DNA of 64,000 nt, taken from Neisseria chenwenguii. GTDB taxonomy: Bacteria; Pseudomonadota; Gammaproteobacteria; Burkholderiales; Neisseriaceae. The translations under genes and the position numbers were made by a program. Under the pieces are notes generated by a model. It did no database searches, was not told the DNA's origin, and saw only the letters and a list, made by a program, of their open reading frames with translations. The stretch covers positions 1,488,001 to 1,552,000 of the forward strand of contig NZ_CP022278.1 of assembly GCF_002216145.1 (NCBI RefSeq). Reading direction: 5' to 3'. Below, piece by piece: positions 1 to 64,000 of this stretch (its first letter is position 1; each line of letters starts with the position of its first letter).

Positions 1-30
1 TTATTTCAACACATTACTAAGGAAACTCAA

Positions 31-831
31 ATGTCAAAAATCAAAACCAGCTTTAACGTTGTCGAAGAAAAAACAACCAGATTAGCTGTGCTGATTGATG
101 CAGATAACGCTTCTGCTAAAAGCATCAAAGCAATTTTGGAAGAAATTACCAAATATGGCGAAGCCACAGTCAGAAGGATTTACGGCAACTTCGTTTCGGC
201 AAACGGGCAATGGAAAGAAACAATCAATCAATATGCTATCAAGCCTATGCAGCAGTTTGCATTTACATCGGGAAAGAACGCAACCGACGGCTTTATGATT
301 ATTGATGCAATGGATTTGCTTTATACCAACCGTTTTGACGGATTCTGTATCGTATCCAGCGACAGTGATTTCACGGCACTTGCCATCAGGCTCAAAGAGC
401 AGGGCGCAACTGTTTACGGTTTCGGTAAAACACAAACACCGGTGGCTTTCCGTAATGCGTGCAGTCAATTTATCTATGTAGAAAACCTGCTGGATGAAAC
501 GGAAACTAAGAAAGAAAAAACTGCGGGTAAAACCTCATCGGAAAAAGTAGAAAAATCCGATCTGGCAGCGGCACAGACAAAAGACGGAAAACCTGCTTTG
601 CCGACAGACATCATCCGCAAAATTTTCGAACAGTCCGACAGCGAATGGATTACAGCCAGCGTGTTGGGTTCACAATGGAAATTATTGCAAACGGATTTTG
701 ATCCGAGAACCTACGGCTATAAGAAGCTGGGTGACTTGGTTAAAAACCACCGTAAGATTTTTGCGTACGAAATGCGCCCTGTTTCAGACGACAATAAGCA
801 TGAACATATGTATGTGAAGCTGGCTGGATAA
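31..831 (+). CDS. NYN-domain protein with C-terminal OST-HTH/LOTUS domain (LabA/DUF88-like)
   Basis: The 266-residue protein has an N-terminal NYN (PIN-like) nuclease fold at about residues 15-150. Conserved acidic positions lie in LIDADN, in ATDGFMIIDAMDLL and in SSDSDF, which is the usual metal-binding Asp pattern of the family. A variable lysine-rich linker follows. The C-terminus (about 190-262, PTDIIRKIFEQ to KIFAYEMR) looks like an OST-HTH/LOTUS RNA-binding winged helix. Family knowledge suggests a cytoplasmic RNA nuclease or RNA-binding protein with unknown substrate. The ATG at 31 follows an AAGGAAA ribosome binding site. The gene stands alone, followed by a REP pair. The domain assignment is firm; the biological role is inferred. 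Confidence 0.85.
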   Translation: MSKIKTSFNVVEEKTTRLAVLIDADNASAKSIKAILEEITKYGEATVRRIYGNFVSANGQWKETINQYAIKPMQQFAFTSGKNATDGFMIIDAMDLLYTNRFDGFCIVSSDSDFTALAIRLKEQGATVYGFGKTQTPVAFRNACSQFIYVENLLDETETKKEKTAGKTSSEKVEKSDLAAAQTKDGKPALPTDIIRKIFEQSDSEWITASVLGSQWKLLQTDFDPRTYGYKKLGDLVKNHRKIFAYEMRPVSDDNKHEHMYVKLAG

Positions 832-840
832 ATACATATA

Positions 841-955
841 CGCCGTAGGCTGGGCTTCAGCCCAGTGAGTTTATGTAAACAAACCTTTCCCGGTATCGTT
901 GGGCTAAAGCCCAGTTAAGCAAGCATAAAACGGTAGGCTCACACCTACCCTACGG
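841..955. repeat. Pair of GTAG-headed REP-like palindromes
   Basis: GTAGGCTGGGCTTCAGCCC lies on the plus strand at 845. A second palindrome, TGGGCTAAAGCCCA, is at 900-913. At 932-955 an inverted unit reads on the minus strand as GTAG followed by GGTAGG, a short loop and CCTACC. The tetranucleotide GTAG next to an imperfect palindrome, in opposed pairs, is the layout of REP/BIME elements. Related units recur at 52204 and 63205. Confidence 0.6.
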
Positions 956-1018
956 TAAAACCGAATGCCTGTCTGAAACAGGTTGAAACACTAATCTCTT
1001 GATAAAAAGGAAAACGTT

Positions 1019-2027
1019 ATGGGTATCTATCGATGCAAATGCGGCCATTTGGCCGAACACCCCCACCATCAGGGCATGGCCGATATAGCCTGCGCAAAAT
1101 GCGGAACGGCGGTAAAGGTTTATGGCACACTGTTTTTCGTACAGAAACTGCTGGAGCGGTATTTTGCCGTTTACCGCGAATTGCAGTCCTTGAAAGAGGA
1201 AACGCCCGCTGTGTCCGATACGGCACAAACGGAGTCTGCCGGACAGGATTCAGAACAATCCGCTGGTCGGCGTAAACCTGTCGGCCACCGACGTATTGGC
1301 GACTGCGGAGCAGCACGAACCGTTGAAACAATGGTTTGCCAAACAGAATATTTCGCCCGAGTTTGACTTTTCCGCCGTCGACATGAGCGGTTATTTCGAC
1401 GAAGCGGCAGCCGAACTCGGCGGCAAGTTCCACATTACCAAAGATATTTTGGGCCGTATCGGCTGGGCATACCGAAACAACCATACCGGCCTGAACCTGA
1501 ATTTGGACAAAATGTCGCAGCAGGATGCACAGCTTCTGAACAATATGTGCCGCCAGTTTTACAGCCATACCCTGTTTTCCAAATATATCTACCAAAAACA
1601 GGAAAAAATCGTGCGCCTGAGCCTGCAAAACGCCACAGCCATCAAACACTTCTTCAGCGGCGGCTGGCTCGAATGGTTTGCATTGGGGAAAATGCTGGCG
1701 GAAGCCAAACAGCGCGGTAAAAACTACGCCTTTTCATGCGCCCGCGGCGTGAAAGTACGGTTTGCCAACGAAGATTTGCACGAACTGGACGTCGTCTTCA
1801 TGCCTGCGGGCGGACAGCCGATTGTGGTCGAATGCAAATCGGGCGAGTTCAGGCGCGACATCGAAAAATGCGTCCGCCTGAAAAAACGCCTGAATCTGCC
1901 CGACAACCGTTTCGTGATTTTGGCCGCCGATTTGGAAGAATCGCAGGCCGCAGCCTTGGGCAGCATGTACGGCATCACGTTCGTTACCCCGAAAACGCTG
2001 ATGAAGCATATCCGCACGGTTATGTAA
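1019..2027 (+). pseudogene. Frameshifted zinc-ribbon plus PD-(D/E)XK nuclease-like protein (DUF1887/Card1-like)
   Basis: Two overlapping frames make one protein. The 5' part begins at ATG 1019 and carries two Cys pairs (CKCG and CAKC, residues about 6-28) typical of a zinc ribbon. After about 1250 the plausible coding frame shifts: the other frame reads QNNPLVGVNLSATDVLATAEQ and runs to 2027. One surplus base or two missing bases near GGATTCAG would explain it. The restored product would be about 335 residues. The C-terminal half contains HELDVVF, then IVVECKSG, then a helix with RLKKRL, which is the E/D...ECK signature of restriction-endonuclease-fold nucleases. The split could be a true mutation, a programmed shift or a sequencing error. 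Confidence 0.65.
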
Positions 2028-2184
2028 GGCCGTCTGAAAAAATGGCAGGTTCACGCCCGCCCTACACGAATGTCTGTCTGAAAACCCACAAAAAAGTCCG
2101 GACGCCCAAAACGTACCGAACCCTGAAAACCACACAAACGGGCGGCAAAACGTTCCCACGGAAACCCAACCCAAAGGAAACATT

Positions 2185-2709
2185 TTGAAACCCCAAAACG
2201 CAAAACAAACAACCCGTATCCTTGCCCTCGCCGCGCTTGCCGCCCTGTGGGGCTGTACCGCCACCGGTCCGCGCCCGACCGCCGAAATCAACCGCCTGCG
2301 CGCGGAAGCCCCGCCCGAAATGCAGAGCCTCATCAACCCCGTGCGCGGCAAAAAATTCGCCGACACTTGGCAGGCCGCGCGCAGCGGCGGGCGCCGCCAC
2401 GAAGGCGTAGACATCTTCGCCAAAAAAGGCACCAACGTGCGCAGCACCACTGACGGCATCGTCACCAAAGCGGGCAAAAACCGCCTTGGCGGCAAAGTCA
2501 TCGGTATCCAAGGGCCGGGTGCATGGCACTACTATGCGCACTTGAGCTCGCGGCGGGTAAAACTGTATGAGCGCGTGAAAGCAGGGCAGGTCATCGGCGA
2601 AGTCGGAAAAACCGGCAACGCCAAAAACACCCCCGCCCATCTGCACTACGGCGTGTACCTGCCCGACGGCGCGGTAAACCCGTTCCCGCTGATCCGTCAG
2701 GACGATTAA
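2185..2709 (+). CDS. M23 family metallopeptidase lipoprotein (LytM-type)
   Basis: This 174-residue protein starts at TTG 2185, seven bases after AAGGAAA. A lipoprotein signal ends in LAALWGC, with Cys at about residue 22. The M23/LytM domain fills the rest. HEGVDI supplies the first zinc His and Asp, HYYAHL follows, and HLHYG is the catalytic HxH. Enzymes of this family cleave peptidoglycan cross-bridges or act as amidase activators in the periplasm. All zinc ligands are present, so it is probably active. It has no LysM domain and is shorter than NlpD or EnvC. It is followed by a DUS and by a large hairpin at 2765. Confidence 0.85.
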   Translation: MKPQNAKQTTRILALAALAALWGCTATGPRPTAEINRLRAEAPPEMQSLINPVRGKKFADTWQAARSGGRRHEGVDIFAKKGTNVRSTTDGIVTKAGKNRLGGKVIGIQGPGAWHYYAHLSSRRVKLYERVKAGQVIGEVGKTGNAKNTPAHLHYGVYLPDGAVNPFPLIRQDD

Positions 2710-2764
2710 GCGGAAGGCCGTCTGAAAATGCCTGTCTGAATTTGGAAAACAGCAGTAGTAGTCT

Positions 2765-2812
2765 GTAGCAACTGTATTTTTACCCGACGGGGTTAAAAAT
2801 ACAGTTGCTACG
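2765..2812. repeat. Long near-perfect hairpin
   Basis: Arms GTAGCAACTGTATTTTTA and its reverse complement flank a short CCCGACGGGG core. The stem is about 21 base pairs with one slip. No T-run follows, so a classical terminator is unlikely. It is more probably a small mobile palindrome or a processed 3' end of the M23 gene. Confidence 0.5.
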
Positions 2813-2897
2813 CGGCAACAGCCCATACCTGTCTGAAAAATGAGTGCTACTGACTTTGTCTGCTTTCAGTAGCCAATAAAAATGGAAAACGTTAAAA

Positions 2898-3838
2898 ATG
2901 TATGAACAGATTAAACCGTGGCGGGACTTTGCCGATCAGGTTGGGCTGCTGCAACACAGGGGGATGCGGATTGACGATGTGCAACGCGCCGAAAACTATC
3001 TGAGCTGCATCGGCTATTACCGCCTGAGCGGGTATTTTCATGTTTTCCGGCAGTGGGATGGGAAAATCTGCTGGAACAGTTTAGGCCTAATAGCGATTTT
3101 GAAACGGTTTTATCTTTATATTTGTTTGATAAAAAGCTCCGTTTGCTTGCGTTGGATGCATTGGAGCGGATTGAAATGGCCGTGCGGGTGGATATTGTGC
3201 ATATTTTAGGCAAACAAGATCCGATGGCTCATGAAAACCCTGCTTGTTTCGACGGTAAATTCACTAAAATTATTCAGACAGACGGGCAAACCAAACATCA
3301 GCAATGGTTGGCACGTTTAAATGAATTGGTACGGAAAGCCGAACGGCGGAAAACGGCCTGTGTCGTGCACAATCTGCAAACATATGGAAAGCTCCCGGTT
3401 TGGGCGGTAAGCGGATTGTGGGATTTCGGTGCGATGTCGCGCTTATATGAAGGAATGAAGCATAAAGACCAAAATGTGATTGCGCAGAAATACGGTGCAG
3501 TTCGGGGAGATGTGTTTGCACAATGGCTGCGGAGTTTGAACGAAATCCGAAATATTGCCGCGCACTACGATCGTTTGTGGAACATCCGAATCGTACAAAA
3601 ATCTGGGCCGGTTAAGGAAGACAAATTTTGGGTACAGTTGGAAAATTCCCGGCCGTTTTTCTATTTTTGCATCATGCAGCAAATGTTGAATGTACTGTGT
3701 CCAAATTCGAAATGGGCGGAGCGTTTCAATGCATTGTTGACAGAATTTCCCTCTCATATCGGTAAAAACGTCAGCTTGGAACCGTTCGGCCTGATTGAAG
3801 ATTACTGTGAATGGCCGTTATGGAACAGGCAAAAATAA
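2898..3838 (+). pseudogene. Frameshifted Abi_2 (AbiD/F-like) abortive-infection gene
   Basis: ATG 2898 opens a frame with the Abi_2 N-terminus (residues about 1-52: KPWRDFADQVGLLQHRGM, then CIGYYRLSGYFHVFRQ). It breaks at about 3055-3066. The next frame continues the same family with ENLLEQFRPNSDFE, LYLFDKKLRLLALDALERIE and a C-terminal RSLNEIRNIAAHYDRLWN (the conserved RN..AHH-like HEPN patch). Adding one G to the GGGAAAA run at about 3060 would restore RQWDGENLLEQF and a product of about 313 residues, the usual family size. Abi_2 proteins are HEPN-type RNases implicated in phage abortive infection. As read, the gene is broken. The internal GTG at 3053 is probably not a natural start. Confidence 0.72.
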
Positions 3839-3992
3839 AGACCGCCACATGCATTAAGCAGAGGTGGACGGTCATGTCGGATAGAATGATACGCAAGAAA
3901 ACGGCTTGTATCAAGCATATTTAGCAATGGTTAATTAAACAATTATACCGGCAGATTAATGCCTGTCTGAAAACCCCATACCGAAAGAACCC

Positions 3993-5369
3993 ATGAAAAC
4001 CCTGACCCTATCCTTCCTTTGCCAAGCCCTGAACCTGCCTGTGCCGTCTGAAAACGGCACTGTCGAAATCAAACGCATCGTAACCGACAGCCGCGACATC
4101 CGCGCGGGCGATGTATTTTTCGCGCTTTCGGGCGAGCGGTTCGACGCGCATGACTTCGTGGCCGACGTGCTCGAACAAGGCGCGCTCGCGGCGGTGGTGT
4201 CGCGCGCAGACTGCGCCGCGCTGCCGCGTGCGCTGAAAGTGGCCGACACGCTCGAAGCCCTGCAAACGCTGGCCGCAGCGTGGCGCGGCGAAACCGATCC
4301 GTTCGTGTTCGGCATCACCGGTTCCAGCGGCAAAACCACCGTGAAAGAAATGCTGGCCGGCATTTTGCGCCGCAAGTTCGGCGAAGATGCCGTGCTGGCC
4401 ACCGCGGGCAATTTCAACAACCACATCGGCCTGCCGCTTACCCTGTTGAAATTAAACGGAAACCACCGCTACGCCGTGATTGAAATGGGCATGAACCACT
4501 TCGGCGAACTGGCCGCGCTCACCCGCATCGCCCGCCCCGACGCCGCGCTGGTCAACAACGCCCAACGCGCGCACGTCGGCTGCGGCTTCGACGGCACGGC
4601 CGACATCGCCAAAGCCAAAAGCGAAATTTATCAGGGGCTTAAACAGGGCGGTACGGCCATCCTGCCTGCCGAAGACGCCAATCTGGCCGTTTTTCAGACG
4701 GCCTGCAACGCTTTGCCGCAAACGGGGTTGACCGTGCAGACCTTCGGCGCGGACAGCGGCGGCGTGCACGCCGAAAATATCGTGCTGCAACCGCTCTCGT
4801 GCGCCTTCGATTTGGTTGCCGGCGGCCAACGGGCGGCAGTCAACCTGCCCGTGCCCGGCCGCCACAACGCCGCCAACGCCTGCGCCGCCGCCGCGCTCGC
4901 CCTGGCCGCGGGTCTGAGTTTGCAGGAAATTTCAGACGGCCTGTCCGAATTCGCCAACATCAAAGGCCGTCTGAACGTCAAACGCGGCATCAAAGGCGCA
5001 ACCCTGCTCGACGACACCTACAACGCCAACCCCGACAGCATGAAAGCCGCGCTCGACGTGCTCGCCCAACTCCCCGCCCCGCGCGTGTTCGTGATGGGCG
5101 ATATGGGCGAACTCGGCGAAACCGAAGCCGCCGCCATGCACGCCGAAGTCGGCGCCTACGCCCGCGATAAGGGCATCGAATCGGCCTATTTCGTCGGCGA
5201 CGACAGCGTGGAAGCCGCCGAAGCGTTCGGCGAAGCAGGGCTGTGGTTCGCCGCCAAAGACCCGCTGGTTCAGGTGCTCGCCCACGATTTGCCCGAAGGC
5301 GCGAACGTGTTGGTAAAGGGGTCGCGGTTTATGAAGATGGAAGAGGTGGTTGAGAGGTTGTCAGAGTAG
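3993..5369 (+). CDS. murF: UDP-N-acetylmuramoyl-tripeptide--D-alanyl-D-alanine ligase MurF
   Basis: MurF adds D-Ala-D-Ala to UDP-MurNAc-tripeptide in the cytoplasm, the last step to UDP-MurNAc-pentapeptide. The 458-residue length is normal. Residues about 27-100 form the UDP-substrate domain (IVTDSRDIRAGDVFFAL). GITGSSGKTT at about 107-116 is the Mur ligase P-loop. EMGMNHFGE and DDTYNANPDSM (about 340) are further ligase motifs. Several DUS copies are translated in frame (VPSENG, FQTACN, KGRLNVK). It is the first gene of the dcw cluster seen here; murE lies outside the window. An inverted DUS pair follows. Confidence 0.97.
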   Translation: MKTLTLSFLCQALNLPVPSENGTVEIKRIVTDSRDIRAGDVFFALSGERFDAHDFVADVLEQGALAAVVSRADCAALPRALKVADTLEALQTLAAAWRGETDPFVFGITGSSGKTTVKEMLAGILRRKFGEDAVLATAGNFNNHIGLPLTLLKLNGNHRYAVIEMGMNHFGELAALTRIARPDAALVNNAQRAHVGCGFDGTADIAKAKSEIYQGLKQGGTAILPAEDANLAVFQTACNALPQTGLTVQTFGADSGGVHAENIVLQPLSCAFDLVAGGQRAAVNLPVPGRHNAANACAAAALALAAGLSLQEISDGLSEFANIKGRLNVKRGIKGATLLDDTYNANPDSMKAALDVLAQLPAPRVFVMGDMGELGETEAAAMHAEVGAYARDKGIESAYFVGDDSVEAAEAFGEAGLWFAAKDPLVQVLAHDLPEGANVLVKGSRFMKMEEVVERLSE

Positions 5370-5731
5370 GGCAGGACGGTTTAAGTGATTGCTTGAGGCC
5401 GTCTGAAAAATACTTGCCTGACCCGCGAAATTTCAGACGGCCTTCTGCGCCATTTCTGCATTCTGCCGCTGCCCGTAAAACCACGGTCTCTGCCGCCTGC
5501 CGGCGTTTTATGCTGTCTGAAAACATTCGGGCGGGGTAAAACGGTTTTTTGTTGAAAAATCCGTTTTGTTGTCAATGACTCGGCTTTATAATGTCAGATT
5601 AATCCGTTTTCAGACGGCATAAGGCCTTTCGGGGCGCAGATGCCGTCTGAAAACATAACAAAACATACGCACACCCCCGTTTTTTCAGACGGCCTTGCGC
5701 TGTGATTTTAAAAAATAAAAGGAAGCATCCC
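5370..5731. other. murF-mraY intergenic region
   Basis: This stretch of about 360 bases holds the DUS hairpin at 5396-5444. A second inverted pair at 5608-5655 consists of two ATGCCGTCTGAA copies pointing away from each other. Another DUS lies at about 5688. I see no credible gene. A TATAAT-like ATAATG at about 5589 may belong to a promoter for mraY. Confidence 0.5.
5396..5444 (+). terminator. Inverted DUS pair after murF
   Basis: AGGCCGTCTGAAA and its reverse complement form a hairpin with a loop of about 22 bases just after murF. This is the usual neisserial DUS terminator arrangement, although the T-run is weak. Confidence 0.55.
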
Positions 5732-6814
5732 ATGTTTTTATGGCTCGCCCATTTCAGCGACTGGTTTTCTGCGCTGAACGTCTTTCAATACACCACGTTC
5801 CGCGCGGTGATGTCGGCGCTGACGGCGCTGGTTTTCTCGCTCTTGCTGGGGCCGTGGACCATCCGCAAGCTCACCGAGCTGAAAGTCGGCCAGGCCGTGC
5901 GCCACGACGGGCCGCAAACCCATTTGGTGAAAAACGGTACGCCGACCATGGGCGGCTCGCTGATTCTGACCGCAATCGCTGTGTCCACGCTGTTGTGGGG
6001 CAACTGGGCGAACCCGTATATCTGGATTCTGCTGGCCGTTTTGCTGGCAACGGGTGCGCTCGGCTTTTACGACGACTGGCGCAAAGTGGTCTATAAAGAT
6101 CCCAACGGCGTTTCCGCCCGCTTCAAAATGGCATGGCAGACCGCCGTCGCGCTCGGCGCGGGTCTGGCCTTGTTTTTCCTTGCCAGCAGCAGCGCCAACG
6201 ATATTTTAATCGTGCCGTTTTTCAAGCAAATCGCGCTGCCCTTGGGCTTTTTCGGCTTTTTGGTACTGAGCTACCTCACCATCGTCGGAACCTCCAACGC
6301 CGTCAACCTCACCGACGGTTTGGACGGTCTGGCGGCGTTTCCAGTGGTCTTGGTGGCGGCAGGGCTGGCGATTTTCGCCTACGCCAGCGGCCACTCCGAA
6401 TTTGCCCGCTACCTGCAACTGCCTTATGTCAGCGGCGCCAACGAAGTGGTAGTGTTCTGTACCGCCATGTGCGGCGCGTGTTTGGGATTTTTGTGGTTCA
6501 ACGCCTATCCTGCACAAGTGTTTATGGGTGACGTCGGCGCATTGGCGCTGGGCGCGGCGCTGGGCACGGTGGCCGTGATTATCCGTCAGGAATTCGTGTT
6601 GGTGATTATGGGCGGCCTGTTTGTGGTCGAAGCCATATCGGTAATGTTGCAGGTGGGCTGGTACAAACGCACGAAAAAACGCATCTTCCTGATGGCGCCC
6701 ATCCACCACCACTACGAGCAGAAAGGCTGGAAGGAAACGCAGGTGGTGGTGCGGTTTTGGATTATCACGATTGTGCTGGTACTGGTGGGGCTGAGCACGC
6801 TGAAAATCCGATAA
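5732..6814 (+). CDS. mraY: Phospho-N-acetylmuramoyl-pentapeptide transferase MraY
   Basis: MraY transfers phospho-MurNAc-pentapeptide to undecaprenyl phosphate, giving lipid I at the inner membrane. ATG 5732 follows AAGGAAG and gives exactly the usual 360 residues. A GTG 30 bases upstream is in frame but has no ribosome binding site. About ten membrane segments are visible. Catalytic loops include FYDDWRK (about 112-118), [10 protein letters not shown] (about 192) and the [11 protein letters not shown] loop near 325. It lies downstream of murF and upstream of the inserted SLATT gene. Confidence 0.97.
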
Positions 6815-6895
6815 TGCCTGTCTGAAAAACAGAGGCCGTCTGAAAAGCTGGGATAGGGTGGGTGTGAACCTGCTGTTTCAGACGGCATGGGGAAT

Positions 6896-6917
6896 GGTGG
6901 GTTTAAACCCACCCTAC
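6896..6917 (-). repeat. GTAG-headed REP-like palindrome
   Basis: On the minus strand GTAGGGTGGGTTTAAACCC continues into ACC, a perfect small palindrome headed by GTAG. A degenerate inverted partner (TAGGGTGGGTGTGAACC) lies at 6853, and a DUS separates them. The pair sits at the 5' border of the AT-rich SLATT gene. Confidence 0.55.
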
Positions 6918-6938
6918 GGGAAACCGGTTTTTACTTGT

Positions 6939-7646
6939 TTGAAGTATCTTGAAATTGTCAGGGAAATCAATTGGATAATAAGGGAAGTGATAAAAAGCAT
7001 AAAGCATTCGGCTTTTGAACAATTGTTGTATTCAGCTAGAACTACGGCAAATTGTAAATATGGAGCTGCTACAAGACTTACAAAGTTTAAGTTGCTTACA
7101 TTTTGCGTAACAACTATGTTGTCATTAGGATTAATTTTTATACCACTATGGGCAACTCATTATCCTCACCCGCATAAATTTAGTAATGAATTTTTGAATA
7201 TATTTCAAATATTCTTAGCAGTTGCTACTTTGGTGTACTCGGTAATTATTTCTATGGCGGGGTATGATTTAAGGATTTATAAATTGCAAGATTGTGGTGG
7301 ACAGTTAAGAGCTTTTGTTAAGAAGTTGAGATTAAAAAAGGAAAATAAGGTTAAAGACGGTGGTAATGGCAATGATATAGTTGAATTTTCAGAGGATGAA
7401 TTAAAACAGTATCAGAAAGAATACCATCGTATAGTTTCATCATCTGAACAACATACTGATTTGGATTATCTTATTTATCAATTTGAAGATAAAAAGTTGT
7501 GTAAAAGAATTTTTAGTCTTTATTATTTTAAGAAATTTTGGAATTTACATACAATTTCTTTCTTGATTCCATTATTTATGATGTTGTTAGAGCTTTTAGT
7601 TATTACTGATCTTATCAGAGTTACAAATATCTTACCTGACTTGTAA
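6939..7646 (+). CDS. Orphan SLATT-domain (2TM) putative defence effector
   Basis: The product of about 235 residues has an amphipathic N-terminus, then [16 protein letters not shown], two membrane helices (about [20 protein letters not shown] and [20 protein letters not shown]) and a charged tail with [17 protein letters not shown] and [13 protein letters not shown]. This matches the SLATT layout (SMODS/SLOG-associating 2TM effector), a family proposed to form membrane pores in nucleotide-signalling defence systems. No nucleotidyltransferase, SLOG or reverse transcriptase gene lies beside it. The gene is strikingly AT-rich and free of DUS, unlike murD and mraY on either side, so it is probably horizontally acquired. 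Starts TTG 6939 and GTG 6987 are both possible and neither has a good ribosome binding site; the frame is open to GTG 6858. Confidence 0.68.
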
Positions 7647-7672
7647 ATGTTCAAATGCAAAAGACAACAACC

Positions 7673-9010
7673 ATGAACTGGCAAAACAAAAAAATCTTAG
7701 TCGCCGGACTCGGCGGTACGGGCGTTTCCATGATTGCGTTTCTGCGCAAGGCAGGCGCGGAAGTGGTGGCCTACGATGCGGAGCTGAAATCCGAGCGCGT
7801 TTCGCAGATCGGCAGGCTGTTTGACGGGCTGGTGTTTTACACAGGCCGTCTGAAAGATGCATTGGATAGCGGTTTCGACGTTTTGGCCATCAGCCCGGGC
7901 ATTTCCGAGCGCCAGCCCGATATTGCCGAATTTAAGGCAAACGGCGGCAAAGTCGTCGGCGACATCGAAATCCTCGCGGGCGTGTTGAACGAGCGCGGCG
8001 ACAAAGTCATCGCCATTACTGGCAGCAACGGCAAAACCACGGTCACAAGTCTGGTCGGCTATCTCTGCATCAAATGCGGTTTGGACGCCGTGATCGCGGG
8101 CAACATCGGTACGCCCGTTTTGGAAGCCGAGTTGCAGCGCGGCGGCAAGCCCGCCGACGTGTGGGTGCTCGAACTGTCGAGCTTCCAGCTTGAAAACACC
8201 GAAAGCCTACACCCCGATGCCGCTACGGTGCTCAACATTTCCGAAGACCATCTCGACCGCTACGACGACCTGCTCGACTACGCCCGCGTCAAAGACAAAA
8301 TCTTCCGCGGCAGCGGCGTGCAGGTGCTCAATGCCGACGACGTGCTCTGCCGCGCCATGCGCCGCGCGGGGCGCGACGTGAAATGGTTTTCGCTCGAATG
8401 CGAAACCGACTACTGGTTCGACCGCGCGACAGGCCGTCTGAAAAACGGCGGAACCGGCCTGCTCGGTGTGGACGAAATCCCGCTGCAAGGGCTGCACAAC
8501 GCCGCCAACGTTCTGGCTGCGCTGGCCTTGTGCGAAGCCGTCGGCCTGCCGCGCCAAGCGCTGCTCGAACACGTCAAAACCTTCCAAGGTTTGCCGCACC
8601 GCGTGGAAAAAATCGGTGAGAAAAACGGCGTGGTCTTTATCGATGACAGCAAAGGCACTAACGTCGGCGCCACCGCCGCCGCCATCGCCGGCCTGCAAAG
8701 CCCGCTGTTTGTGATTTTGGGCGGACAGGGCAAAGGGCAGGATTTTACCCCGCTGCGCGCCGCACTCGCCGGCAAAGCCAAAGCCGTGATGCTGATCGGT
8801 GTCGATGCCCCGCAAATCCGCCGCGACTTGGACGGCTGCGGTGTGGAAATGACCGATTGCGCGACGCTGGAAGAAGCGGTGCAGAAATCGTTTGCACAAG
8901 CGCAAAGCGGCGACATCGTCCTACTCAGCCCTGCCTGCGCCAGCTTCGATATGTTTAAAGGCTACGCGCATCGCTCGGAAGTGTTCGTCGAGGCGTTTGA
9001 GGGCTTGTGA
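7673..9010 (+). CDS. murD: UDP-N-acetylmuramoylalanine--D-glutamate ligase MurD
   Basis: MurD adds D-Glu to UDP-MurNAc-L-Ala. From ATG 7673 the product is 445 residues and begins [17 protein letters not shown], as in other Neisseria. An ATG 18 bases upstream is also in frame. The ATP P-loop [10 protein letters not shown] is at about 113-122. [19 protein letters not shown] and DDSKGTN follow in normal order. In-frame DUS copies encode TGRLKDA and TGRLKNG. It starts 26 bases after the SLATT stop, so the acquired gene sits within the transcription unit. Confidence 0.97.
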
Positions 9011-9072
9011 GGCCGAAGAACCGTCAGAGGCCGTCTGAAAATTTTTCGCTCAAGCTGTAACAAAGATTTCAT

Positions 9073-10236
9073 ATGATTAAAGTATCCAAAAAATTTCTCG
9101 AACGCCCGATTGTCCGCAGCGGGCAGAAAATCGATATGTCGCTGCTGTGGATGGTGGTGTTGATGACGGCGTTCAGCCTGCTGATGATTTATTCCGCATC
9201 GATTGCGTATGCGGCGTCGGAGGGCGGAGACCAGTATTCGTTTCTGACCAAACAGGCACTGTTTGTTTTGGGCAGCGTGGCGGTGTGCGGCGGTTTGTCG
9301 CTGATGAAGATGCACACTTGGAAAAAAATCATGCCGTGGTTTTTTGCGGCCTGCGGCGTGATGCTGCTGCTGGTTTTGGTGGTGGGGCGCGAGATTAACG
9401 GTGCGACGCGCTGGATTCACGTCGGTCCGGTCAACCTACAACCGACGGAAATGTTCAAGTTGGCGGTGGTGCTGTATTTGGCGAGTCTGTTTACCCGCAA
9501 GGCGGAAGTGTTGCAGTCGGTAACGAAGATTATCAAACCGGCCGTGCTGGTGGCGGCGGGCTTGATGCTGATTATGCTGCAACCCGATTTCGGCTCGTTT
9601 GTGGTTATCGTGGCGATTATGCTGGGCATGCTGTTTCTGGCGGGCTTTCCGTGGAAGTATTTTGTCACAATGGTGGCGGTGGTGCTGGCGGGTTTTGCGT
9701 CTCTGATTGTGGCTGCACCTTACCGCATGAAGCGTGTGGCGGCATTTTTGGATCCGTTTGCCGACCCGCTGGGCAAGGGCTACCAGCTGACCCATTCGTT
9801 GATGGCGATTGCGCGCGGCGAGTGGACGGGCGTTGGCTTGGGCGCGAGTTTGGAAAAACGCTTTTATCTGCCCGAGGCGCATACCGACTTTATTTTCGCC
9901 GTCATCGGTGAGGAGTTCGGCTTTCTCGGGATGTGCGTTTTAGTGTTCTGCTACGGCTGGCTGGTGTTGCGCGCGTTTTCCATCGGCCGCCAGGCACGGG
10001 ATTTGGATTTGATTTTCAGCGCGTATGTGGCCAACGGCATTGGCATCTGGCTCGGTATTCAGAGTTTTTTCAACATCGGCGTAAACATCGGCGTGCTGCC
10101 GACCAAAGGCCTGACGCTGCCGCTGATGTCTTACGGCGGTTCAGCGGTTTTGGTGATGCTGGTCTGCATGATGCTGCTGCTGCGGATTGATTATGAAAAC
10201 CGCCAGAAAATGCGCGGTTATCAGGTGGAGAATTAA
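9073..10236 (+). CDS. ftsW: SEDS-family peptidoglycan glycosyltransferase FtsW
   Basis: FtsW polymerises septal glycan strands with its cognate class B PBP. The 387-residue protein shows about ten membrane helices and SEDS features: GATRWIHVGPVNLQPTE, LQPDFGS, GLGASLEKRFYLPEAHTDFIFA and the C-terminal PTKGLTLPLMSYGGSA. It follows murD across a DUS-bearing gap of 62 bases and ends 3 bases before murG, so the two are probably translationally coupled. Confidence 0.96.
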   Translation: MIKVSKKFLERPIVRSGQKIDMSLLWMVVLMTAFSLLMIYSASIAYAASEGGDQYSFLTKQALFVLGSVAVCGGLSLMKMHTWKKIMPWFFAACGVMLLLVLVVGREINGATRWIHVGPVNLQPTEMFKLAVVLYLASLFTRKAEVLQSVTKIIKPAVLVAAGLMLIMLQPDFGSFVVIVAIMLGMLFLAGFPWKYFVTMVAVVLAGFASLIVAAPYRMKRVAAFLDPFADPLGKGYQLTHSLMAIARGEWTGVGLGASLEKRFYLPEAHTDFIFAVIGEEFGFLGMCVLVFCYGWLVLRAFSIGRQARDLDLIFSAYVANGIGIWLGIQSFFNIGVNIGVLPTKGLTLPLMSYGGSAVLVMLVCMMLLLRIDYENRQKMRGYQVEN

Positions 10237-10239
10237 AAC

Positions 10240-11307
10240 ATGGGCGGTAAAACCTTTATGCTGATGGCCGGCGGCACGGGCGGCCATATTTTCCCCGCGC
10301 TGGCGGTAGCCGATGCGCTGCGCGCGCGCGGGCATCATGTGATTTGGCTGGGCAGCGAGGGCGCGATGGAAACGCGTATCGTGCCGCAATACGACATTCT
10401 GCTGGAAACGCTGGCGATTAAAGGCGTGCGCGGCAACGGTCTGAAACGCAAGCTGATGCTGCCGTTTACGCTGTTCAAAACCGTGCGCGCGGCGCAGCAG
10501 ATTATCCAGAAACACCGCGTCGAATGTGTGATCGGTTTCGGCGGTTTCGTCACCTTTCCCGGCGGCGTGGCGGCGAAACTTTTGGGCGTCCCGATTGTGA
10601 TTCACGAGCAGAACGCCGTGGCGGGTTTGTCCAACCGCCAGCTTTCGCGCTGGGCGGCGCGCGTTTTGTATGCGTTTCCGAAAGCGTTTCCCGATTCAGA
10701 CGGCTTGGTCGGCAATCCCGTGCGTGCTGACATTGCCAACCTGCCCGCGCCTGCGGCGCGTTTTGCCGGACGTGAAGGCCGTCTGAAAATTTTGGTGATG
10801 GGCGGAAGTCTCGGTGCGGATGTGTTGAACAAAACCCTGCCGCAGGCGCTGGCGCTGCTGCCGGAAAACAGCCGCCCGCAGATGTACCACCAATCTGGGC
10901 GCAACAAGCTGGGCACGCTTCAGGCAGATTATGACGCGCTGGGCGTGGAAGCCGAATGCGTGGAATTTATCACCGATATGGTTTCCGCCTACCGCGATGC
11001 TGATTTGGTGATTTGCCGCGCGGGCGCGCTGACGATTGCTGAGTTGACCGCTGCGGGCGTAGGCGCGCTGCTGGTGCCGTATCCGCACGCGGTGGACGAC
11101 CACCAAACCGCCAACGCGCGCTTTATGGTGCAGGCCGAAGCAGGGCTGCTGCTGCCCCAGCCGCAACTGACCGCTGAAAAACTGGCCGAAGTCTTAAACG
11201 GCCTGACCCGCGAAAAATGCCTGCAATGGGCAGAAAACGCGCGCACGCTGGCTTTGCCCGACAGCGCGGATGATGTTGCGGAAATTGCCATCGGTGTTGT
11301 GAAGTAA
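10240..11307 (+). CDS. murG: UDP-N-acetylglucosamine--lipid I GlcNAc transferase MurG
   Basis: MurG converts lipid I to lipid II at the inner face of the membrane. The 355-residue GT-B protein has the N-terminal glycine loop GGTGGHIFPALAVA, IGFGGFVTFP, IHEQNAVAGLSNR, GGSLGA and the C-terminal UDP-GlcNAc site ICRAGALTIAEL with DDHQTANA. One in-frame DUS encodes EGRLKILV. An inverted DUS terminator lies directly downstream. Confidence 0.97.
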   Translation: MGGKTFMLMAGGTGGHIFPALAVADALRARGHHVIWLGSEGAMETRIVPQYDILLETLAIKGVRGNGLKRKLMLPFTLFKTVRAAQQIIQKHRVECVIGFGGFVTFPGGVAAKLLGVPIVIHEQNAVAGLSNRQLSRWAARVLYAFPKAFPDSDGLVGNPVRADIANLPAPAARFAGREGRLKILVMGGSLGADVLNKTLPQALALLPENSRPQMYHQSGRNKLGTLQADYDALGVEAECVEFITDMVSAYRDADLVICRAGALTIAELTAAGVGALLVPYPHAVDDHQTANARFMVQAEAGLLLPQPQLTAEKLAEVLNGLTREKCLQWAENARTLALPDSADDVAEIAIGVVK

Positions 11308-11618
11308 GTTGTATTCAAGGCCGTCTGAAAATCTTTTCTGCAAAGGGAAAAGGTTTTCAGACGGCCTTTGTTGTTTTACCGTCAAAAAAGTATTTTTAGA
11401 CAAACGGCATTTTATTTTAATAATTCCCGGTTTCTCGGCGGAACATTGTCTGCTGAGGAAAAAACCAAAACAGCATGGCGCAAGTGGATAGGGCGGTTTT
11501 CAGACGGCCTTGCAAGGTGATTCTTTATATTTCCTTTACAATAAAAACAATGGCGCAGAATGCCGCCGCCCTTTAAAATAACGGCTTTACACTAAATTTT
11601 CTTACGGAATACGGAGTC
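11308..11618. other. murG-murC intergenic region
   Basis: About 310 bases hold the DUS terminator, another DUS at about 11500 and an AT-rich stretch (11525-11600) with TTTACAATAAAAAC that could carry a murC promoter. No gene is seen. Confidence 0.45.
11317..11369 (+). terminator. Inverted DUS terminator after murG
   Basis: AAGGCCGTCTGAAAA and its exact reverse complement form a strong hairpin ending in CCTTTG, ten bases after the murG stop. It probably separates murG from murC transcription, at least partly. Confidence 0.6.
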
Positions 11619-13025
11619 ATGATGAAAAACCGCGTGAGCAATATCCATTTTGTCGGCATCGGCGGCGTCGGAATGAGCGGCATTGCCGAAGTTTTGCACA
11701 ATCTCGGTTTTAAAGTTTCAGGCTCCGATCAGGCGAAAAACGCCGTTACCGAACATTTGGGCAGCCTGGGGATTCAGGTTTATCCCGGCCACACCGCCGA
11801 ACACGTCAACGGCGCCGATGTAGTCGTTACTTCGACCGCCGTCAGCCGTGAAAACCCTGAAGTGGTTGCCGCGCTCGCGCAGCAGATTCCCGTGATTCCG
11901 CGCGCGCTGATGTTGGCCGAACTGATGCGCTTCCGCGACGGCATCGCCATCGCGGGTACACACGGTAAAACTACGACCACCAGCCTGACCGCCTCGATTT
12001 TGGGCGCAGCCGGTTTGGATCCGACCTTCGTTATCGGCGGTAAATTGAACGCCGCCGGCAGCAATGCGCGCTTGGGGAAAGGCGAATACATCGTGGCGGA
12101 AGCCGACGAATCCGACGCGTCGTTCCTGCATCTGACGCCGATTATGTCGGTTGTGACCAATATCGACGAAGACCACATGGATACCTACGGCCACAGCGTC
12201 GAGAAGCTGCATCAGGCTTTCGTTGATTTTATCCACCGCATGCCGTTTTACGGCAAAGCGTTTTTGTGTATCGACAGCGAACACGTCCGCGCCATTCTGC
12301 CGAAAGTGAGCAAACCCTACGCCACTTACGGCTTGGACGGGAGCGCCGATATTTACGCCACCGATGTGGAAAACATCGGCGCGCAGATGAAGTTTACCGT
12401 TCACGTCAAAAGCAAGGGCGAGGCACGCGAGCCGTTTGACGTCGTGCTGAATATGCCCGGCCGCCATAATGTATTGAATGCGCTGGCTGCCATCGGCGTG
12501 GCTTTGGAAGTGGGTGCGTCGGTCGAGGCGGTTCAAAAAGGGCTGCTGGAATTTGAAGGCGTCGGCCGCCGTTTTCAAAAATACGGCGACATCAAACTGC
12601 CCAACGGCGGAACGGCGCTGCTGGTCGATGACTACGGCCACCATCCCGTCGAAATGGCCGCCACCCTTTCCGCCGCGCGCGGTGCGTATCCCGACAAACG
12701 CTTGGTATTGGCGTTCCAGCCGCACCGCTACACCCGCACACGCGATTTGTTTGAAGATTTCACCAAAGTGCTGAACACCGTTGACGCGTTGGTTTTGACC
12801 GAAGTTTATGCCGCAGGCGAAGAGCCGATTGCCGCCGCGGATGCCCGCGCTTTGGCGCGCGCCATCCGCGTGTTGGGTAAATTAGAGCCGATTTACTGCG
12901 AAAACGTGGCCGAGCTGCCGCAAATGCTGTTGAATGTTTTGCAGGACGGCGACGTCGTTTTGAATATGGGCGCGGGCAGCATCAACCGTGTTCCCGCCAC
13001 TTTAGTCGAATTATCCAAACAATAA
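11619..13025 (+). CDS. murC: UDP-N-acetylmuramate--L-alanine ligase MurC
   Basis: MurC adds L-Ala to UDP-MurNAc, the first amino acid of the stem peptide. The 468 residues match the neisserial protein. [12 protein letters not shown] is the nucleotide-sugar loop at the N-terminus. [11 protein letters not shown] at about 112 is the P-loop. [20 protein letters not shown] and VDDYGHHP complete the ligase signature. The next gene, ddl, starts 57 bases on across two DUS copies. Confidence 0.97.
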
Positions 13026-13082
13026 CAGGGAAAGGCCGTCTGAAAAGTATGGCCGTCTGAAAACAGGGAAAGAAACCGAATC

Positions 13083-13994
13083 ATGCAGAATTTTGGTAAA
13101 GTCGCCGTATTGATGGGCGGATTTTCCAGCGAACGCGAAATTTCGTTGGACAGCGGCGCGGCAATCGTAGAAGCCTTGCGCAGCAAAGGCGTCGATGCCC
13201 ATCCGTTTGACCCGAAAGAAACGCCGCTGGGCGAATTGAAAACACAGGGTTTTCAGACGGCCTTCAATATCTTGCACGGCACCTACGGCGAAGACGGCGC
13301 GGTGCAAGGCGCGTTGGAACTGCTGGGTATTCCCTACACCGGCAGCGGTGTGGCGGCTTCCGCTATCGGTATGGACAAATACCGCTGCAAACTGATTTGG
13401 CAGGCTTTGGGTCTGCCCGTACCCGAATTTGCTGTGTTGCGCGAAGACAGCGATTTTGAGGCGGTCGAGCAGTCATTGGGTTTGCCGATGTTCGTCAAAC
13501 CCGCCGCAGAAGGCAGCAGCGTCGGCGTGGTCAAAGTTAAAGAATCAGGCCGTCTGAAAGCGGTTTACGAAGAGTTGAAACACCTTCAGGGCGAAATCAT
13601 TGCCGAACGCTTTATCGGCGGCGGCGAATATTCCTGCCCCGTGTTGGGCGGCAAAGGGCTGCCGAGCATCCGCATCATTCCAGCCACCGAGTTTTACGAT
13701 TACGAGGCGAAATACAACCGTGACGATACGGTTTACCAATGTCCGTCGGATTTGAACGATAATGACGAAGCGCTGATACGCGAACTGGCTGTCCGCGCGG
13801 CGGATGCCGTCGGCGCGCAGGGCTGTTCGCGCGTGGATTTTTTGAAAGACGAAGCCGGCAAACTCTATATTTTGGAAATCAATACCCTGCCGGGAATGAC
13901 GGGTCACAGCCTGGTACCGAAATCTGCGGCGCAGACGGGTGTGGGTTTTGCCGATTTGTGCGTTGAAATTTTGAAAACTGCTCATGTGGGATGA
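13083..13994 (+). CDS. ddl: D-alanine--D-alanine ligase
   Basis: Ddl makes the D-Ala-D-Ala dipeptide used by MurF. It has 303 residues with an ATP-grasp fold: GGFSSEREISLDSG at the start, LHGTYGEDGAVQG, KPAAEGSSVGVVKV, EYSCPVLG and EINTLPGMTGHSLVP near the end. In-frame DUS copies encode GFQTAFN and SGRLKAV. Its last 11 bases overlap ftsQ, which suggests coupling. Confidence 0.96.
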   Translation: MQNFGKVAVLMGGFSSEREISLDSGAAIVEALRSKGVDAHPFDPKETPLGELKTQGFQTAFNILHGTYGEDGAVQGALELLGIPYTGSGVAASAIGMDKYRCKLIWQALGLPVPEFAVLREDSDFEAVEQSLGLPMFVKPAAEGSSVGVVKVKESGRLKAVYEELKHLQGEIIAERFIGGGEYSCPVLGGKGLPSIRIIPATEFYDYEAKYNRDDTVYQCPSDLNDNDEALIRELAVRAADAVGAQGCSRVDFLKDEAGKLYILEINTLPGMTGHSLVPKSAAQTGVGFADLCVEILKTAHVG

Positions 13995-14718
13995 TGCCGG
14001 CGCCTTAGGGCGATTAACCAGATGGATGCTGCTCGCGGTCGTGGTCATGCTGACCGGTGCGGGTTTGGCGTGGCTGTATCATTCGGATTTCTTTCCGGTG
14101 AAAAAGGTGGCGATTGAAGGCCGTCTGAAACACGCCGATTCAAAAGCCCTGCAAACCATTGCCCGGCAATATATGCGCGGCAATATTTTCCGTGCCGATG
14201 TCAACGGCGCGCAGGCGGCGTTTCAAAAGCTGCCGTGGATTGATTCCGCGCTGGTGCGCCGTCGACTGCCGGATACGGTCGAAATCGTGCTGACCGAACG
14301 CGTGCCGCTGGCGCGCTGGAAAGATTCGGGGCTGGTCGATACCGAAGGCAATGTGTTTCAGGCGGATGTGAAAGACAAGCTGCCGGTATTCGACGGCCGC
14401 CCGGGTACGGGCAAAGACATGGTTCAGCATTATCACGACTTCGGCAAAATCCTGAGCGTGCGCGGCCTGAAAATCCGGGAATTGGTTTATACGCCGCGTT
14501 CGGCGTGGGCGGTGGTGCTGGATAACGGCATTACCGTGCGGCTCGGCCGCGAAAACGAAATCAAGCGCCTGCAACAGTTTGCCGACATCTGGCCGATCCT
14601 GCTGCGCGAACATCAAAGCCGCCTGAGCTATGTGGATATGCGTTATAAAGACGGATTCGCAGTGCGGTACAGCAAACCTTTGGACGAGCCGTCTGAAAAC
14701 GGTTCAGGGAAAATATAG
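13984..14718 (+). CDS. ftsQ: Cell division protein FtsQ
   Basis: FtsQ is a bitopic divisome scaffold. The 244-residue product has a short cytoplasmic tail, one membrane helix (about residues 15-33), a POTRA domain beginning FFPVKKVAIEGRL and the FtsQ beta domain. ATG 13984 overlaps the end of ddl. The C-terminal codons are built from repeats: a DUS encodes PSENG, and the TAG stop at 14716-14718 lies inside the left end (TATAGTG) of a Correia-like element. The last few residues therefore depend on the insertion. Confidence 0.93.
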   Translation: MWDDAGALGRLTRWMLLAVVVMLTGAGLAWLYHSDFFPVKKVAIEGRLKHADSKALQTIARQYMRGNIFRADVNGAQAAFQKLPWIDSALVRRRLPDTVEIVLTERVPLARWKDSGLVDTEGNVFQADVKDKLPVFDGRPGTGKDMVQHYHDFGKILSVRGLKIRELVYTPRSAWAVVLDNGITVRLGRENEIKRLQQFADIWPILLREHQSRLSYVDMRYKDGFAVRYSKPLDEPSENGSGKI

Positions 14719-14820
14719 TGAAGTAAAATAAGAAAGATACAAGGCGGCAAGCCGAAGACAGTACAGGTAGTACGACAAGGCGCAGCCAACGCTGTAGGTT
14801 TCTTATTTTAATTCACTATA
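14714..14820. repeat. Correia-like element, short form (about 107 bp)
   Basis: It begins TATAGTGAAGTAAAATAAG and ends with the inverted TTATTTTAATTCACTATA. Inside are GGCGGCAAGCCGAAGACAGTAC and a remnant of the core. The length matches the classical internally deleted Correia repeat enclosed element. It lies exactly between ftsQ and ftsA and supplies the ftsQ stop codon. Such elements can carry promoters, IHF sites and RNase III sites, so it may set ftsA expression. Confidence 0.85.
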
Positions 14821-14852
14821 CAACCAGCGATTTAAATAAAGAATGGTCATTT

Positions 14853-16094
14853 ATGGAACATGGTAAATACATCAGCGCGTTAGACATCGGTACGTCAAAA
14901 GTTATCGCGCTCATCGGAGAAGTGCAGGAAGACAACGAAATCCACATCGTCGGCTTGGGACAGGCGCCGTCGCGCGGTCTGAAAGCGGGTATGGTCACGA
15001 ATATCGATGCTACCGCACAGGCCATTAAACAGGCGGTCAACGAAGCCGAACTGATGGCGGATACCAAAATTTCCCACGTTACCACCGGTATCGCGGGCAA
15101 CCATATCCGCAGCCTCAATTCTCAAGGCGTGGTCAAAATCAAAGACGGCGAAGTCAGTCAGGCGGATATCGACCGCGCGATTGAAACTGCCAAAGCGGTC
15201 AACATTCCACCCGATCACAATATCCTGCATACCGTGGTTCAGGAATACATCATCGACAACCAACCAGGCGTGAAAGAGCCTATCGGCATGAGCGGCGTGC
15301 GCCTGGATACGCGCGTACATATCATCACCGGCGCCAATACCGCGCTGCAAAATATCCAAAAATGTATCCACCGCTGCGGTTTGCAGATGGATCAAATCAT
15401 GCTTCAGCCTTTGGCCAGCGGTCAGGCGGTACTGACTGAAGACGAAAAAGATTTGGGCGTGTGCGTCATCGACATCGGCGGCGGCACTACCGACATTGCC
15501 GTTTACACCAACGGCGCCATCCGCCACACCGCCGTGATTCCCGTGGCCGGTGACCTGATTACCAAAGACTTGGCACAAGCCCTGCGCACACCGCACAGTG
15601 CCGCCGAATACATCAAAATCCATTACGGCGTTGCTATTCCGACGATGGAAGGTTTGGACGAAATGGTCGAAGTTCCCAGCGTCGGCGACCGCCAGCCGCG
15701 CCAAATTTCGCGCCGCGTATTGGCCAGCGTCATCGGCCCGCGCGTAGAGGAAATCTTGGAATTGACCTTAAACGAATTGCGCCGTTCCGGCTTCCCCGAA
15801 GAAGTGCTGACGTCCGGCATCGTTCTGACCGGCGGCGCATCCATGTTGACCGGCATCGTCGAACTGGCCGAAGACGTATTCAATCTGCCTGCACGCATCG
15901 GCGTTCCGCAGGAAATGGGCGGCGTATCCGAACGCATCCGTAACCCGCGCTACGCTACTGCCATTGGCCTGCTTCAAGCTGCGCGCGGCGAAGAAGACGG
16001 CCAACCGGTCAGCGGCGCGGTTCACGTTTCCGATACAGGCGAGAAAGTCAGCTTGTGGGCAAAATTCCAAAAATGGCTGAAGGATAATTTCTAA
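14853..16094 (+). CDS. ftsA: Cell division protein FtsA
   Basis: FtsA is an actin-like ATPase that tethers FtsZ to the membrane. The 413 residues contain ALDIGTSKVIALIGE (phosphate 1), the 1C domain, CVIDIGGGTTDIAVY (phosphate 2) and TGGASMLTGI (adenosine site). The C-terminal amphipathic helix is WAKFQKWLKDNF. It begins 32 bases after the Correia-like element, which now forms most of its leader. Confidence 0.97.
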   Translation: MEHGKYISALDIGTSKVIALIGEVQEDNEIHIVGLGQAPSRGLKAGMVTNIDATAQAIKQAVNEAELMADTKISHVTTGIAGNHIRSLNSQGVVKIKDGEVSQADIDRAIETAKAVNIPPDHNILHTVVQEYIIDNQPGVKEPIGMSGVRLDTRVHIITGANTALQNIQKCIHRCGLQMDQIMLQPLASGQAVLTEDEKDLGVCVIDIGGGTTDIAVYTNGAIRHTAVIPVAGDLITKDLAQALRTPHSAAEYIKIHYGVAIPTMEGLDEMVEVPSVGDRQPRQISRRVLASVIGPRVEEILELTLNELRRSGFPEEVLTSGIVLTGGASMLTGIVELAEDVFNLPARIGVPQEMGGVSERIRNPRYATAIGLLQAARGEEDGQPVSGAVHVSDTGEKVSLWAKFQKWLKDNF

Positions 16095-16176
16095 GTAAAG
16101 ACCGGGAAATGTGCGGTATGATTTTCGTGTATGCAGAAATGATAAATTGCGTATAATGAAAACATTCCGACGGTTT

Positions 16177-16260
16177 AAAAAGCTCTGAATCGGCTTATGG
16201 GTATTTTTCGAGACATCATGTCATCCGGAAATACGGGCTTGGCGGATTCGGAGCTTTTTT
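16177..16260 (+). terminator. Composite hairpin with T-run after ftsA
   Basis: The outer stem pairs AAAAAGCTC.GAATC with GATTC.GAGCTTTTTT. An inner stem pairs GTATTT with AAATAC. The terminal T-tract suggests intrinsic termination or attenuation between ftsA and ftsZ, with a new promoter downstream. Confidence 0.5.
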
Positions 16261-16339
16261 GCAAATGTAAAAACTGTATTTTTTTTGTTAATAAATGCAG
16301 CAACGGCGTGTTGCAGCCGTCTTCTTTGCAAGAAGTGTT

Positions 16340-16368
16340 TTGCCAGCAGTCTGATACTTCTTTATAAT
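16340..16368 (+). promoter_or_regulatory. Candidate sigma-70 promoter of ftsZ
   Basis: TTGCCA at 16340-16345 and TATAAT at 16363-16368 are separated by 17 bases, close to consensus, 58 bases before the ftsZ ATG. It would let ftsZ be expressed separately from the upstream dcw genes. Confidence 0.65.
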
Positions 16369-16426
16369 GCGCAGTAATTTATTTTGTTTTTTAGACCGGC
16401 TCAAAAGGGCGCGGGGGAGTATTTGA

Positions 16427-17629
16427 ATGGAATTTGTTTACGATGTAGCCGAGTCAGCCGCAAGCCCTGCGGTCATTAAAGTAATCGGTTTGGGCGGCGG
16501 CGGTTGCAACGCAATTAACAACATGATTGAAAACACCATTCAGGGTGTCGAATTCATCAGTGCCAATACCGATGCGCAGGCATTGGGCAAAAGCAATGCA
16601 ACCAAACGTATCCAACTGGGCACTAATCTGACCCGCGGTTTGGGCGCGGGCGCGAATCCTGAAATCGGCCGTGCCGCCGCGCATGAAGACCGCGAAGCCA
16701 TTGAGGATGCCATCCGCGGCGCGAATATGCTGTTCATTACCACCGGCATGGGCGGCGGTACGGGTACCGGTGCGGCGCCTGTTGTTGCTGAAGTAGCCAA
16801 AGAAATGGGCATCTTAACCGTAGCCGTCGTTACCCGTCCGTTTGGTTACGAAGGCAAACGCGTCCACATTGCCCAAGAAGGCTTGGAGCAGTTGAAAGGT
16901 CAAGTGGATTCACTGATTGTGATTCCGAATGACAAACTCTTCATCAATGAAGACGTTACCATGCGCGAAGCTTTCCGCATGGCAGACAACGTATTGCGCG
17001 ATGCGGTAGCCGGTATTTCCGAAGTCGTTACCCGCCCGGGTTTCATCAACTTGGACTTTGCCGACGTGAAAAACGTGATGAGCATCAAAGGCATGGCCAT
17101 GATGGGTTCCGGTTATGCGCAAGGTATCGACCGAGCCCGCTTGGCAACCGAGCAGGCGATTTCCAGCCCGCTGCTGGACGATGTGACTCTGGATGGCGCG
17201 CGCGGCGTATTGGTCAACATCACAACCGCTCCTGACTGCTTGAAAATGTCGGAATACCGCGAAATCATGAAAGTTGTTAATGAAAACGCTCATCCCGATG
17301 CGGAATGCAAATACGGTACGGCTGAAGATGACAGTATGACCGAAGACGCCATCCGCGTAACCATCATTGCTACCGGTTTGAAAGAAAATGGCAGTGCCCT
17401 GCAAATGCGTGCCGCTGCGCGTGCGCAGCAAATGGCGAGCGGTCGTGATGATGCGGGTTACAGCGCGCAGCAGCAACATCAAAGCAGCAGCGTTGACGGC
17501 TTGGTACGTTCCGGCCGCGGCACACGCAGCATGAATCTGACTGCATCCGATTTCAGCAACCAGTCTGTTTTGGATGATTTCGAGATTCCGGCTATTCTTC
17601 GCCGCCAGCATTCTGCCGATAAGAAATAA
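16427..17629 (+). CDS. ftsZ: Cell division protein FtsZ
   Basis: FtsZ is the tubulin-like GTPase that forms the division ring. The 400-residue protein has [21 protein letters not shown], the tubulin signature [15 protein letters not shown] (about 109-123), NLDFADVK and a T7 loop region. The disordered linker contains a QQQHQSSS tract. The conserved C-terminal peptide is [13 protein letters not shown], which binds FtsA and ZipA. GGGGGAG acts as ribosome binding site. It ends the dcw cluster and is followed by a compact DUS terminator. Confidence 0.97.
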
Positions 17630-18039
17630 GTTGTAGAAATACGCAGGCCGTCTGAAAAGTTTTCAGACGGCCTGATTGTTTTGAAACGAGGGCGACGGAT
17701 AAAAAAAGCAGGAATACAATTAAAAAAGTGCGGGGAATGCAATAAGAAAGCAAAGGGAGGACAGAAAAGATGAAACCAGTCTTCCGAAATGTTTCAGACG
17801 GCATCCGGCAATGAAACCGTATTCAAACAGGTGTGAACAACTGATCTCCTCTGAACCGGTGCAATAAAAATAAGTTTGAAATTTTATTCCAAAAATAAAA
17901 AAATATAAAAATTTTAAATCCATAAAAACCGTATAAAGAAGTTTATTGAAATGAAATTGCAAAAATCTTTCAGAAAAACTTGTTAATGTTTTGCAAAGCC
18001 GTTACCCTGTGTCCATCTGTTTTGAGAAAGCAAAAAAAA
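17630..18039. other. ftsZ-aroG intergenic region
   Basis: About 410 bases hold the ftsZ terminator, one DUS at about 17793 and an AT-rich stretch (17865-17985) that probably contains the aroG promoter. Nine A residues (18032-18040) lie between the weak ribosome binding site GAGAAAG and the aroG start. No gene is seen. Confidence 0.45.
17644..17674 (+). terminator. Inverted DUS terminator after ftsZ
   Basis: CAGGCCGTCTGAAAA is followed almost directly by its reverse complement and then by ATTGTTTT. This compact hairpin closes the dcw transcription unit. Confidence 0.75.
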
Positions 18040-19083
18040 ATGAACCGACTCTATCAAACCGATGATGTAAAAATCAAAGCCGTAACCGAGCTTCTTCCAC
18101 CGATTGCCCATTTGTACGAACTGCCAATCAGTGACGAAGCCGCCGAGCTTGTCCACCAAACCCGCAAAGAAATCGCCGATTTGGTACACGGCAGGGACAA
18201 CCGCCTGCTGGTTATCATCGGCCCGTGTTCCATCCACGACCCGAAAGCCGCGCTGGAATACGCCGAGCGCCTGCTGCCTCTGCGCAAAAAATACGGAAAA
18301 GAGCTGCTGATTGTGATGCGCGTTTATTTCGAGAAACCGCGCACCACCGTCGGCTGGAAAGGTCTGATTAACGACCCGCATCTTGACGGCTCGTTCGACA
18401 TCAACTTCGGCCTGCGTCAAGCCCGCCGTCTGCTGCTGACGCTGAACAACATGGGCATGCCCGCGTCCACCGAGTTTCTCGACATGATTACCCCGCAGTA
18501 TTACGCCGACCTGATTTCATGGGGCGCAATCGGCGCGCGCACGACCGAAAGCCAGGTTCACCGCGAGCTGGCCAGCGGTTTGTCCTGCCCGGTCGGCTTT
18601 AAAAACGGTACCGACGGTAACTTTAAAATCGCCATCGACGCCATCGGTGCCGCCAGCCATCCGCACCATTTCCTTTCCGTGACCAAAAGCGGCCATTCCG
18701 CCATTGTCCATACCAGTGGCAATCCCGATTGCCATATGATTCTGCGCGGCGGCAAAGAGCCGAATTACAGCACGGAACACGTTAAAGCAGCGTCCGAACA
18801 GCTTGAAAAAGCCAGCCTGACGCCGAAAGTCATGGTTGATTTCAGCCACGCTAACAGCCGCAAAGATTTCAGACGGCAGATGGAAGTGGCCGAAGATGTT
18901 GCCGCACAAATCAAAAACGGCGAAAACAACATCATGGGCGTAATGGTAGAAAGCCATTTGGTCGAAGGCCGTCAAGACAAACCCGAAACCTACGGCCAAA
19001 GTATTACCGACGCCTGCATCGGCTGGGAAACCACTGAAACCATGCTCGAGCTTTTAGCCGAAGCCAACCGCGTGCGTGTCTAA
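18040..19083 (+). CDS. aroG: 3-deoxy-7-phosphoheptulonate synthase (DAHP synthase, class I)
   Basis: It condenses PEP and erythrose 4-phosphate, the entry step of aromatic amino acid synthesis. From ATG 18040 the product is 347 residues. The class I alpha-type sequence includes IIGPCSIHDP, MRVYFEKPRTTVGWKG, GARTTESQVHRELASGLSCP, VGFKNGTDG and DFSHANS. Feedback control by an aromatic amino acid is a family expectation. The frame is open upstream to 17980, but the conserved sequence starts at MNRLYQTDD. A DUS is translated in frame as DFRRQ. Confidence 0.95.
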   Translation: MNRLYQTDDVKIKAVTELLPPIAHLYELPISDEAAELVHQTRKEIADLVHGRDNRLLVIIGPCSIHDPKAALEYAERLLPLRKKYGKELLIVMRVYFEKPRTTVGWKGLINDPHLDGSFDINFGLRQARRLLLTLNNMGMPASTEFLDMITPQYYADLISWGAIGARTTESQVHRELASGLSCPVGFKNGTDGNFKIAIDAIGAASHPHHFLSVTKSGHSAIVHTSGNPDCHMILRGGKEPNYSTEHVKAASEQLEKASLTPKVMVDFSHANSRKDFRRQMEVAEDVAAQIKNGENNIMGVMVESHLVEGRQDKPETYGQSITDACIGWETTETMLELLAEANRVRV

Positions 19084-19096
19084 GATTGAGATGAGC

Positions 19097-19129
19097 AAAG
19101 GCCGTCTGAAATTTCAGACGGCCTTTTTT
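19097..19129 (+). terminator. Inverted DUS terminator after aroG
   Basis: AAAGGCCGTCTGAAA is joined to its reverse complement and followed by TTTTTT, a textbook intrinsic terminator 13 bases after the aroG stop. Confidence 0.8.
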
Positions 19130-19251
19130 GGTTCAGATTTCCAGACGGCCTGATTTATAGTTAATCCCCCCGATTTGGGTACCGCTTCAAAGCAAATCGG
19201 TCGTATGGAGCCGTAGGGCCGGGTTATCCAAAAGTGTTCTTCAAATCAGGT

Positions 19252-21276
19252 TTATTTACTATAACGACCCGCTTTCAAAACCCGTTTTGCAAACCACACC
19301 GCGCCGGTAATGAAAAACGCCAAGCCCAGCCATTTGGCGGCGGTGTCCCAGTTTTCCAAATTCAGGGCGAGCGGGGCGTCGGAACCGCCGTTGGTTACGG
19401 AAAGGGCGATGATGAAGGCCATCACTACGCCGACGAGGCTTTCTCCGACAATCAGGCCGGCGGAAAACAGCGTGCCGATGCGGTCGGCGTTTTTCAGACG
19501 GCCTTCGCGGTTTTGCGGGTTGTGGCTGATGAGGTGTTTGACTACGGTGGCCAAAACCGCGCCGACGACAATCGGCATGTTTACGGACGGCGGCAGGTAG
19601 ATGCCCATGCCGACGGCAAGTACGGGCAGGCTGAGTTTGGCGCCGGAAGATTTTTTCAATACGAAGTCCACGATAATCAGCGCAACGCCGATGGCGATGC
19701 CGATAAAGATGTAGTCCCATTGCAGGTTGTGGTCGAAAATGCCGCTGGCGATGGTGGTCATCAGCGTGGCCTGTGGCGCGGCGAGCGCTTGGGATGCGTC
19801 CATGTTTTCGCGCGGCATCGCGCCGGTGAAGCCGTAGGCTTGGTAGAGCAGCTCAAGAACGGGCGAAATCACCAGCGCGCCGACGATACAGCCGATAATC
19901 AGCGCGACCTGCTGCCGCCACGGCGTGGCTTTGACCAGATAGCCTGTTTTCAAATCCTGCAGGTTGTCGTTGGAAATCGAGGCGACCGAAATCACCGCCG
20001 AACCGCTGAATAACGTCAGCGCCAGCAGGAATTTGCGGTTGGCTTCGTCGGCAAACAGGCCGGAAGATTCGCCAACCAGCAGCAATACCAGCGAAATCAT
20101 GACAACCGACACAATGCCGATGCCGGAAATCGGGCTAGACGATGAACCGACCAAACCTGCCATATAACCGCAGGCGGCGGCAACGAGAAAACCGATAACC
20201 GAAGCCAGCAGTGTGCAGACAATCACCAACGTCCACGCGATGCCGCCTGAAAGGTGGGAATCGGCAACAAATTGGGAGAAGATTACGCCCAGCACCAGCA
20301 TCATGCCCAGCGTCCACAAAATCATCGCTTTAGGCGACAAATCCTGCGACACGCGTTCGATGTTTTCCTCACCGCCGCCGCCCAGCGCGCGGAACGACAG
20401 GCGTATCCCTTCGGCCATCGGTTTGAGCAGGGTAATCAGCGTCCAAACCGCCGCGATGCCGATGGTGCCCGCGCCGATAAAGCGTACTTTTTCTTTCCAA
20501 AGCTGCATGGCAAACGCCGTCATATCCGCATCGGCAGGCTGCGGAATCACCGACGAAAGATACGGTACCGCGCCGCCCCAAGCGATGAAAATGCCGACCA
20601 GAATCGCGATGCCGCCGGTGAGGCCGACCAGATAGCCAGCCCCCAAAAGTGCCAGCGAAAAGCCCATCGGAATTTGGAAAATGGCCGCGCCGCTCTTAAA
20701 CCAATAGCCTGCGCTGTCGGCCGCGATGCGCAGGCCGTTGGTACAGAAACTGACCACTCCCGCCAGCAAACCGCCGGCCGCAATTTCCCTGATGCCGCTG
20801 CCGCCCTGCCAAGTGCCGGTTTCCTCATGGCTGCCGACTTTCAGGATCTCCGCCGCCGCCACGCCTTCGGGGTAGGGTAGTTCGCTTTTTACCACCATCG
20901 CATAGCGCAGCGGAATGGTGAAAATCACACCCAAAATCCCGCCTGCCATACAGACAAGCGTGGTCTGCCAAAACGGAAAACCGTTCCAATAGCCCGCCAT
21001 CAGGAGGCCGGGCAGCACGAAAATAATGGTCGAAAGCGTACCCGCCGACGAGGCTTGGGTCTGCACCATATTGTTTTCCAAAATATTCGCGCCTTTGAAA
21101 AACTTCAAAACCGCCATCGAAATCACCGCCGCCGGAATCGACGAGGCAAACGTCAGCCCGACTTTCAGGCCGAGATAGACGTTGGATGCGGTAAACACCA
21201 CGGTAATCAGCGCGCCGAGTATCATCCCGCGCAGGGTAAGCTCGCGGTAATCCGCGTAGGGGTCGTGGGGATTCAT
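19252..21276 (-). CDS. OPT family oligopeptide transporter
   Basis: The 674-residue polytopic inner-membrane protein has about 14-16 hydrophobic segments. The N-terminal YADYRELTLRGMILGALITVVF and YLGLKVGLTFASSIPAA are typical of the OPT family, which imports peptides or metal chelates with protons. The start at 21276 follows an AAGGGCAAC ribosome binding site on the minus strand. One DUS lies in frame (NREGRLKNADRIG). It converges on aroG. The substrate cannot be read from sequence. Confidence 0.93.
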   Translation of the reverse strand: MNPHDPYADYRELTLRGMILGALITVVFTASNVYLGLKVGLTFASSIPAAVISMAVLKFFKGANILENNMVQTQASSAGTLSTIIFVLPGLLMAGYWNGFPFWQTTLVCMAGGILGVIFTIPLRYAMVVKSELPYPEGVAAAEILKVGSHEETGTWQGGSGIREIAAGGLLAGVVSFCTNGLRIAADSAGYWFKSGAAIFQIPMGFSLALLGAGYLVGLTGGIAILVGIFIAWGGAVPYLSSVIPQPADADMTAFAMQLWKEKVRFIGAGTIGIAAVWTLITLLKPMAEGIRLSFRALGGGGEENIERVSQDLSPKAMILWTLGMMLVLGVIFSQFVADSHLSGGIAWTLVIVCTLLASVIGFLVAAACGYMAGLVGSSSSPISGIGIVSVVMISLVLLLVGESSGLFADEANRKFLLALTLFSGSAVISVASISNDNLQDLKTGYLVKATPWRQQVALIIGCIVGALVISPVLELLYQAYGFTGAMPRENMDASQALAAPQATLMTTIASGIFDHNLQWDYIFIGIAIGVALIIVDFVLKKSSGAKLSLPVLAVGMGIYLPPSVNMPIVVGAVLATVVKHLISHNPQNREGRLKNADRIGTLFSAGLIVGESLVGVVMAFIIALSVTNGGSDAPLALNLENWDTAAKWLGLAFFITGAVWFAKRVLKAGRYSK

Positions 21277-21508
21277 GCTGTTGCCCTTGTCTTAATCACA
21301 GTCTGCATAGTGTAAGCATGGCAAGAAAATGTCAAGTTTGGTTGAAAAACGAAAATATAATATTCGGGTAAGACGGTTTGAGGCCGTCTGAAAGAATGAA
21401 AATGCTGTTTGGGCAAGAAGTATTTTTTCAGACGGCCTCAAACCGTTGCAAAAATCAGAAACATCCACTTAAAGGCCGTCTGAAACGGTTAATTCCCTAG
21501 CGGGCGTC

Positions 21509-21606
21509 ATTCCCGCGCAGGCGGGAATCCACGGTTAAAAACAGCCAATATCTTGTTTTAACACAGTTTCAGAAAATCAAACGTGGATTCCCGCCTGCGC
21601 GGGAAT
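21509..21606. repeat. Inverted dRS3 repeat pair
   Basis: ATTCCCGCGCAGGCGGGAAT at 21509-21528 and ATTCCCGCCTGCGCGGGAAT at 21587-21606 fit the dRS3 pattern ATTCCC-N8-GGGAAT and are mirror images. They enclose 58 bases. dRS3 units flank neisserial intergenic mosaic repeats and serve as integration sites for filamentous phages; no phage is present here. Confidence 0.85.
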
Positions 21607-21730
21607 GACGTCCGTGAAAATGTTTGCGCTGGGCAGTCGAAGTTCTTGCACTGAGCGTAGTCGAAGTGTCAGACGACCGTTTTATTTTGGGTTTTCTACA
21701 AAGATTCCGGCTTGTAATGTTCGTAAAACC

Positions 21731-21778
21731 AAACAGGCCGTCTGAAAACCTGTTTCAAGATTTTCAGACGGCCTGTTT
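21731..21778 (-). terminator. Inverted DUS terminator after rsmJ
   Basis: AAACAGGCCGTCTGAAAA and its reverse complement form a hairpin about 30 bases past the rsmJ stop, read on the minus strand. Confidence 0.6.
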
Positions 21779-21807
21779 GGCAGATGGCTGTATCGTCGTT
21801 TTCCGAC

Positions 21808-22551
21808 TCAAGCATTTTCGGGCAGATAAACGTCAAAGCGCGTGCTTTTGCCGGAATATTGGTAGGCGGGTTTTTCGCCGTTGAGAAATTCGCCGAGGCG
21901 CGGGCGTTTGACGACGATGCGCTTTTTGGCGACAGCGCGGGCGGTGGCGAGCAGTTCGGCTTCGTACTGCGCGGCGCCGATGAGGTCGTGGAAGTAGGCC
22001 ATTTCTTTTTTGACGGCGGCGGATTTTTGCCTCTCGGGGTACATCGGATCGAGGTAAACCACGTCGGGGCGGCTGTTTTGCGCGGCTAATGCGGGCATGA
22101 TGACACAGGCGTCGCCGAAATGGAGGGAGATGCGCGCGGCGGTTTCGGCGGTGTCGCCGCATTGCAGGGCGCGGTTGAGGCCGTCTGAAAGCAGGCAGGC
22201 GGCGGCGGGATTTTGCTCGAAGGTGTGTACCGTCAGCCCCAGCGAGGCGAGGACGAAGCTGTCGCGCCCCAAGCCGCCGGTGGCGTCCCAAACGGTCGGT
22301 TCGGCGGTATGGTTGACGGCTTTGGCAATCAGTTCGCCGCCGCCTTTGGTGCGCCGGTATTGCGCGGCGCCGCCGGTAAAATCAACGCGCACGCGGCCTT
22401 TTTCGCCGGCTTTGCATAGGCTGATGCCGTCTGAATCCGCCAGCAGGTAACTGCCCGATGCGGGCACTTGGGGCGCGGCGGCAAGACCGAAGGTTTCGGC
22501 GGTTTGGCGCAGGGATTCGGGTGCGGTGTCGGTAAAGTAAATCAGGGTCAT
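21808..22551 (-). CDS. rsmJ: 16S rRNA (guanine-1516-N2)-methyltransferase RsmJ
   Basis: RsmJ makes m2G1516 in 16S rRNA. The 247-residue protein has the family N-terminus, GGELIAKAV, then the SAM-binding WDATGGLGRDSFVLASLG (motif I), EQNPAAACLL (acidic loop) and VYLDPMYPER, the DPPY-like catalytic motif, here DPMYP as usual for the family. KRPR near the C-terminus is also conserved. A DUS is translated as LLSDGLNRA. The start is the ATG at 22551. Confidence 0.93.
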   Translation of the reverse strand: MTLIYFTDTAPESLRQTAETFGLAAAPQVPASGSYLLADSDGISLCKAGEKGRVRVDFTGGAAQYRRTKGGGELIAKAVNHTAEPTVWDATGGLGRDSFVLASLGLTVHTFEQNPAAACLLSDGLNRALQCGDTAETAARISLHFGDACVIMPALAAQNSRPDVVYLDPMYPERQKSAAVKKEMAYFHDLIGAAQYEAELLATARAVAKKRIVVKRPRLGEFLNGEKPAYQYSGKSTRFDVYLPENA

Positions 22552-22742
22552 ATTTTCAGACGGCCTTTGCGGACAATAAATATATTTGATACCAGCCAGA
22601 TTGGCTGCTTCGGGTACGGTTTATGCTGTACGTGGTTGGTCGGGATGGAGGTAACTTTTAAGCCCGCCGCTTTTACTTTGCATGTAAAGTAAAAGCCGGA
22701 TTTTCAGTCTGTTTCGGGATGGAGAATTTCCTTGAGTGTACT

Positions 22743-22786
22743 AAAAAATAAAGAGATGCCGTCTGAAAACAGAAACGGCATCTCTT
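22743..22786 (-). terminator. Terminator of the FimV-like gene
   Basis: On the minus strand AAGAGATGCCGT and its complement (containing a DUS) form a 12 base-pair stem followed by TTTATTTTTT. It lies 19 bases after the stop of the FimV-like gene. Confidence 0.75.
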
Positions 22787-22804
22787 CCATCTTTGCTAAA
22801 AAAC

Positions 22805-25126
22805 TCAAGCGTTGATTTCGTTTAACAGGCTTTTGGCTTTAGCCGAAATGTCCCCCTCGGATTCTTCCAGCAGCTCTTGCAGTGTTTCGCGGGCGGCCTG
22901 AGGATCGCCGATTTCGACATACATTTTCGCCAGCTCGTACTTGGCCTCCAGAGGAGCGGTCATGCCGACGGATTCGGAGATAAAGCCGGCATCGCTGCTG
23001 CCGCTGCTGTCGGCATTGCCGACATCGAGATCGTCCCATTCGATAGTTTCGTCAAGTTGGGCCGTTTGCAGCGGTTGTCCGTCGAATGTGTCGCTGTCGC
23101 TTAGGGCGAAGGTGGATGAGGGTTGCGTGGCGAACGGTTCGCTTTCTGCTTCGAAGGCGGTTTCGGCTTTTTCGATTTCGGCTTCAAGGGAATCTGATGC
23201 GGCGAAAGCAGTGGCCGGCGTTGCGGCTTCGAAGGTTTCGATTGAAACGGCTTCGGGTTCTGCATCTACGGCAGGCGTTTCTACGGCGGCGGGCCCTGCG
23301 TCTGCAAACGGGGTAAATTCCAAAGGCTCGTCGGCAGGTGCGGGCGCTGCTGCTTCGGCTGCTTGGTCGTCGCGGAAGTTCCATGAGCTGTCTTCAACGG
23401 AAGCGGGCGCTTGGGTTTCAGACGGCATTGCGGCGGTTTCTGCTGCTTCGGCTTTTTCGTCAAACAGGGTTGATGCCGTCTGAACCGGAGTGCTTACGGC
23501 ATCGAAACGGGCGTATTGGTTTTCAGGCTCGGGCTCGTAAACGCTTTCGGTCGATTCGACGGTGTCCCAATCAAGGTTGCGGCGTTTTTCGGTTTCTTCG
23601 TCGTGGGTAACGGCGCTGGAAAGGATGTCGCCCTGCGTGGTGTCGAGCGTGTTGAGATCGACGCGGATGTCGTCTTGTTTGCCGGTCGGCTCGGTTCGGA
23701 TGTTGTTGAAGAAGATGTCGTCGTTGAAATCGTCTTCAACGGTCAGGCTGTCGTCTTCTTTTTTGGTTTGCGCAGTTTTTGCGGCGACGGCTGCAGCTGC
23801 GGTCGCGACGGCCATTGTGGCGGCGCCGATGGCTGCGGCTGAAGTGGGTTTACTGTCGGTAAACGCGGAATTTCCGGAGAACGCTGATTCGTGTTCGGCG
23901 GGCATGACGTTGATTTCATCTTCGTCTTCATCAACCAATGTGGCGGACTTAGGCTCGGCGGCAAAGGCTTCGGGCTCGTCTTTTTTGCGGTTGCCCAAGA
24001 TTTTGGACAGGACAAACAGGCCGATCAATGCGCCGCCGCCGATGAGCAGCCAGCGCCACATTCCGCTTTCGGATTGCTCTGCTGCGGGCACGGATGCTGC
24101 TGAGCTCGCTGCCGGAGATGCGGTTACTGCGGTTTCAGACGGCATGGAAGCAGGGGCTTCGGATGCGGCGGCTGCAGGCGCGGATGCTGCTGCGGTTTGC
24201 GCAGGCGCTGAGGCGGCTTGGGTTTGGGCTGCCGGTTGTGTTTTAGAAGCCGTGTTGCCGGTGGATGCTGTCGGTCCGGTTTGGGTTTGAACGGGGGCTT
24301 GCGGCTCGGCTTTGGGTTGTGCTACTGCCTGAGCTTGCGTGGCGGAAGCGCCTGCCGACGGGGTTTGCGCCTGAGCCATGGTTTCGGCAGGGATGCGCAT
24401 GGATGAGGGGCGGCCGGCCAGCCGTTTCAATTCGTTGCCGGTAGGAATATTCAATACTTTGCCTGCCAGCATGAAGTCGGCGTTGTTGTTAACGAAGACT
24501 TTCGGGTTGGCATTGACCAAAGCGTGAATGGTCTGCACAACGGTCATGCCCTGAGGGCGGATTTTGGTGGCAATGCCGATTAGGGTTTCGCCTTCCTGTA
24601 CCAAGTGGCGCTGACCATAAACAATACGGCCCGGCTGCCGTGGTTTTTGCTGCTGGCGGTTTTCTGCCTTGCGGGCATTTTCTGTGCGGGCAGAACGTGT
24701 GTCAGGAGCGGCTGTATCGGTATTGTTGTCGGCTGTGTTTTCAACGCGGGTTGCGCGGCGGGTCGAGCCGTCGGATTTGCCGTTGTAGTCGGCAGGGTCG
24801 ATGATGGCGGTGTATTCGCGCGACTGCGAGCCTACGCCGACTTGGAAAATCAGCACAGGGTCTTGGATGGGTCGGCTGGAACGGATGTTGACGATGGCGT
24901 TGTTGCCGGATTTGCGTACGCTGGTATACAGCCCGTTACCGGATACGGAGGCTTTGCCGCCGTTGAGCAGAGCGCGGGCTTCGTCGCCGGTAACGGTAAT
25001 GCTGCCGGAAAACGGTTCGCCCAGATTCGAACGGACGTTCAAACCGCCCAGACCGGCGGTTGCGCCGAATGATGCGGTTAAGGCGATGGAGGCGGCAATT
25101 AGTTTGATTTTATGGTGGCTTTTCAA
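22805..25126 (-). CDS. FimV/TspA-like LysM inner-membrane protein
   Basis: The 773-residue protein starts at TTG 25126 behind AGGGGAC. A signal peptide ends near TASFGATAGLG. The FimV N-terminal domain follows (LGGLNVRSNLGEPFSGSI). A LysM-type region lies at about 172-228 (HLVQEGETLIGIATKI). Then come an Ala/Pro/Gln-rich stretch, one membrane helix (about 355-378, WRWLLIGGGALIGLFVLSKI), a long acidic cytoplasmic part and a C-terminal FimV helix-turn domain (LAKMYVEIGDPQAARETLQEL). In Neisseria this family is TspA, and in Pseudomonas FimV organises type IV pilus assembly. The gene lies about 4 kb from pilF. Confidence 0.87.
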   Translation of the reverse strand: MKSHHKIKLIAASIALTASFGATAGLGGLNVRSNLGEPFSGSITVTGDEARALLNGGKASVSGNGLYTSVRKSGNNAIVNIRSSRPIQDPVLIFQVGVGSQSREYTAIIDPADYNGKSDGSTRRATRVENTADNNTDTAAPDTRSARTENARKAENRQQQKPRQPGRIVYGQRHLVQEGETLIGIATKIRPQGMTVVQTIHALVNANPKVFVNNNADFMLAGKVLNIPTGNELKRLAGRPSSMRIPAETMAQAQTPSAGASATQAQAVAQPKAEPQAPVQTQTGPTASTGNTASKTQPAAQTQAASAPAQTAAASAPAAAASEAPASMPSETAVTASPAASSAASVPAAEQSESGMWRWLLIGGGALIGLFVLSKILGNRKKDEPEAFAAEPKSATLVDEDEDEINVMPAEHESAFSGNSAFTDSKPTSAAAIGAATMAVATAAAAVAAKTAQTKKEDDSLTVEDDFNDDIFFNNIRTEPTGKQDDIRVDLNTLDTTQGDILSSAVTHDEETEKRRNLDWDTVESTESVYEPEPENQYARFDAVSTPVQTASTLFDEKAEAAETAAMPSETQAPASVEDSSWNFRDDQAAEAAAPAPADEPLEFTPFADAGPAAVETPAVDAEPEAVSIETFEAATPATAFAASDSLEAEIEKAETAFEAESEPFATQPSSTFALSDSDTFDGQPLQTAQLDETIEWDDLDVGNADSSGSSDAGFISESVGMTAPLEAKYELAKMYVEIGDPQAARETLQELLEESEGDISAKAKSLLNEINA

Positions 25127-25433
25127 AATTTGTCCCCTGTGTGAAATTGCATTTATGCTGCAATACTACATGATTAAACTATATATTACGTCATGATATA
25201 TTCTAAACCCCGCGCTGCCAAGCAAACCGATAAATTAAGTTAAAAAGGTGTGGCAAATTGCTGCTTTATCGCCACTAACTGTATTTTTGCGGGCTTGGGG
25301 CGGCGGGAGAGGCTGTCTGAAAACGGGGTGGGCAGACGGCAGGGGAGGGCGCTGGGGCCTGCATGAATGCAGGTGCAAAACTCTGCGCCTGCCTGTATGA
25401 TTGCAGTTTGTTTGTTTTGTTCCGTATTGTGTT
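25127..25433. other. Divergent region between the FimV-like gene and yciB
   Basis: About 300 bases separate two divergent genes. An AT-rich part (25150-25210) probably holds promoters. GGCTGTCTGAAAA at about 25312 is a one-mismatch DUS. No gene is seen. Confidence 0.4.
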
Positions 25434-25967
25434 ATGAAAATTCTTAGCGACCTGCTTGCCGTTATTCTGTTTTTTGCGACTTATACGCTGACTAAAAACA
25501 TGATTTACGCGACGGCCGTGGCTTTGGTCATCGGCGTGCTTCAGGCGGCCTTTACTTATTGGAAACATAAAAAGCTGGATACGATGCAGTGGGTCGGCCT
25601 GGTTTTGATTGTGGTGTTGGGCGGAGCGACGATTCTGCTGAAAGACAAACACTTTATTATGTGGAAGCCGACGGCGCTGTTTTGGATCGGGGCGCTGGTG
25701 CTGCTGGGCAGTCATTTGGCAGGTAAAAACGGTTTGAAAGCGACGATGGGCAAGGAAGTGGAACTGCCGGATGCGGTTTGGACGAAGCTGACTTATGCCT
25801 GGGTGGCGTTTCTGGTTTTTATGGGCATTGCAAATATTGTGGTGTTTCAAAACTTTAGTGAGTCGCAATGGGTGAGCTACAAGCTGTTTGGCTCGACCGG
25901 CTTTATGATTGTGTTTTTTATCGGACAGGGTCTGTATTTGAGCAGACATCTGCCTAAGGAGGATTAA
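25434..25967 (+). CDS. yciB: Inner membrane septation/lipid-carrier protein YciB (IspZ)
   Basis: The 177-residue protein from ATG 25434 has five to six membrane helices. KILSDLLAVILFFATY and KPTALFWIGALVLLGSHL are typical YciB/IspZ sequences. The family affects envelope integrity and septation; the old name intracellular septation protein A rests on Shigella work. A TTG 33 bases upstream is in frame, but the family begins MK. The stop is 2 bases before yciI, and the four-gene order yciB-yciI-bolA-PPIase looks like an operon. Confidence 0.93.
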   Translation: MKILSDLLAVILFFATYTLTKNMIYATAVALVIGVLQAAFTYWKHKKLDTMQWVGLVLIVVLGGATILLKDKHFIMWKPTALFWIGALVLLGSHLAGKNGLKATMGKEVELPDAVWTKLTYAWVAFLVFMGIANIVVFQNFSESQWVSYKLFGSTGFMIVFFIGQGLYLSRHLPKED

Positions 25968-25969
25968 AA

Positions 25970-26260
25970 ATGGAATATTTTATGCTTTTGGCGACGGATG
26001 GCGAGGATGTGCATGAGGCGCGTATGGCCGCCCGTCCGGCGCATTTGAAGCGTTTGGAGGCTTTGCAGGCAGAAGGCCGTCTGATTACGGCGGGGCCGAA
26101 TCCGATGCCGGACAATCCCGAGCGCGTTTCCGGCAGCCTGATTGTGGCGCAGTTTGAATCGCTGGACGCAGCGCAGGCTTGGGCGGAAGCGGATCCTTAT
26201 GTGGACGCGGGCGTTTATGAGGAAGTGTTGATCAAGCCTTTTAAAGCGGTGTTTAAATAA
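25970..26260 (+). CDS. yciI: YciI family protein
   Basis: The 96-residue protein is a YCII-fold (dimeric ferredoxin-like) protein. It has MLLATDGEDVHEARMAARPAHL at the start, the conserved His-Asp pair region, GGPNPMP-like turn, GSLIVAQFESLDAAQAW and DPYVDAGVYEEV. The enzymatic role is not established for most members. Its stop overlaps the bolA start by one base (TAATG). Confidence 0.9.
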   Translation: MEYFMLLATDGEDVHEARMAARPAHLKRLEALQAEGRLITAGPNPMPDNPERVSGSLIVAQFESLDAAQAWAEADPYVDAGVYEEVLIKPFKAVFK

Positions 26261-26529
26261 TGGATATGCGCCAAACGATTGAAGGTCGTCTGAAAACGCT
26301 GTCACCGCAAGTATTTGAGTTTCGCGACGACAGCCATCTTCATGTCGGTCATGCGGGCAATAAAGGCGGCGGGCATTATGCGGTTTTGGTGGTCAGCAAT
26401 TCGTTTGCCGGTGTCGGCCGCGTCGAGCGCCAGCGCATGGTAAAGAATTTGTTGCAGGACTTGTTTTCAGACGGCCTGATACACGCTTTGAGCATCAAGG
26501 CGCTGACGCACGGCGAATATTTTAAATAA
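26260..26529 (+). CDS. BolA family protein
   Basis: The 89-residue protein has the BolA fold: helix 1 with a DUS-derived EGRLKTL, LHVGHAGNKGGGHYAVLVVS with the conserved His and Gly patch, RVERQRMV and HALSIKALT. BolA proteins bind monothiol glutaredoxins and [2Fe-2S] clusters, or act as regulators. It is coupled to yciI by a one-base overlap and is followed 21 bases later by a PPIase. Confidence 0.92.
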   Translation: MDMRQTIEGRLKTLSPQVFEFRDDSHLHVGHAGNKGGGHYAVLVVSNSFAGVGRVERQRMVKNLLQDLFSDGLIHALSIKALTHGEYFK

Positions 26530-26550
26530 TACATTTGTATCGAGGGAATC

Positions 26551-27423
26551 ATGAATAAAACGTATATCACAGCCGCTGTGTCGGCGGCATTGCTTTCGGG
26601 CGGGTTGTTTGCACAGGCTTTAGTTACGGTAAACGGACAGGCGGTGGACAGCAGCGTCATTGATGCCCAAGTCAAGGCCATTCGTGCCGATGATAAAAAT
26701 GTGCAGGATACGTCTGCTTTGCGCCGAAATCTGATTAACCGCTTGGTGCTCGGCACGGTGGTCGGACAAGAAGCGAAACGCTTGAAACTGGATCAGAGTG
26801 CGGAATACAAGAAAACTTTGACTCAGGCGCGTGAGGCGGCGAAAAAAAGCGGTGCGGATAAAAAAGCCGGCTTTCAGGCCGAATGGGGAATGTTTGAAAG
26901 CGATTTGCTTGGACAGGCTTACGCAATTCATATCGCCCGCAGCAATCCTGTTCAGGAAAAAGACGTGAAAACGGCTTATGCGGGTTTCGAGAAATTCTAT
27001 AAAGGCACGCAGGAAGTGCAGCTGGGTGAAATTTCTGCGCGCAGTACCGCTGAGGCGGGTAAGGCTGTTGCTGAATTGGGTACGAAAAAAAGTTTTGCCG
27101 AAGTATTTAAAAAATATTCGGCTGACGAGTCGGCTAAAAAGGCGGGCGGTGTTTGGGGGGACTATGTGCCATTGAAGGATTTGCAACAGTCCGCATCACC
27201 GATTTATGCGGCTGTTAAAGACTTGAAAAAAGGCGGCTATACTGCCAAGCCGCTGCAAAACGGCCGTTTCCACACGATTTTTTATGTGCTTGACCGCCGC
27301 GATATTAAAGTGCCGTCTTATGAACAGGTTAAAAACACCATCAGACGTGATCTCACCGATGCACGGGTGGATGCAGCGGTGCAGTCACTGATGAAAAAAG
27401 CAGTGATTAAATCGGCCAAGTAG
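26551..27423 (+). CDS. Periplasmic parvulin-type peptidylprolyl isomerase
   Basis: The 290-residue protein has a signal peptide (ending near GGLFAQA), a SurA-N-like helical part and a parvulin (PPIC) domain at about 150-260 (VQLGEISARST, KKSFAEVFKKYS, GGVWGDYV). Such proteins assist folding of exported and outer-membrane proteins. Homologues elsewhere are called Cbf2 or PEB4. It is last in the yciB operon and is followed by a strong terminator. Confidence 0.88.
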   Translation: MNKTYITAAVSAALLSGGLFAQALVTVNGQAVDSSVIDAQVKAIRADDKNVQDTSALRRNLINRLVLGTVVGQEAKRLKLDQSAEYKKTLTQAREAAKKSGADKKAGFQAEWGMFESDLLGQAYAIHIARSNPVQEKDVKTAYAGFEKFYKGTQEVQLGEISARSTAEAGKAVAELGTKKSFAEVFKKYSADESAKKAGGVWGDYVPLKDLQQSASPIYAAVKDLKKGGYTAKPLQNGRFHTIFYVLDRRDIKVPSYEQVKNTIRRDLTDARVDAAVQSLMKKAVIKSAK

Positions 27424-27440
27424 TTTTGATGTTGATGAGG

Positions 27441-27476
27441 AAAATGCCGTTGTTTAATGCAACGGCATTTTATTTT
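27441..27476 (+). terminator. Rho-independent terminator of the yciB-PPIase operon
   Basis: AAATGCCGTTG and CAACGGCATTT form a perfect 11 base-pair stem with a 7-base loop followed by TATTTT. It is 18 bases past the PPIase stop and contains no DUS. Confidence 0.85.
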
Positions 27477-27484
27477 GGAATGAG

Positions 27485-27537
27485 GAGGCCGTCTGATACT
27501 TCGATTACGCTCAGTAACCGAGTTTCAGACGGCCTTT
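27485..27537. terminator. Inverted DUS pair between convergent genes
   Basis: GAGGCCGTCTGA and TTTCAGACGGCCTTT flank a loop holding ACTTCGATTACGCTCAGT, a relative of the repeat at 21651. It lies between the PPIase and the convergent heptosyltransferase and could terminate either. Confidence 0.5.
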
Positions 27538-27594
27538 GGCGCGGAGGAGAATGCTGCATTGTTTTACGGTTTCGAGGCCGTCTGAAAAACAGGG

Positions 27595-28665
27595 CTATAA
27601 ACCTAATTTTTCTTTGGTTTTTTCCCATACAGCTTCCAGCGTAATGGCTTTGAGCAGTCGGGTTTTATCATCGGTATGAATGGAGTCGGGGTGGGGGAGT
27701 TCGCTGAAGTCACCCGCCCAAATAACGGTGGCCTTGTCTGAATAAGGGCGCCAGCGATTGACCCAGCTTGGTCCGAACAGGGCGATTTGGGGTTTGTCGA
27801 GGGCGGCTGCGATGTGCATGGGAACGGAGTCAACACCGATAAAGAGTTTTGCGCCGTCTATTGCGGCAGCCAGCTCGCGCAGGTTGAGATTGCCGGATAG
27901 TGTACAAACATTTGAGCCTGCCGGAATATTTAGGCGCGCCAAGATTTCTGCCAACATTTTTTGTTCGTCTGCACTTGGTGCGGCGGTTAAAACGACGTTT
28001 TGCCCATGGTTGAGCAGTAGTTGCACTAGTGCGGCATTTCTGCCGTCTTCCCAACATTTAAACATCCAGCGCGAGCCGGGGTGCATCAAAACGTAATCTT
28101 GGCCCTGCCAACCTGCGGCGCGTAGTTTTTCATGCAGGCTGTTTCTGATTTTGGGACTGATTTCCATACGGACGCGGGGTGTGTAATCATCGGGTCGAAC
28201 GAGGGGCGGTAAAACGGCAAGATGCGCCTCAACGATGTGGTGATCAACGTCTAGCACAGGATTAAGGAAGTCATGCAGTTTTTTCCAGATGATGTTGTTC
28301 CGCTTTTTAATGCTGAAGCCGACGGTACATTTGGCGCAAAGTTTGGCAATCAATGCGGCGCGCCATTGATCGGAAAGGTTGAACGCCCAGTCGTAATTTC
28401 GGGCTTTGAGTTGGCGGAACAGCGCATATTCATGAAGGAGCCGGGCTTTTGTTCCCAGCTTTTTCCATTGGCGGTCGATAGTAAAAATCTGTGCGAATTG
28501 GTTGTTGTCTCGAATAATATCGGCGGTTTCGCTGTAAACCAGCATGTCGATTTCACAATCGGGAAAATGTTGTTTGACCGCATCGGCGACCGGCGTGGTC
28601 AGTAAAACATCGCCGTGATGGCGGAGCTTGATAATCAGGATGCGTTTGGGTTGGGAGAGAGACAT
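27595..28665 (-). CDS. GT9 lipopolysaccharide heptosyltransferase (WaaQ/heptosyltransferase III-like)
   Basis: The 356-residue GT9 protein begins RILIIKLRHHGDVLLTTPV, the acceptor loop of heptosyltransferases. MHPGSRWMFKCWEDGR and LFIGVDSVPMHIAAAL with ALFGPSWVNRWRPYSD match the ADP-heptose site and are closest to the WaaQ type. It would add a heptose to the LOS inner core at the cytoplasmic face of the inner membrane. gmhB at 54 kb supplies the heptose pathway. Which heptose is added cannot be decided here. Confidence 0.85.
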   Translation of the reverse strand: MSLSQPKRILIIKLRHHGDVLLTTPVADAVKQHFPDCEIDMLVYSETADIIRDNNQFAQIFTIDRQWKKLGTKARLLHEYALFRQLKARNYDWAFNLSDQWRAALIAKLCAKCTVGFSIKKRNNIIWKKLHDFLNPVLDVDHHIVEAHLAVLPPLVRPDDYTPRVRMEISPKIRNSLHEKLRAAGWQGQDYVLMHPGSRWMFKCWEDGRNAALVQLLLNHGQNVVLTAAPSADEQKMLAEILARLNIPAGSNVCTLSGNLNLRELAAAIDGAKLFIGVDSVPMHIAAALDKPQIALFGPSWVNRWRPYSDKATVIWAGDFSELPHPDSIHTDDKTRLLKAITLEAVWEKTKEKLGL

Positions 28666-28799
28666 ACTGGATTTTCAGACGGCCTGTTGATGATGAGCGG
28701 TATTGTAAGTGGAAAGGACGTGTTGGGAAATATTCTCTTTAATAGGAAGGTTTGGCGGAGTAGGGAGGCCGTCTGAAAAAACGTTGAAAGTTGGTTGAT

Positions 28800-28956
28800 T
28801 ATAGTGAAATAAAATAAAAAATCTACTTCGTTGGCTGGGGCCGGGCTCAAAGAGGACGATTCACTAAGGCGTTGAAGTGCCAAGTTCATCTGTCCCGTAC
28901 TACCCGTACTGTCTGCGCCTTGCCGCCTTATATTTTTCTTAATTTATTTCACTATA
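28800..28956 (-). repeat. Correia-like element, long form (157 bp), reverse orientation
   Basis: TATAGTG and CACTATA ends enclose the full core, here inverted relative to the other copies (GGCGTTGAAGTGCCAAGTTC, then GTACTACCCGTACTGTCTGC). The length is typical of the complete element. It lies upstream of pilF, where outward promoters or RNase III processing could matter. Confidence 0.87.
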
Positions 28957-29057
28957 TTTTCAGACAGCCTTAAATCATGAGAAAACGGTTTTTACGCCTC
29001 CGGAGGAATGTTTGTGGCGAAATAGTTTCTTTTGAGCCCGGAATTTCAGAAGTCGGT

Positions 29058-29085
29058 TTGAACCTCAGGCCGCTTGTTTTATAAT
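29058..29085 (+). promoter_or_regulatory. Candidate pilF promoter
   Basis: TTGAAC (29058-29063) and TATAAT (29080-29085) are 16 bases apart, about 90 bases before the pilF start. Both hexamers are close to the sigma-70 consensus. Confidence 0.6.
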
Positions 29086-29176
29086 AGCCGTCCATGCCGA
29101 ATGAGAGAATGAATAAAATGGTCGAAGCGGCTTTTTTCAGGTAAAAGGCTGAATTAATCAGTTGGGTTGATAGAAA

Positions 29177-30856
29177 ATGAGTGTCGGATTATTGCGCGTT
29201 TTGGTGCAGAGCCAAATTATTACCAGCCAGCAGGCTGAGCATTACAACAATGAATTAAAAACGGGTAAAAACGTATTGCAGATGCTGTTTGGCGACAAAA
29301 TCATCACTGCCAAGGCATTGGGCGAACTGCTTGCCCGTACGTTCAGCTATCCGTTGCTGGATTTTCAGTATTACCCACGCAACAATATTTTGTCGGACAT
29401 TCTGACGGAAGAGCAGATGGTGCAAAACCGCTGTGTGCCGATTTTCCGCCGTGGTCATAAGGTTTATCTGGCAGTATCCGATCCGACCCAAATCCAGAAT
29501 TTCCAGAAAATTACCTTTCATTCGGGCGCGACGGTTGATTTGGTTGTGGTTCCCGACGATCAGCTCAGCTCACTTTTGGAATGGCTCGGACAGCGTTCGA
29601 CCACCATTTTGAAAGAAATGAATCAGGAGCAGGAGGCGGCGCAACCGGCCCAAGCGCTGTATATCGATAATGAAGAGGCGGAAGACGGCCCGATTCCGCG
29701 TTTTATCCATAAAACGCTTTCGGATGCTTTGAGCGCGGGTGCTTCGGATATCCATTTCGAGTTTTACGAACAAATGGCGCGGGTGCGTTTCCGTGTGGAC
29801 GGCGTGTTGCGCGAAGTGGTGCAGCCTCCGGTCGCTGTGCGCGGTCAGTTGGCTTCGCGCATCAAGGTGATGGCGCGTTTGGACATTTCGGAAAAACGTA
29901 TTCCGCAAGACGGCCGTATTCAAATCGCCTTCCACAAACACGGCCGGCCGATCGACTTCCGTGTCAGCACTCTGCCGACTTTGTTCGGCGAAAAAGTGGT
30001 GATGCGTATTTTGAACTCGGATGCGGCATCGCTGAATATCGACCAGCTCGGTTTCGAACCTTTCCAAAAAGAAATGCTGCTGGAGGCGATTCACCGCCCT
30101 TACGGCATGGTGTTGGTGACGGGTCCGACCGGTTCGGGTAAAACGGTTTCGCTTTATACCTGTCTGAACATTCTCAATACGGAAGATGTGAATATTTCCA
30201 CCGCAGAAGACCCTGCGGAAATCAACTTGCCGGGGATTAACCAGGTAAACGTCAACGACAAGCAGGGTTTGACCTTTGCCGCCGCGTTGAAATCATTCCT
30301 GCGCCAAGACCCAGACATCATCATGGTGGGTGAGATTCGCGATTTGGAAACTGCGGATATTGCCATTAAAGCCGCGCAAACCGGCCACATGGTGTTTTCA
30401 ACGCTTCATACCAACAATGCGCCAGCAACCCTGTCGCGTATGCTGAATATGGGTGTTGCGCCGTTTAACATCGCCAGCTCGGTCAGCCTGATTATGGCGC
30501 AGCGTCTGCTGCGGCGTTTGTGCCCGAGCTGTAAGAAAGAGGTGGAGCGTCCGCCTGTACCGGCTTTGAAAAAAGCAGGCTTTACCGACGAAGATTTGGC
30601 AAAAGACTGGAAGCTGTACCGTCCGGTTGGCTGTGACAGCTGCCGCGGAAAAGGCTTCAAAGGCCGTGCCGGTATTTACGAAGTGATGCCGATTACCGAA
30701 GAAATGCAGCGCGTGATTATGAATAACGGCACCGAAGTCGATATTATGAACATGGCTTATCAGGAGGGTATGGTCGATTTGCGTCGCGCCGGTTTGCTCA
30801 AAGTTATGCAGGGGCTGACTTCTTTGGAAGAAGTCACCGCAAACACCAACGATTAA
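29177..30856 (+). CDS. pilF: Type IV pilus assembly ATPase PilF (PilB family)
   Basis: PilF is the hexameric extension motor in the cytoplasm. The 559 residues comprise an MshEN-type N-domain (about 1-140), the N2 domain and a RecA-like ATPase. Walker A is GPTGSGKT at about 316-323. The Asp and His boxes and Walker [11 protein letters not shown] follow. A zinc-binding tetracysteine is formed by LCPSCK and CDSCRGKG. In Neisseria this protein is called PilF, not to be confused with the PilF/PilW pilotin elsewhere. pilG follows 70 bases later. Confidence 0.96.
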
Positions 30857-30926
30857 TTTCAAACAATACAAAACCGAAGCAAGGGGATTGCTTCTCTCAC
30901 TTTCCAACAAACGCAAGGGGTAACTC

Positions 30927-32168
30927 ATGGCTCAAGCAGGGCAAAAACAAGGGGCGTTCGGCTCGAAAAGTAAAGGCAAACGCTTTACCTTTGAGGGTAA
31001 AAATACCAGTACCGAACAATTGGTGCGCGGCGAGGTCGTCGCCAAAGATGAAGAAGAAGCGCGTAAAAAACTCCAGCGCCGCGGCATCAAGCCGATGCGC
31101 GTGACCAAAGTCAAAGCAGTCCGCAAGAAACGGATTACCCAAGAAGACATTACCGTCTTTACCCGCCAGCTGGCAACCATGATGAAAGCAGGGCTGCCGC
31201 TGATGCAGGCGTTTGAAATCGTCGCGCGCGGCCATTCCAACCCTTCGATGACGCAGATGCTGATGCAGGTGCGCGCCGATGTGGAACAGGGTAGTGCGCT
31301 GGGTATTTCGTTTGCCAAATATCCCAAATATTTCGACCGTTTCTATTGCAACTTGGTCTCTGCCGGCGAGGCCGGTGGTGTTTTGGAGGGATTGCTCGAT
31401 AAGCTCGCGATTTATAAAGAAAAAACGCAAGCTATTAAGAAAAAAGTGAAAACGGCATTGACCTATCCTATTGCCATTGTGGTGGTTGCGGTGGTTTTGA
31501 TGTTTGTGATGATGATGTTTGTTTTGCCGGCATTTAAAGAAGTGTACGAGGGTATGGGCGCAGAATTGCCGGGACTGACCCAAATCGTGATGAACCTTTC
31601 CGATTTGTTTGTCGCGTATGGCTGGATGATGATTGTCGGCATCATTATTGTCGGATTCGGTTTGTTTAAACTGCATGAGAAATCACCGGTGTTTCAGAAA
31701 AAAGTAGATGCCGCTTTGCTGAAAATGCCGATTTTCGGCGGGATTGTACGCAAAGCGACGATTGCCCGCTGGGCGCGTACCACCTCGACCCTGTTTGCCG
31801 CGGGCGTGCCGTTGGTTGAGGCATTGGATTCCGTTGCAGGCGCAGCAGGTAATATTCTTTACGAAGAAGCAACCCAAGACATCCGCGCTAAAGTGGCGCA
31901 GGGTTTGTCGCTGACTTCCAGCATGCAGAGTACCGATTTATTCCCGAATATGGTTCTTCAGATGGCCGCGATTGGCGAGGAATCAGGCTCTTTGGACGAT
32001 ATGCTGAACAAAGCCGCCGAGTTTTACGAAGACGAAGTTGATAACGCCGTGGCGCAGCTTTCTTCAATGATGGAGCCGATTATTATGGTGGTGTTGGGTT
32101 CTCTAATCGGTACATTGTTGGTCGCCATGTATCTGCCGCTGTTCAACCTAGGTAATGTAGTAGGCTGA
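30927..32168 (+). CDS. pilG: Type IV pilus inner-membrane platform protein PilG (PilC family)
   Basis: The 413-residue protein has two GspF domains (about 70-190 and 275-400) and three membrane helices (near VVVAVVLMFVMMMFVLP, MMIVGIIIVGFGLF and MVVLGSLIGTLLVAMYLP). FTRQLATMMKAGLPLMQAFEI and FPNMVLQMAAIGEESGSLDDML are family hallmarks. It couples PilF to pilin insertion into the fibre. It ends one base before pilD. Confidence 0.96.
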   Translation: MAQAGQKQGAFGSKSKGKRFTFEGKNTSTEQLVRGEVVAKDEEEARKKLQRRGIKPMRVTKVKAVRKKRITQEDITVFTRQLATMMKAGLPLMQAFEIVARGHSNPSMTQMLMQVRADVEQGSALGISFAKYPKYFDRFYCNLVSAGEAGGVLEGLLDKLAIYKEKTQAIKKKVKTALTYPIAIVVVAVVLMFVMMMFVLPAFKEVYEGMGAELPGLTQIVMNLSDLFVAYGWMMIVGIIIVGFGLFKLHEKSPVFQKKVDAALLKMPIFGGIVRKATIARWARTTSTLFAAGVPLVEALDSVAGAAGNILYEEATQDIRAKVAQGLSLTSSMQSTDLFPNMVLQMAAIGEESGSLDDMLNKAAEFYEDEVDNAVAQLSSMMEPIIMVVLGSLIGTLLVAMYLPLFNLGNVVG

Positions 32169-32169
32169 T

Positions 32170-33033
32170 ATGGCAGAATATTTCAACGAGTTGGCTGCTT
32201 TTGCCATTCCTTTGGCAGCCGTTTTCGGTTTGCTGGTCGGCAGTTTTCTGAATGTTGTGATTTACCGCGTTCCCGTGATGATGGAGCGCGATTGGACGCG
32301 GTTTGCCAAAGAGCATTTGCATTTGGACCTGACCGAAGAAGAAAAACAGCCGTTTAATCTGGCCAAACCCGATTCCCGCTGCCCGAAGTGCTATTCGCCC
32401 GTCAAGGCTTGGCAAAATATTCCCATCGTCAGCTATATTTTGCTTGGCGGGAAATGCGGCACCTGTAAAACGCCCATCAGCAAGCGTTATCCTTTAATCG
32501 AGCTTCTGACTGGTATTTTATTCGCCGCGGTTACATGGCAATACGGCTGGACATGGATTACATTGGGCGGGTTGGTATTAACCGCCATACTGGTGGCGCT
32601 GACCTTTATCGACGCCGATACCCAGTATCTGCCCGACCAGCTGACTCTGCCGCTGGTGTGGTTGGGGCTGCTGTTCAATCTTAACGGCGCGTTTGCACCT
32701 TTGCACTCTGCCGTATTGGGCGCCGTTTGCGGTTATATGAGCTTGTGGCTGATCGCCAATCTTTACCGCCTGCTCCGCAACCAAGAAGGCATGGGCATGG
32801 GCGATTTCAAACTCTTGGCTGCCTTGGGCGCATGGCTGGGTGTGGGCGCTTTGCCGGTGTTGATTCTGATGGCTTCCGTTATCGGATTAACCGGCGCCGT
32901 GGTCATGAAAGTCGCTAAAGACCAACAGTTCGCCTTCGGCCCCAGTCTTGCGATTGCCGGTTGGGTGATGTTTATCGCCAACGAGCCGGTTTCCCGTTTG
33001 GTACAATGGTGGCTGACAAAATCAGGATTCTGA
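32170..33033 (+). CDS. pilD: Prepilin peptidase / N-methyltransferase PilD
   Basis: PilD cleaves and N-methylates prepilins at the inner membrane. The 287-residue protein has the cytoplasmic loop with two CxxC pairs (CPKC and CGTC), needed for zinc binding and methylation. The catalytic aspartates are in FIDADTQYLPD and in GMGDFKLLAALG (GxGD motif). About eight membrane helices are seen. It begins one base after pilG and ends one base before coaE. Confidence 0.96.
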   Translation: MAEYFNELAAFAIPLAAVFGLLVGSFLNVVIYRVPVMMERDWTRFAKEHLHLDLTEEEKQPFNLAKPDSRCPKCYSPVKAWQNIPIVSYILLGGKCGTCKTPISKRYPLIELLTGILFAAVTWQYGWTWITLGGLVLTAILVALTFIDADTQYLPDQLTLPLVWLGLLFNLNGAFAPLHSAVLGAVCGYMSLWLIANLYRLLRNQEGMGMGDFKLLAALGAWLGVGALPVLILMASVIGLTGAVVMKVAKDQQFAFGPSLAIAGWVMFIANEPVSRLVQWWLTKSGF

Positions 33034-33034
33034 A

Positions 33035-33649
33035 ATGACCGTATGGATCGGGCTTACGGGCGGCATCGGCAGCGGAAAATCCTCTGTTGCCGCCCGATTT
33101 TTCAAACTGGGCGTACCGCACATTGATGCCGACGCCGTCAGCCGCAGCCTGACTGCCGACGGCGGAAAAGCCCTGCCGCTTATCCGCGCCGCCTTTGGTG
33201 TCGGGATGTTTGACTCTGAAGGCCGTCTGAACCGTGCCGCATTGCGGGATGAAGTTTTCAGACGGCCTCAGTCTAAAAAAACGCTTGAATCCATCATGTT
33301 TCCTCTGATTTTAGAAGAAATCGGAGTGAAGCAGACGCAATATCCGCAGGCCGTTTACGGCATTGTTGACGTACCGCTGTTAATTGAACAGCCGCAGTTT
33401 TCGGCGTTGGTCAAACGGGTTTTGGTCATAGACGTGGCAGAAACCGTACAAATCCGCCGCGTACAGCAGCGCAGCGGTTTGGGCGAAAGCGAAATCCGCA
33501 GCATCATGGCCACGCAGGCTTCCCGCCGCGACCGCCTGCTTTACGCCGATGATGTTTTGTCCAACGAAGGCAGCGAAGCCGAATTGGCAGAAAAAATCAG
33601 CCGTCTGCACAATTTCTACCGCCATGTTTTGAAACTTAATGCCGTCTGA
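33035..33649 (+). CDS. coaE: Dephospho-CoA kinase CoaE
   Basis: CoaE phosphorylates dephospho-CoA to CoA. The 204-residue P-loop kinase has [12 protein letters not shown] at residues 6-17, [18 protein letters not shown] and the lid region [20 protein letters not shown]. In-frame DUS copies encode EGRLNRA and VFRRPQ. The last two codons and the TGA stop are formed by another DUS (GCCGTCTGA), so the uptake signal defines the C-terminus. The placement after pilD is common in proteobacteria. Confidence 0.95.
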
Positions 33650-33662
33650 AAAAGGAAACTGC

Positions 33663-33848
33663 ATGAGCCAAGCACTGACCGTCAAATGTCCGACCTGCCA
33701 AAAGCCCGTAAAATGGACAGCGGAAAACAAATACCGCCCGTTTTGCTCGCAGCGCTGCAAGCTGATCGATTTGGGTGAATGGGCAGAGGAAAAATACACC
33801 GTGGCGGCGGAAGAGGACGACACATTGTCGGAAGTGTTGAAGCATTAG
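33663..33848 (+). CDS. yacG: DNA gyrase inhibitor YacG
   Basis: The 61-residue zinc protein has Cys9, Cys12, Cys28 and Cys32 (CPTC and CSQRC) and [12 protein letters not shown], the YacG/DUF329 signature. The E. coli protein binds GyrB and inhibits gyrase. ATG 33663 follows AAAGGAAAC. An earlier ATG at 33639 is only part of the DUS in front. It closes the pilF-pilG-pilD-coaE-yacG unit. Confidence 0.92.
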
Positions 33849-34096
33849 GTTGTTGGAAAAACTGTCGCACTTTGAGGGATAGATGAAAAACAGCGGTTAA
33901 TCATGTGCAGAATGGCGCGGGATATTCGCTTGCTGTGCTTATGTCGGATTTCGGGAACAGAGAAAGAAATTATAGTACTTGTGGTAAAAGAGACACTTTT
34001 CAAGATTGGCATATTGGAAAATACGGTTTTGTTTTTGTAAAAAACTTGTAGTGATTATAATAACGAAACCATCAAATTTTGTAAAAACAAATAAAA

Positions 34097-35623
34097 ATGT
34101 ATTTAGAGGATAAGAATATACATCGGGGATTGATGGCAACCGTTATGTTGGTAACGGTTGCCTTTCTGTTATACCCAGCCTACCTTCCGATGGCTGATCT
34201 GCCGCAACACGCGGTACAAGTGGCGGTGCTGGATGATTTACTCAAAGGCAGAAGCCCGTGGTCGGATATGCTGGTTTTGCATTGGGATACGCCGTATTGG
34301 ACCACTTATTCGGTATGGCTGTTGCTACACCAGTTTATCGGGATGGCGTGGTCACCAAAAATTGTCGTCATCCTGATTTTACTGTTTTATATGGCTTCGG
34401 TACGCTTGGTTCGCCGGGCCTTCAGAGCAAGCCGGCTGACGGATTGGGTGGCTTTGACCTGCTTTTTCGGGTTTGCCTTTCAATGGGGATTTGTCAGTTT
34501 TCTTGCCGGTATTCCGGTCGGAATGCTGTTTTTGGCCGCCAATAAATTTTGGCTGGATACCCAAAAGCCAAAGTATCTGTGGATGATCGCTTTTTTAGGT
34601 ATCTGGTCGTATTACAGCCATGTCCTGACGTTTGCTTTTTTCTGTTTTATTTCCTACGGGATGTTTTTGGTAGATTTCCGCAGGCTGTCTTGGAAACAGC
34701 GGGGTATGCTGACGCTCCCGTATCTGCTGTTTGCAGGAATGCTGCTGCGTTATTTGACAAAGCCTAATCCTGAGCCGTTTATGTATTATCCGGAGGGGCG
34801 TTGGGAGAATCCGGGTATTTTTCAAAAAACTTCTGAGTTGCTGTTTTATCCGTGGAACATGGGGCAGCTCTTTTATTACGACTTCGCCTGCGCAGCGTTG
34901 CTGCTTGCTCCGCCCCTGCTCGGTTACCGGCCGAGCAGAGATGTAAAACGCTATGCCTTATTGCTTGGTAGTCTGGCAATATGGTATGCGCTTCCCCATA
35001 TTGGTTTTCAGACGGCCTATATCTATCAGCGGTTCGGATTGTTTGTGCCTGTATTCTGGTATTTGGTTTGGCAGCCCCAAGAGGCAGCGGGGCGCAGATA
35101 TGATATGAAACAGGTAGCTGTGACTGCGTTTGTGTGTGCAGTGGCGGCGCTGATGTTTAAAGTGTACAGCAATAATGTTTTGTTTGATTCTTCCGAGACA
35201 GTAAAGGATTTTGACGAAGTTGTCGCAACCATGCCGTCTGAAAAACGGATATTGGGCTTGGGCGAGCCGTTTATGTGGGGAGACGGCAAATTGACATCTT
35301 TTGCGGAATATCTGCATTTTGCTCAATGGTATCAGGTGAAAAAGCGCGGTTGGGCGGATTACAGCTTTGCTTCCGCACATGCAATGCCGGTTCGGCTCAA
35401 GCTGAAAAAAATGTATCCGGGATATGGCTATAACCGTTTGGTTGATGAGAAAAATCTGACTGAAATACTGGATTGTTCGATTTACAGCTATTTGCTTGTG
35501 CGCACCCAAAAAACACCGGGGGAGCTACAACGCCTGCTTGACCGCAACCCCCGCTGCAACAGTGTCAGACTGAATAAGCAGGCGGGGCAGTGGCTGTTGT
35601 TTGAAAATCCGGCGGTACAATGA
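34097..35623 (+). CDS. Polytopic GT-C-like membrane glycosyltransferase candidate (GtrC-like position)
   Basis: The 508-residue protein has about 11-12 hydrophobic helices and a C-terminal hydrophilic domain of about 130 residues. An acidic loop after the first helix (LPMADLPQHAVQ) and the large second loop (DTPYWTTYSVW) resemble polyprenyl-phosphate-sugar-dependent GT-C enzymes. I do not recognise an exact family. The context is decisive: its stop overlaps a GtrA flippase gene by four bases (ATGA) and a GtrB enzyme follows, which is where the acceptor-specific transferase of a Gtr system lies. The leader (33849-34096) is AT-rich and has no DUS. Confidence 0.6.
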   Translation: MYLEDKNIHRGLMATVMLVTVAFLLYPAYLPMADLPQHAVQVAVLDDLLKGRSPWSDMLVLHWDTPYWTTYSVWLLLHQFIGMAWSPKIVVILILLFYMASVRLVRRAFRASRLTDWVALTCFFGFAFQWGFVSFLAGIPVGMLFLAANKFWLDTQKPKYLWMIAFLGIWSYYSHVLTFAFFCFISYGMFLVDFRRLSWKQRGMLTLPYLLFAGMLLRYLTKPNPEPFMYYPEGRWENPGIFQKTSELLFYPWNMGQLFYYDFACAALLLAPPLLGYRPSRDVKRYALLLGSLAIWYALPHIGFQTAYIYQRFGLFVPVFWYLVWQPQEAAGRRYDMKQVAVTAFVCAVAALMFKVYSNNVLFDSSETVKDFDEVVATMPSEKRILGLGEPFMWGDGKLTSFAEYLHFAQWYQVKKRGWADYSFASAHAMPVRLKLKKMYPGYGYNRLVDEKNLTEILDCSIYSYLLVRTQKTPGELQRLLDRNPRCNSVRLNKQAGQWLLFENPAVQ

Positions 35624-35985
35624 ATATCGGGCAAAAATTCAAACATTACAGCATGGTCGGCATCGCCAATACGCTGCTGCATTTTGCGGTATTGGCCGGC
35701 CTGGTCACTGTGGCAAAGTGGCCGGTATGGGCAGCCAACCTTTTAGCATTTCTCGCGGCAACAGGGTTTGGTTTTTGGATAAATGCCAAATGGACGTTCA
35801 GACAGGTTCCGAAGAAAAAAACTTATCTGGGGTTTGTCTGCATGATGGCTGTTTTAGCAGTGTCAGGTGGTTGGCTGACGGATTTTTTTCAGCTTCACTC
35901 TGCATTTGCTTTGGTCATGACGGCAACCGGCAGTTGGCTTTTGGGCTTTTTAGGTTCGAATTTTTTAATCTTCAGGCAAAAATAA
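35620..35985 (+). CDS. GtrA family polyprenyl-linked sugar flippase
   Basis: The 121-residue protein has four membrane helices and the GtrA signature at the start: [20 protein letters not shown] and [17 protein letters not shown]. GtrA proteins are thought to move undecaprenyl-phosphate-linked sugar across the inner membrane. It overlaps the upstream GT-C-like gene by four bases and is followed after 7 bases by gtrB-like DNA. Confidence 0.87.
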
Positions 35986-35992
35986 AAATAAC

Positions 35993-36931
35993 ATGAATAT
36001 TTCTCTGGTTGTGCCCGTATTCAATGAAGAAGATACGATACCGTTGTTTTATCAGGCTGTAAGGGCGTTTCCGAAACTTCAAGACTACCGCGTGGAAATC
36101 GTCTTTATCAATGATGGCAGCAGCGATAAAACAGCGGAGTTGCTGGATATGTTGGCCGCTGCCGACCCGCTGGTCAGGCCACTGCATTTTACCCGTAACT
36201 TTGGAAAAGAAGCTGCGTTGTTTGCCGGATTGGAGCATGCGGGCGGGGATGCGGTTATTCCCATGGATGTGGATTTGCAGGATCCGATAGAAGTGATCCC
36301 GCTGATGGTGGAAAAGTGGCAGGAAGGGGCGGATATGGTATTGGCCAAGCGGACTGACCGTGCCGATGATTCCTGCTTCAAGCGGTGGAGTGCATCGGCA
36401 TTTTATAAGATCCACAATAAAATGAGCCGTCTGAAAATCGAAGAAAATGTCGGAGATTTCCGTTTGATTTCGCGGGAAGCATTGCAAAACATTGTCAGCC
36501 TGCCGGAGCATAATCTATTTATGAAAGGCGTTTTGTCGTGGGTGGGCGGCAATACCGCTGTGGTCGGGTACAGCCGTCCGCAACGGGTGGTCGGTAAAAG
36601 CAAGTTTAACGGCTGGAAACTCTGGAATCTGGCCTTGGAGGGCATTACGGGTTTCTCAACCGTCCCGCTGAGGATTTGGACCTATATCGGGATGCTTTTG
36701 GCCGGTTCGGCCTTTTGCTACGGAGCTTGGATTGTCATCCGCACCCTGCTTTTCGGGAGCGATGTCAAAGGTTACCCGTCTTTACTGGTATCGGTCTTGT
36801 TTTTAGGCGGTATACAGCTTATCGGTATCGGAATATTGGGCGAATACATCGGCAGGATTTATCAGGAAACGAAAAAGCGTCCCCGCTATCTGCTGAAAAA
36901 CAAAACGGTTAAGAAAAACGAATGGATTTAA
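35993..36931 (+). CDS. GtrB-like undecaprenyl-phosphate glycosyltransferase (GT2)
   Basis: The 312-residue GT2 protein begins [18 protein letters not shown], followed by [30 protein letters not shown] and the metal-binding PMDVDLQDP. Two C-terminal membrane helices (about 235-257 and 267-292) and the [19 protein letters not shown] tail are typical of GtrB/DPM1-like enzymes, which make undecaprenyl-phosphate-hexose. Sugar identity is unknown. The last ten bases overlap the methyltransferase gene. Confidence 0.88.
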
Positions 36932-37635
36932 AAGAGAGTGATATTTTAGGCAGCGACATCAGCCGGCACTGGTATTATCGGGCAAAAGCGCGGGCTGTAA
37001 CCGAACTTTTAAAGGGACAGGATTTTTCGCGCATTTTGGACGTAGGCGCAGGTTCGGCCTTTTTTACGCGCTACCTTTTGGAAAATACAGTCGCACAATC
37101 CGCCTGCTGTGTAGACATCAGCTACGGGGCAGACAGAAACGGAACGTATGCGGACAAACCGGTCAGCTTCCGCCGGAATATTGAAACTGCCGATGCAGAT
37201 TTGGTGCTGATGATGGATGTATTGGAGCATGTTGAAGACGACTTGTCATTGTTGCAGGAATATATCGGAAAAGTGAAAAATGAAGGGGGAGTAAAATTTC
37301 TGATTTCCGTACCGGCCTTCCAATTTTTATGGAGCGGACATGATGTGTTTTTAGAACATTGCCGCCGCTATAATCTCCAAGAGTTGGAAAATGTCGTTAC
37401 AAAGGCAGGTTTGCGCATTATCAAGAGCCATTACGGCTTTGGAACGGTTTTTCCCATTGCCGCCGTAACCCGTATGGCAGGCCGTCTGAAACCGCAACGG
37501 GTTGAGTCGCAATTGAAAATCCATCATCCGGCGGTTAACGGATTTTTATCGGCTTTGTGCCGCTTGGATTTGCCGGTTCAGCATCTCAACCGCCTTGCCG
37601 GATTAACGGTATTCTGTCTGGCGAAAAAGGATTGA
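36922..37635 (+). CDS. Class I SAM-dependent methyltransferase of the Gtr-like cassette
   Basis: The 237-residue protein has SAM motif [16 protein letters not shown] (about 34-48), an acidic post-I loop [14 protein letters not shown] and [12 protein letters not shown], the usual core of small-molecule or sugar methyltransferases. It starts inside the end of the gtrB-like gene, so it is co-translated with the cassette. Methylation of the transferred sugar or its lipid carrier is a plausible inference, not shown. One DUS lies in frame (AGRLKPQR). A DUS terminator follows directly. Confidence 0.8.
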
Positions 37636-37637
37636 CA

Positions 37638-37675
37638 AAGAGGCCGTCTGAAAAATCTTTTTCAGACGGCCTCTT
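37638..37675 (+). terminator. Inverted DUS terminator after the Gtr-like cassette
   Basis: AAGAGGCCGTCTGAAAAA and its reverse complement are separated by two bases, giving a perfect hairpin 2 bases after the methyltransferase stop. Confidence 0.75.
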
Positions 37676-37750
37676 GCCGCAAACGCCGTCTGAACGCGCT
37701 TTCTGCTATACTCAATCCCTGTATTCAATGCCAACCCAAAAGGATAAATC

Positions 37751-38899
37751 ATGAGCAAATTATTCCCCCAAGCAACCATGCGCGACCGTGCGCCTTACCG
37801 TTTCGATATTGTCGGCAGCTTTTTGCGTCCGGAAGCGCTGAAGCGGGCGCGCCGCCAATGCGCTTGCGGCGACTGTTCGGCCGAAGCGCTGCACAAAGTG
37901 GAAGACGAGGAAGTTTTGCAGTTGATTGCCAAAGAAAAAGCAGTCGGCCTGCCCAACGTCACCGACGGTGAATTCCGCCGCACTTGGTGGCATTTGGATT
38001 TTCTGTTTGAACTTTTGGGCGTGGAATTGATTGAAACCGAGCAATACAGCACGCAGTTTAAAGCGACGATGCACCGCCCCGTGACCTTAAAGATTACCGA
38101 TAAAATCGAGTTTCCCAAAGTTCACCCGTTTTTGAATCATTTTAAAGCCTTGCAGGAAGAAGCCGACGGCTATCCCGTGAAATTTACCATTCCGTCACCG
38201 AGTATGCTTCACCTTATTACCTGCGTGCGCACGCCCAATCCGCAGCTGATTGAACGCTATGCGGGCAATAACGACCTGCTGTTGGCCGACATCACCGCCG
38301 CCTACATCGACGCCGTTAAAGCGTTTTACGACGCAGGCTGCCGCATTCTCCAGCTCGACGATACCTCTTGGGGCGAGTTCTGCTCGGAAGAAAAACGCGC
38401 GCTTTACGCCTCGCAAGGCGTGGATGTGGACGCTACTGCCAAGAGTTATGTGAAAATGCTCAACGACATCCGTGATGCCGCGCCTGCCGATATGGCGGTT
38501 ACCATGCACATCTGCCGCGGCAACTTCCGCTCGACTTGGTTCTCCAGCGGCGGTTACGAGCCGGTGGCCGAAATCCTGTTCGGCGGCTGCCGTGTGGACG
38601 GTTTCTTCTTGGAATACGACAGCGACCGCGCCGGCGACTTCAAACCGCTGCGTTTCATCAAAGACCAGCAAGTCGTGTTAGGTTTGGTCACTTCCAAAAC
38701 AGGCGAACTGGAAAGTAAAGAAGCCATCATCGAGCGCATCAAAGAAGCCGCGCAGTATGTGGACATCAACCAGCTCTGCCTCAGCCCGCAATGCGGTTTT
38801 GCCTCTACCGAAGAAGGCAACGAGCTGACCGAAGAAGACCAATGGAAAAAACTGGCGCTGATCCGCAGCATCGTTGAAGAAGTGTGGGGCAGCAAATAA
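37751..38899 (+). CDS. MetE-like cobalamin-independent methionine synthase family protein (YxjG type)
   Basis: The 382-residue protein resembles the C-terminal catalytic half of MetE. It has RFDIVGSFLRPEAL, NVTDGEFRRTWWHLDFL, LQLDDTSWGEFC, the zinc ligands in HICRGN and in LCLSPQCGF, and a Glu in between (FFLEYDSDRAGDF). Such short paralogues (YxjG/YxjH) transfer a methyl group to homocysteine from a folate or another donor. The exact donor is not known from sequence. The ATG follows AAAGGATAAATC. A DUS hairpin follows. Confidence 0.87.
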   Translation: MSKLFPQATMRDRAPYRFDIVGSFLRPEALKRARRQCACGDCSAEALHKVEDEEVLQLIAKEKAVGLPNVTDGEFRRTWWHLDFLFELLGVELIETEQYSTQFKATMHRPVTLKITDKIEFPKVHPFLNHFKALQEEADGYPVKFTIPSPSMLHLITCVRTPNPQLIERYAGNNDLLLADITAAYIDAVKAFYDAGCRILQLDDTSWGEFCSEEKRALYASQGVDVDATAKSYVKMLNDIRDAAPADMAVTMHICRGNFRSTWFSSGGYEPVAEILFGGCRVDGFFLEYDSDRAGDFKPLRFIKDQQVVLGLVTSKTGELESKEAIIERIKEAAQYVDINQLCLSPQCGFASTEEGNELTEEDQWKKLALIRSIVEEVWGSK

Positions 38900-38917
38900 T
38901 CCGCTGTTGAGATAGAC

Positions 38918-38966
38918 AAAGGCCGTCTGAAATCCGGTTACCGTAGCCGAAATATCAGACGGCCTT
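38918..38966. terminator. Inverted DUS pair between convergent genes
   Basis: AAAGGCCGTCTGAAAT and ATATCAGACGGCCTTG form a hairpin between the MetE-like gene and the convergent DNA ligase. It may serve both. Confidence 0.6.
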
Positions 38967-38979
38967 GTTTTCAAACGCT

Positions 38980-39789
38980 TTACTTATCCCGCCGCACCCG
39001 CAGAAACGTCGCAAAACGCGGCGTGCCTTTTTGGGTAAATCCGCGGTAGCGGTAGGTGATGAGTGCGCCGACGGGTGGCGGGTTGACGCGGTCGGTGTCT
39101 TTGAAACCGCTGCCGATTTTAAATTCGCCCAATTCGTTTTTACAGCCGACCGCGCCGAGCCTGCCCGCGTTGCGGCCTTTGCCTTCGTAGTGGCGCGTGA
39201 CGGTGCATTCCGCGTCGTGTTCGCTTTTGAGTTTCAGCAAAAGGCTGCTGCGGCCGCTTTGGTAGGCGGAATCAGGGTGGCGCAGCATTACCCCTTCGCC
39301 GCCGGCGGTTTCTACTTCTTTTAAAAACGCTTGCGCGTGTTCGGCGCTTTTCACGGGCGTTTGCGGGATAACGGCGATGTTGGCGTCGGGATGGAGGGTC
39401 AGCCAGTTTTGCAACACGGCGAGCCTGCGATAAAGATTGCCGCCGGCTTGGGGAACGTCGAAAACGTGCAGTTTGATGCCGCGCCAGTCACCCGATTCGG
39501 TGCGGACGGCGGCAGAAATCTGTTCAAACTGCCCGCGCGCACTGAATAATTCGCCATCAAGCGGGTAGGGCGGAAAATGGCGGGTGTAGCCTTTGGGCGG
39601 GGTAAACGCGTAGCCTTGGCGGCTGACCAGCCGTTTGCCGTCCCAATAGGCGCGCACACCGTCGAGCTTTTCGCTCATCGCCCAGCCGGTAATGTTTTGG
39701 TCTTTATATTCCTGCGCCAGCATCAAATCCGCGCCGTAGGCGGCGGCGCTGATGAAAAGTGCGGCGAAAATCGGTATGATGGTTTTCAT
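38980..39789 (-). CDS. Secreted ATP-dependent DNA ligase
   Basis: From ATG 39789 the product is 269 residues. A signal peptide (MKTIIPIFAALFISAAAYGA) is followed by the ligase core. Lys41 in SEKLDGVRAYW is the adenylation site, LDGELFSARG is motif III, GGEGVMLR is motif IV and LLLKLK is motif V. An OB-fold ends the protein. This is the minimal ATP-dependent ligase known from Neisseria, Haemophilus and Campylobacter, predicted to act in the periplasm. A link to uptake of nicked DNA is an attractive inference in this competent genus. An in-frame ATG further upstream would destroy the signal peptide. Confidence 0.92.
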   Translation of the reverse strand: MKTIIPIFAALFISAAAYGADLMLAQEYKDQNITGWAMSEKLDGVRAYWDGKRLVSRQGYAFTPPKGYTRHFPPYPLDGELFSARGQFEQISAAVRTESGDWRGIKLHVFDVPQAGGNLYRRLAVLQNWLTLHPDANIAVIPQTPVKSAEHAQAFLKEVETAGGEGVMLRHPDSAYQSGRSSLLLKLKSEHDAECTVTRHYEGKGRNAGRLGAVGCKNELGEFKIGSGFKDTDRVNPPPVGALITYRYRGFTQKGTPRFATFLRVRRDK

Positions 39790-40092
39790 GTTTTCCCTGA
39801 TGTTTTTATTAGACGGGTTATTATACCGAATGATTGAAATGCCGTCTGAAAAATATGCGTTTGGGTTTTTAGGCGGCCTTTGCCAGTTATAGTGAAGTAA
39901 AATAAGAAAGATACAAGGCGGCAAAGGCGCAGACAGTACGGATAGTACGGGACAGATGAACTTGGCGCTTCAGCGCCTTAGTGAATCGTTCTCTTTTGAG
40001 CTCAGCCGCAGCCGACGAAGTAGATTTTTTATGAAGTAGATTTTTTATTTTAATTCACTATAAAATCAGATTGTTAATTTAAGGAACCAAAT
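39790..40092. other. Divergent region between DNA ligase and MBL hydrolase
   Basis: About 300 bases contain a DUS at 39840 and a Correia-like element (39888-40062). The remaining sequence is AT-rich leader. No gene is seen. Confidence 0.5.
39888..40062 (+). repeat. Correia-like element with internal duplication (175 bp)
   Basis: TATAGTG and CACTATA ends and the full core (GGCGCTTCAGCGCCTTAG) are present. Compared with the 157 bp copies it is longer because GAAGTAGATTTTTTAT occurs twice in tandem just before the right end. It precedes the MBL hydrolase gene by 30 bases and may carry its promoter. Confidence 0.85.
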
Positions 40093-40725
40093 ATGTCTTT
40101 GCAGTTTGAAATTATCGCGGTTACGCCGTTCCGCCAGAATTGCACTTTATTATGGGACGACGAAACCAAAGAAGCCGTGTTGACCGACGTGGGCGGCGAT
40201 GTGCCGTATCTGCTCAAAGAAATCAAATCCAAAGGTTTGAATGTTAAGGAAATTTGGCTGACACACGGCCATCTCGACCATGCGGGCGGGGTGGTGGAAT
40301 TTTTGCGTCATCACGATGTGCCTGTTATCGGGCCGCACGAAGACGATGAGTTTCTGTTGCAATCCCTACCAGAAACCACGGCGGGTTACGGTTTTCCCGT
40401 ATCGCCCGCGTTTGTGCCGACGTGTTGGCTGCATGAGGGCGAAACGCTGTCGGTGGGCGCGTATGAGTTTCAGGTTTTACATATCCCCGGCCATACGCCC
40501 GGGCAGGTGGTATTTTACTGCGCGGCGGCGGATTTACTGATTGCGGGCGATGTTTTGTTTTACGAAACTATCGGCCGAACTGATTTTCCGCGCGGCAATC
40601 ATCACGATTTAATCAGCAATATCAAAAGCAAACTGCTGGTGTTGCCCGAAGCAACCCGCGTGATAACGGGGCACGGCAGGATGACCACCATCGGCCACGA
40701 GCGGCGCCATAATCCGTTTTTATAA
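40093..40725 (+). CDS. MBL-fold metallo-hydrolase (glyoxalase II-like, YcbL type)
   Basis: The 210-residue metallo-beta-lactamase-fold enzyme has the binuclear zinc motif THGHLDHAGG (His58, His60, Asp62, His63), HIPGHTPGQVVFY, LIAGDVLF and ITGHGRMTTIGHE. Short members like this are YcbL-type type II glyoxalases, hydrolysing glutathione thioesters; other MBL substrates cannot be excluded. The leader is mostly Correia-like sequence. Confidence 0.9.
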   Translation: MSLQFEIIAVTPFRQNCTLLWDDETKEAVLTDVGGDVPYLLKEIKSKGLNVKEIWLTHGHLDHAGGVVEFLRHHDVPVIGPHEDDEFLLQSLPETTAGYGFPVSPAFVPTCWLHEGETLSVGAYEFQVLHIPGHTPGQVVFYCAAADLLIAGDVLFYETIGRTDFPRGNHHDLISNIKSKLLVLPEATRVITGHGRMTTIGHERRHNPFL

Positions 40726-40955
40726 GTTCAGAGAAGTTTGCATAAGCTAAAGAGTTAGTAAAAAGAGTTTAAATTCAAGGGCGCGGGGTAGGATTTTCCA
40801 GACGGCCTGTTGTAGTATTGCGACCAAATTCAGAGATTTTATATACAGGGGTTTGCAGGCGTTTTGCCTGCAAAGCCGTTTTTTCAACCGGAAAAACAGC
40901 CGCGGAACCATCCGTCGTCCCGTCATTTTTTTCTACCATCATTGAGGAAACAGCG

Positions 40956-42254
40956 ATGTCTTTTGATTTGGGTAATTTATTGCAAAACCAAGTAGGCGGC
41001 GTTTTGAGCCAATTCTTGACCGCTAACGGCGAAAATGCCGAAAACAGCAGCAAAGCGGCCGGTTTGGCCGTGCCTGCACTGGTAGCCGGTTTGGTCAAAC
41101 ACGTCAGCGGCGGCGCAGGCAATGCTTCGAGCTTGGTTGACTTAATCAGCGGCGCAGGCGGCCAAAATCTGAGCGACACCGTCGCCCAAGCCGCAAACGG
41201 CAATGTCGGCGGCCTGACCGAACTGGGCAACAAACTGCTGCCGCAATTTTTGGGCGGCAACGCAGCCAGCGTGTCCGACCAAATCGCACAGGAAAGCGGC
41301 GTTTCCAAGGCCGCCGCAGGTTCGACCCTGTCATTGGGTCTGCCGCTGGTATTGTCGGCGCTGCGCGGTAAAGCGCAAAGCGACAACCTGGGCGGTTCGC
41401 AAATTCTCGGCCTGCTCGGTCAACAGCAGGGCTGGCTTTCCAGCGCCCTGAGCAGCAATATGCTGTCTGCGCTGGGCATCGGCAGCCTGGGCGGCCTGTT
41501 TGGCGGCTTGGGCAACATCGTCAGCGGCTTCGGTGCAGCGGGCGCGACTACTGCGGCAGTCGGCGGTACGGCTGTTGCAGCCAAATCGGGCGGCGGCACC
41601 GGCAAATGGATTGTTTTGGGCATTGCGCTGTTCGCTGCATTGTTTGCCTTCAAGAGTTGCAGCGACAAAAAAGGCACAGCGCCGTCTGAAAGCGCCGCGT
41701 CCGCAGCCTCTGCCGCATCCGGCGCATCGGGCACTTCCGACAATGCTATGCTGACTGATATTCCTGCATCCGGCGCATTCGCCGCGGCTCTGCCTTCGTC
41801 TGCACCGGCTGATTCTTCCGCTTCTTCCGCTTCTTCCGCTTCTTCCGCTTCTGCTGCATCTCAAGCGGCTGCCGCCTCTGCGTCTGCCGACGCTTCCGCC
41901 CCTGCTGCGCAAAACAGCGCCAACGCCCGCGTAGTGTACGAAAACGGCGTGGCCAAATTCTATTTTGCCACCGGTAAAAACGACATCGCCGACGGCGCAG
42001 AAAGCATTGTTGCCGACGTGATTACCGCAGGCAAAGAAGGCAAAAAACTGGTCATCAGCGGTTTCACCGACAGCACCGGCAACGCAAAATCCAACGAAGC
42101 CCTGTCGAAAAAACGTGCCCAAGCCGTAAAAGCCTTCTTTGAAGCACAAGGCGTGAAAGCCGAAAGCATCGAATTGCGCAAACCTGAAACCAGCGTCGGC
42201 GCACAAGGCAACGATGCCGAAGGCCGCCGCGTCGAAGTCAAAGTCGAAGGTTAA
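40956..42254 (+). CDS. DUF937 plus OmpA-like envelope protein
   Basis: From ATG 40956 (behind GAGGAAA) the 432-residue protein has an N-terminal DUF937 domain (about 1-190), a Gly-rich stretch, one membrane helix (about 206-222, WIVLGIALFAALFAFKS), a Ser/Ala-rich linker and a C-terminal OmpA-like peptidoglycan-binding domain (YFATGKNDIADGAE, ISGFTDSTGNAKSNEALSKKRAQAV, GRRVEV). It probably spans from the inner membrane to the cell wall. The linker is partly coded by a nine-base tandem repeat at 41812. The open frame extends to 40818 without a better start. Confidence 0.85.
   Translation: MSFDLGNLLQNQVGGVLSQFLTANGENAENSSKAAGLAVPALVAGLVKHVSGGAGNASSLVDLISGAGGQNLSDTVAQAANGNVGGLTELGNKLLPQFLGGNAASVSDQIAQESGVSKAAAGSTLSLGLPLVLSALRGKAQSDNLGGSQILGLLGQQQGWLSSALSSNMLSALGIGSLGGLFGGLGNIVSGFGAAGATTAAVGGTAVAAKSGGGTGKWIVLGIALFAALFAFKSCSDKKGTAPSESAASAASAASGASGTSDNAMLTDIPASGAFAAALPSSAPADSSASSASSASSASAASQAAAASASADASAPAAQNSANARVVYENGVAKFYFATGKNDIADGAESIVADVITAGKEGKKLVISGFTDSTGNAKSNEALSKKRAQAVKAFFEAQGVKAESIELRKPETSVGAQGNDAEGRRVEVKVEG
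41812..41850 (+). repeat. Nine-base tandem repeat in the OmpA-like gene
   Basis: TTCTTCCGC repeats about four times, encoding Ser-Ser-Ala units of the linker. Because the unit is nine bases, copy-number change would alter linker length without a frameshift. Confidence 0.75.
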
Positions 42255-42662
42255 GCCGTTTAGTTTTTTTGAAATCAAGGCCGTCTGAAAACAGCAGTCC
42301 TGTTTTTCAGACGGCCTTTGTGCGTCTGCATGGCCGTCTGAAAAAAATGGCATGGAATTTGCATGGATTATCAGCAAGGAAAGCCAAACGACGAACAATG
42401 AAAAAATAAAATCCAAAGAAAACAGCGCTTAAAAGAAACAACGCAAACGCAGTTTGCCGCTTCGGCAAAATCCTCCGTAGAAATACGGCGCCGTTTCGGC
42501 GGATAAGTGTTACAAACTGACAATAAATGTCAGCATCAACAGGGCAAAGCAGGCGTTTGGCGGATTCCGAAATCATTGCCGTTTTACTAACAGGCCGTCT
42601 GAAAATTCGGCTGTGCGCAGCCTTTTTTCAAACGTGCGGGAAATCAAAAAGGATCTAACTCT
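42255..42662. other. Region between the OmpA-like gene and the BamE-like lipoprotein
   Basis: About 400 bases hold the DUS terminator, DUS units at about 42332 and 42595, and CGCCGTTTCGGCGG, a small palindrome at about 42489. I see no gene. Confidence 0.45.
42277..42318 (+). terminator. Inverted DUS terminator after the OmpA-like gene
   Basis: AAGGCCGTCTGAAAACAG and its near complement TTTTTCAGACGGCCTT form a hairpin 23 bases after the stop. Confidence 0.65.
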
Positions 42663-43175
42663 ATGAAAACCAAACAAATCATCAAAGCGGGTCTGTCATT
42701 GTTGGCAGTAAGCCTTTTGGCTGCCTGCGCCACCAAAAGCGACGTCAAAGCAGACGGTACGACCGAAAATCCGGTATTCCCCAAACCTTACTCGCTTACG
42801 TTCAACAAAGGCCGCGGCACGTTCCCGACTTTTGACGAGCTGGAAAAAATGAAGCCCGGCCTGACCAAAGACGATATTTATAAAATTTTAGGCCGTCCGC
42901 ATTACGACGAAGGAATGTTCCGCGTGCGCGAGTGGGATTACCTGTTCCACTTCCACACACCGGGCGTAGGCGCCGACCCTGAAAACACTTCCGGCGTGGA
43001 AGACGTAACTACTTGCCAATACAAAGTTATTTATGATAAAAACCGATACGCGCGCAGCTTCCACTGGAATCCCGTGTTTCCGAAAGACGCTGTTTGCCCG
43101 CCGCCGGCACCCAAAGCAGAGCCGGAAGTGATTATCCGCGAAGTGGAGAAAACGCCGCGCCGTATCCGTCAATAA
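42663..43175 (+). CDS. BamE/SmpA-like outer-membrane lipoprotein
   Basis: The 170-residue lipoprotein has a lipobox LLAACATK (Cys at about 22). A SmpA/OmlA-type domain follows (FDELEKMKPGLTKDDIYKILGRPHYDEGMFRVREWDYLFHF), the fold of BamE, which supports the Bam complex or binds peptidoglycan-linked OmpA. A proline-rich tail ends KTPRRIRQ. It is probably a BamE paralogue, not BamE itself, and sits between an OmpA-like protein and a YkuD protein. Confidence 0.8.
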   Translation: MKTKQIIKAGLSLLAVSLLAACATKSDVKADGTTENPVFPKPYSLTFNKGRGTFPTFDELEKMKPGLTKDDIYKILGRPHYDEGMFRVREWDYLFHFHTPGVGADPENTSGVEDVTTCQYKVIYDKNRYARSFHWNPVFPKDAVCPPPAPKAEPEVIIREVEKTPRRIRQ

Positions 43176-43188
43176 TTAAGGAAGATTT

Positions 43189-43617
43189 TTGAACAAACTG
43201 ATTTTGTGCGCCGTCCTGTTTGCCGGCTTGGCGTCTTTTGTCCAAGCCGAGACTGCGGCTGAATTTATGAAACGCAAAAAAGTGGTCGTCGATACCTCGA
43301 GGGCCGAGCTTTGCTTTGCCGACGACAAAAAATGTTACCCCGTGTTAATCGGCAAAACCACGCCCAAAGGCCAATTCAACCTGCGCCTGATGCGTACCGA
43401 AAAGCCCGGTTACGGCGGCGAAGTCATCGGCTTTAAAGAGCAGGGCGATTTCCTGTTTGCGCTGCACCGCGTGTGGACGCAGATTCCGTCGGAACGCCGT
43501 ATGCAGCGGATTGCGTCCAAGCGCGTGTCCGACCGCATCATGACCAACGGCTGCATCAATGTAACCGATAAGGTATATAACAAACTGCGTCATTATTTCG
43601 TATTGGAAGTCATTTAA
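43189..43617 (+). CDS. YkuD-like (L,D-transpeptidase fold) secreted protein
   Basis: The 142-residue protein starts at TTG 43189 five bases after AAGGAAG. A signal peptide ends FVQA at residue 20. The rest shows YkuD features: VVVDTSRAELCF, YPVLIGKTTPKGQF, ALHRV (His93) and SDRIMTNGCINV with the catalytic Cys122. The TNGCINV block stands for the usual SHGCIR. It may cross-link peptidoglycan or attach proteins to it. It is 13 bases behind the lipoprotein gene, so they are probably co-transcribed. Confidence 0.83.
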   Translation: MNKLILCAVLFAGLASFVQAETAAEFMKRKKVVVDTSRAELCFADDKKCYPVLIGKTTPKGQFNLRLMRTEKPGYGGEVIGFKEQGDFLFALHRVWTQIPSERRMQRIASKRVSDRIMTNGCINVTDKVYNKLRHYFVLEVI

Positions 43618-43633
43618 ACGCCCGCAAAATCAG

Positions 43634-43667
43634 CAAAGGCCGTCTGAAGAATTTCAGACGGCCTTTG
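43634..43667. terminator. Inverted DUS terminator between convergent genes
   Basis: AAAGGCCGTCTGAAGA and TTTCAGACGGCCTTT form a compact hairpin between the YkuD gene and the convergent yhhQ-like gene. Confidence 0.7.
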
Positions 43668-43683
43668 TGTTTTCCGGCGTTTT

Positions 43684-44370
43684 TTACAACTCTTGCGCGG
43701 CCAATTCGGCGGTTTGTTCCGAATCCGTTTGTTGCAGCGAAGTCAGTTTTTGGGCCAGGATGTTTAATACCAAACCGTAAGCGGGCAGGAAGAAGAGGGT
43801 GCAGATGGCGAGTTTGAACAGATAATCGACAAAAGCAATTTCCGGCCAATGGCTTGCCATAAAAGCGTCGCTGCCGGCGTGGAAGGCGATGCTGAAAAAG
43901 ACCAGCGTATCCAGCGCGTTGCCGAGAAAAGTAGAGGCGGTCGGCGCGGCCCACCATGATTTCAGACGGCGCAGGCGGTTGAAGACGGTGATGTCGAGAA
44001 TCTGGCCGAGCGCGTAGGCGGCGAAACTGGCGAGCGCGATGCGGCCTGCAATGCTGTTGAATTCCGACAGCGCAGAAAAGCCCGTCCAAGCACCGTTGCT
44101 GAACAGCACGGACAGCGCATAAGACAGCGCCAGTGCGGGAAACATCACGCGGAAAATAATCCGCCGCGCAAGCCGTGCGCCGAAAATGCGCACGGTCAGG
44201 TCGGTGGCGAGAAAGATAAACGGAAAGGTAAACGCGCCCCAAGTGGTGTGGATGCCGAAAATCTGAAACGGAAACTGCACCAGATAGTTGCTGGCGGCAA
44301 TGATGAGGATGTGGAACAAAACGAGCCAAAACAGGGCTTTGTGCTGTTGGGCGGAAGTAAATCGATACAT
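43684..44370 (-). CDS. yhhQ: Queuosine precursor transporter (YhhQ/VUT family)
   Basis: The 228-residue membrane protein has six or seven helices and YhhQ features such as NYLVQFPFQIFGIHTTWGAF, FIFLATDLTVRIFG, YALGQILDITVFNRLRR and STFLGNALDTLVFF. The E. coli member takes up preQ0/preQ1 for queuosine synthesis. It lies 138 bases downstream of queF on the same strand, separated by DUS units, which supports the function. It probably shares the riboswitch-controlled transcript. Confidence 0.92.
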   Translation of the reverse strand: MYRFTSAQQHKALFWLVLFHILIIAASNYLVQFPFQIFGIHTTWGAFTFPFIFLATDLTVRIFGARLARRIIFRVMFPALALSYALSVLFSNGAWTGFSALSEFNSIAGRIALASFAAYALGQILDITVFNRLRRLKSWWAAPTASTFLGNALDTLVFFSIAFHAGSDAFMASHWPEIAFVDYLFKLAICTLFFLPAYGLVLNILAQKLTSLQQTDSEQTAELAAQEL

Positions 44371-44419
44371 ATTGGTTTGCTTTCGGGAATGCGGTTTTCA
44401 GACGGCATTGGGCATACAT

Positions 44420-44463
44420 CAGGCCGTCTGAAAAAACGGAAAACACAGGTTTCAGACGGCCTG
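44420..44463. repeat. Inverted DUS pair between queF and yhhQ
   Basis: CAGGCCGTCTGAAAAAAC and GTTTCAGACGGCCTG flank a loop of about 14 bases. It could attenuate transcription between the two queuosine genes; two more DUS units lie on either side. Confidence 0.6.
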
Positions 44464-44508
44464 CCTGTTTTTATAAGAGATAGGCCGTCTGAAAAATATT
44501 GAGGGGAA

Positions 44509-44982
44509 TTATTGGCAGTCGTGTTCAAACAAACGCTTGCGGGCGAGCGTTTCGAACTCGGTGCCGGCTTGGCCGTAGTTGGCAAACGGATGGATGGCGA
44601 TGCCGCCGCGCGGGGTAAATTCGCCGAATACTTCGATGTATTTCGGCGCCATCAGCGCGATGAGGTCTTTCATGATGATGTTGACGCAGTCTTCATGAAA
44701 ATCGCCGTGGTTGCGGAAGCTGAACAGATAGAGTTTCAGCGATTTGCTTTCCACCATTTTGACGCCGGGAATATAGCGGATGACGATGGTGGCGAAATCG
44801 GGCTGGCCGGTCATGGGGCAGAGGCTTGTGAATTCGGGGCAGACGAATTTGACGAAATAGTCGTTGCCGGGATGTTTGTTGTCGAAGGCTTCGAGGATTT
44901 CGGGCGCGTATCGGTCGGGATAGCGCGTGTTTTGGTTGCCTAAAAGGGAAAGGCTGCCGAGTTCGGCATCGTTGCGGGACAT
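44509..44982 (-). CDS. queF: NADPH-dependent preQ0 reductase QueF (short type)
   Basis: QueF reduces 7-cyano-7-deazaguanine (preQ0) to preQ1 in queuosine synthesis. The 157-residue unimodular form has the catalytic Cys55 in [15 protein letters not shown], with Asp62, the NADPH motif [20 protein letters not shown] and a C-terminal FANYGQ-type Glu/His region. The start follows ACTAAGGAA, and this ribosome binding site is part of the candidate preQ1 aptamer upstream. Confidence 0.96.
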
Positions 44983-44989
44983 TTTTCGG

Positions 44990-45055
44990 TTTCCTTAGTT
45001 TTGTTTAGACGCGGTGGACGGGCGGCGTCAAGTGGGAGGTTTTCGAACCACAGGC
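44990..45055 (-). promoter_or_regulatory. Candidate preQ1-I-type riboswitch upstream of queF
   Basis: On the minus strand the leader reads GTGGTTCGAAAACCTCCCAC, then a small hairpin (GACGC...GCGTC), then AAACAAAACTAAGGA just before queF. GTGG/CCAC forms P1, GGTTC and the CCTCC loop fit the preQ1-I pattern, and ACAAAACTAAGGA resembles its 3' A-rich strand. The loop CCU can pair with the AGG of the Shine-Dalgarno, giving the expected pseudoknot and translational shut-off. The hairpin between P1 and the A-rich strand is an insertion compared with minimal aptamers. Recognition is by eye only. Confidence 0.6.
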
Positions 45056-45622
45056 CGTATATTTTAATATAAGCGGGGAGGGGAGTGTTGTATTTTGTGT
45101 TGCAGAAAAACGGCATCTGTATGATGGGGGAGTGTGGGTGGCTTGGCCGCTGTTTTTTGCGGATACAAACGTTTGCCGGGTAGTTATTAAGATATGTAAC
45201 TATCAGGTTTATTTAAACATTTTGGGTTTACATTTGCGGGGGCGAATGGAAATTTTCGGAATGATTTCATGGGTGTGGGTTGGAGGCTTCTGAAAAAGGC
45301 GTGAACCAAATTGAAAATATGTCTTTCTAAATTGTTACTAAAGGTAGGTAAGACCAATCTTTGGTGGTATGATGACGATATATGCAATAAAAATATAAAA
45401 CAAAAAAATTTTAAAATAATACATGTAGTTGTGAAATTTTGAATAAATGGGTTTGTCCGTTTGTATGCGGAAACTACCGATTGTCAGAATTTCATTGGAA
45501 AAAATTTCGGCTGAATTAGTATAACGCCTGAATAGCAAATATCTGCATTGAAGCCGAACCGTTTTGTCGTTTTATTTTACTTTGTCATACAACAACCAAC
45601 CATTTCAAGAGAGACAATACAA
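45056..45622. other. Divergent AT-rich region between queF and the MarR regulator
   Basis: About 570 bases carry no DUS and no convincing gene. The part from 45180 to 45545 is strongly AT-rich and should contain promoters for both sides. TAGTATAAC at about 45517 may be a -10 box for the regulator. Confidence 0.45.
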
Positions 45623-46117
45623 ATGAGTTTTTCACAAGCCGAATTAATTACCGCCCTGCAGCTTTTGTCTGAGCGCCTTCCTAATTTCCCCGAGTCTCAG
45701 GTTCGGGTGTCGCGTCTGATGCGTGTCGTGACCGAGCGCCTGACGGGCCGTCTGAACGAGGGACTGAAATCCTACGGGATTAACGAAAACCTGTGGTTTG
45801 CCATGATGGCCGTTTATGTCAGCCCCAACAGCGAAATCCTGCCCTCGCGCCTGAGCGATCTGATGGATCTGACCCGTACCAGCGCCACCCGCCTTTCCGA
45901 CGAAATGGTCGAACACGGCTGGGTCGAGCGCCATATCAACCAGCAGGACCGCCGCCAGATTGTGCTAAAATTGACTGCAGAGGGTGAGGCGTTTATCCAG
46001 AAAGTATGGCCGTTTGTTTCTGCAAAAAGCGGCGAGGCTTGGGCAGCATTCACCGAAGAAGATTATGCGCAGTTGCAGCATCTTTTGGATAAGTTGTTTA
46101 AAAATCTGGAAGACTGA
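45623..46117 (+). CDS. MarR family regulator of the efflux locus (EmrR/MprA-like)
   Basis: The 164-residue protein from ATG 45623 (behind AGAGAGAC) has a winged helix: INENLWFAMMAVYVSP, SRLSDLMDLTRTSATRLSDEMVEHGWVERH and the wing NQQDRRQIVLKLTAEG. It resembles E. coli EmrR/MprA, which represses emrAB until it binds lipophilic drugs. It lies 42 bases before the efflux channel gene and is probably its local regulator. It does not look like the separately encoded neisserial FarR. Confidence 0.85.
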   Translation: MSFSQAELITALQLLSERLPNFPESQVRVSRLMRVVTERLTGRLNEGLKSYGINENLWFAMMAVYVSPNSEILPSRLSDLMDLTRTSATRLSDEMVEHGWVERHINQQDRRQIVLKLTAEGEAFIQKVWPFVSAKSGEAWAAFTEEDYAQLQHLLDKLFKNLED

Positions 46118-46159
46118 TTTCCGCTTTTCGGGCGGCTGCGCACAACACGGAGTCCGTCC

Positions 46160-47557
46160 ATGAAATACACAACCGTCAAAACGGGCGCAGCCGTCATTGC
46201 CGCAACCGCATTGGCAGCCTGCGCCCCGTTTGGCAAACAGGCGCCGTTGGCAGAGCCCGCGGCGCATTCTTTATCCCAAGCCAAATCCGCCGTCGCGCAA
46301 GACGGCTGGTGGAAGCAGCTTGGCGATCAAAAACTCAACCGGCTGATTGAAGAAGCCGTCAAAACCGCGCCCGACTTGCGCGCCGCGCAGGCGCGTTTCG
46401 ATCAGGCGCAGGCGCAGTTGGGCATTACCCGCGCCGCCAACCTGCCGCAAGCCGGTCTGACCGCACGCGGCATCGGTGCCTACGTTTCGCCCAAGCCCAC
46501 CTCGCCTCAAGCCGAAACCGACCACACCCTGCTGCTGGCCAATGCCGCATTGCAGGGCAGCTGGTCGTTTGATTTTTGGGGCAAAAACCGCGCCGAAATC
46601 GCATCCGTATTAGGCAAACAGCAGGCGCTGGCGTATGAAGCCGTGCAAACCCGCAACGGGCTGGCGCACGCCGTGGCCGCGCAATATTTCGCCTGGCAGG
46701 CGCTGAACGCACAATCCGCCTTAATTTCACAGCGCATCGAAACCGTCGAAAAAATCCGCCAGCTCATGCAGCGGCGCATCAACGCCAAGCTGATGCCGTC
46801 TGAAAACCTTTATCCGTTGGAATTGCAGAAACAGCAGTTGCAGATGGAACGCCTGTCGTTAGAACAAAAAAACGCGCAAATCCGCCACAGCCTTGCCGCC
46901 TTGTGTGGAAAAACGCCCGACGGCCTGATGATAGACGCACCCGAAAAAGCCAAAGTCGCGCCGGTTTTGGCGGTGGACAAAGTCCGCGCCGACATCTTGG
47001 CGACCCGCCCCGACATCGCCGCGCAAAAAGCCCTGCTGTCCTCGCGCATGAGCAGCGTTGCCGCCGCGAAAGCCGAGTTTTACCCCAACATCGAGCTGAA
47101 AGTTTTGGCCGGCCTGTCGCACATCGACGCATTTAATGTCGTACACGGCCGCAGTTCCGGAATGTTGGGCATCGTACCCGCCGTCAACCTGCCGATTTTC
47201 ACCGCAGGTGCGCTGAAATCCAAGCTCGCCGGCCGCCGCGCCGAGTATAACGAACAGGTCGCCCTTTACGACCAAACCGTGCTCAACGCCATGCGCGCGG
47301 CCGCCGATGCCGTTTCCGACTATCAAAACCAGCGCGCCAAGCAGAACCTGACCGACAAAATGGCCGTCACCGCCGAAAAATCCGTGCAATCCGCCCGCAG
47401 CCGCGTGAAAGCCGGTTTGGAAAACGGCTTGGATACCCTGAAAAAACAGGACGAGGCCTTAAAAGTCAAAATGCAGGCCGCGCAACAGCGCGCCGAACTG
47501 CTGACCGCTTGGAGTAATGTACACAACCAGCTCGGCGGCGGTTTTCGGATGTGGTAA
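46160..47557 (+). CDS. NodT-family outer-membrane efflux lipoprotein (OMF)
   Basis: The 465-residue protein has a lipobox LAACAPFG with Cys21 and two OEP repeats with long helices (APDLRAAQARFDQAQAQLG, RPDIAAQKALLSSRMSSVAAAKAEFYPNIEL). This is the TolC-like channel of tripartite pumps. It is encoded between the MarR regulator and the adaptor/pump genes. In N. gonorrhoeae, FarAB instead borrows MtrE from another locus, so a dedicated channel here is notable. Confidence 0.92.
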   Translation: MKYTTVKTGAAVIAATALAACAPFGKQAPLAEPAAHSLSQAKSAVAQDGWWKQLGDQKLNRLIEEAVKTAPDLRAAQARFDQAQAQLGITRAANLPQAGLTARGIGAYVSPKPTSPQAETDHTLLLANAALQGSWSFDFWGKNRAEIASVLGKQQALAYEAVQTRNGLAHAVAAQYFAWQALNAQSALISQRIETVEKIRQLMQRRINAKLMPSENLYPLELQKQQLQMERLSLEQKNAQIRHSLAALCGKTPDGLMIDAPEKAKVAPVLAVDKVRADILATRPDIAAQKALLSSRMSSVAAAKAEFYPNIELKVLAGLSHIDAFNVVHGRSSGMLGIVPAVNLPIFTAGALKSKLAGRRAEYNEQVALYDQTVLNAMRAAADAVSDYQNQRAKQNLTDKMAVTAEKSVQSARSRVKAGLENGLDTLKKQDEALKVKMQAAQQRAELLTAWSNVHNQLGGGFRMW

Positions 47558-47600
47558 ACGTTGCCGGATACAGGCCGTCTGAACTTTTCAGACGGCCTTT

Positions 47601-47757
47601 TATAGTGAATTAAAATAAAAAAGATACGAGGCGGCAAGGCGCAGACAGTATGGGTAGTACGGGACAGATGAACTTGGCGCTTCAGCGCCTTAGTGAACCG
47701 TTCTCTTTGAGCCCGGCCGCAGCTAACGAAGTAGGTTTTTTCTTTTGATTCACTATA
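47601..47757 (+). repeat. Correia-like element, long form (157 bp)
   Basis: TATAGTGAATTAAAATAAA and GATTCACTATA ends enclose the full core (GGCGCTTCAGCGCCTTAGTG, then GTTCTCTTTGAGC). It lies 43 bases after the OMF stop, next to an inverted DUS pair (47573-47600). Confidence 0.88.
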
Positions 47758-47894
47758 CCTGCGTTGATGCAGGTATAGTCACTTGCTTGAGCCATAGGGC
47801 GGTTATAAAATGCACCATTCTTTTCCTCCCGCCGCAACGGCAGATGAATCGGGCGTTGGCAGGAATTTTAAGTATTTATCGGCAAACGGTTTTT

Positions 47895-47996
47895 TATAGT
47901 GAAATAAAATAAGAAAGATACGAGGCGGCAAGGCGCAGACAGTACGGGTAGTACGACAAGCCGCAGCCAACGAAGTAGATTTTTTATTTTACTATT
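47895..47996 (+). repeat. Correia-like element, short form (about 102 bp) with degraded right end
   Basis: The left end TATAGTGAAATAAAATAAG and the GACAGTACGGGTAGTACGAC segment are intact. The right end reads TTTTACTATTA instead of a perfect CACTATA. It ends about 30 bases before the adaptor gene and is the second such element in the same gap. Confidence 0.8.
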
Positions 47997-48028
47997 AGCG
48001 TTTTATCGAAAAATTGGGAACAGTATTC

Positions 48029-49216
48029 ATGGATACGGAACATGGCGCTAGCCCGCAAAGCGGTTTGGGAAAAACGGTTTCAGGTGCGCCAAACCGCCGC
48101 AAGCGTAATCTGACGGTAGTGACTTTGCTGTTTATCATTATCGCGCTGGGTTTTGTGCTGGCTTATTTTTTGATTTGGCAGCATGAGGAAGAAACCGAAG
48201 ATGCTTATGTGGCGGGACATCTGGTGCAGATTACCCCGCAAATCGGCGGCACGGTGCGCAAGGTGATGACCGAAGACACCGATTTGGTAAAAAAAGGCGA
48301 TGTGCTGGTGGTGTTGGACGACAGCGATTACCAGCTTGCTTACGAACGTGCGCAAAATGAGCTGGTTCAGGCCATCCGCCAAAACAAACAGCGTACCGCC
48401 GACAATTCGCAGGCCAAAGCACAGGTTTTGTTGCGCAAGGCCGATTTGGCGCGGGCGCAGGCTGATTTGCGCCGCCGCGAACAACTTGAGGGCACGGATG
48501 CGGTTTCCGGCGAAGAATTGAGCCACGCGCGCGCGGCGGTGGTGCAGGCACAGGCGGCGCTCAAAGCGGTGGAAGCGCAGGAAACATCGGCGAAAGCGGC
48601 GTTGGGCGACAATATTCCGCTGCGCCAGCAGCCCGCCGTTCAGACGGCCGTGAGCCATGTGAAAAATGCGTGGCTGAATCTGCAGCGCACGCAAATCCGT
48701 TCGCCGATTGCCGGCCAGGTTGCCAAACGCATCATCCAAGTCGGCCAGCAGGTCGCGCAGGGTGCACCGCTGATGGTGGTGGTGCCGCTGGATAATTTAT
48801 GGGTGGATGCGAACTTCAAAGAATCACAACTGCGCCGGATGCGCATCGGCCAACCCGTTGAAATGACGGCGGATTTGTACGGCAGTAAAGTGGTTTACCA
48901 CGGCAAAGTCATGGGCTTGTCGGCCGGTACGGGCAGCGCGTTTTCGTTGCTGCCGGCGCAAAATGCGACGGGCAACTGGATTAAAGTCGTGCAGCGCGTT
49001 CCCGTGCGCATCAGTCTGGATCCGAAAGAGCTGAAAGCCAACCCGCTGCGCGTCGGTTTGTCGATGACGGTTGATGTGGATGTCAGCGGCGACGGTTCGG
49101 GCAAAACCATGACGGCGGCGGCCGAACGCGGCGCCGAATCGCCCGACACCGGCAGCGTGGATTGGACGGCTGCCGATGCGTTAATCGAACAGATTTTTGA
49201 GAAATACGCGAAGTAA
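48029..49216 (+). CDS. farA: EmrA/FarA-like periplasmic adaptor of MFS efflux pump
   Basis: From ATG 48029 the 395-residue protein has a short cytoplasmic tail, one membrane helix (LTVVTLLFIIIALGFVLAYFLIW, split here by charged flanks) and the HlyD-family core: EDAYVAGHLVQITPQIGG (lipoyl half 1), coiled-coil hairpin, RSPIAGQVAKR (lipoyl half 2) and DNLWVDANFKESQL. The neighbour queF also precedes farA in N. meningitidis as I recall, which supports the FarA name. It links the pump to the OMF. Confidence 0.87.
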   Translation: MDTEHGASPQSGLGKTVSGAPNRRKRNLTVVTLLFIIIALGFVLAYFLIWQHEEETEDAYVAGHLVQITPQIGGTVRKVMTEDTDLVKKGDVLVVLDDSDYQLAYERAQNELVQAIRQNKQRTADNSQAKAQVLLRKADLARAQADLRRREQLEGTDAVSGEELSHARAAVVQAQAALKAVEAQETSAKAALGDNIPLRQQPAVQTAVSHVKNAWLNLQRTQIRSPIAGQVAKRIIQVGQQVAQGAPLMVVVPLDNLWVDANFKESQLRRMRIGQPVEMTADLYGSKVVYHGKVMGLSAGTGSAFSLLPAQNATGNWIKVVQRVPVRISLDPKELKANPLRVGLSMTVDVDVSGDGSGKTMTAAAERGAESPDTGSVDWTAADALIEQIFEKYAK

Positions 49217-49282
49217 GTTTTCAGACGGCCTCTTGGATTGGATTCGAAGAGGCCGTGTTGTTTTGGAAGGTTGGAAACGATG

Positions 49283-49331
49283 CAGGCCGTCTGAAAAAGC
49301 CATACTGCCGACAGAAATTTCAGACGGCCTG
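49283..49331. repeat. Inverted DUS pair between farA-like and farB-like genes
   Basis: GCAGGCCGTCTGAAAAAG and ATTTCAGACGGCCTG flank a loop of about 20 bases in the 229-base gap; another DUS lies at about 49421. They could reduce read-through into the pump gene. Confidence 0.55.
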
Positions 49332-49445
49332 AGCCTTTGCAAAGGTCCCGGCCTTTCCGACCTTTATCAAGGCCGCGGCTTTTTTATCCGCATCAGACAG
49401 ACGTTCAGCCAAGCTCAGGCCGTCTGAATTTTTGGGAAAAACAAT

Positions 49446-50972
49446 ATGAACCATCCCCCTTTGCAGGGTTTGCGGCTGGCGCTGGTAACGGTGGCCTTAA
49501 GCCTTGCGGTGTTTATGGAAGTTTTGGACTCGACCATCGCCAACGTCGCGCTGCCTGTGATTGCGGGCAATTTGGGTGCGGCGACGACGCAGGGTACTTG
49601 GGTGATTACCGCGTTTGCGGTGGCCAATGCCGTGTCGGTGCCGCTGACAGGCTTTATGGCGCGGCGGTTTGGCGAGGTGCGGGTGTTTGTCTGGGCGGTC
49701 ATCGGGTTTGTCGTCACCTCGTGGCTGTGCGGCATGGCGCCTAACCTCGGCCTGCTGGTGCTGTTCCGCGTGTTGCAGGGTTTTATTGCAGGGCCGCTGA
49801 TTCCGCTGTCGCAAAGCCTGCTGATGGCGTCGTACCCGTCCGAAAAGCGCACGCTGGCGCTGGCTTTGTGGGCGATGACGGTGGTGGTTGCACCCGTATT
49901 GGGGCCGATTCTCGGCGGATGGATTTCGGACAACTGGCATTGGGGTTGGATTTTCTTCATCAATATCCCCATCGGCATCATGTCGGCTTGGATTACCCGC
50001 CGGCAACTGGGCGGACGTGAAACGGAAATCGTGAAAACGCCTATCGACTACACGGGGCTGGTGCTGATGGTGGTCGGCGTGGGCGCGTTGCAGATGATGC
50101 TCGACCGCGGCAAAGAGCTCGACTGGTTTGCGTCGGCTGAAATCATCACGCTGAGCGTGATTGCGCTAGTGTGCCTGACGTATTTTGTTGTGTGGGAATT
50201 GGGCGAAAAATACCCGATTGTCGATTTGTCGCTGTTTAAAAACCGCAATTTCACCATCGGCGTTTTGGCGACTTCGCTGGGCTTTATGGTGTATATGGGC
50301 ACGCTGACGCTGCTGCCGCTGGTGTTGCAGTCGAATCTGGGCTACACCGCCACTTGGGCGGGTCTGGCCGCCGCCCCCGTCGGGCTGCTGCCGATTGTGT
50401 TGTCACCGATAATCGGGCGTTTCGGCCACCGCATCGACATGCGGATTTTGGTTACCGCGAGCTTTTTGGTGTTCGCCTTTACCTTTCACTGGCGCACTGA
50501 TTTTTACGCAGGCATGGATATGGGCAGCGTCGTTTGGCCGCAGTTCTGGCAGGGCTTGGGCGTTGCGATGTTCTTCCTGCCGCTGACCACGATTACCCTG
50601 TCGCAGATGAAAGGCCACCAAATCGCCACCGCCAGCAGCCTGTCAAACTTCCTGCGCGTATTTATGGGCGGCGTCGGCGTGTCGGTGGTCAGCACCATGT
50701 GGGAGCGGCGCGAAGCCTTGCACCACACGCAGATGGCTGAACACATCACGCCGTATTCCGCCGCCGCGCAGCAGGCGGTAGATGGAATGATGCAGCAGGG
50801 GCTGTCGCAGCCGCAGGCAGTGGAGCAGATTGTCCGCACCATTACCCGCGAAGGTTTTATCCTCGGCTCAAACGAAATCTTTATGGCAGGTAGTGTGTTG
50901 TTTATCTTGATGATTGCCGTGATTTGGTTTGCCAAACCGCCGTTTGGCGGTAGCGGAAGCGGTGGGCATTGA
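49446..50972 (+). CDS. farB: EmrB/FarB-like DHA2 family MFS efflux pump
   Basis: The 508-residue protein has 14 membrane helices typical of DHA2 antiporters. Motif D1/C-like features include FMEVLDSTIANVALPVIAGNLG, TQGTWVITAFAVANA, GFMARRFGEVRVF (motif A) and GPILGGWISDNWHWGWIFFINIP (motif C region). In gonococci FarAB exports long-chain fatty acids; E. coli EmrAB exports uncouplers and drugs. Substrate here is inferred. A DUS terminator follows. Confidence 0.9.
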   Translation: MNHPPLQGLRLALVTVALSLAVFMEVLDSTIANVALPVIAGNLGAATTQGTWVITAFAVANAVSVPLTGFMARRFGEVRVFVWAVIGFVVTSWLCGMAPNLGLLVLFRVLQGFIAGPLIPLSQSLLMASYPSEKRTLALALWAMTVVVAPVLGPILGGWISDNWHWGWIFFINIPIGIMSAWITRRQLGGRETEIVKTPIDYTGLVLMVVGVGALQMMLDRGKELDWFASAEIITLSVIALVCLTYFVVWELGEKYPIVDLSLFKNRNFTIGVLATSLGFMVYMGTLTLLPLVLQSNLGYTATWAGLAAAPVGLLPIVLSPIIGRFGHRIDMRILVTASFLVFAFTFHWRTDFYAGMDMGSVVWPQFWQGLGVAMFFLPLTTITLSQMKGHQIATASSLSNFLRVFMGGVGVSVVSTMWERREALHHTQMAEHITPYSAAAQQAVDGMMQQGLSQPQAVEQIVRTITREGFILGSNEIFMAGSVLFILMIAVIWFAKPPFGGSGSGGH

Positions 50973-50983
50973 AAGAGGAAAGG

Positions 50984-51014
50984 AACAGGCCGTCTGAATT
51001 TCAGACGGCCTGTT
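50984..51014. terminator. Inverted DUS terminator between farB-like gene and thrB
   Basis: AACAGGCCGTCTGAA is directly followed by its reverse complement, a compact hairpin between convergent genes. Confidence 0.75.
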
Positions 51015-51016
51015 TG

Positions 51017-51934
51017 TTATTTCAAGCTCAGCAGCAAATCGCGGAAGGTGTTGGGGTCTTTGATAAACGTCATTTCGCCTTCCTGAGGGAAGTGGAAATC
51101 CAAGAGCCGCGAGACCCAGAAGCGGATGCAGCCGGCGCGTTGGGCGGTGGGGAAGTAGGTGCGTTCTTCGTCGGAAAGTGGGCGCACGCTTTCGTAGCCG
51201 TTTAAAAAGGCTTCAAACAGCGCTTGGTCGAGCTTGTTGTCGGCAGTGCGCGCCCAGTCGTTGACGGCGATGGCAAGGTCGTACATGAAGTTGCCGTTGC
51301 AGGCGTAGTAGAAGTCGATGAAACCGGCGACCTGTTCGCCGTCGAGCAAGACATTGTCTTTAAACAAATCGGCGTGGATGATGCCGGAGGGCAGGTGGCT
51401 GCCTGAATGTTGGTCTAAAAATGCGATTTCGCTTTGCAGCAGCGCGGCATCGGCGGCATCCAAAACGGGCAGCAGTTTGGCGGCGGATTCGCGCCACCAT
51501 GTGTCGTAGCGCGGGTTTTCCATTTTGAGCGGGAAAGTTTGGCCGGCGATGTGCATTTTCGCCAGCATGGCACCGGTGTTGAAACATTGTGCGGCGGTTG
51601 CCCAGCTTGTGTCCGAGCCTTTCAGGCAGGTAACGAGGCAGGCGGGTTTGCCGGCCAGGACGGAATCCATGCGCCCGTCTTTGCACACGACGGGGGCGGG
51701 GCAGGCGACGCCGTTGTCGCTGAGGTGCTGTTTCAGACGCAGGAAAAACGGCAGTTCTTCCTGTTGCAACACTTCAAACACGGTCAAAACGTAACGCCCT
51801 GCGGTGGTGGTGAGGAAGTAGTTGCTGTTGGTAATCCCCTGCGCGATGCCTTGCAGGGAGACGAATCCGCCTAAGTCGTAGTTGGTGAGGAAGGCGCGCA
51901 TTTCGTCGTCGGAAACGCTGGTGTAAACGGACAT
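51017..51934 (-). CDS. thrB: Homoserine kinase (ThrB, aminoglycoside-phosphotransferase fold)
   Basis: The 305-residue protein from ATG 51934 belongs to the APH-like homoserine kinases found in many proteobacteria, not the GHMP type. It begins [16 protein letters not shown] and has [11 protein letters not shown], the catalytic [11 protein letters not shown] and the metal-binding [11 protein letters not shown]. It phosphorylates homoserine for threonine synthesis. An in-frame ATG 39 bases upstream exists, but the family starts at MSVYT. Confidence 0.94.
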
Positions 51935-52048
51935 AATCGGTTGGCCTGAACGGTAGAAACAGGGGTGAATCATACCAAAATTTTACATTTCGGCGTAAGG
52001 GAATCGGGGGGATTTTCAGACAGCATTGGTGGGGTGTCGGGAAGGACG

Positions 52049-52086
52049 GTAGGTACGGTTAGCCGCCTCAAGCGGCGTAACCGTAC
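52049..52086 (+). repeat. GTAG-headed REP-like palindrome (GTACGG family)
   Basis: GTAG is followed by GTACGGTTAGCCGC, a 5-base loop and GCGGCGTAACCGTAC, a near-perfect palindrome. Confidence 0.7.
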
Positions 52087-52147
52087 AAACCCGCGCAAGC
52101 CGTACCGCTTTATTTTTCAGACGGCATCCGTATCCGAACCGCGTGGA

Positions 52148-52185
52148 GTACGGTTACGCCGCTTGGGGCGGCGAATCGTACCTAC
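52148..52185 (-). repeat. GTAG-headed REP-like palindrome (GTACGG family)
   Basis: On the minus strand GTAG is followed by GTACGATTCGCCGCC and, after a short loop, GGCGTAACCGTAC. It is inverted relative to the copy at 52049. Confidence 0.7.
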
Positions 52186-52203
52186 TCTGAAAAATAACAG
52201 TCC

Positions 52204-52270
52204 GTAGGCCGGGCTTCAGCCCAGCAAAAATCCTAGTTTGTGATAGCCGCCGGGCTGAAGCCCGGCCTAC
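52204..52270. repeat. Inverted pair of GTAG-headed REPs (CGGGCTTCAGCCC family)
   Basis: GTAGGCCGGGCTTCAGCCC at 52204 and its mirror ending in GGCCTAC at 52270 flank about 28 bases. The same family occurs at 845 and 63205. Confidence 0.7.
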
Positions 52271-52314
52271 GTCTGCTCATTTTTCAGACGGCATCAGCAT
52301 TCGAACCGCGTGGA

Positions 52315-52353
52315 GTACGGTTACGCCGCCTTTGGGCGGCTAACCGTACCTAC
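52315..52353 (-). repeat. GTAG-headed REP-like palindrome (GTACGG family)
   Basis: Third copy: on the minus strand GTAG, then GTACGGTTAGCCGCC, a short loop and GGCGTAACCGTAC. Its flank CGAACCGCGTGGA is shared with the copy at 52148. Confidence 0.7.
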
Positions 52354-52366
52354 GGCCTACCCGCCT

Positions 52367-53056
52367 TCACCCCAACACAAACAGCGCTCCGCCGTTGGCT
52401 TTCAACCAGCGTTTGGCTTCGTCGGTGTTCGGGGTGTGGCGGTGAACCATTGCCCAGAAGCGCGGGCTGTGGTCGGGGTGGGGGAGGTGGCAGAGTTCGT
52501 GGATACAGACGTAGTCGGCGACGGCTTCGGGCGCGCCGATGAGCCGCCAGTTGAGGCGGATGCCGGTTTTGGCGCGGCAGACGCCCCAGAAGGTTTTGGC
52601 GTTGCTGAGGCCGACGGCGGTGGGAGCGAGGTTCATCGCGTCGGCGTGGCGCAGCAGGCGGGGGAGGAGGTATTCGGCGGCGCGTTCGGTGAGGAAGTGG
52701 CGCAGGTGGTTTTTTTGCGCGTCCCAGTCTTTTTGCGGCAGCAGGATTTCAGACGGCATCAGCGCGATGGTTTGGGCGCCGTGTTCACCCAAAGCCGTCT
52801 GAACGCCCCGATACCAGATGCTGCCGGGTTTTTCGTGCGGATCGGGCGCGGCGGGCTTGCGCGCTAGGGTTTTGCGCAGCAGGGTTTCGTTTTCGTCTAG
52901 CCATTTTTTCAGACGGCTTTCGCTGAGGAACGGCGGGATGTTGATGCTGATTTCGTGCGCGTTTATCGGGCGCAGAATCAGGTTTTTCTTTGCACTGCGT
53001 TTGAGTGCGATGCGGATTTCGAGGCCGTCTGAAAGGGTGTGCGGGTAGTGCGCCAT
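52367..53056 (-). CDS. YgjP-like metallopeptidase domain protein (DUF45/SprT-related)
   Basis: The 229-residue protein has the zinc motif HELCHLPHPDHSPRFW (HExxH variant HELCH plus a downstream His), typical of the YgjP/WLM-like DUF45 family, and an N-terminal domain with KKNLILRPINAHEISINIP. It is predicted to be a cytoplasmic zinc protease with unknown target. It ends next to the REP cluster and is 3 bases downstream of plsC, with a DUS in between, so it is probably in the gmhB-plsC unit. Confidence 0.88.
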   Translation of the reverse strand: MAHYPHTLSDGLEIRIALKRSAKKNLILRPINAHEISINIPPFLSESRLKKWLDENETLLRKTLARKPAAPDPHEKPGSIWYRGVQTALGEHGAQTIALMPSEILLPQKDWDAQKNHLRHFLTERAAEYLLPRLLRHADAMNLAPTAVGLSNAKTFWGVCRAKTGIRLNWRLIGAPEAVADYVCIHELCHLPHPDHSPRFWAMVHRHTPNTDEAKRWLKANGGALFVLG

Positions 53057-53059
53057 GTT

Positions 53060-53794
53060 TCAGACGGCCTTTTTCGGCGCAAACGGCCCGCGCCCGGTAA
53101 TTTCGGCCTGCCGCGCTTCGATCCAGTTTTCGCATTCGGCCATCATCGCCGCTTCGTCGCCGCTGTTGTGGGCAATCGGTTTGCCGACGACGACGGTGAT
53201 TTCGCCCGGATATTTCAGAAAGGAATTTTTCGGCCAGAACTCGCCGCTGTTGAGCGCAACGGGCACCATGTCCATCTCGAACATTTTTGCCATGCGCGCG
53301 CCGCCGAGTTTGTATTTGCCGCGCTGCCCGGGCGGCAGGCGCGTGCCCTCGGGGAAAATGGCGATCCAGTAGCCTTCGTTTTTACGCGCCAGACCCTGCT
53401 GCATCAGCAGCTCGCTGGATTCGCGGCGGTTGCTGCGGTCGATGCCGATGGTTTTGACGAGTTTCAGCCCCCAGCCGAAAAACGGAATTTTAAACAGCTC
53501 GCGTTTGGCAACATAAACCTGCGGCGGAAAAATTTCCTGCAAAGCCAGTGTTTCCCAGCCGCTTTGGTGTTTGGAACAGATAATCGACGGTCGGTCGGGA
53601 ATGTTTTCCGCGCCGATCAGCGTGTATTTCAGGCCGATAACGTGTTTGAGCGACCAGTTGAGGATAGCGACCCAAACCTGCGCCATTTTGTGCGCACCGC
53701 CGGGAAACAGCGCGCCGGCGAGCATAAAGGGGAACAGAGCAATCAGGGTGGTGGCGAGAATCAGCCAGTAAATCAGGTTTTTAATCAAGAGCAT
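53060..53794 (-). CDS. plsC: 1-acyl-sn-glycerol-3-phosphate acyltransferase PlsC
   Basis: PlsC makes phosphatidic acid from lysophosphatidic acid at the inner membrane. From ATG 53794 the product is 244 residues with a hydrophobic N-terminus (LIKNLIYWLILATTLIALFP). The catalytic block is KHQSGWET, an Hx4E form of the usual Hx4D, common in related betaproteobacterial enzymes. FPEGTRLPPG and VPVALNSG are blocks III and IV. Neisseria has the nlaA/nlaB enzymes of this class. The frame is open to 53980, but that part is DUS and repeat sequence. Confidence 0.92.
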   Translation of the reverse strand: MLLIKNLIYWLILATTLIALFPFMLAGALFPGGAHKMAQVWVAILNWSLKHVIGLKYTLIGAENIPDRPSIICSKHQSGWETLALQEIFPPQVYVAKRELFKIPFFGWGLKLVKTIGIDRSNRRESSELLMQQGLARKNEGYWIAIFPEGTRLPPGQRGKYKLGGARMAKMFEMDMVPVALNSGEFWPKNSFLKYPGEITVVVGKPIAHNSGDEAAMMAECENWIEARQAEITGRGPFAPKKAV

Positions 53795-53982
53795 AAGAGG
53801 GCTTTCTTGCGGATTTTTGGGCGGCGTTGAGTTGGTTTTTTCAGACGGCCTGACTTTCCACCCCCACCCTAACCCTCCCCCGCCGGCGGGGGAGGGGACA
53901 GGTTTGTGATGGATTGGCTTTTTCAGACGGCATTTGGCGGTAACAGCGTTAAAGGCCGTTTGAAAAAGAATGGTAGCCAAAC

Positions 53983-54053
53983 GTAGGTCGGATATTTGTA
54001 CCCGACAAATTGGTGGCTTCAGGAAAATTGTCGGATTCGGGAATCCGACCTAC
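53983..54053. repeat. Inverted pair of GTAG-headed palindromes (GGTCGGAT family)
   Basis: GTAGGTCGGAT at 53983 mirrors ATCCGACCTAC ending at 54053. Each arm also pairs internally (CCGACAAATT, AAATTGTCGG). A further palindrome CCCCCGCCGGCGGGGG lies at about 53877-53892. Confidence 0.6.
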
Positions 54054-54073
54054 GACCGGTATCTAAATTTTTT

Positions 54074-54643
54074 TCAGACGGCCTCAGCCGCCTTCTCTGC
54101 TTCCAAACCCATAATATATTGCGAAAAAGCCAGCAGGTTGTTGAAAATCTGTGTGTTTTCAGGCAGTTTGCTTTCGTTTTCGGCCAGCGTTTTTTTGCCT
54201 TTGCCGGTCAGCACCAGCGCGGGTTTGCCGCCGACGGCTTCAATGGCCTGCAAATCGCGCAGGCTGTCGCCGACCAGCCAGGTTTCGGCGGCTTCGGCCT
54301 GGAAGCGTTCCAAAATATCTTGAACCATGCCGGGTTTGGGTTTGCGGCAGTTGCAGTTGTCGGCGGCCAGATGCGGGCAGAACCAGATGCCGTCGATGAC
54401 GCCGCCGGCCTGTACGGCGAGGCGGTGCATTTTGGCGTGCATTTCGTTCAAATCCTGAACGGTAAAGTATTTGCGGCCGATGCCGGATTGGTTGGTGGCG
54501 ACGGCGACGGTGTAACCGGCCTGCGTCAAAAAGGCGATGGCATCCATGCTGCCTTCGATGGGAATCCATTCGTCAACGGATTTGACAAAGTCGTCGCGGT
54601 CTTGGTTGATGACGCCGTCGCGGTCGAGGATGATGAGTTTCAC
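54074..54643 (-). CDS. gmhB: D-glycero-beta-D-manno-heptose 1,7-bisphosphate 7-phosphatase GmhB
   Basis: GmhB removes the 7-phosphate in ADP-heptose synthesis for the LOS core. The 189-residue HAD protein begins MKLIILDRDGVINQD (nucleophile Asp7, acid Asp9), with VATNQSGIGRKYF, the zinc-binding loop CPHLAADNCNCRKPKPG and WLVGDSLRDLQAIEAVGG. The gene lies upstream of plsC on the same strand. It serves the GT9 heptosyltransferase at 28 kb. Confidence 0.95.
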   Translation of the reverse strand: MKLIILDRDGVINQDRDDFVKSVDEWIPIEGSMDAIAFLTQAGYTVAVATNQSGIGRKYFTVQDLNEMHAKMHRLAVQAGGVIDGIWFCPHLAADNCNCRKPKPGMVQDILERFQAEAAETWLVGDSLRDLQAIEAVGGKPALVLTGKGKKTLAENESKLPENTQIFNNLLAFSQYIMGLEAEKAAEAV

Positions 54644-54663
54644 GGGTGTTCCTTTGGCGGGTT

Positions 54664-55737
54664 TCAGACGGCCTGTGTGTAGTCGGCCAGCATTTGGTAC
54701 AGGCGGTCGATATGGTGTTCCAATGTCGGGTCGTAGGTCAGCGCGGCGGCGGGGTCGGCGATTCTGTGTTCACTGCGCTGTTTGAGGGCGACGGCTTGGG
54801 AAACGGCTTCGGCCAGCGTTTCGGGGCGTTGGCGGGAGAAGAAAAAGCCGGCGTCTGCGTTCATGACTTCGGTGCAGGCCATGTTGTCGGAGAGGACGGC
54901 ACGCGTGCCGCATAATACGGATTCGACACCGACCAGCCCGAAAGGTTCGTAGAGCGAGGCCATGATGGTGAAATCGGCGGCACGGTAGAGTTCGGGCATA
55001 TTGTTGCAGAAGCCGAGTCCGACTGCGTTTTTCATCGGGCGCGGCAGCGGCGAGCCCGCGACGGCGAGTTTGACGGGCAGATCGGTGTGTTCGAAAAATT
55101 CCGCCAGCAGATCCAAGCCTTTGCGTTTGTGGCCGGTGGAGGGGAATAGAAACACGGTTTCGTCGTCTTTGAATCCGTATTTGGCGCGGGCGGCTGCGGC
55201 GTTTTCGGGGTCGGGGCGGAAACGGGCGGTGTCGGCGGGCGGGTGGATGACGCGGATTTTTTCAGACGGCACGCCGTACAGTGTTTCCAGCTCGCGCCGC
55301 ATCAGGTGCGAATGTGCCATAACGGATTTGGCGGTGGTGTAATTGCTGCGGTTGCGGCGCACGGTCAGCTTGTCGAGCGGCGTGGCGGTTTGCCGCATAT
55401 TTTCCAGATAGCCCAGATGCGTGCCGCCGCAGACGAAAATGTCGGCATGAGCGCTGGGATTGCAGGCAATCAGCGGGGCATCGCTGCCGTTTCGGGCGTT
55501 TTCGAGCTGCGTGGAGAAAAGATAGGGACGCAGCTTTTTCGGGATCAGGTTCTGCCTGATTTGGTGCACTTCCGTCAGCGCGTATTCGGGCAGGGCGGGG
55601 TCGGTCTGCGCGGCGTAAACGGTTACGGCGCTCTGCCGTGCGGTCAGCCCGCGCACGAGGTCGAGGGTGTAGCTCTCCATGCCGCCGCCGCGGCGGAAGC
55701 AGTTGACGGCGATGTCGATACGGGGGAACCGGTTCAT
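54664..55737 (-). CDS. GT4 family glycosyltransferase
   Basis: The GT-B protein (358 residues from ATG 55737) has NCFRRGGGMESYTLDLVRGL near the start, SHLMRRELETLYGVP, FPSTGHKRKGLDLL and the C-terminal EPFGLVGVESVLCG, which is the EX7E motif of GT4 enzymes. It probably extends LOS or another surface glycan; acceptor and sugar are unknown. An alternative ATG at 55782 overlaps the upstream stop (TAATG) and would add 15 residues partly encoded by a degenerate DUS. The frame stays open to 57054, but that part overlaps two other genes. Confidence 0.85.
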   Translation of the reverse strand: MNRFPRIDIAVNCFRRGGGMESYTLDLVRGLTARQSAVTVYAAQTDPALPEYALTEVHQIRQNLIPKKLRPYLFSTQLENARNGSDAPLIACNPSAHADIFVCGGTHLGYLENMRQTATPLDKLTVRRNRSNYTTAKSVMAHSHLMRRELETLYGVPSEKIRVIHPPADTARFRPDPENAAAARAKYGFKDDETVFLFPSTGHKRKGLDLLAEFFEHTDLPVKLAVAGSPLPRPMKNAVGLGFCNNMPELYRAADFTIMASLYEPFGLVGVESVLCGTRAVLSDNMACTEVMNADAGFFFSRQRPETLAEAVSQAVALKQRSEHRIADPAAALTYDPTLEHHIDRLYQMLADYTQAV

Positions 55738-55781
55738 TTTTCCAGACGGCCTTTGCGAAGCGTTGTTTGTTGTGTCGGACA

Positions 55782-56225
55782 TTATTTCAGCGTGCGTTTC
55801 CAGTTGAGGTAGGCCGTCTGAAAAACGGGGGCGAGGGCGGCGTAGGTTTCGGGGGTGTCGGCGGCGCAGTAGAAGCCGCCCAGCGCGGGGGTGTTGAGGG
55901 TTTTGACGTAGTCTTCCATGAATGCGCCGTAGCCGTCTTCTTCGTCGTCGTAGTAGAACTCGGTAAAGCGTTGCCCCCACTCGGTAAAGTCTTCGGGCGT
56001 GAGTGCGCCGCCCATGTGTTTGAGCAGAAACTGCGCACCGCTCATGCGGCCGGCCTGCATGGCGGCGAAGTCGGCGGCGGTTTCGGGTGCGGTTTGCCAG
56101 ACGGGATTGGCCAGCCCCTGCAAGGCTGCCCATTGCCAGTACATGCCCATGTGGGTAGCGGCGTTTTCGGGCGGCAGGTTTTCGGGGTAGTTTTCGTCGG
56201 TGTGGAATTGGATGTAGTCGTACAT
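55782..56225 (-). CDS. Conserved hypothetical acidic protein
   Basis: I do not recognise a family with certainty. The 147-residue soluble protein is acidic and rich in aromatic residues: YIQFHTDENYPENLPPENAATHMGMYWQWAALQGL, split here only for description, and FYYDDEEDGYGAFMEDYVKT. No signal peptide or membrane helix is visible. Its stop overlaps the possible ATG 55782 of the glycosyltransferase, and it lies 69 bases after the aromatic amino acid permease, so it is probably co-transcribed with both. Its composition is coding-like and matches its neighbours. Confidence 0.75.
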   Translation of the reverse strand: MYDYIQFHTDENYPENLPPENAATHMGMYWQWAALQGLANPVWQTAPETAADFAAMQAGRMSGAQFLLKHMGGALTPEDFTEWGQRFTEFYYDDEEDGYGAFMEDYVKTLNTPALGGFYCAADTPETYAALAPVFQTAYLNWKRTLK

Positions 56226-56294
56226 GGCGGGGGTTTGTTTTTTTGGTTTTCAGACGGCATTCAAAAATGCACGGTTTCTGTTTTCGCAAAATGC

Positions 56295-57536
56295 TCAACC
56301 TTTGAACACGGGTACCCATTCGAGTTGGCTCAATACCTGCGCGGCGATGTTGATCAGGCCGAACAGGAATACCCAGACCATCAGGCCGAAGCCGCCGCGC
56401 ACACTGTATTGCGGCGATCTGCCGAACTTCTGCCGCGCTTTGTAGAGCAGCATGGCGGGGACGAGCGCCGTCCAGACGGTAGCCGCGAGGCCGACGTAGC
56501 CGATGGCGGTCACGAAGCCGGTGGGGAACAACAGGCAGCAGACCAGCGGTGGCAGGAAGGTCAGCGCGGCAGTTTTGGTGCGGCCGGCGGCTGTGCCGTT
56601 CCATTTGAACATATCGGCGATGTAGTCGAAGAGGCCGAGCGTTACGCCGAGAAACGAGGTGGCAATCGCCATATAGCCGAACAGCGACAAGGCCGTGCCG
56701 ACGCTGCCGACGGCGACGAATTTCGCCAGTATTCCAATCAAGACCGAAACCTGTCCTTCCGCTGCAATCACGGGCGCGAATTCGTTGCGCGGCAGGTTGC
56801 CCTGAATCGCAAGCTGCCAGAGGATGTAGATGACCAGCGCCAGCAGCGTGCCCGCTTTGAGCGATTTCGCCACTTTCGGCGCGTCGCCGTTGAAATATTT
56901 CAGCAGGCTGGAAACATTGCCGTGAAAGCCGAACGAGGCAAGGCAGACGGGTAGGGCGGCTGCGAGGTAAATCCAGTATTGCGTATCCGCAGGCGCCGCG
57001 GTATCGAACAATACGGGCAGTTTCACGCTGCCCAGGAGGCCGCCCGTCGCCCAAATAAAAGTCAGTACCATGCCGCCGATTAAAACCGAGGTCAGGCGGT
57101 CAACCAAGTGCGTCGATGCCCACACGCAAAAGGCCAAAATGCTGAAGAACACCAGTTGCCCGGCCGGCAGCGAAACCTTGCCGCCGGCGAGACTGCCCAA
57201 ACCCTGTGCGGTCAGGTCGCCGCCGACGAAAATATAGGCGTAGGTCAGCAGGTATAAAACGAAAGCCACGGCAAGGCCGTTGATGACGTTCCAAACCTGT
57301 CCGAGCAGGTCTTTGACCATAGTGTCGAAACTCGCGCCGTACGGATAGTGGGTGTTGGCTTCCAGCAGCATCAGCCCGCCCGCGAGCATGGAAAACCAGG
57401 TGTAAAACAAGACCGCCAGCGAACCGAGAAACCAAATGCCCGAGGTGGCGGTGGGGTTGGCAAACATACCGGCGCCGATTACCGTGCCGGCGATAATCAT
57501 CGCGCCGCCAAACAGCGACGGGGTTTTGTCAGACAT
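56295..57536 (-). CDS. Aromatic amino acid permease (HAAAP family, Mtr/TnaB/TyrP-like)
   Basis: The 413-residue inner-membrane protein has about 11 helices. It begins LFGGAMIIAGTVIGAGMFANP, the signature of hydroxy/aromatic amino acid permeases, and continues with FGFHGNVSSLLKYF and FGYMAIATSFLGVTLGLFDY. It would import tryptophan or tyrosine by proton symport. The sequence does not say which. A DUS lies directly in front of the start. Confidence 0.9.
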   Translation of the reverse strand: MSDKTPSLFGGAMIIAGTVIGAGMFANPTATSGIWFLGSLAVLFYTWFSMLAGGLMLLEANTHYPYGASFDTMVKDLLGQVWNVINGLAVAFVLYLLTYAYIFVGGDLTAQGLGSLAGGKVSLPAGQLVFFSILAFCVWASTHLVDRLTSVLIGGMVLTFIWATGGLLGSVKLPVLFDTAAPADTQYWIYLAAALPVCLASFGFHGNVSSLLKYFNGDAPKVAKSLKAGTLLALVIYILWQLAIQGNLPRNEFAPVIAAEGQVSVLIGILAKFVAVGSVGTALSLFGYMAIATSFLGVTLGLFDYIADMFKWNGTAAGRTKTAALTFLPPLVCCLLFPTGFVTAIGYVGLAATVWTALVPAMLLYKARQKFGRSPQYSVRGGFGLMVWVFLFGLINIAAQVLSQLEWVPVFKG

Positions 57537-57635
57537 TTTCAGACGGCCTTTATCTTTTATCGGGAAGAATGTGGAAACACGGGCCGTATTATGCCGTAAA
57601 GCGGGGGAATAGGTAAGGGCGGGCCGGGCGCAGCT

Positions 57636-57660
57636 GTAGGCCGGATTATTGAATCCGGCC
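57636..57660 (+). repeat. GTAG-headed REP-like palindrome
   Basis: GTAG is followed by GCCGGATTATTGAATCCGGC, a perfect 8 base-pair palindrome with a 4-base loop, between the permease and a hypothetical gene. Confidence 0.6.
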
Positions 57661-57663
57661 TGT

Positions 57664-57990
57664 TTAACTGTTCCGCCGCAGCGCCGCCGTCACATCCGCG
57701 CTGTTTAAGGCTTTCTCAAACATCGCGGCAAAGGGCATGGTGTCTTTGCGAGCGACGGCGAGGACGGTTTGGCGGCTGTCGGGGTTCTGCCATTCGGCAA
57801 ACCACAGGCCGCAGGCGTGGGCGGCGATGCGCACGGCGCGTGCGGTGTGTTCGGCCTGCATCGCCAGTTTCAAGGCTTGCGGATTGCGGACGAAGTAGTC
57901 GCTGAGGCGGTTTTTGGAAACGGCATAATCGGCGCGGTCACGGTCGATGGGAATGACGCGCATGGGCAGGGTGTTGACGAGGTTCATCAT
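57664..57990 (-). CDS. Conserved hypothetical protein
   Basis: The 108-residue basic protein has no signal peptide or membrane helix. It contains DYAVSKNRLSDYFVRNPQ, EHTARAVRIAAHACGLWFAEW and QTVLAVARKDTMPFAAMF. I do not recognise a domain. Codon use is like its neighbours and a start with two adjacent ATG codons follows AAAGGCATC. It stands alone between a REP and a DUS. It may be neisserial-specific. Confidence 0.65.
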   Translation of the reverse strand: MMNLVNTLPMRVIPIDRDRADYAVSKNRLSDYFVRNPQALKLAMQAEHTARAVRIAAHACGLWFAEWQNPDSRQTVLAVARKDTMPFAAMFEKALNSADVTAALRRNS

Positions 57991-58116
57991 GATAGGATGC
58001 CTTTCGTTCGGTTTCAGACGGCCTTTGATAATCGGGAGGCTGTCTGAAAATTATACGCCGCGTCGTCGGAATCGGCATGGGAAGGTGGTGCGGCGTGAGG
58101 CCGTCTGAAAAAACAC

Positions 58117-58169
58117 AAGGCCGCCTGAAATTCGATTACTCTCGGCAAACGGTTTCAGACGGCCTTTTT
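58117..58169. terminator. Inverted DUS pair downstream of gapA
   Basis: AAGGCCGCCTGAAA (one mismatch) and TTTCAGACGGCCTTTTT form a hairpin with a loop holding ATTCGATTACTCTCGG. In the plus direction it ends in a T-run. It lies beyond the gapA stop, on the way to the hypothetical gene. Confidence 0.5.
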
Positions 58170-58213
58170 ACTAAGATTGTGTTTGGATAATACGTTGATA
58201 TAGTGAAATTTTC

Positions 58214-58236
58214 GTAGGGTGCAAGCACCACCCTAC
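58214..58236. repeat. GTAG-headed palindrome GTAGGGTG...CACCCTAC
   Basis: GTAGGGTG and CACCCTAC flank GCAAGCA-type loop sequence. TATAGTGAAAT, a Correia-type left end, lies just upstream at 58199 without a matching right end. Confidence 0.55.
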
Positions 58237-58278
58237 GCAAAAATCAACATCGTTAAAACACAGTTTTATCAAAAAACC

Positions 58279-59310
58279 TTATTTAAACTCAGGCACTTCC
58301 ATGTCAAACATCCGGCACGCGGTTTTGAGCATTTGGCAGCTGAACCCCCATTCGTTGTCGTACCACGCGAAAACTTTGACCATGTTGCCGTCGGTCACTT
58401 TGGTCAGCGTCGCGTCGAAGTGGCTGGCTTCGGAGGTGTGGTTGAAATCCATGGAAACCAGCGGCAGCCCGTTGTAGCCCAACACGCCTTTCAGACGGCC
58501 TGATTCGGCGGCGGCTTTCATCAGGCCGTTGATTTCTTCCGCGCTGGTGTCGCGGGCGGCGACGAAGTTCAAATCGACCAATGAAACATTGACGGTGGGC
58601 ACGCGGATGGCGAGGCCGTCGAGTTTGCCTTTCAATTCGGGCAGAACGAGGCCGACGGCTTTGGCGGCGCCGGTTTTGGTCGGAATCATGTTTTCCACGC
58701 CGCTGCGGGCGCGGCGCAGGTCTTTGTGGCGCACGTCGGTCACGGTTTGGTCGTTGGTGAGCGCGTGGATGGTGGTCATTGCGCCTTTGACGATGCCGAT
58801 GCTTTCGCTCAATACTTTTGCGACTGGCGAGAGGCAGTTGGTGGTGCAGGAGGCGTTGGAGACGACGGTCATTTCGGGGGCGAGTACGTCGTCGTTGACG
58901 CCGTAAACGACGGTGGCGTCAACATCGGCTTCGCCCGGAGCGGAAATCAGCACTTTTTTCGCGCCGGATTCGAGGTGGACGTTGGCTTTGGATTTGCCGG
59001 TAAACGCGCCGGTGCATTCCAATACCAAATCGACGTCGAGGTCTTTCCACGGCAGCTCGGCGGGGTTGCGGGTGGAAAAGTAGGGGATTTTGTGGCCGTT
59101 GATAATCAGATGGGTGGCATCATGGCGGACATCGGCATCAAAACGGCCGTGTACGGTATCGAATTTGGTCAGGTGGGTGTTGGTTTCCAAGCTGCCGCTG
59201 GCGTTGACGGCAACGACTTTCAGCTTGTTTTGCAGACCGTAGTCGTAGATGGCGCGCAAGACTTGGCGACCGATGCGGCCGTATCCGTTGATGGCGACTC
59301 TGATGCTCAT
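58279..59310 (-). CDS. gapA: Glyceraldehyde-3-phosphate dehydrogenase, type I
   Basis: The 343-residue enzyme begins [20 protein letters not shown] (NAD-binding loop). The active-site [12 protein letters not shown] and the catalytic His in [10 protein letters not shown] are present, and WYDNEWGF ends the catalytic domain. The GYGRIGRQ and [10 protein letters not shown] features resemble the GapB/GapA-2 type rather than glycolytic GapA-1, so the role may be anabolic; this is inference. A DUS is translated as SGRLKGVL. The start follows AGAGGACAAT. Confidence 0.9.
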
Positions 59311-59844
59311 AGGATTGTCCTCTTTAATATAATGGCTTGTAGGTTGGCGCGGAAAAGCAGGCGGAATTATAACAGAAATGTAGTGTGATGTAATTAATAT
59401 TTTATTGAGTTTGGGTGCGAATCTCGGCGGTTTTTTTTTGAAATCTGTTTGAACGGGCTGTGTTTATCGGCTTTGGCTTTTCTTTATTGTTAACTAAAAC
59501 TTTCCGTATCGGTAAAAATGGCGGGGATTTTGATTACATGGAGTAACAGGCAGATGGGGCGGGTAAGGCCGTCTGAAAATAAGAAACGCCGTTTGCAGGG
59601 GGGGGTTATATCCGCCTGTAAATATTCAATCTATTGAAAATATTTAATATTTCAGAAATACCGGCGTTCGGGCGGGTGTAAAACCCGCCCCTGCAAGTGT
59701 TTCCCGAGACTTTCAGCTTTTTTTGTAAAGTTCCATGTCGTCTGAAAGAAATCCCCACCAGTTGCAAATCAGACTTTTCGTTTTAAATGATATACTTTAT
59801 CATTTGCACAAATTTTGTTTTCCATTTTTTTCATTTGAACCGCC
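59311..59844. other. Divergent region between gapA and the ZIP transporter
   Basis: About 530 bases contain TAATATAAT near the gapA start, a T9 tract (59431-59439), DUS units at about 59569 and 59740, a G8 tract (59598-59605), a palindrome GGGCGGGTGTAAAACCCGCCC with flanking CCCTGCAA (about 59672-59699), and a Zur-like box. No gene is seen. Confidence 0.5.
59785..59805 (+). promoter_or_regulatory. Candidate Zur operator upstream of the ZIP zinc transporter
   Basis: A 21-base dyad with arms AAATGAT and ATCATTT around a TA-rich centre begins 60 bases before the transporter ATG. Its outer AAATG/CATTT arms and spacing match the gammaproteobacterial Zur consensus (AAATGTTATA and its complement around one base) at nearly all positions. 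It would place the importer under zinc repression. Confidence 0.55.
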
Positions 59845-60663
59845 ATGAACGCTTTGTCTTCCATAACCACGTTCCAGCTTTTGACCGCTTTCGGCATCAG
59901 CTTTGCCGCCGGCCTGTTTACCGTACTCGGCAGCGGCTTGGTGATGTTTTCCAAAACGCCCAACCCGCGCGTGTTGTCGTTTGGTTTGGCATTTGCCGGC
60001 GGGGCGATGGTTTATGTGTCGCTGACCGAGATTTTTACCAAATCCAACGAAGCGTTTGCGGCGGCATTCGGGCAGCAGCACGGGTTTGCCGCGACGACGC
60101 TGGCTTTTTTGGCGGGCATGGGCGGCATTGCGCTGATTGACCATTTCATTCCCAATCCGCATGAAACGTTGGATGCGGAAGATCCGGATTTTCAGGAACG
60201 CCGCCGCAGCCACATCGCGCGCGTGGGCATGATGGCGGCGTTTGCCATTACGGCGCACAATTTTCCCGAGGGGCTGGCGACGTTTTTTGCCACGCTGGAC
60301 AATCCCGAGGTCGGTATGCCGCTGGCGCTGGTGATTGCCATCCACAACATTCCCGAGGGCATTTCCATTGCCGCGCCGGTGTATTTCGCCACGAAGAGCA
60401 GGCGGAAAACGGTTTTGGCCTGTCTGGTCTCTGGTTTGGCCGAACCGCTGGGGGCGGTGTTGGGTTATGTGTTTCTCAAGCCGTTTCTTTCGCCTGCCGT
60501 TTTCGGCACGGTGTTCGGCCTGATTGCCGGCGTGATGGTGTTTCTTGCGCTCGACGAGCTGCTGCCGGCCGCCAAACGCTATTCAGACGGCCATGAAACG
60601 GTGTACGGCCTGACAACGGGCATGGGGGTGATTGCGCTGAGTTTGGTGTTGTTCCGTTTTTGA
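59845..60663 (+). CDS. zupT: ZIP family zinc transporter ZupT
   Basis: The 272-residue inner-membrane protein has eight helices. The metal-transport motifs are HNFPEGLATF in helix 4 and HNIPEGISIAAP in helix 5. A short His-containing loop (HFIPNPHETLDAEDPDF) precedes them. ZupT imports zinc and other divalent metals. The upstream Zur-like dyad supports zinc control. A DUS is translated as YSDGHET. A DUS terminator follows. Confidence 0.94.
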   Translation: MNALSSITTFQLLTAFGISFAAGLFTVLGSGLVMFSKTPNPRVLSFGLAFAGGAMVYVSLTEIFTKSNEAFAAAFGQQHGFAATTLAFLAGMGGIALIDHFIPNPHETLDAEDPDFQERRRSHIARVGMMAAFAITAHNFPEGLATFFATLDNPEVGMPLALVIAIHNIPEGISIAAPVYFATKSRRKTVLACLVSGLAEPLGAVLGYVFLKPFLSPAVFGTVFGLIAGVMVFLALDELLPAAKRYSDGHETVYGLTTGMGVIALSLVLFRF

Positions 60664-60674
60664 TTTGCGTAGAA

Positions 60675-60717
60675 AGAGGCCGTCTGAAATCCCGCACAGG
60701 GTTTTCAGACGGCCTTT
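60675..60717 (+). terminator. Inverted DUS terminator after zupT
   Basis: AGAGGCCGTCTGAAA and TTTTCAGACGGCCTTT form a hairpin 12 bases after the zupT stop. Confidence 0.7.
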
Positions 60718-60844
60718 GCCGCGTTATGATTCAAACCGTATCCGGAGAAATAACCGGCTTCAAATTTCAAGCCCCTTTTCAGACGGCCTTACCGCTCTTT
60801 AATATGAATATGCCGTCTGAAAACGCATACAAAGGATTTCGAAA

Positions 60845-62065
60845 ATGGCTGTAAACCTGGTTGAAAAACACGAAAACGAGCTGCGCCACATCGACGGCAT
60901 ACAGATTTACATCGGTCAGGCGGGCGTGAAAAAGCCCGACCACGACGATTTGACGCTGATGGTTTTGTCGCCGAACAACACTGTCGGAGCGGTCTTTACC
61001 CAAAACCGCTTCTGTGCAGCGCCCGTGTATATCGCCAAATCGCACCTGTTTGACGAAGACGGCGTGCGCGCGCTGGTCATCAATACCGGTAACGCCAACG
61101 CGGGTACGGGCGGGCAGGGGCGGGCGGATGCGGTGGAAGTGTGCGCCGCCGCGGCGAAACACGCCGGCTGCCAAACCACGCAGGTTTTGCCGTTTTCCAC
61201 AGGCGTGATTCTCGAGCCCTTGCCGTCTGAAAAAATCATCGCCGCGCTGCCGCGTGTCAAACCCGCATCGTGGGCAGATGCCGCCCGCGCGATTATGACC
61301 ACGGATACCGTGCCCAAAGCCGCCAGCCGCGAGGGCAAGGTCGGTGAAAACCACGTCGTGCGCGCTACGGGCATCGCCAAAGGCAGCGGCATGATTCATC
61401 CCAACATGGCGACCATGCTCGGCTTTATCGCCTGCGACGCCAAAGTTTCCCAGCCCGTGTTGCAGCTGATGACCAAGGAAATCGCCGATATGTCGTTCAA
61501 CTGCATCACGGTTGACGGCGATACCAGCACCAACGACAGCTTCGTCATCATCGCCACCGGCAAATGCGGCCAAAGCGAAATCGACAACACCGCCGACCCG
61601 CGTTATGAGCAGCTCAAAACCCTGCTCGGCGGCCTCGCGCTGGAATTGGCGCAGGCCATCGTGCGCGACGGCGAAGGCGCGACCAAGTTCATCACGATTA
61701 AAGTGGAAAACGCCGCCGACCGCGACGAAGCCCGCAAAGTCGCTTACGCCGTCGCCCATTCGCCGCTGGTGAAAACCGCGTTTTTCGCGTCCGACCCCAA
61801 CTTGGGGCGTCTGCTCGCCGCCATCGGCTACGCGGGCATAGACGATTTGGACACCGACCACCTGAAAATGTGGCTGGACGACGTATTGGTCGCCGAGCTG
61901 GGCGGCCGCGCGGAAAGCTATACCGAAGAACAGGGTCAGGCGGTGATGAACCGCGACGAAATCACCGTGCGCATCGACTTGCAGCGCGGCAAAGCGGCAG
62001 CAGCGGTTTATACCTGCGATTTGTCGCACGATTATGTGTCGATTAACGCGGACTACCGCTCGTAA
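60845..62065 (+). CDS. argJ: Bifunctional ornithine acetyltransferase / N-acetylglutamate synthase ArgJ
   Basis: ArgJ transfers acetyl from N-acetylornithine to glutamate and can also use acetyl-CoA, in the cyclic arginine pathway. The 406-residue precursor is cleaved by itself before the Thr in HPNMATMLGF (about residue 190), giving alpha and beta chains. NTGNANAGTG and VDGDTSTNDS are other conserved blocks. ATG 60845 follows AAAGGATTTC. One in-frame DUS encodes LPSEKII. Confidence 0.96.
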   Translation: MAVNLVEKHENELRHIDGIQIYIGQAGVKKPDHDDLTLMVLSPNNTVGAVFTQNRFCAAPVYIAKSHLFDEDGVRALVINTGNANAGTGGQGRADAVEVCAAAAKHAGCQTTQVLPFSTGVILEPLPSEKIIAALPRVKPASWADAARAIMTTDTVPKAASREGKVGENHVVRATGIAKGSGMIHPNMATMLGFIACDAKVSQPVLQLMTKEIADMSFNCITVDGDTSTNDSFVIIATGKCGQSEIDNTADPRYEQLKTLLGGLALELAQAIVRDGEGATKFITIKVENAADRDEARKVAYAVAHSPLVKTAFFASDPNLGRLLAAIGYAGIDDLDTDHLKMWLDDVLVAELGGRAESYTEEQGQAVMNRDEITVRIDLQRGKAAAAVYTCDLSHDYVSINADYRS

Positions 62066-62156
62066 CGGCTGAGGCCGTCTGAAAAAGTTTTGGTGTTTGG
62101 GAACTGTTTTCAGACGGCCTTATCATCCGCAACATCAAGAGAATGGAGTAAATAAA

Positions 62157-63146
62157 ATGTCCTACAAACTCAATGAATTGGAAAATCCGAAACCGCAGTC
62201 TTCAAGCGGAAATTGGGAGCGTGATACATTGCGCGACGTACTGCTCGAAGCCTACAAAGAACAGCGCCGCGCCCGAATCTGGCGCAATATCTGGCGCGGC
62301 GTGGCGGCGCTGCTGTTTCTCGGCTTCTTAGGCGCAGTCAGCAGCAGTGGCGACAGCAAGAGCCCGATGATGCAGATGCAGGCATCGGAAAAACATACCG
62401 CGCTGATCAGCCTCAACGGCGTCATCGGCGGCGGTTTCGACGACCAGGTCAAAATGCTGCGCGACAGCATGGAGGCGGTCTATAAAAACGGCAAGGCCCA
62501 AGCCATCATTATCCGCGCCAACAGTCCCGGTGGCTCGCCCGTCGTTTCCAGTATCGCCTTTAATGAAATCCGCCAACTCAAGGCACAACATCCGAAAATC
62601 CCCGTGTATGTCGTGGCGGAAGACATGTGCGCTTCGGGCTGTTACTACATCGCCGCGGCAGCGGACAAAATTTATGCCGACCCATCCAGCGTGGTCGGCA
62701 GCATCGGCGTGATCGGTGGCGGTTTCGACGCGACCGGTCTGATGGACAAACTCGGCGTCAAACGCCGTCTGAAAATCGCCGGCAGCAACAAAGGCATGGG
62801 CGACCCGTTTACGCCTGAAACGCCCGAACAAACCAAAATCTGGCAGCAGACTTTGGGCGACATCCACGCCGAATTTATCAAAGCGGTCAAACTCGGGCGT
62901 GGAGGCCGTCTGAAAGACGCCGCCAATCCCGACGTGTTCAGCGGCCGCATCTATACCGGCGTTGAGGCGAAAAAAGTCGGCCTGATCGACGATTTCGGCA
63001 ACATTTACAGCGTCGCCCGCGATGTGGTGAAAACACCGAATCTGGTCAACTACACGCCCGAAGACGAATGGAGCAAACTGCTGGGCCGCAAATTCGGTGC
63101 GGAAGTAAAAGCGCAGGTTAAAGAGGCGCTGCACGGGATTTGGTAG
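62157..63146 (+). CDS. S49 family peptidase (short SppA-like signal peptide peptidase)
   Basis: From ATG 62157 the 330-residue protein has a cytoplasmic tail and one membrane helix (about 45-60, GVAALLFLGFLGAVSS). The ClpP-like S49 domain follows with NSPGGSP, the catalytic Ser160 in MCASGCYYIAAAAD and Lys212 in GSNKGMGDPF. It is half the length of E. coli SppA, as in many bacteria. It would degrade leftover signal peptides at the membrane. The upstream open frame to 62097 is DUS sequence. In-frame DUS copies encode KRRLKIAG and GGRLKDA. Confidence 0.92.
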   Translation: MSYKLNELENPKPQSSSGNWERDTLRDVLLEAYKEQRRARIWRNIWRGVAALLFLGFLGAVSSSGDSKSPMMQMQASEKHTALISLNGVIGGGFDDQVKMLRDSMEAVYKNGKAQAIIIRANSPGGSPVVSSIAFNEIRQLKAQHPKIPVYVVAEDMCASGCYYIAAAADKIYADPSSVVGSIGVIGGGFDATGLMDKLGVKRRLKIAGSNKGMGDPFTPETPEQTKIWQQTLGDIHAEFIKAVKLGRGGRLKDAANPDVFSGRIYTGVEAKKVGLIDDFGNIYSVARDVVKTPNLVNYTPEDEWSKLLGRKFGAEVKAQVKEALHGIW

Positions 63147-63173
63147 GATTCGGCAAGATGCCCGATCTACGGT

Positions 63174-63260
63174 TATAGTGTAATGACTGAAAAAAACGAA
63201 ATATGTAGGCTGGGCTTCAGCCCGGCCTACTCAGTTTGGTTTTTTAGAAGTTTCACTATA
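63174..63260. repeat. 87 bp element with Correia-type ends enclosing a REP
   Basis: TATAGTGTAATGACTGAAAA at the left and TTTTTTAGAAGTTTCACTATA-like sequence at the right form inverted ends. The centre is not the Correia core but the palindrome GTAGGCTGGGCTTCAGCCC continuing to CCTAC (63205-63230). Confidence 0.65.
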
Positions 63261-63293
63261 TGTTCCTGTTTTTTAAACAATTCAAGCAAAACC

Positions 63294-63332
63294 CCGATGC
63301 CGTCTGAAAGCTGTATTTTCAGACGGCATCGG
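63294..63332 (+). terminator. Inverted ATGCCGTCTGAA pair
   Basis: CCGATGCCGTCTGAAA and TTTCAGACGGCATCGG form a perfect hairpin about 150 bases after the S49 peptidase. These are AT-type DUS units, a minority in this window. Confidence 0.6.
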
Positions 63333-63478
63333 CTTGTCTGCCGTCTGTTTGCAGGCGGGCGGCGGCGGATTTGTCAGAATATCCCGCCTGCTCTGTCTAA
63401 TCCTATATACGGCCGTCTGCAAACAAGCGCCGCGGCTGTATACGGCATCGACAGATTAACCAAAGACGGGAGTATGAA

Positions 63479-63931
63479 ATGAAAACATTGTGCCAACGGT
63501 TTCAACAATCCGACATCGACATCGCCGTATTGCGTTTTTCCGTTATCTTTATCATTGCGCTGTTCGGTATCTACAAATGGTTTGATTTTGAGGTTGAGGC
63601 GCTCAAGCCGCTGATTTCCGGCTCTTGGCTCAATTTCCTTTACACGCTGTTCGGTTTTCACGGCGCCAGCTATTTTCTCGGCGTCGTCGAGGGCATCGCC
63701 TATATCGCGCTGGCGCTGGGTTATGTCAAACCCAAAATCGGCGTCGTCGGCGATTTGCTGGTCATCCTCATCGGCGTGGTGACGCTGAGCACGCTGCCAC
63801 AGGTGGGTATGGACAGCTTTATCGTGAAAGACATCATCCTGCTGGGCGCGGGGCTGGTGTTGTTGAAACATGATTTCGGTAAGGTCAAAAAAGCGCAGGT
63901 CATCCCGGTTGTAAAAAATATAGTGGAGTGA
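63479..63931 (+). CDS. DUF417 (YkgB/RclC-like) membrane protein
   Basis: The 150-residue inner-membrane protein has four helices. IAVLRFSVIFIIALFGIYKWFDFEVEALKPLI and the GVVEGIAYIALALGY and VVTLSTLPQVGMD segments are typical of DUF417, whose E. coli member RclC is linked to reactive-chlorine resistance. It is shorter than most members. The function here is unknown. ATG 63479 follows GACGGGAG. The gene ends in ATATAGTGGAG, which resembles a Correia left end. The window ends 69 bases later with a DUS. Confidence 0.82.
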   Translation: MKTLCQRFQQSDIDIAVLRFSVIFIIALFGIYKWFDFEVEALKPLISGSWLNFLYTLFGFHGASYFLGVVEGIAYIALALGYVKPKIGVVGDLLVILIGVVTLSTLPQVGMDSFIVKDIILLGAGLVLLKHDFGKVKKAQVIPVVKNIVE

Positions 63932-64000
63932 ATGAAAAACGCAAACTGCGCAGGCAGGGCGCCTGCCTCAGCAAATCAAATGCCGTCTGAAAACAGATGT

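Follow-up and report, generated by a model that had tools for sequence, protein, structure and literature searches.

The window, as the whole 64,000-nucleotide stretch of DNA analysed here is called, carries a cassette of four coupled genes. The cassette and the features that border it are as follows, with gene limits taken from the list of open reading frames (ORFs).

33849..34096, + strand: AT-rich, DUS-free leader (34.7% G+C)
34097..35623, + strand: membrane protein of 508 amino acids with a predicted GT-C fold
35620..35985, + strand: small GtrA-type membrane protein of 121 amino acids
35993..36931, + strand: GtrB-type polyprenyl-phosphate sugar transferase of 312 amino acids
36922..37635, + strand: class I SAM methyltransferase of 237 amino acids
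37641..37672: inverted pair of AG-type DUS (starts 37641 and 37661), a hairpin that closes the cassette

By their ORF coordinates two neighbouring pairs of genes overlap, by 4 and by 10 bases, and the remaining pair is 7 bases apart, exactly as an earlier, sequence-only reading of this DNA had claimed. The same reading described a leader, in which the core DUS is indeed absent and the G+C content compares with 48.2% for the cassette and 53.6% for the window, and a DUS hairpin at the cassette end, which is present behind the last gene. A terminator scan did not list this hairpin, and no + strand site in the leader came out of a promoter scan, which gave 4 sites across the region where 5.6 were expected. 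Phase variation was considered and rejected, there being no tandem repeats at 33600-37800 and no GATC in the leader. Upstream, the order pilF-pilG-pilD-coaE-yacG agrees with the ORFs; yacG is recognised by PF03884, while the ORFs that we take to be pilF, pilG, pilD and coaE bear presumed names.

The two middle genes are related to those for phage O-antigen conversion. The GtrA-type protein matches PF04138 above its cut-off (E 7e-14) and PHROG 2224, "GtrA-like O-antigen conversion" (1.1e-20), and is 33% identical to YfdG of an E. coli prophage. From this similarity it is proposed to be the flippase for a lipid-linked sugar. The GtrB-type protein matches PF00535 (E 2.3e-32) and PHROG 841 (479 bits), and shows 71% identity, across 308 alignment columns, with YfdH of E. 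coli, with which it forms one clade in a tree (support 100/100). Its solved homologue sll0501 is matched at 8e-90 and ArnC in the PDB at 9.5e-44. The product of this enzyme is probably undecaprenyl-phosphate glucose.

The 508-residue protein had been called GT-C-like and a member of no nameable family, and both descriptions are borne out. Its AF2 model (pLDDT 92.0), together with Foldseek and VIA-align, supports a GT-C fold, with ArnT as a full-length fold match at 9% identity in the fold alignment; the protein has no Pfam or PHROGs match and no convincing NCBIfam match, including none in Pfam and none near a cut-off in NCBIfam to the ArnT/PMT sequence family. A profile of the family searched against PDB sequences gave 33 matches when E values as high as 10 were admitted, the best of them short and at 0.12. 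For this family, here given our own name "DLPQH", 20 other proteins and 46 loci were found, the loci by an alignment scan of genome contigs drawing on 293 stretches; a scan of the contigs with the single 508-residue protein as query found nothing. Directly behind the first helix, Asp34 (codon 34196-34198) is conserved in every one of the 62 aligned rows, of which 42 come from loci gathered by a pattern set containing the same motif; in alignment A1 it is conserved in all 20 rows covering the position. Four of the 46 loci with short or split frames (L046, L047, L078 and L083) and proteins P0001 and P0016 were dropped from the conservation count. The loop bearing Asp34 may be periplasmic and the residue itself catalytic, and on the strength of the model the protein is proposed to be a periplasmic transferase. 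Phage or plasmid kin of the protein were also sought and rejected, with no tblastn matches in phages and plasmids and none of 224 pattern stretches in viral contigs confirmed.

The last gene encodes a SAM methyltransferase, as first read (PF13489, E 8.1e-13). Its model (pLDDT 89.6) retrieves class I methyltransferases, the best being 2p7h at 1.4e-10, with no hint of the substrate, and the best solved relative by sequence reaches only 0.17. Among the best 120 of 4262 relatives (E up to 0.001), 119 are 55-62% identical to it. In plasmid and phage-contig cassettes the same family adjoins GtrB, and such GtrB-methyltransferase pairs, overlapping or spaced by 3 bases, are known from hosts that are not related to one another; the membrane proteins that follow them are unrelated too. 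Since the phages collection held no match to the methyltransferase, the phage evidence consists of predicted viral contigs. When the DNA of one such cassette (L115) was compared with E. coli, only 1 of 5426 genomes matched, over 2% of the query; the match lies within yfdH, so that at this sensitivity the L115 cassette was not seen in E. coli. The methyltransferases near the GT-C gene in L044, L051 and L074 are only 26-27% identical to that of the window over the main match, and therefore those near the GT-C gene of Burkholderia and others are not taken to belong to this component.

Taken with the coupling of the genes, the GtrA and GtrB families and the predicted GT-C fold uphold the original description of a Gtr-like lipid-linked glycosylation set. 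The cassette is best explained, with somewhat better than even confidence, as a Gtr-type system for decoration with a single sugar that is methylated on its carrier. GtrB would load undecaprenyl phosphate with a hexose, for which glucose donated by UDP-glucose is the likeliest candidate. The methyltransferase would then O-methylate the carrier-bound sugar at the cytoplasmic face, a placement suggested because SAM is available there. GtrA may turn the lipid-linked sugar over to the periplasmic face, where the GT-C enzyme could pass it to a surface glycan. Candidates for this acceptor are LOS and glycans linked to undecaprenyl pyrophosphate, of which the Pgl glycan is an example.

Several findings count against this explanation. 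The best NCBIfam match of GtrB is PgfS of streptococci and the second is ArnC, both below their cut-offs, and the methyltransferase fold is generic. A GtrB within 500 bases of the GT-C gene was counted at 17 of the 46 loci; the 29 others include L047, where a split frame hid GtrB, and L050, where a methyltransferase lies in between, and some contigs end close to the GT-C gene. The Aggregatibacter locus has only a distant GtrB (34%) with its GT-C protein. Alternatively, the set could resemble ArnT or, by general comparison, Rgt-like systems, modifying either lipid A or the core of LOS on the periplasmic side with no polymer involved. The full-length fold match to ArnT, the match of GtrB to ArnC in the PDB and the presence of the GT-C family in many other Gram-negatives are consistent with this alternative. 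It is nonetheless an unlikely one, if a serious contender, for GtrB is far closer to the prophage O-antigen-conversion GtrB than to ArnC and the run holds no deformylase-like gene; acceptors are not distinguishable by fold. That the GT-C protein is instead an oligosaccharyltransferase moving a whole glycan to protein appears highly improbable.

The methyltransferase may also be an independent passenger of the Gtr genes. Its substrate would then be the acceptor glycan, still in the cytoplasm and not yet exported, perhaps in order to mask a phage receptor, and the sugar added by the Gtr enzymes would carry no methyl group. The family is present in 37 of 65 Burkholderia-like genomes, and at all 30 Burkholderia-like loci read it stands without a tblastn match to GtrB, GtrA or the GT-C protein within 1.5 kb, which also counts against the main explanation; in the one locus tested, tRNA-Pro lies 0.2 kb away. 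In addition, contigs L118-L121 start at or near the methyltransferase gene, and a Pfam phage integrase adjoins it in L119, the only ORF of these contigs that was scanned. The closely spaced GtrB-methyltransferase pairs of unrelated hosts speak against a passenger role, which is judged rather unlikely.

The complete group of four genes is also present in N. polysaccharea and in Moraxella oblonga, and N. viridiae has the same four split over a contig break. Because of this recurrence the cassette is not a chance grouping; in the nearest relatives the genes are not scattered. One further possibility is that the cassette specifically decorates pilin or a pilin-borne Pgl glycan. In the window genome the cassette adjoins pilD-coaE-yacG and there is what we presume to be a pgl-like locus, and all three cassette-bearing genomes have a Wzy_C protein of PglL size (650-654 aa frames), presumably PglL. 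In N. polysaccharea, however, the cassette lies elsewhere, between genes that we take to be guaB-like and dedA-like; in Moraxella oblonga it is surrounded by unrelated genes; and it is absent from the stretch around pilD in both N. polysaccharea (L088) and N. viridiae (L091). The 10 other pilD-coaE-yacG stretches examined are all free of GT-C matches, and what follows yacG is not constant, although the same gene stands there in three of them. The significance first attached to the pilus genes therefore did not survive the comparison of sites: the position looks accidental, and a pilin-specific role is improbable. As to other acceptors for the preferred Gtr-type decoration, O-antigen genes were sought in the three cassette genomes with PF04932 and PF13440. 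In the window genome the pgl-like locus contains a further PF04932 protein, Wzy-like and below cut-off, whereas each of the other two genomes has a single PF04932 frame above cut-off. No common polymer thus stood out.

Neisseria are best known for short LOS and Pgl glycans, and the cassette represents O-antigen-conversion genes brought into this genus. Among the matches listed in a search of open-access literature, titles and abstract openings describe no Gtr cassette in Neisseria and no methyltransferase as a Gtr component; a partial precedent is an Actinoplanes GtrA cluster of 11 genes, one of which encodes a protein with a methyltransferase domain (PMC13390465). If the methyltransferase acts on the carrier-linked sugar, Gtr systems could deliver modified sugars and supply some of the O-methyl sugars that bacteria display on their surfaces, and a methyltransferase adjoining GtrB could serve as a marker for finding such cassettes. 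More tentatively, and short of being probable, there may be a distinct class of Gtr cassettes in phages, plasmids and chromosomes, built around a core of GtrB and methyltransferase. This core, joined in most cases by GtrA, would export an O-methylated glucosyl lipid for use by unrelated GT-C enzymes that can replace one another. As the chromosomal form of the class, the Neisseria cassette would have as its exchangeable enzyme a new GT-C family, "DLPQH", for which the searched copies of Pfam, NCBIfam and PHROGs hold no model.

Among known systems, the prophage gtrABC genes of Shigella, Salmonella and E. coli (intS-yfdG-yfdH-glucosyltransferase) share with the cassette overlapping genes and the GtrA and GtrB families, the latter at the 71% identity given above. 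They also have a variable GT-C partner (PMC3688519). The Neisseria order differs, being GT-C, GtrA, GtrB and methyltransferase, with the methyltransferase as an extra; a tRNA search at 28000-42000 found none, no integrase was recognised by eye among the window ORFs, and an O-antigen target is putative. Location on a prophage or next to a tRNA is, for chromosomal copies, no defining trait. Sequence kinship of its GT-C protein with the E. coli prophage transferase was rejected at an hhalign probability of 0.1%, and with three further membrane proteins described below at about 0.5% or less; each comparison was with a single sequence, so that distant kinship is still possible.

The Arn pathway, comprising ArnC, ArnD, ArnE/F and ArnT, makes, modifies and flips a lipid-linked sugar that a GT-C enzyme then moves. 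The cassette resembles it in this scheme and in the ArnT fold, but has a methyltransferase in place of the deformylase, and its GtrB is closer to the phage type than to ArnC. Three-component pentofuranose systems (GT136) share the scheme of lipid-monophosphate donor, flippase and GT-C enzyme (PMC11127046); the Neisseria set has a GT2-type GtrB and GtrA rather than the polyprenyl phosphoribose synthase and MATE flippase described there. The closest parallels to the methyltransferase arrangement come from the Deltaproteobacteria plasmid CP026659 (L112), with the order GtrB-methyltransferase-GtrA-DUF6311, and from phage contigs L115-L117, with GtrA present in L117. Their membrane proteins, namely the DUF6311 protein of L112 and proteins of 526 aa (L115) and 573 aa (L117) with no Pfam match, show no kinship to the 508-residue family, and L116 ends before any such protein. 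In all four, where the GtrBs are 53-56% identical, the same methyltransferase family lies directly behind GtrB, as it does in Neisseria.

The four genes form a real cassette with parts much as the sequence-only reading had described them, and it is best filed among the Gtr systems as a new variety, in which a GT-C enzyme from a family without a name and a methyltransferase accompany a phage-type GtrA/GtrB pair. Its features, with window positions and Pfam matches, are as follows.

34097-35623, + strand: GT-C gene (508 aa), first of the four cassette genes
35620-35985, + strand: GtrA (PF04138, 7e-14)
35993-36931, + strand: GtrB, family 2 glycosyltransferase (PF00535, 2.3e-32)
36922-37635, + strand: methyltransferase (PF13489, 8.1e-13)
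37641/37661: inverted DUS pair, directly after the cassette
37751-38899: MetE-like protein (PF01717), directly 3' of the cassette

The tight coupling noticed earlier is confirmed on the + strand at 34097-37635: the GT-C and GtrA genes overlap by 4 bases, GtrA and GtrB lie 7 bases apart, and GtrB and the methyltransferase overlap by 10. Pfam agrees with the identities proposed for GtrA, the GtrB-type transferase and the methyltransferase. The leader is indeed AT-rich and DUS-free (34.7% G+C, no core DUS), and the DUS hairpin said to end the cassette is present as the inverted pair. With 48.2% G+C against 53.6% for the window and four core DUS inside it (-35007, 35233, 36426, 37481), the cassette is therefore somewhat AT-rich yet bears the uptake sequences of the genus. 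A close copy (83% or more) of the MetE-like protein occurs in 9 of 46 genus genomes, N. chenwenguii included, and one further genome has a short weak match only; N. chenwenguii carries a second MetE-like copy (46%) at 121 kb.

Judged by sequence, GtrB and GtrA belong with the phage conversion proteins. Across 308 columns GtrB shares 71% identity with YfdH of an E. coli intS-yfdG-yfdH-glucosyltransferase cassette, more than with the N. polysaccharea GtrB (67%), and it matches PHROG 841, 'GtrB-like O-antigen conversion', at 479 bits; GtrA matches PHROG 2224. In NCBIfam GtrB scores best with PgfS, at 297 bits against a cut-off of 500, and next with ArnC, at 173 against 529, so both fall short. 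A 24-row tree places the GtrBs of the window, E. coli (YfdH), Moraxella oblonga, N. polysaccharea and N. viridiae in a single clade (100/100) whose inner order is unsettled. GtrB of this type has been described as an undecaprenyl-phosphate glucose synthase (PMC11127046). This kinship, together with a match of GtrB to the solved cyanobacterial protein sll0501 (8e-90), points to glucose as the likely sugar.

The 508-residue protein had been said to fit no named family, and this holds: Pfam gives nothing at E up to 1, PHROGs nothing at E up to 0.01, and NCBIfam just two weak matches far below their cut-offs (best 0.02). A protein search found 16 relatives at 39% or more, and a genome contig scan found 46 loci encoding relatives, 17 with a GtrB-type gene within 500 bases. 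Of 22 GtrB-type ORFs, 17 lie within that distance; given the bases concerned, a binomial test puts this at p 3e-6, though several loci come from close Burkholderia relatives and so are not independent of one another. Partner GtrBs compared from the Burkholderia relatives and Aggregatibacter are 33-40% identical to that of the window. Methyltransferase ORFs also lie near the GT-C gene in Burkholderia relatives and others; the three confirmed by Pfam (L044, L051, L074) are just 26-27% identical to the window's. In A. actinomycetemcomitans DSM 8324 (L047 7980-9498) and Burkholderia sp. lig30 (L046 7791-9485) the GT-C frame is broken in two, whereas A. actinomycetemcomitans HK_961 (L042) has it as a single ORF. 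A Thermoanaerobaculia MAG has three GT-C-family ORFs in tandem (L068 7980-12495).

When cassette presence was surveyed across Neisseria, as had been suggested, the same 3 of 46 genomes, N. chenwenguii included, proved to have the GT-C protein, the methyltransferase and a GtrB that is close to the window's (67% or more); 35 more have weaker glycosyltransferase matches only. Four of the 46 have a GtrA that Pfam scores above its cut-off, the fourth (G011) having a different Gtr-type trio of GtrA, family 2 glycosyltransferase and DUF2142 membrane protein (L094 5404-8138), beside what we take to be a glyS-like gene. N. polysaccharea (L037) has the four genes in the window's order, between what we take to be guaB-like and dedA-like genes; in N. 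viridiae they are spread over a contig break, and in M. oblonga the order is methyltransferase, GT-C, GtrA, GtrB. Ten other Neisseria pilD stretches (L085-L093, L095; 5.8-6.7 kb), including the N. polysaccharea and N. viridiae ones, all contain pilD, coaE and yacG and give no GT-C match, and the gene 3' of yacG differs among them, a pilF-like one being common to L088, L091 and L092. With the N. polysaccharea cassette sited elsewhere, lying next to the pilus genes thus argues only weakly that the cassette has a pilus role; the Gtr-type components are supported, and a meaning of their neighbourhood is not.

The methyltransferase has closer and far more numerous relatives than the GT-C protein: 4262 proteins at E 0.001, with the 119 besides the window's own among the 120 matches listed sharing 55-62% identity along 99-100% of the length. 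Its distribution is patchy. Across the class, at E up to 1e-40, N. chenwenguii itself is the one genome of 369 to have it; across the order, at E up to 1e-50, N. chenwenguii and one other do so among 399. In a genus judged Burkholderia-like, that of G690 (genomes of 5.5-9.4 Mb), it is present in 37 of 65. At the 30 loci read in this genus (from L122 6576-7557, L114 and L123-L151), tblastn found no relative of the window's GtrB, GtrA or GT-C within 1.5 kb, so the methyltransferase can occur without adjoining Gtr genes; in the single locus tested for tRNA, a tRNA-Pro lies 0.2 kb away. These Burkholderia-like methyltransferases form one clade with two viral-contig copies (99/100).

The phages collection gave no methyltransferase match; the predicted viral contigs gave seven loci. 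In the three with an upstream side (L115, L116, L117) just 3 bases separate the methyltransferase from the GtrB ahead of it, which is incomplete in L115; the L116 contig stops after the methyltransferase. Phage tail genes lie nearby in L115 (PF10076, PF04865) and L117 (PF05954). Downstream are GtrA and a 573-aa protein in L117 and a 526-aa protein in L115, neither large protein having a Pfam match or detected kinship with the 508-aa family. The other four (L118-L121) start at the methyltransferase or within 25 bases of it, as though prophages end there, and in L119 the adjoining ORF is a phage integrase. Among 72,556 plasmid records (E up to 1e-30) the one match is a Deltaproteobacteria plasmid with overlapping GtrB, methyltransferase, GtrA and hypothetical genes, the last encoding a DUF6311 protein with no detected kinship to the 508-aa family. 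Beside this run, on the opposite strand (L112 1-4874), the annotation gives an ABC transporter, a phosphomannomutase and glycosyltransferases, which might together be an acceptor locus.

In the mechanism we propose, GtrB would make undecaprenyl-phosphate glucose, the methyltransferase would act on it at the cytoplasmic face, GtrA would flip the methylated lipid-linked sugar, and the GT-C enzyme would pass this sugar on to a glycan in the periplasm. Since SAM is cytoplasmic, the methyl group is unlikely to be added after transfer. LOS and the Pgl glycan are candidate acceptors, and nothing ties the cassette to either. A PglL-sized Wzy_C protein is found in all three cassette genomes, and N. chenwenguii has what we take to be a pgl-like locus (L108 10555-19617, about 622.5-631.6 kb). 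Besides a Wzy-like protein (423 aa, PF04932 under cut-off) and one of Wzx type, this locus encodes a sugar-phosphate transferase, an ATP-grasp protein and three glycosyltransferases, and the glycan made there may be a polymer.

In the Arn pathway a sugar is modified on its carrier before flipping, and the proposed mechanism would likewise alter the carrier-linked sugar ahead of that step. Since the GT-C family partners various GtrBs and the methyltransferase family various membrane proteins, the arrangement is mix-and-match, resembling the gtr systems of Salmonella, where GtrA and GtrB are described as conserved beside a variable GtrC (PMC3688519).
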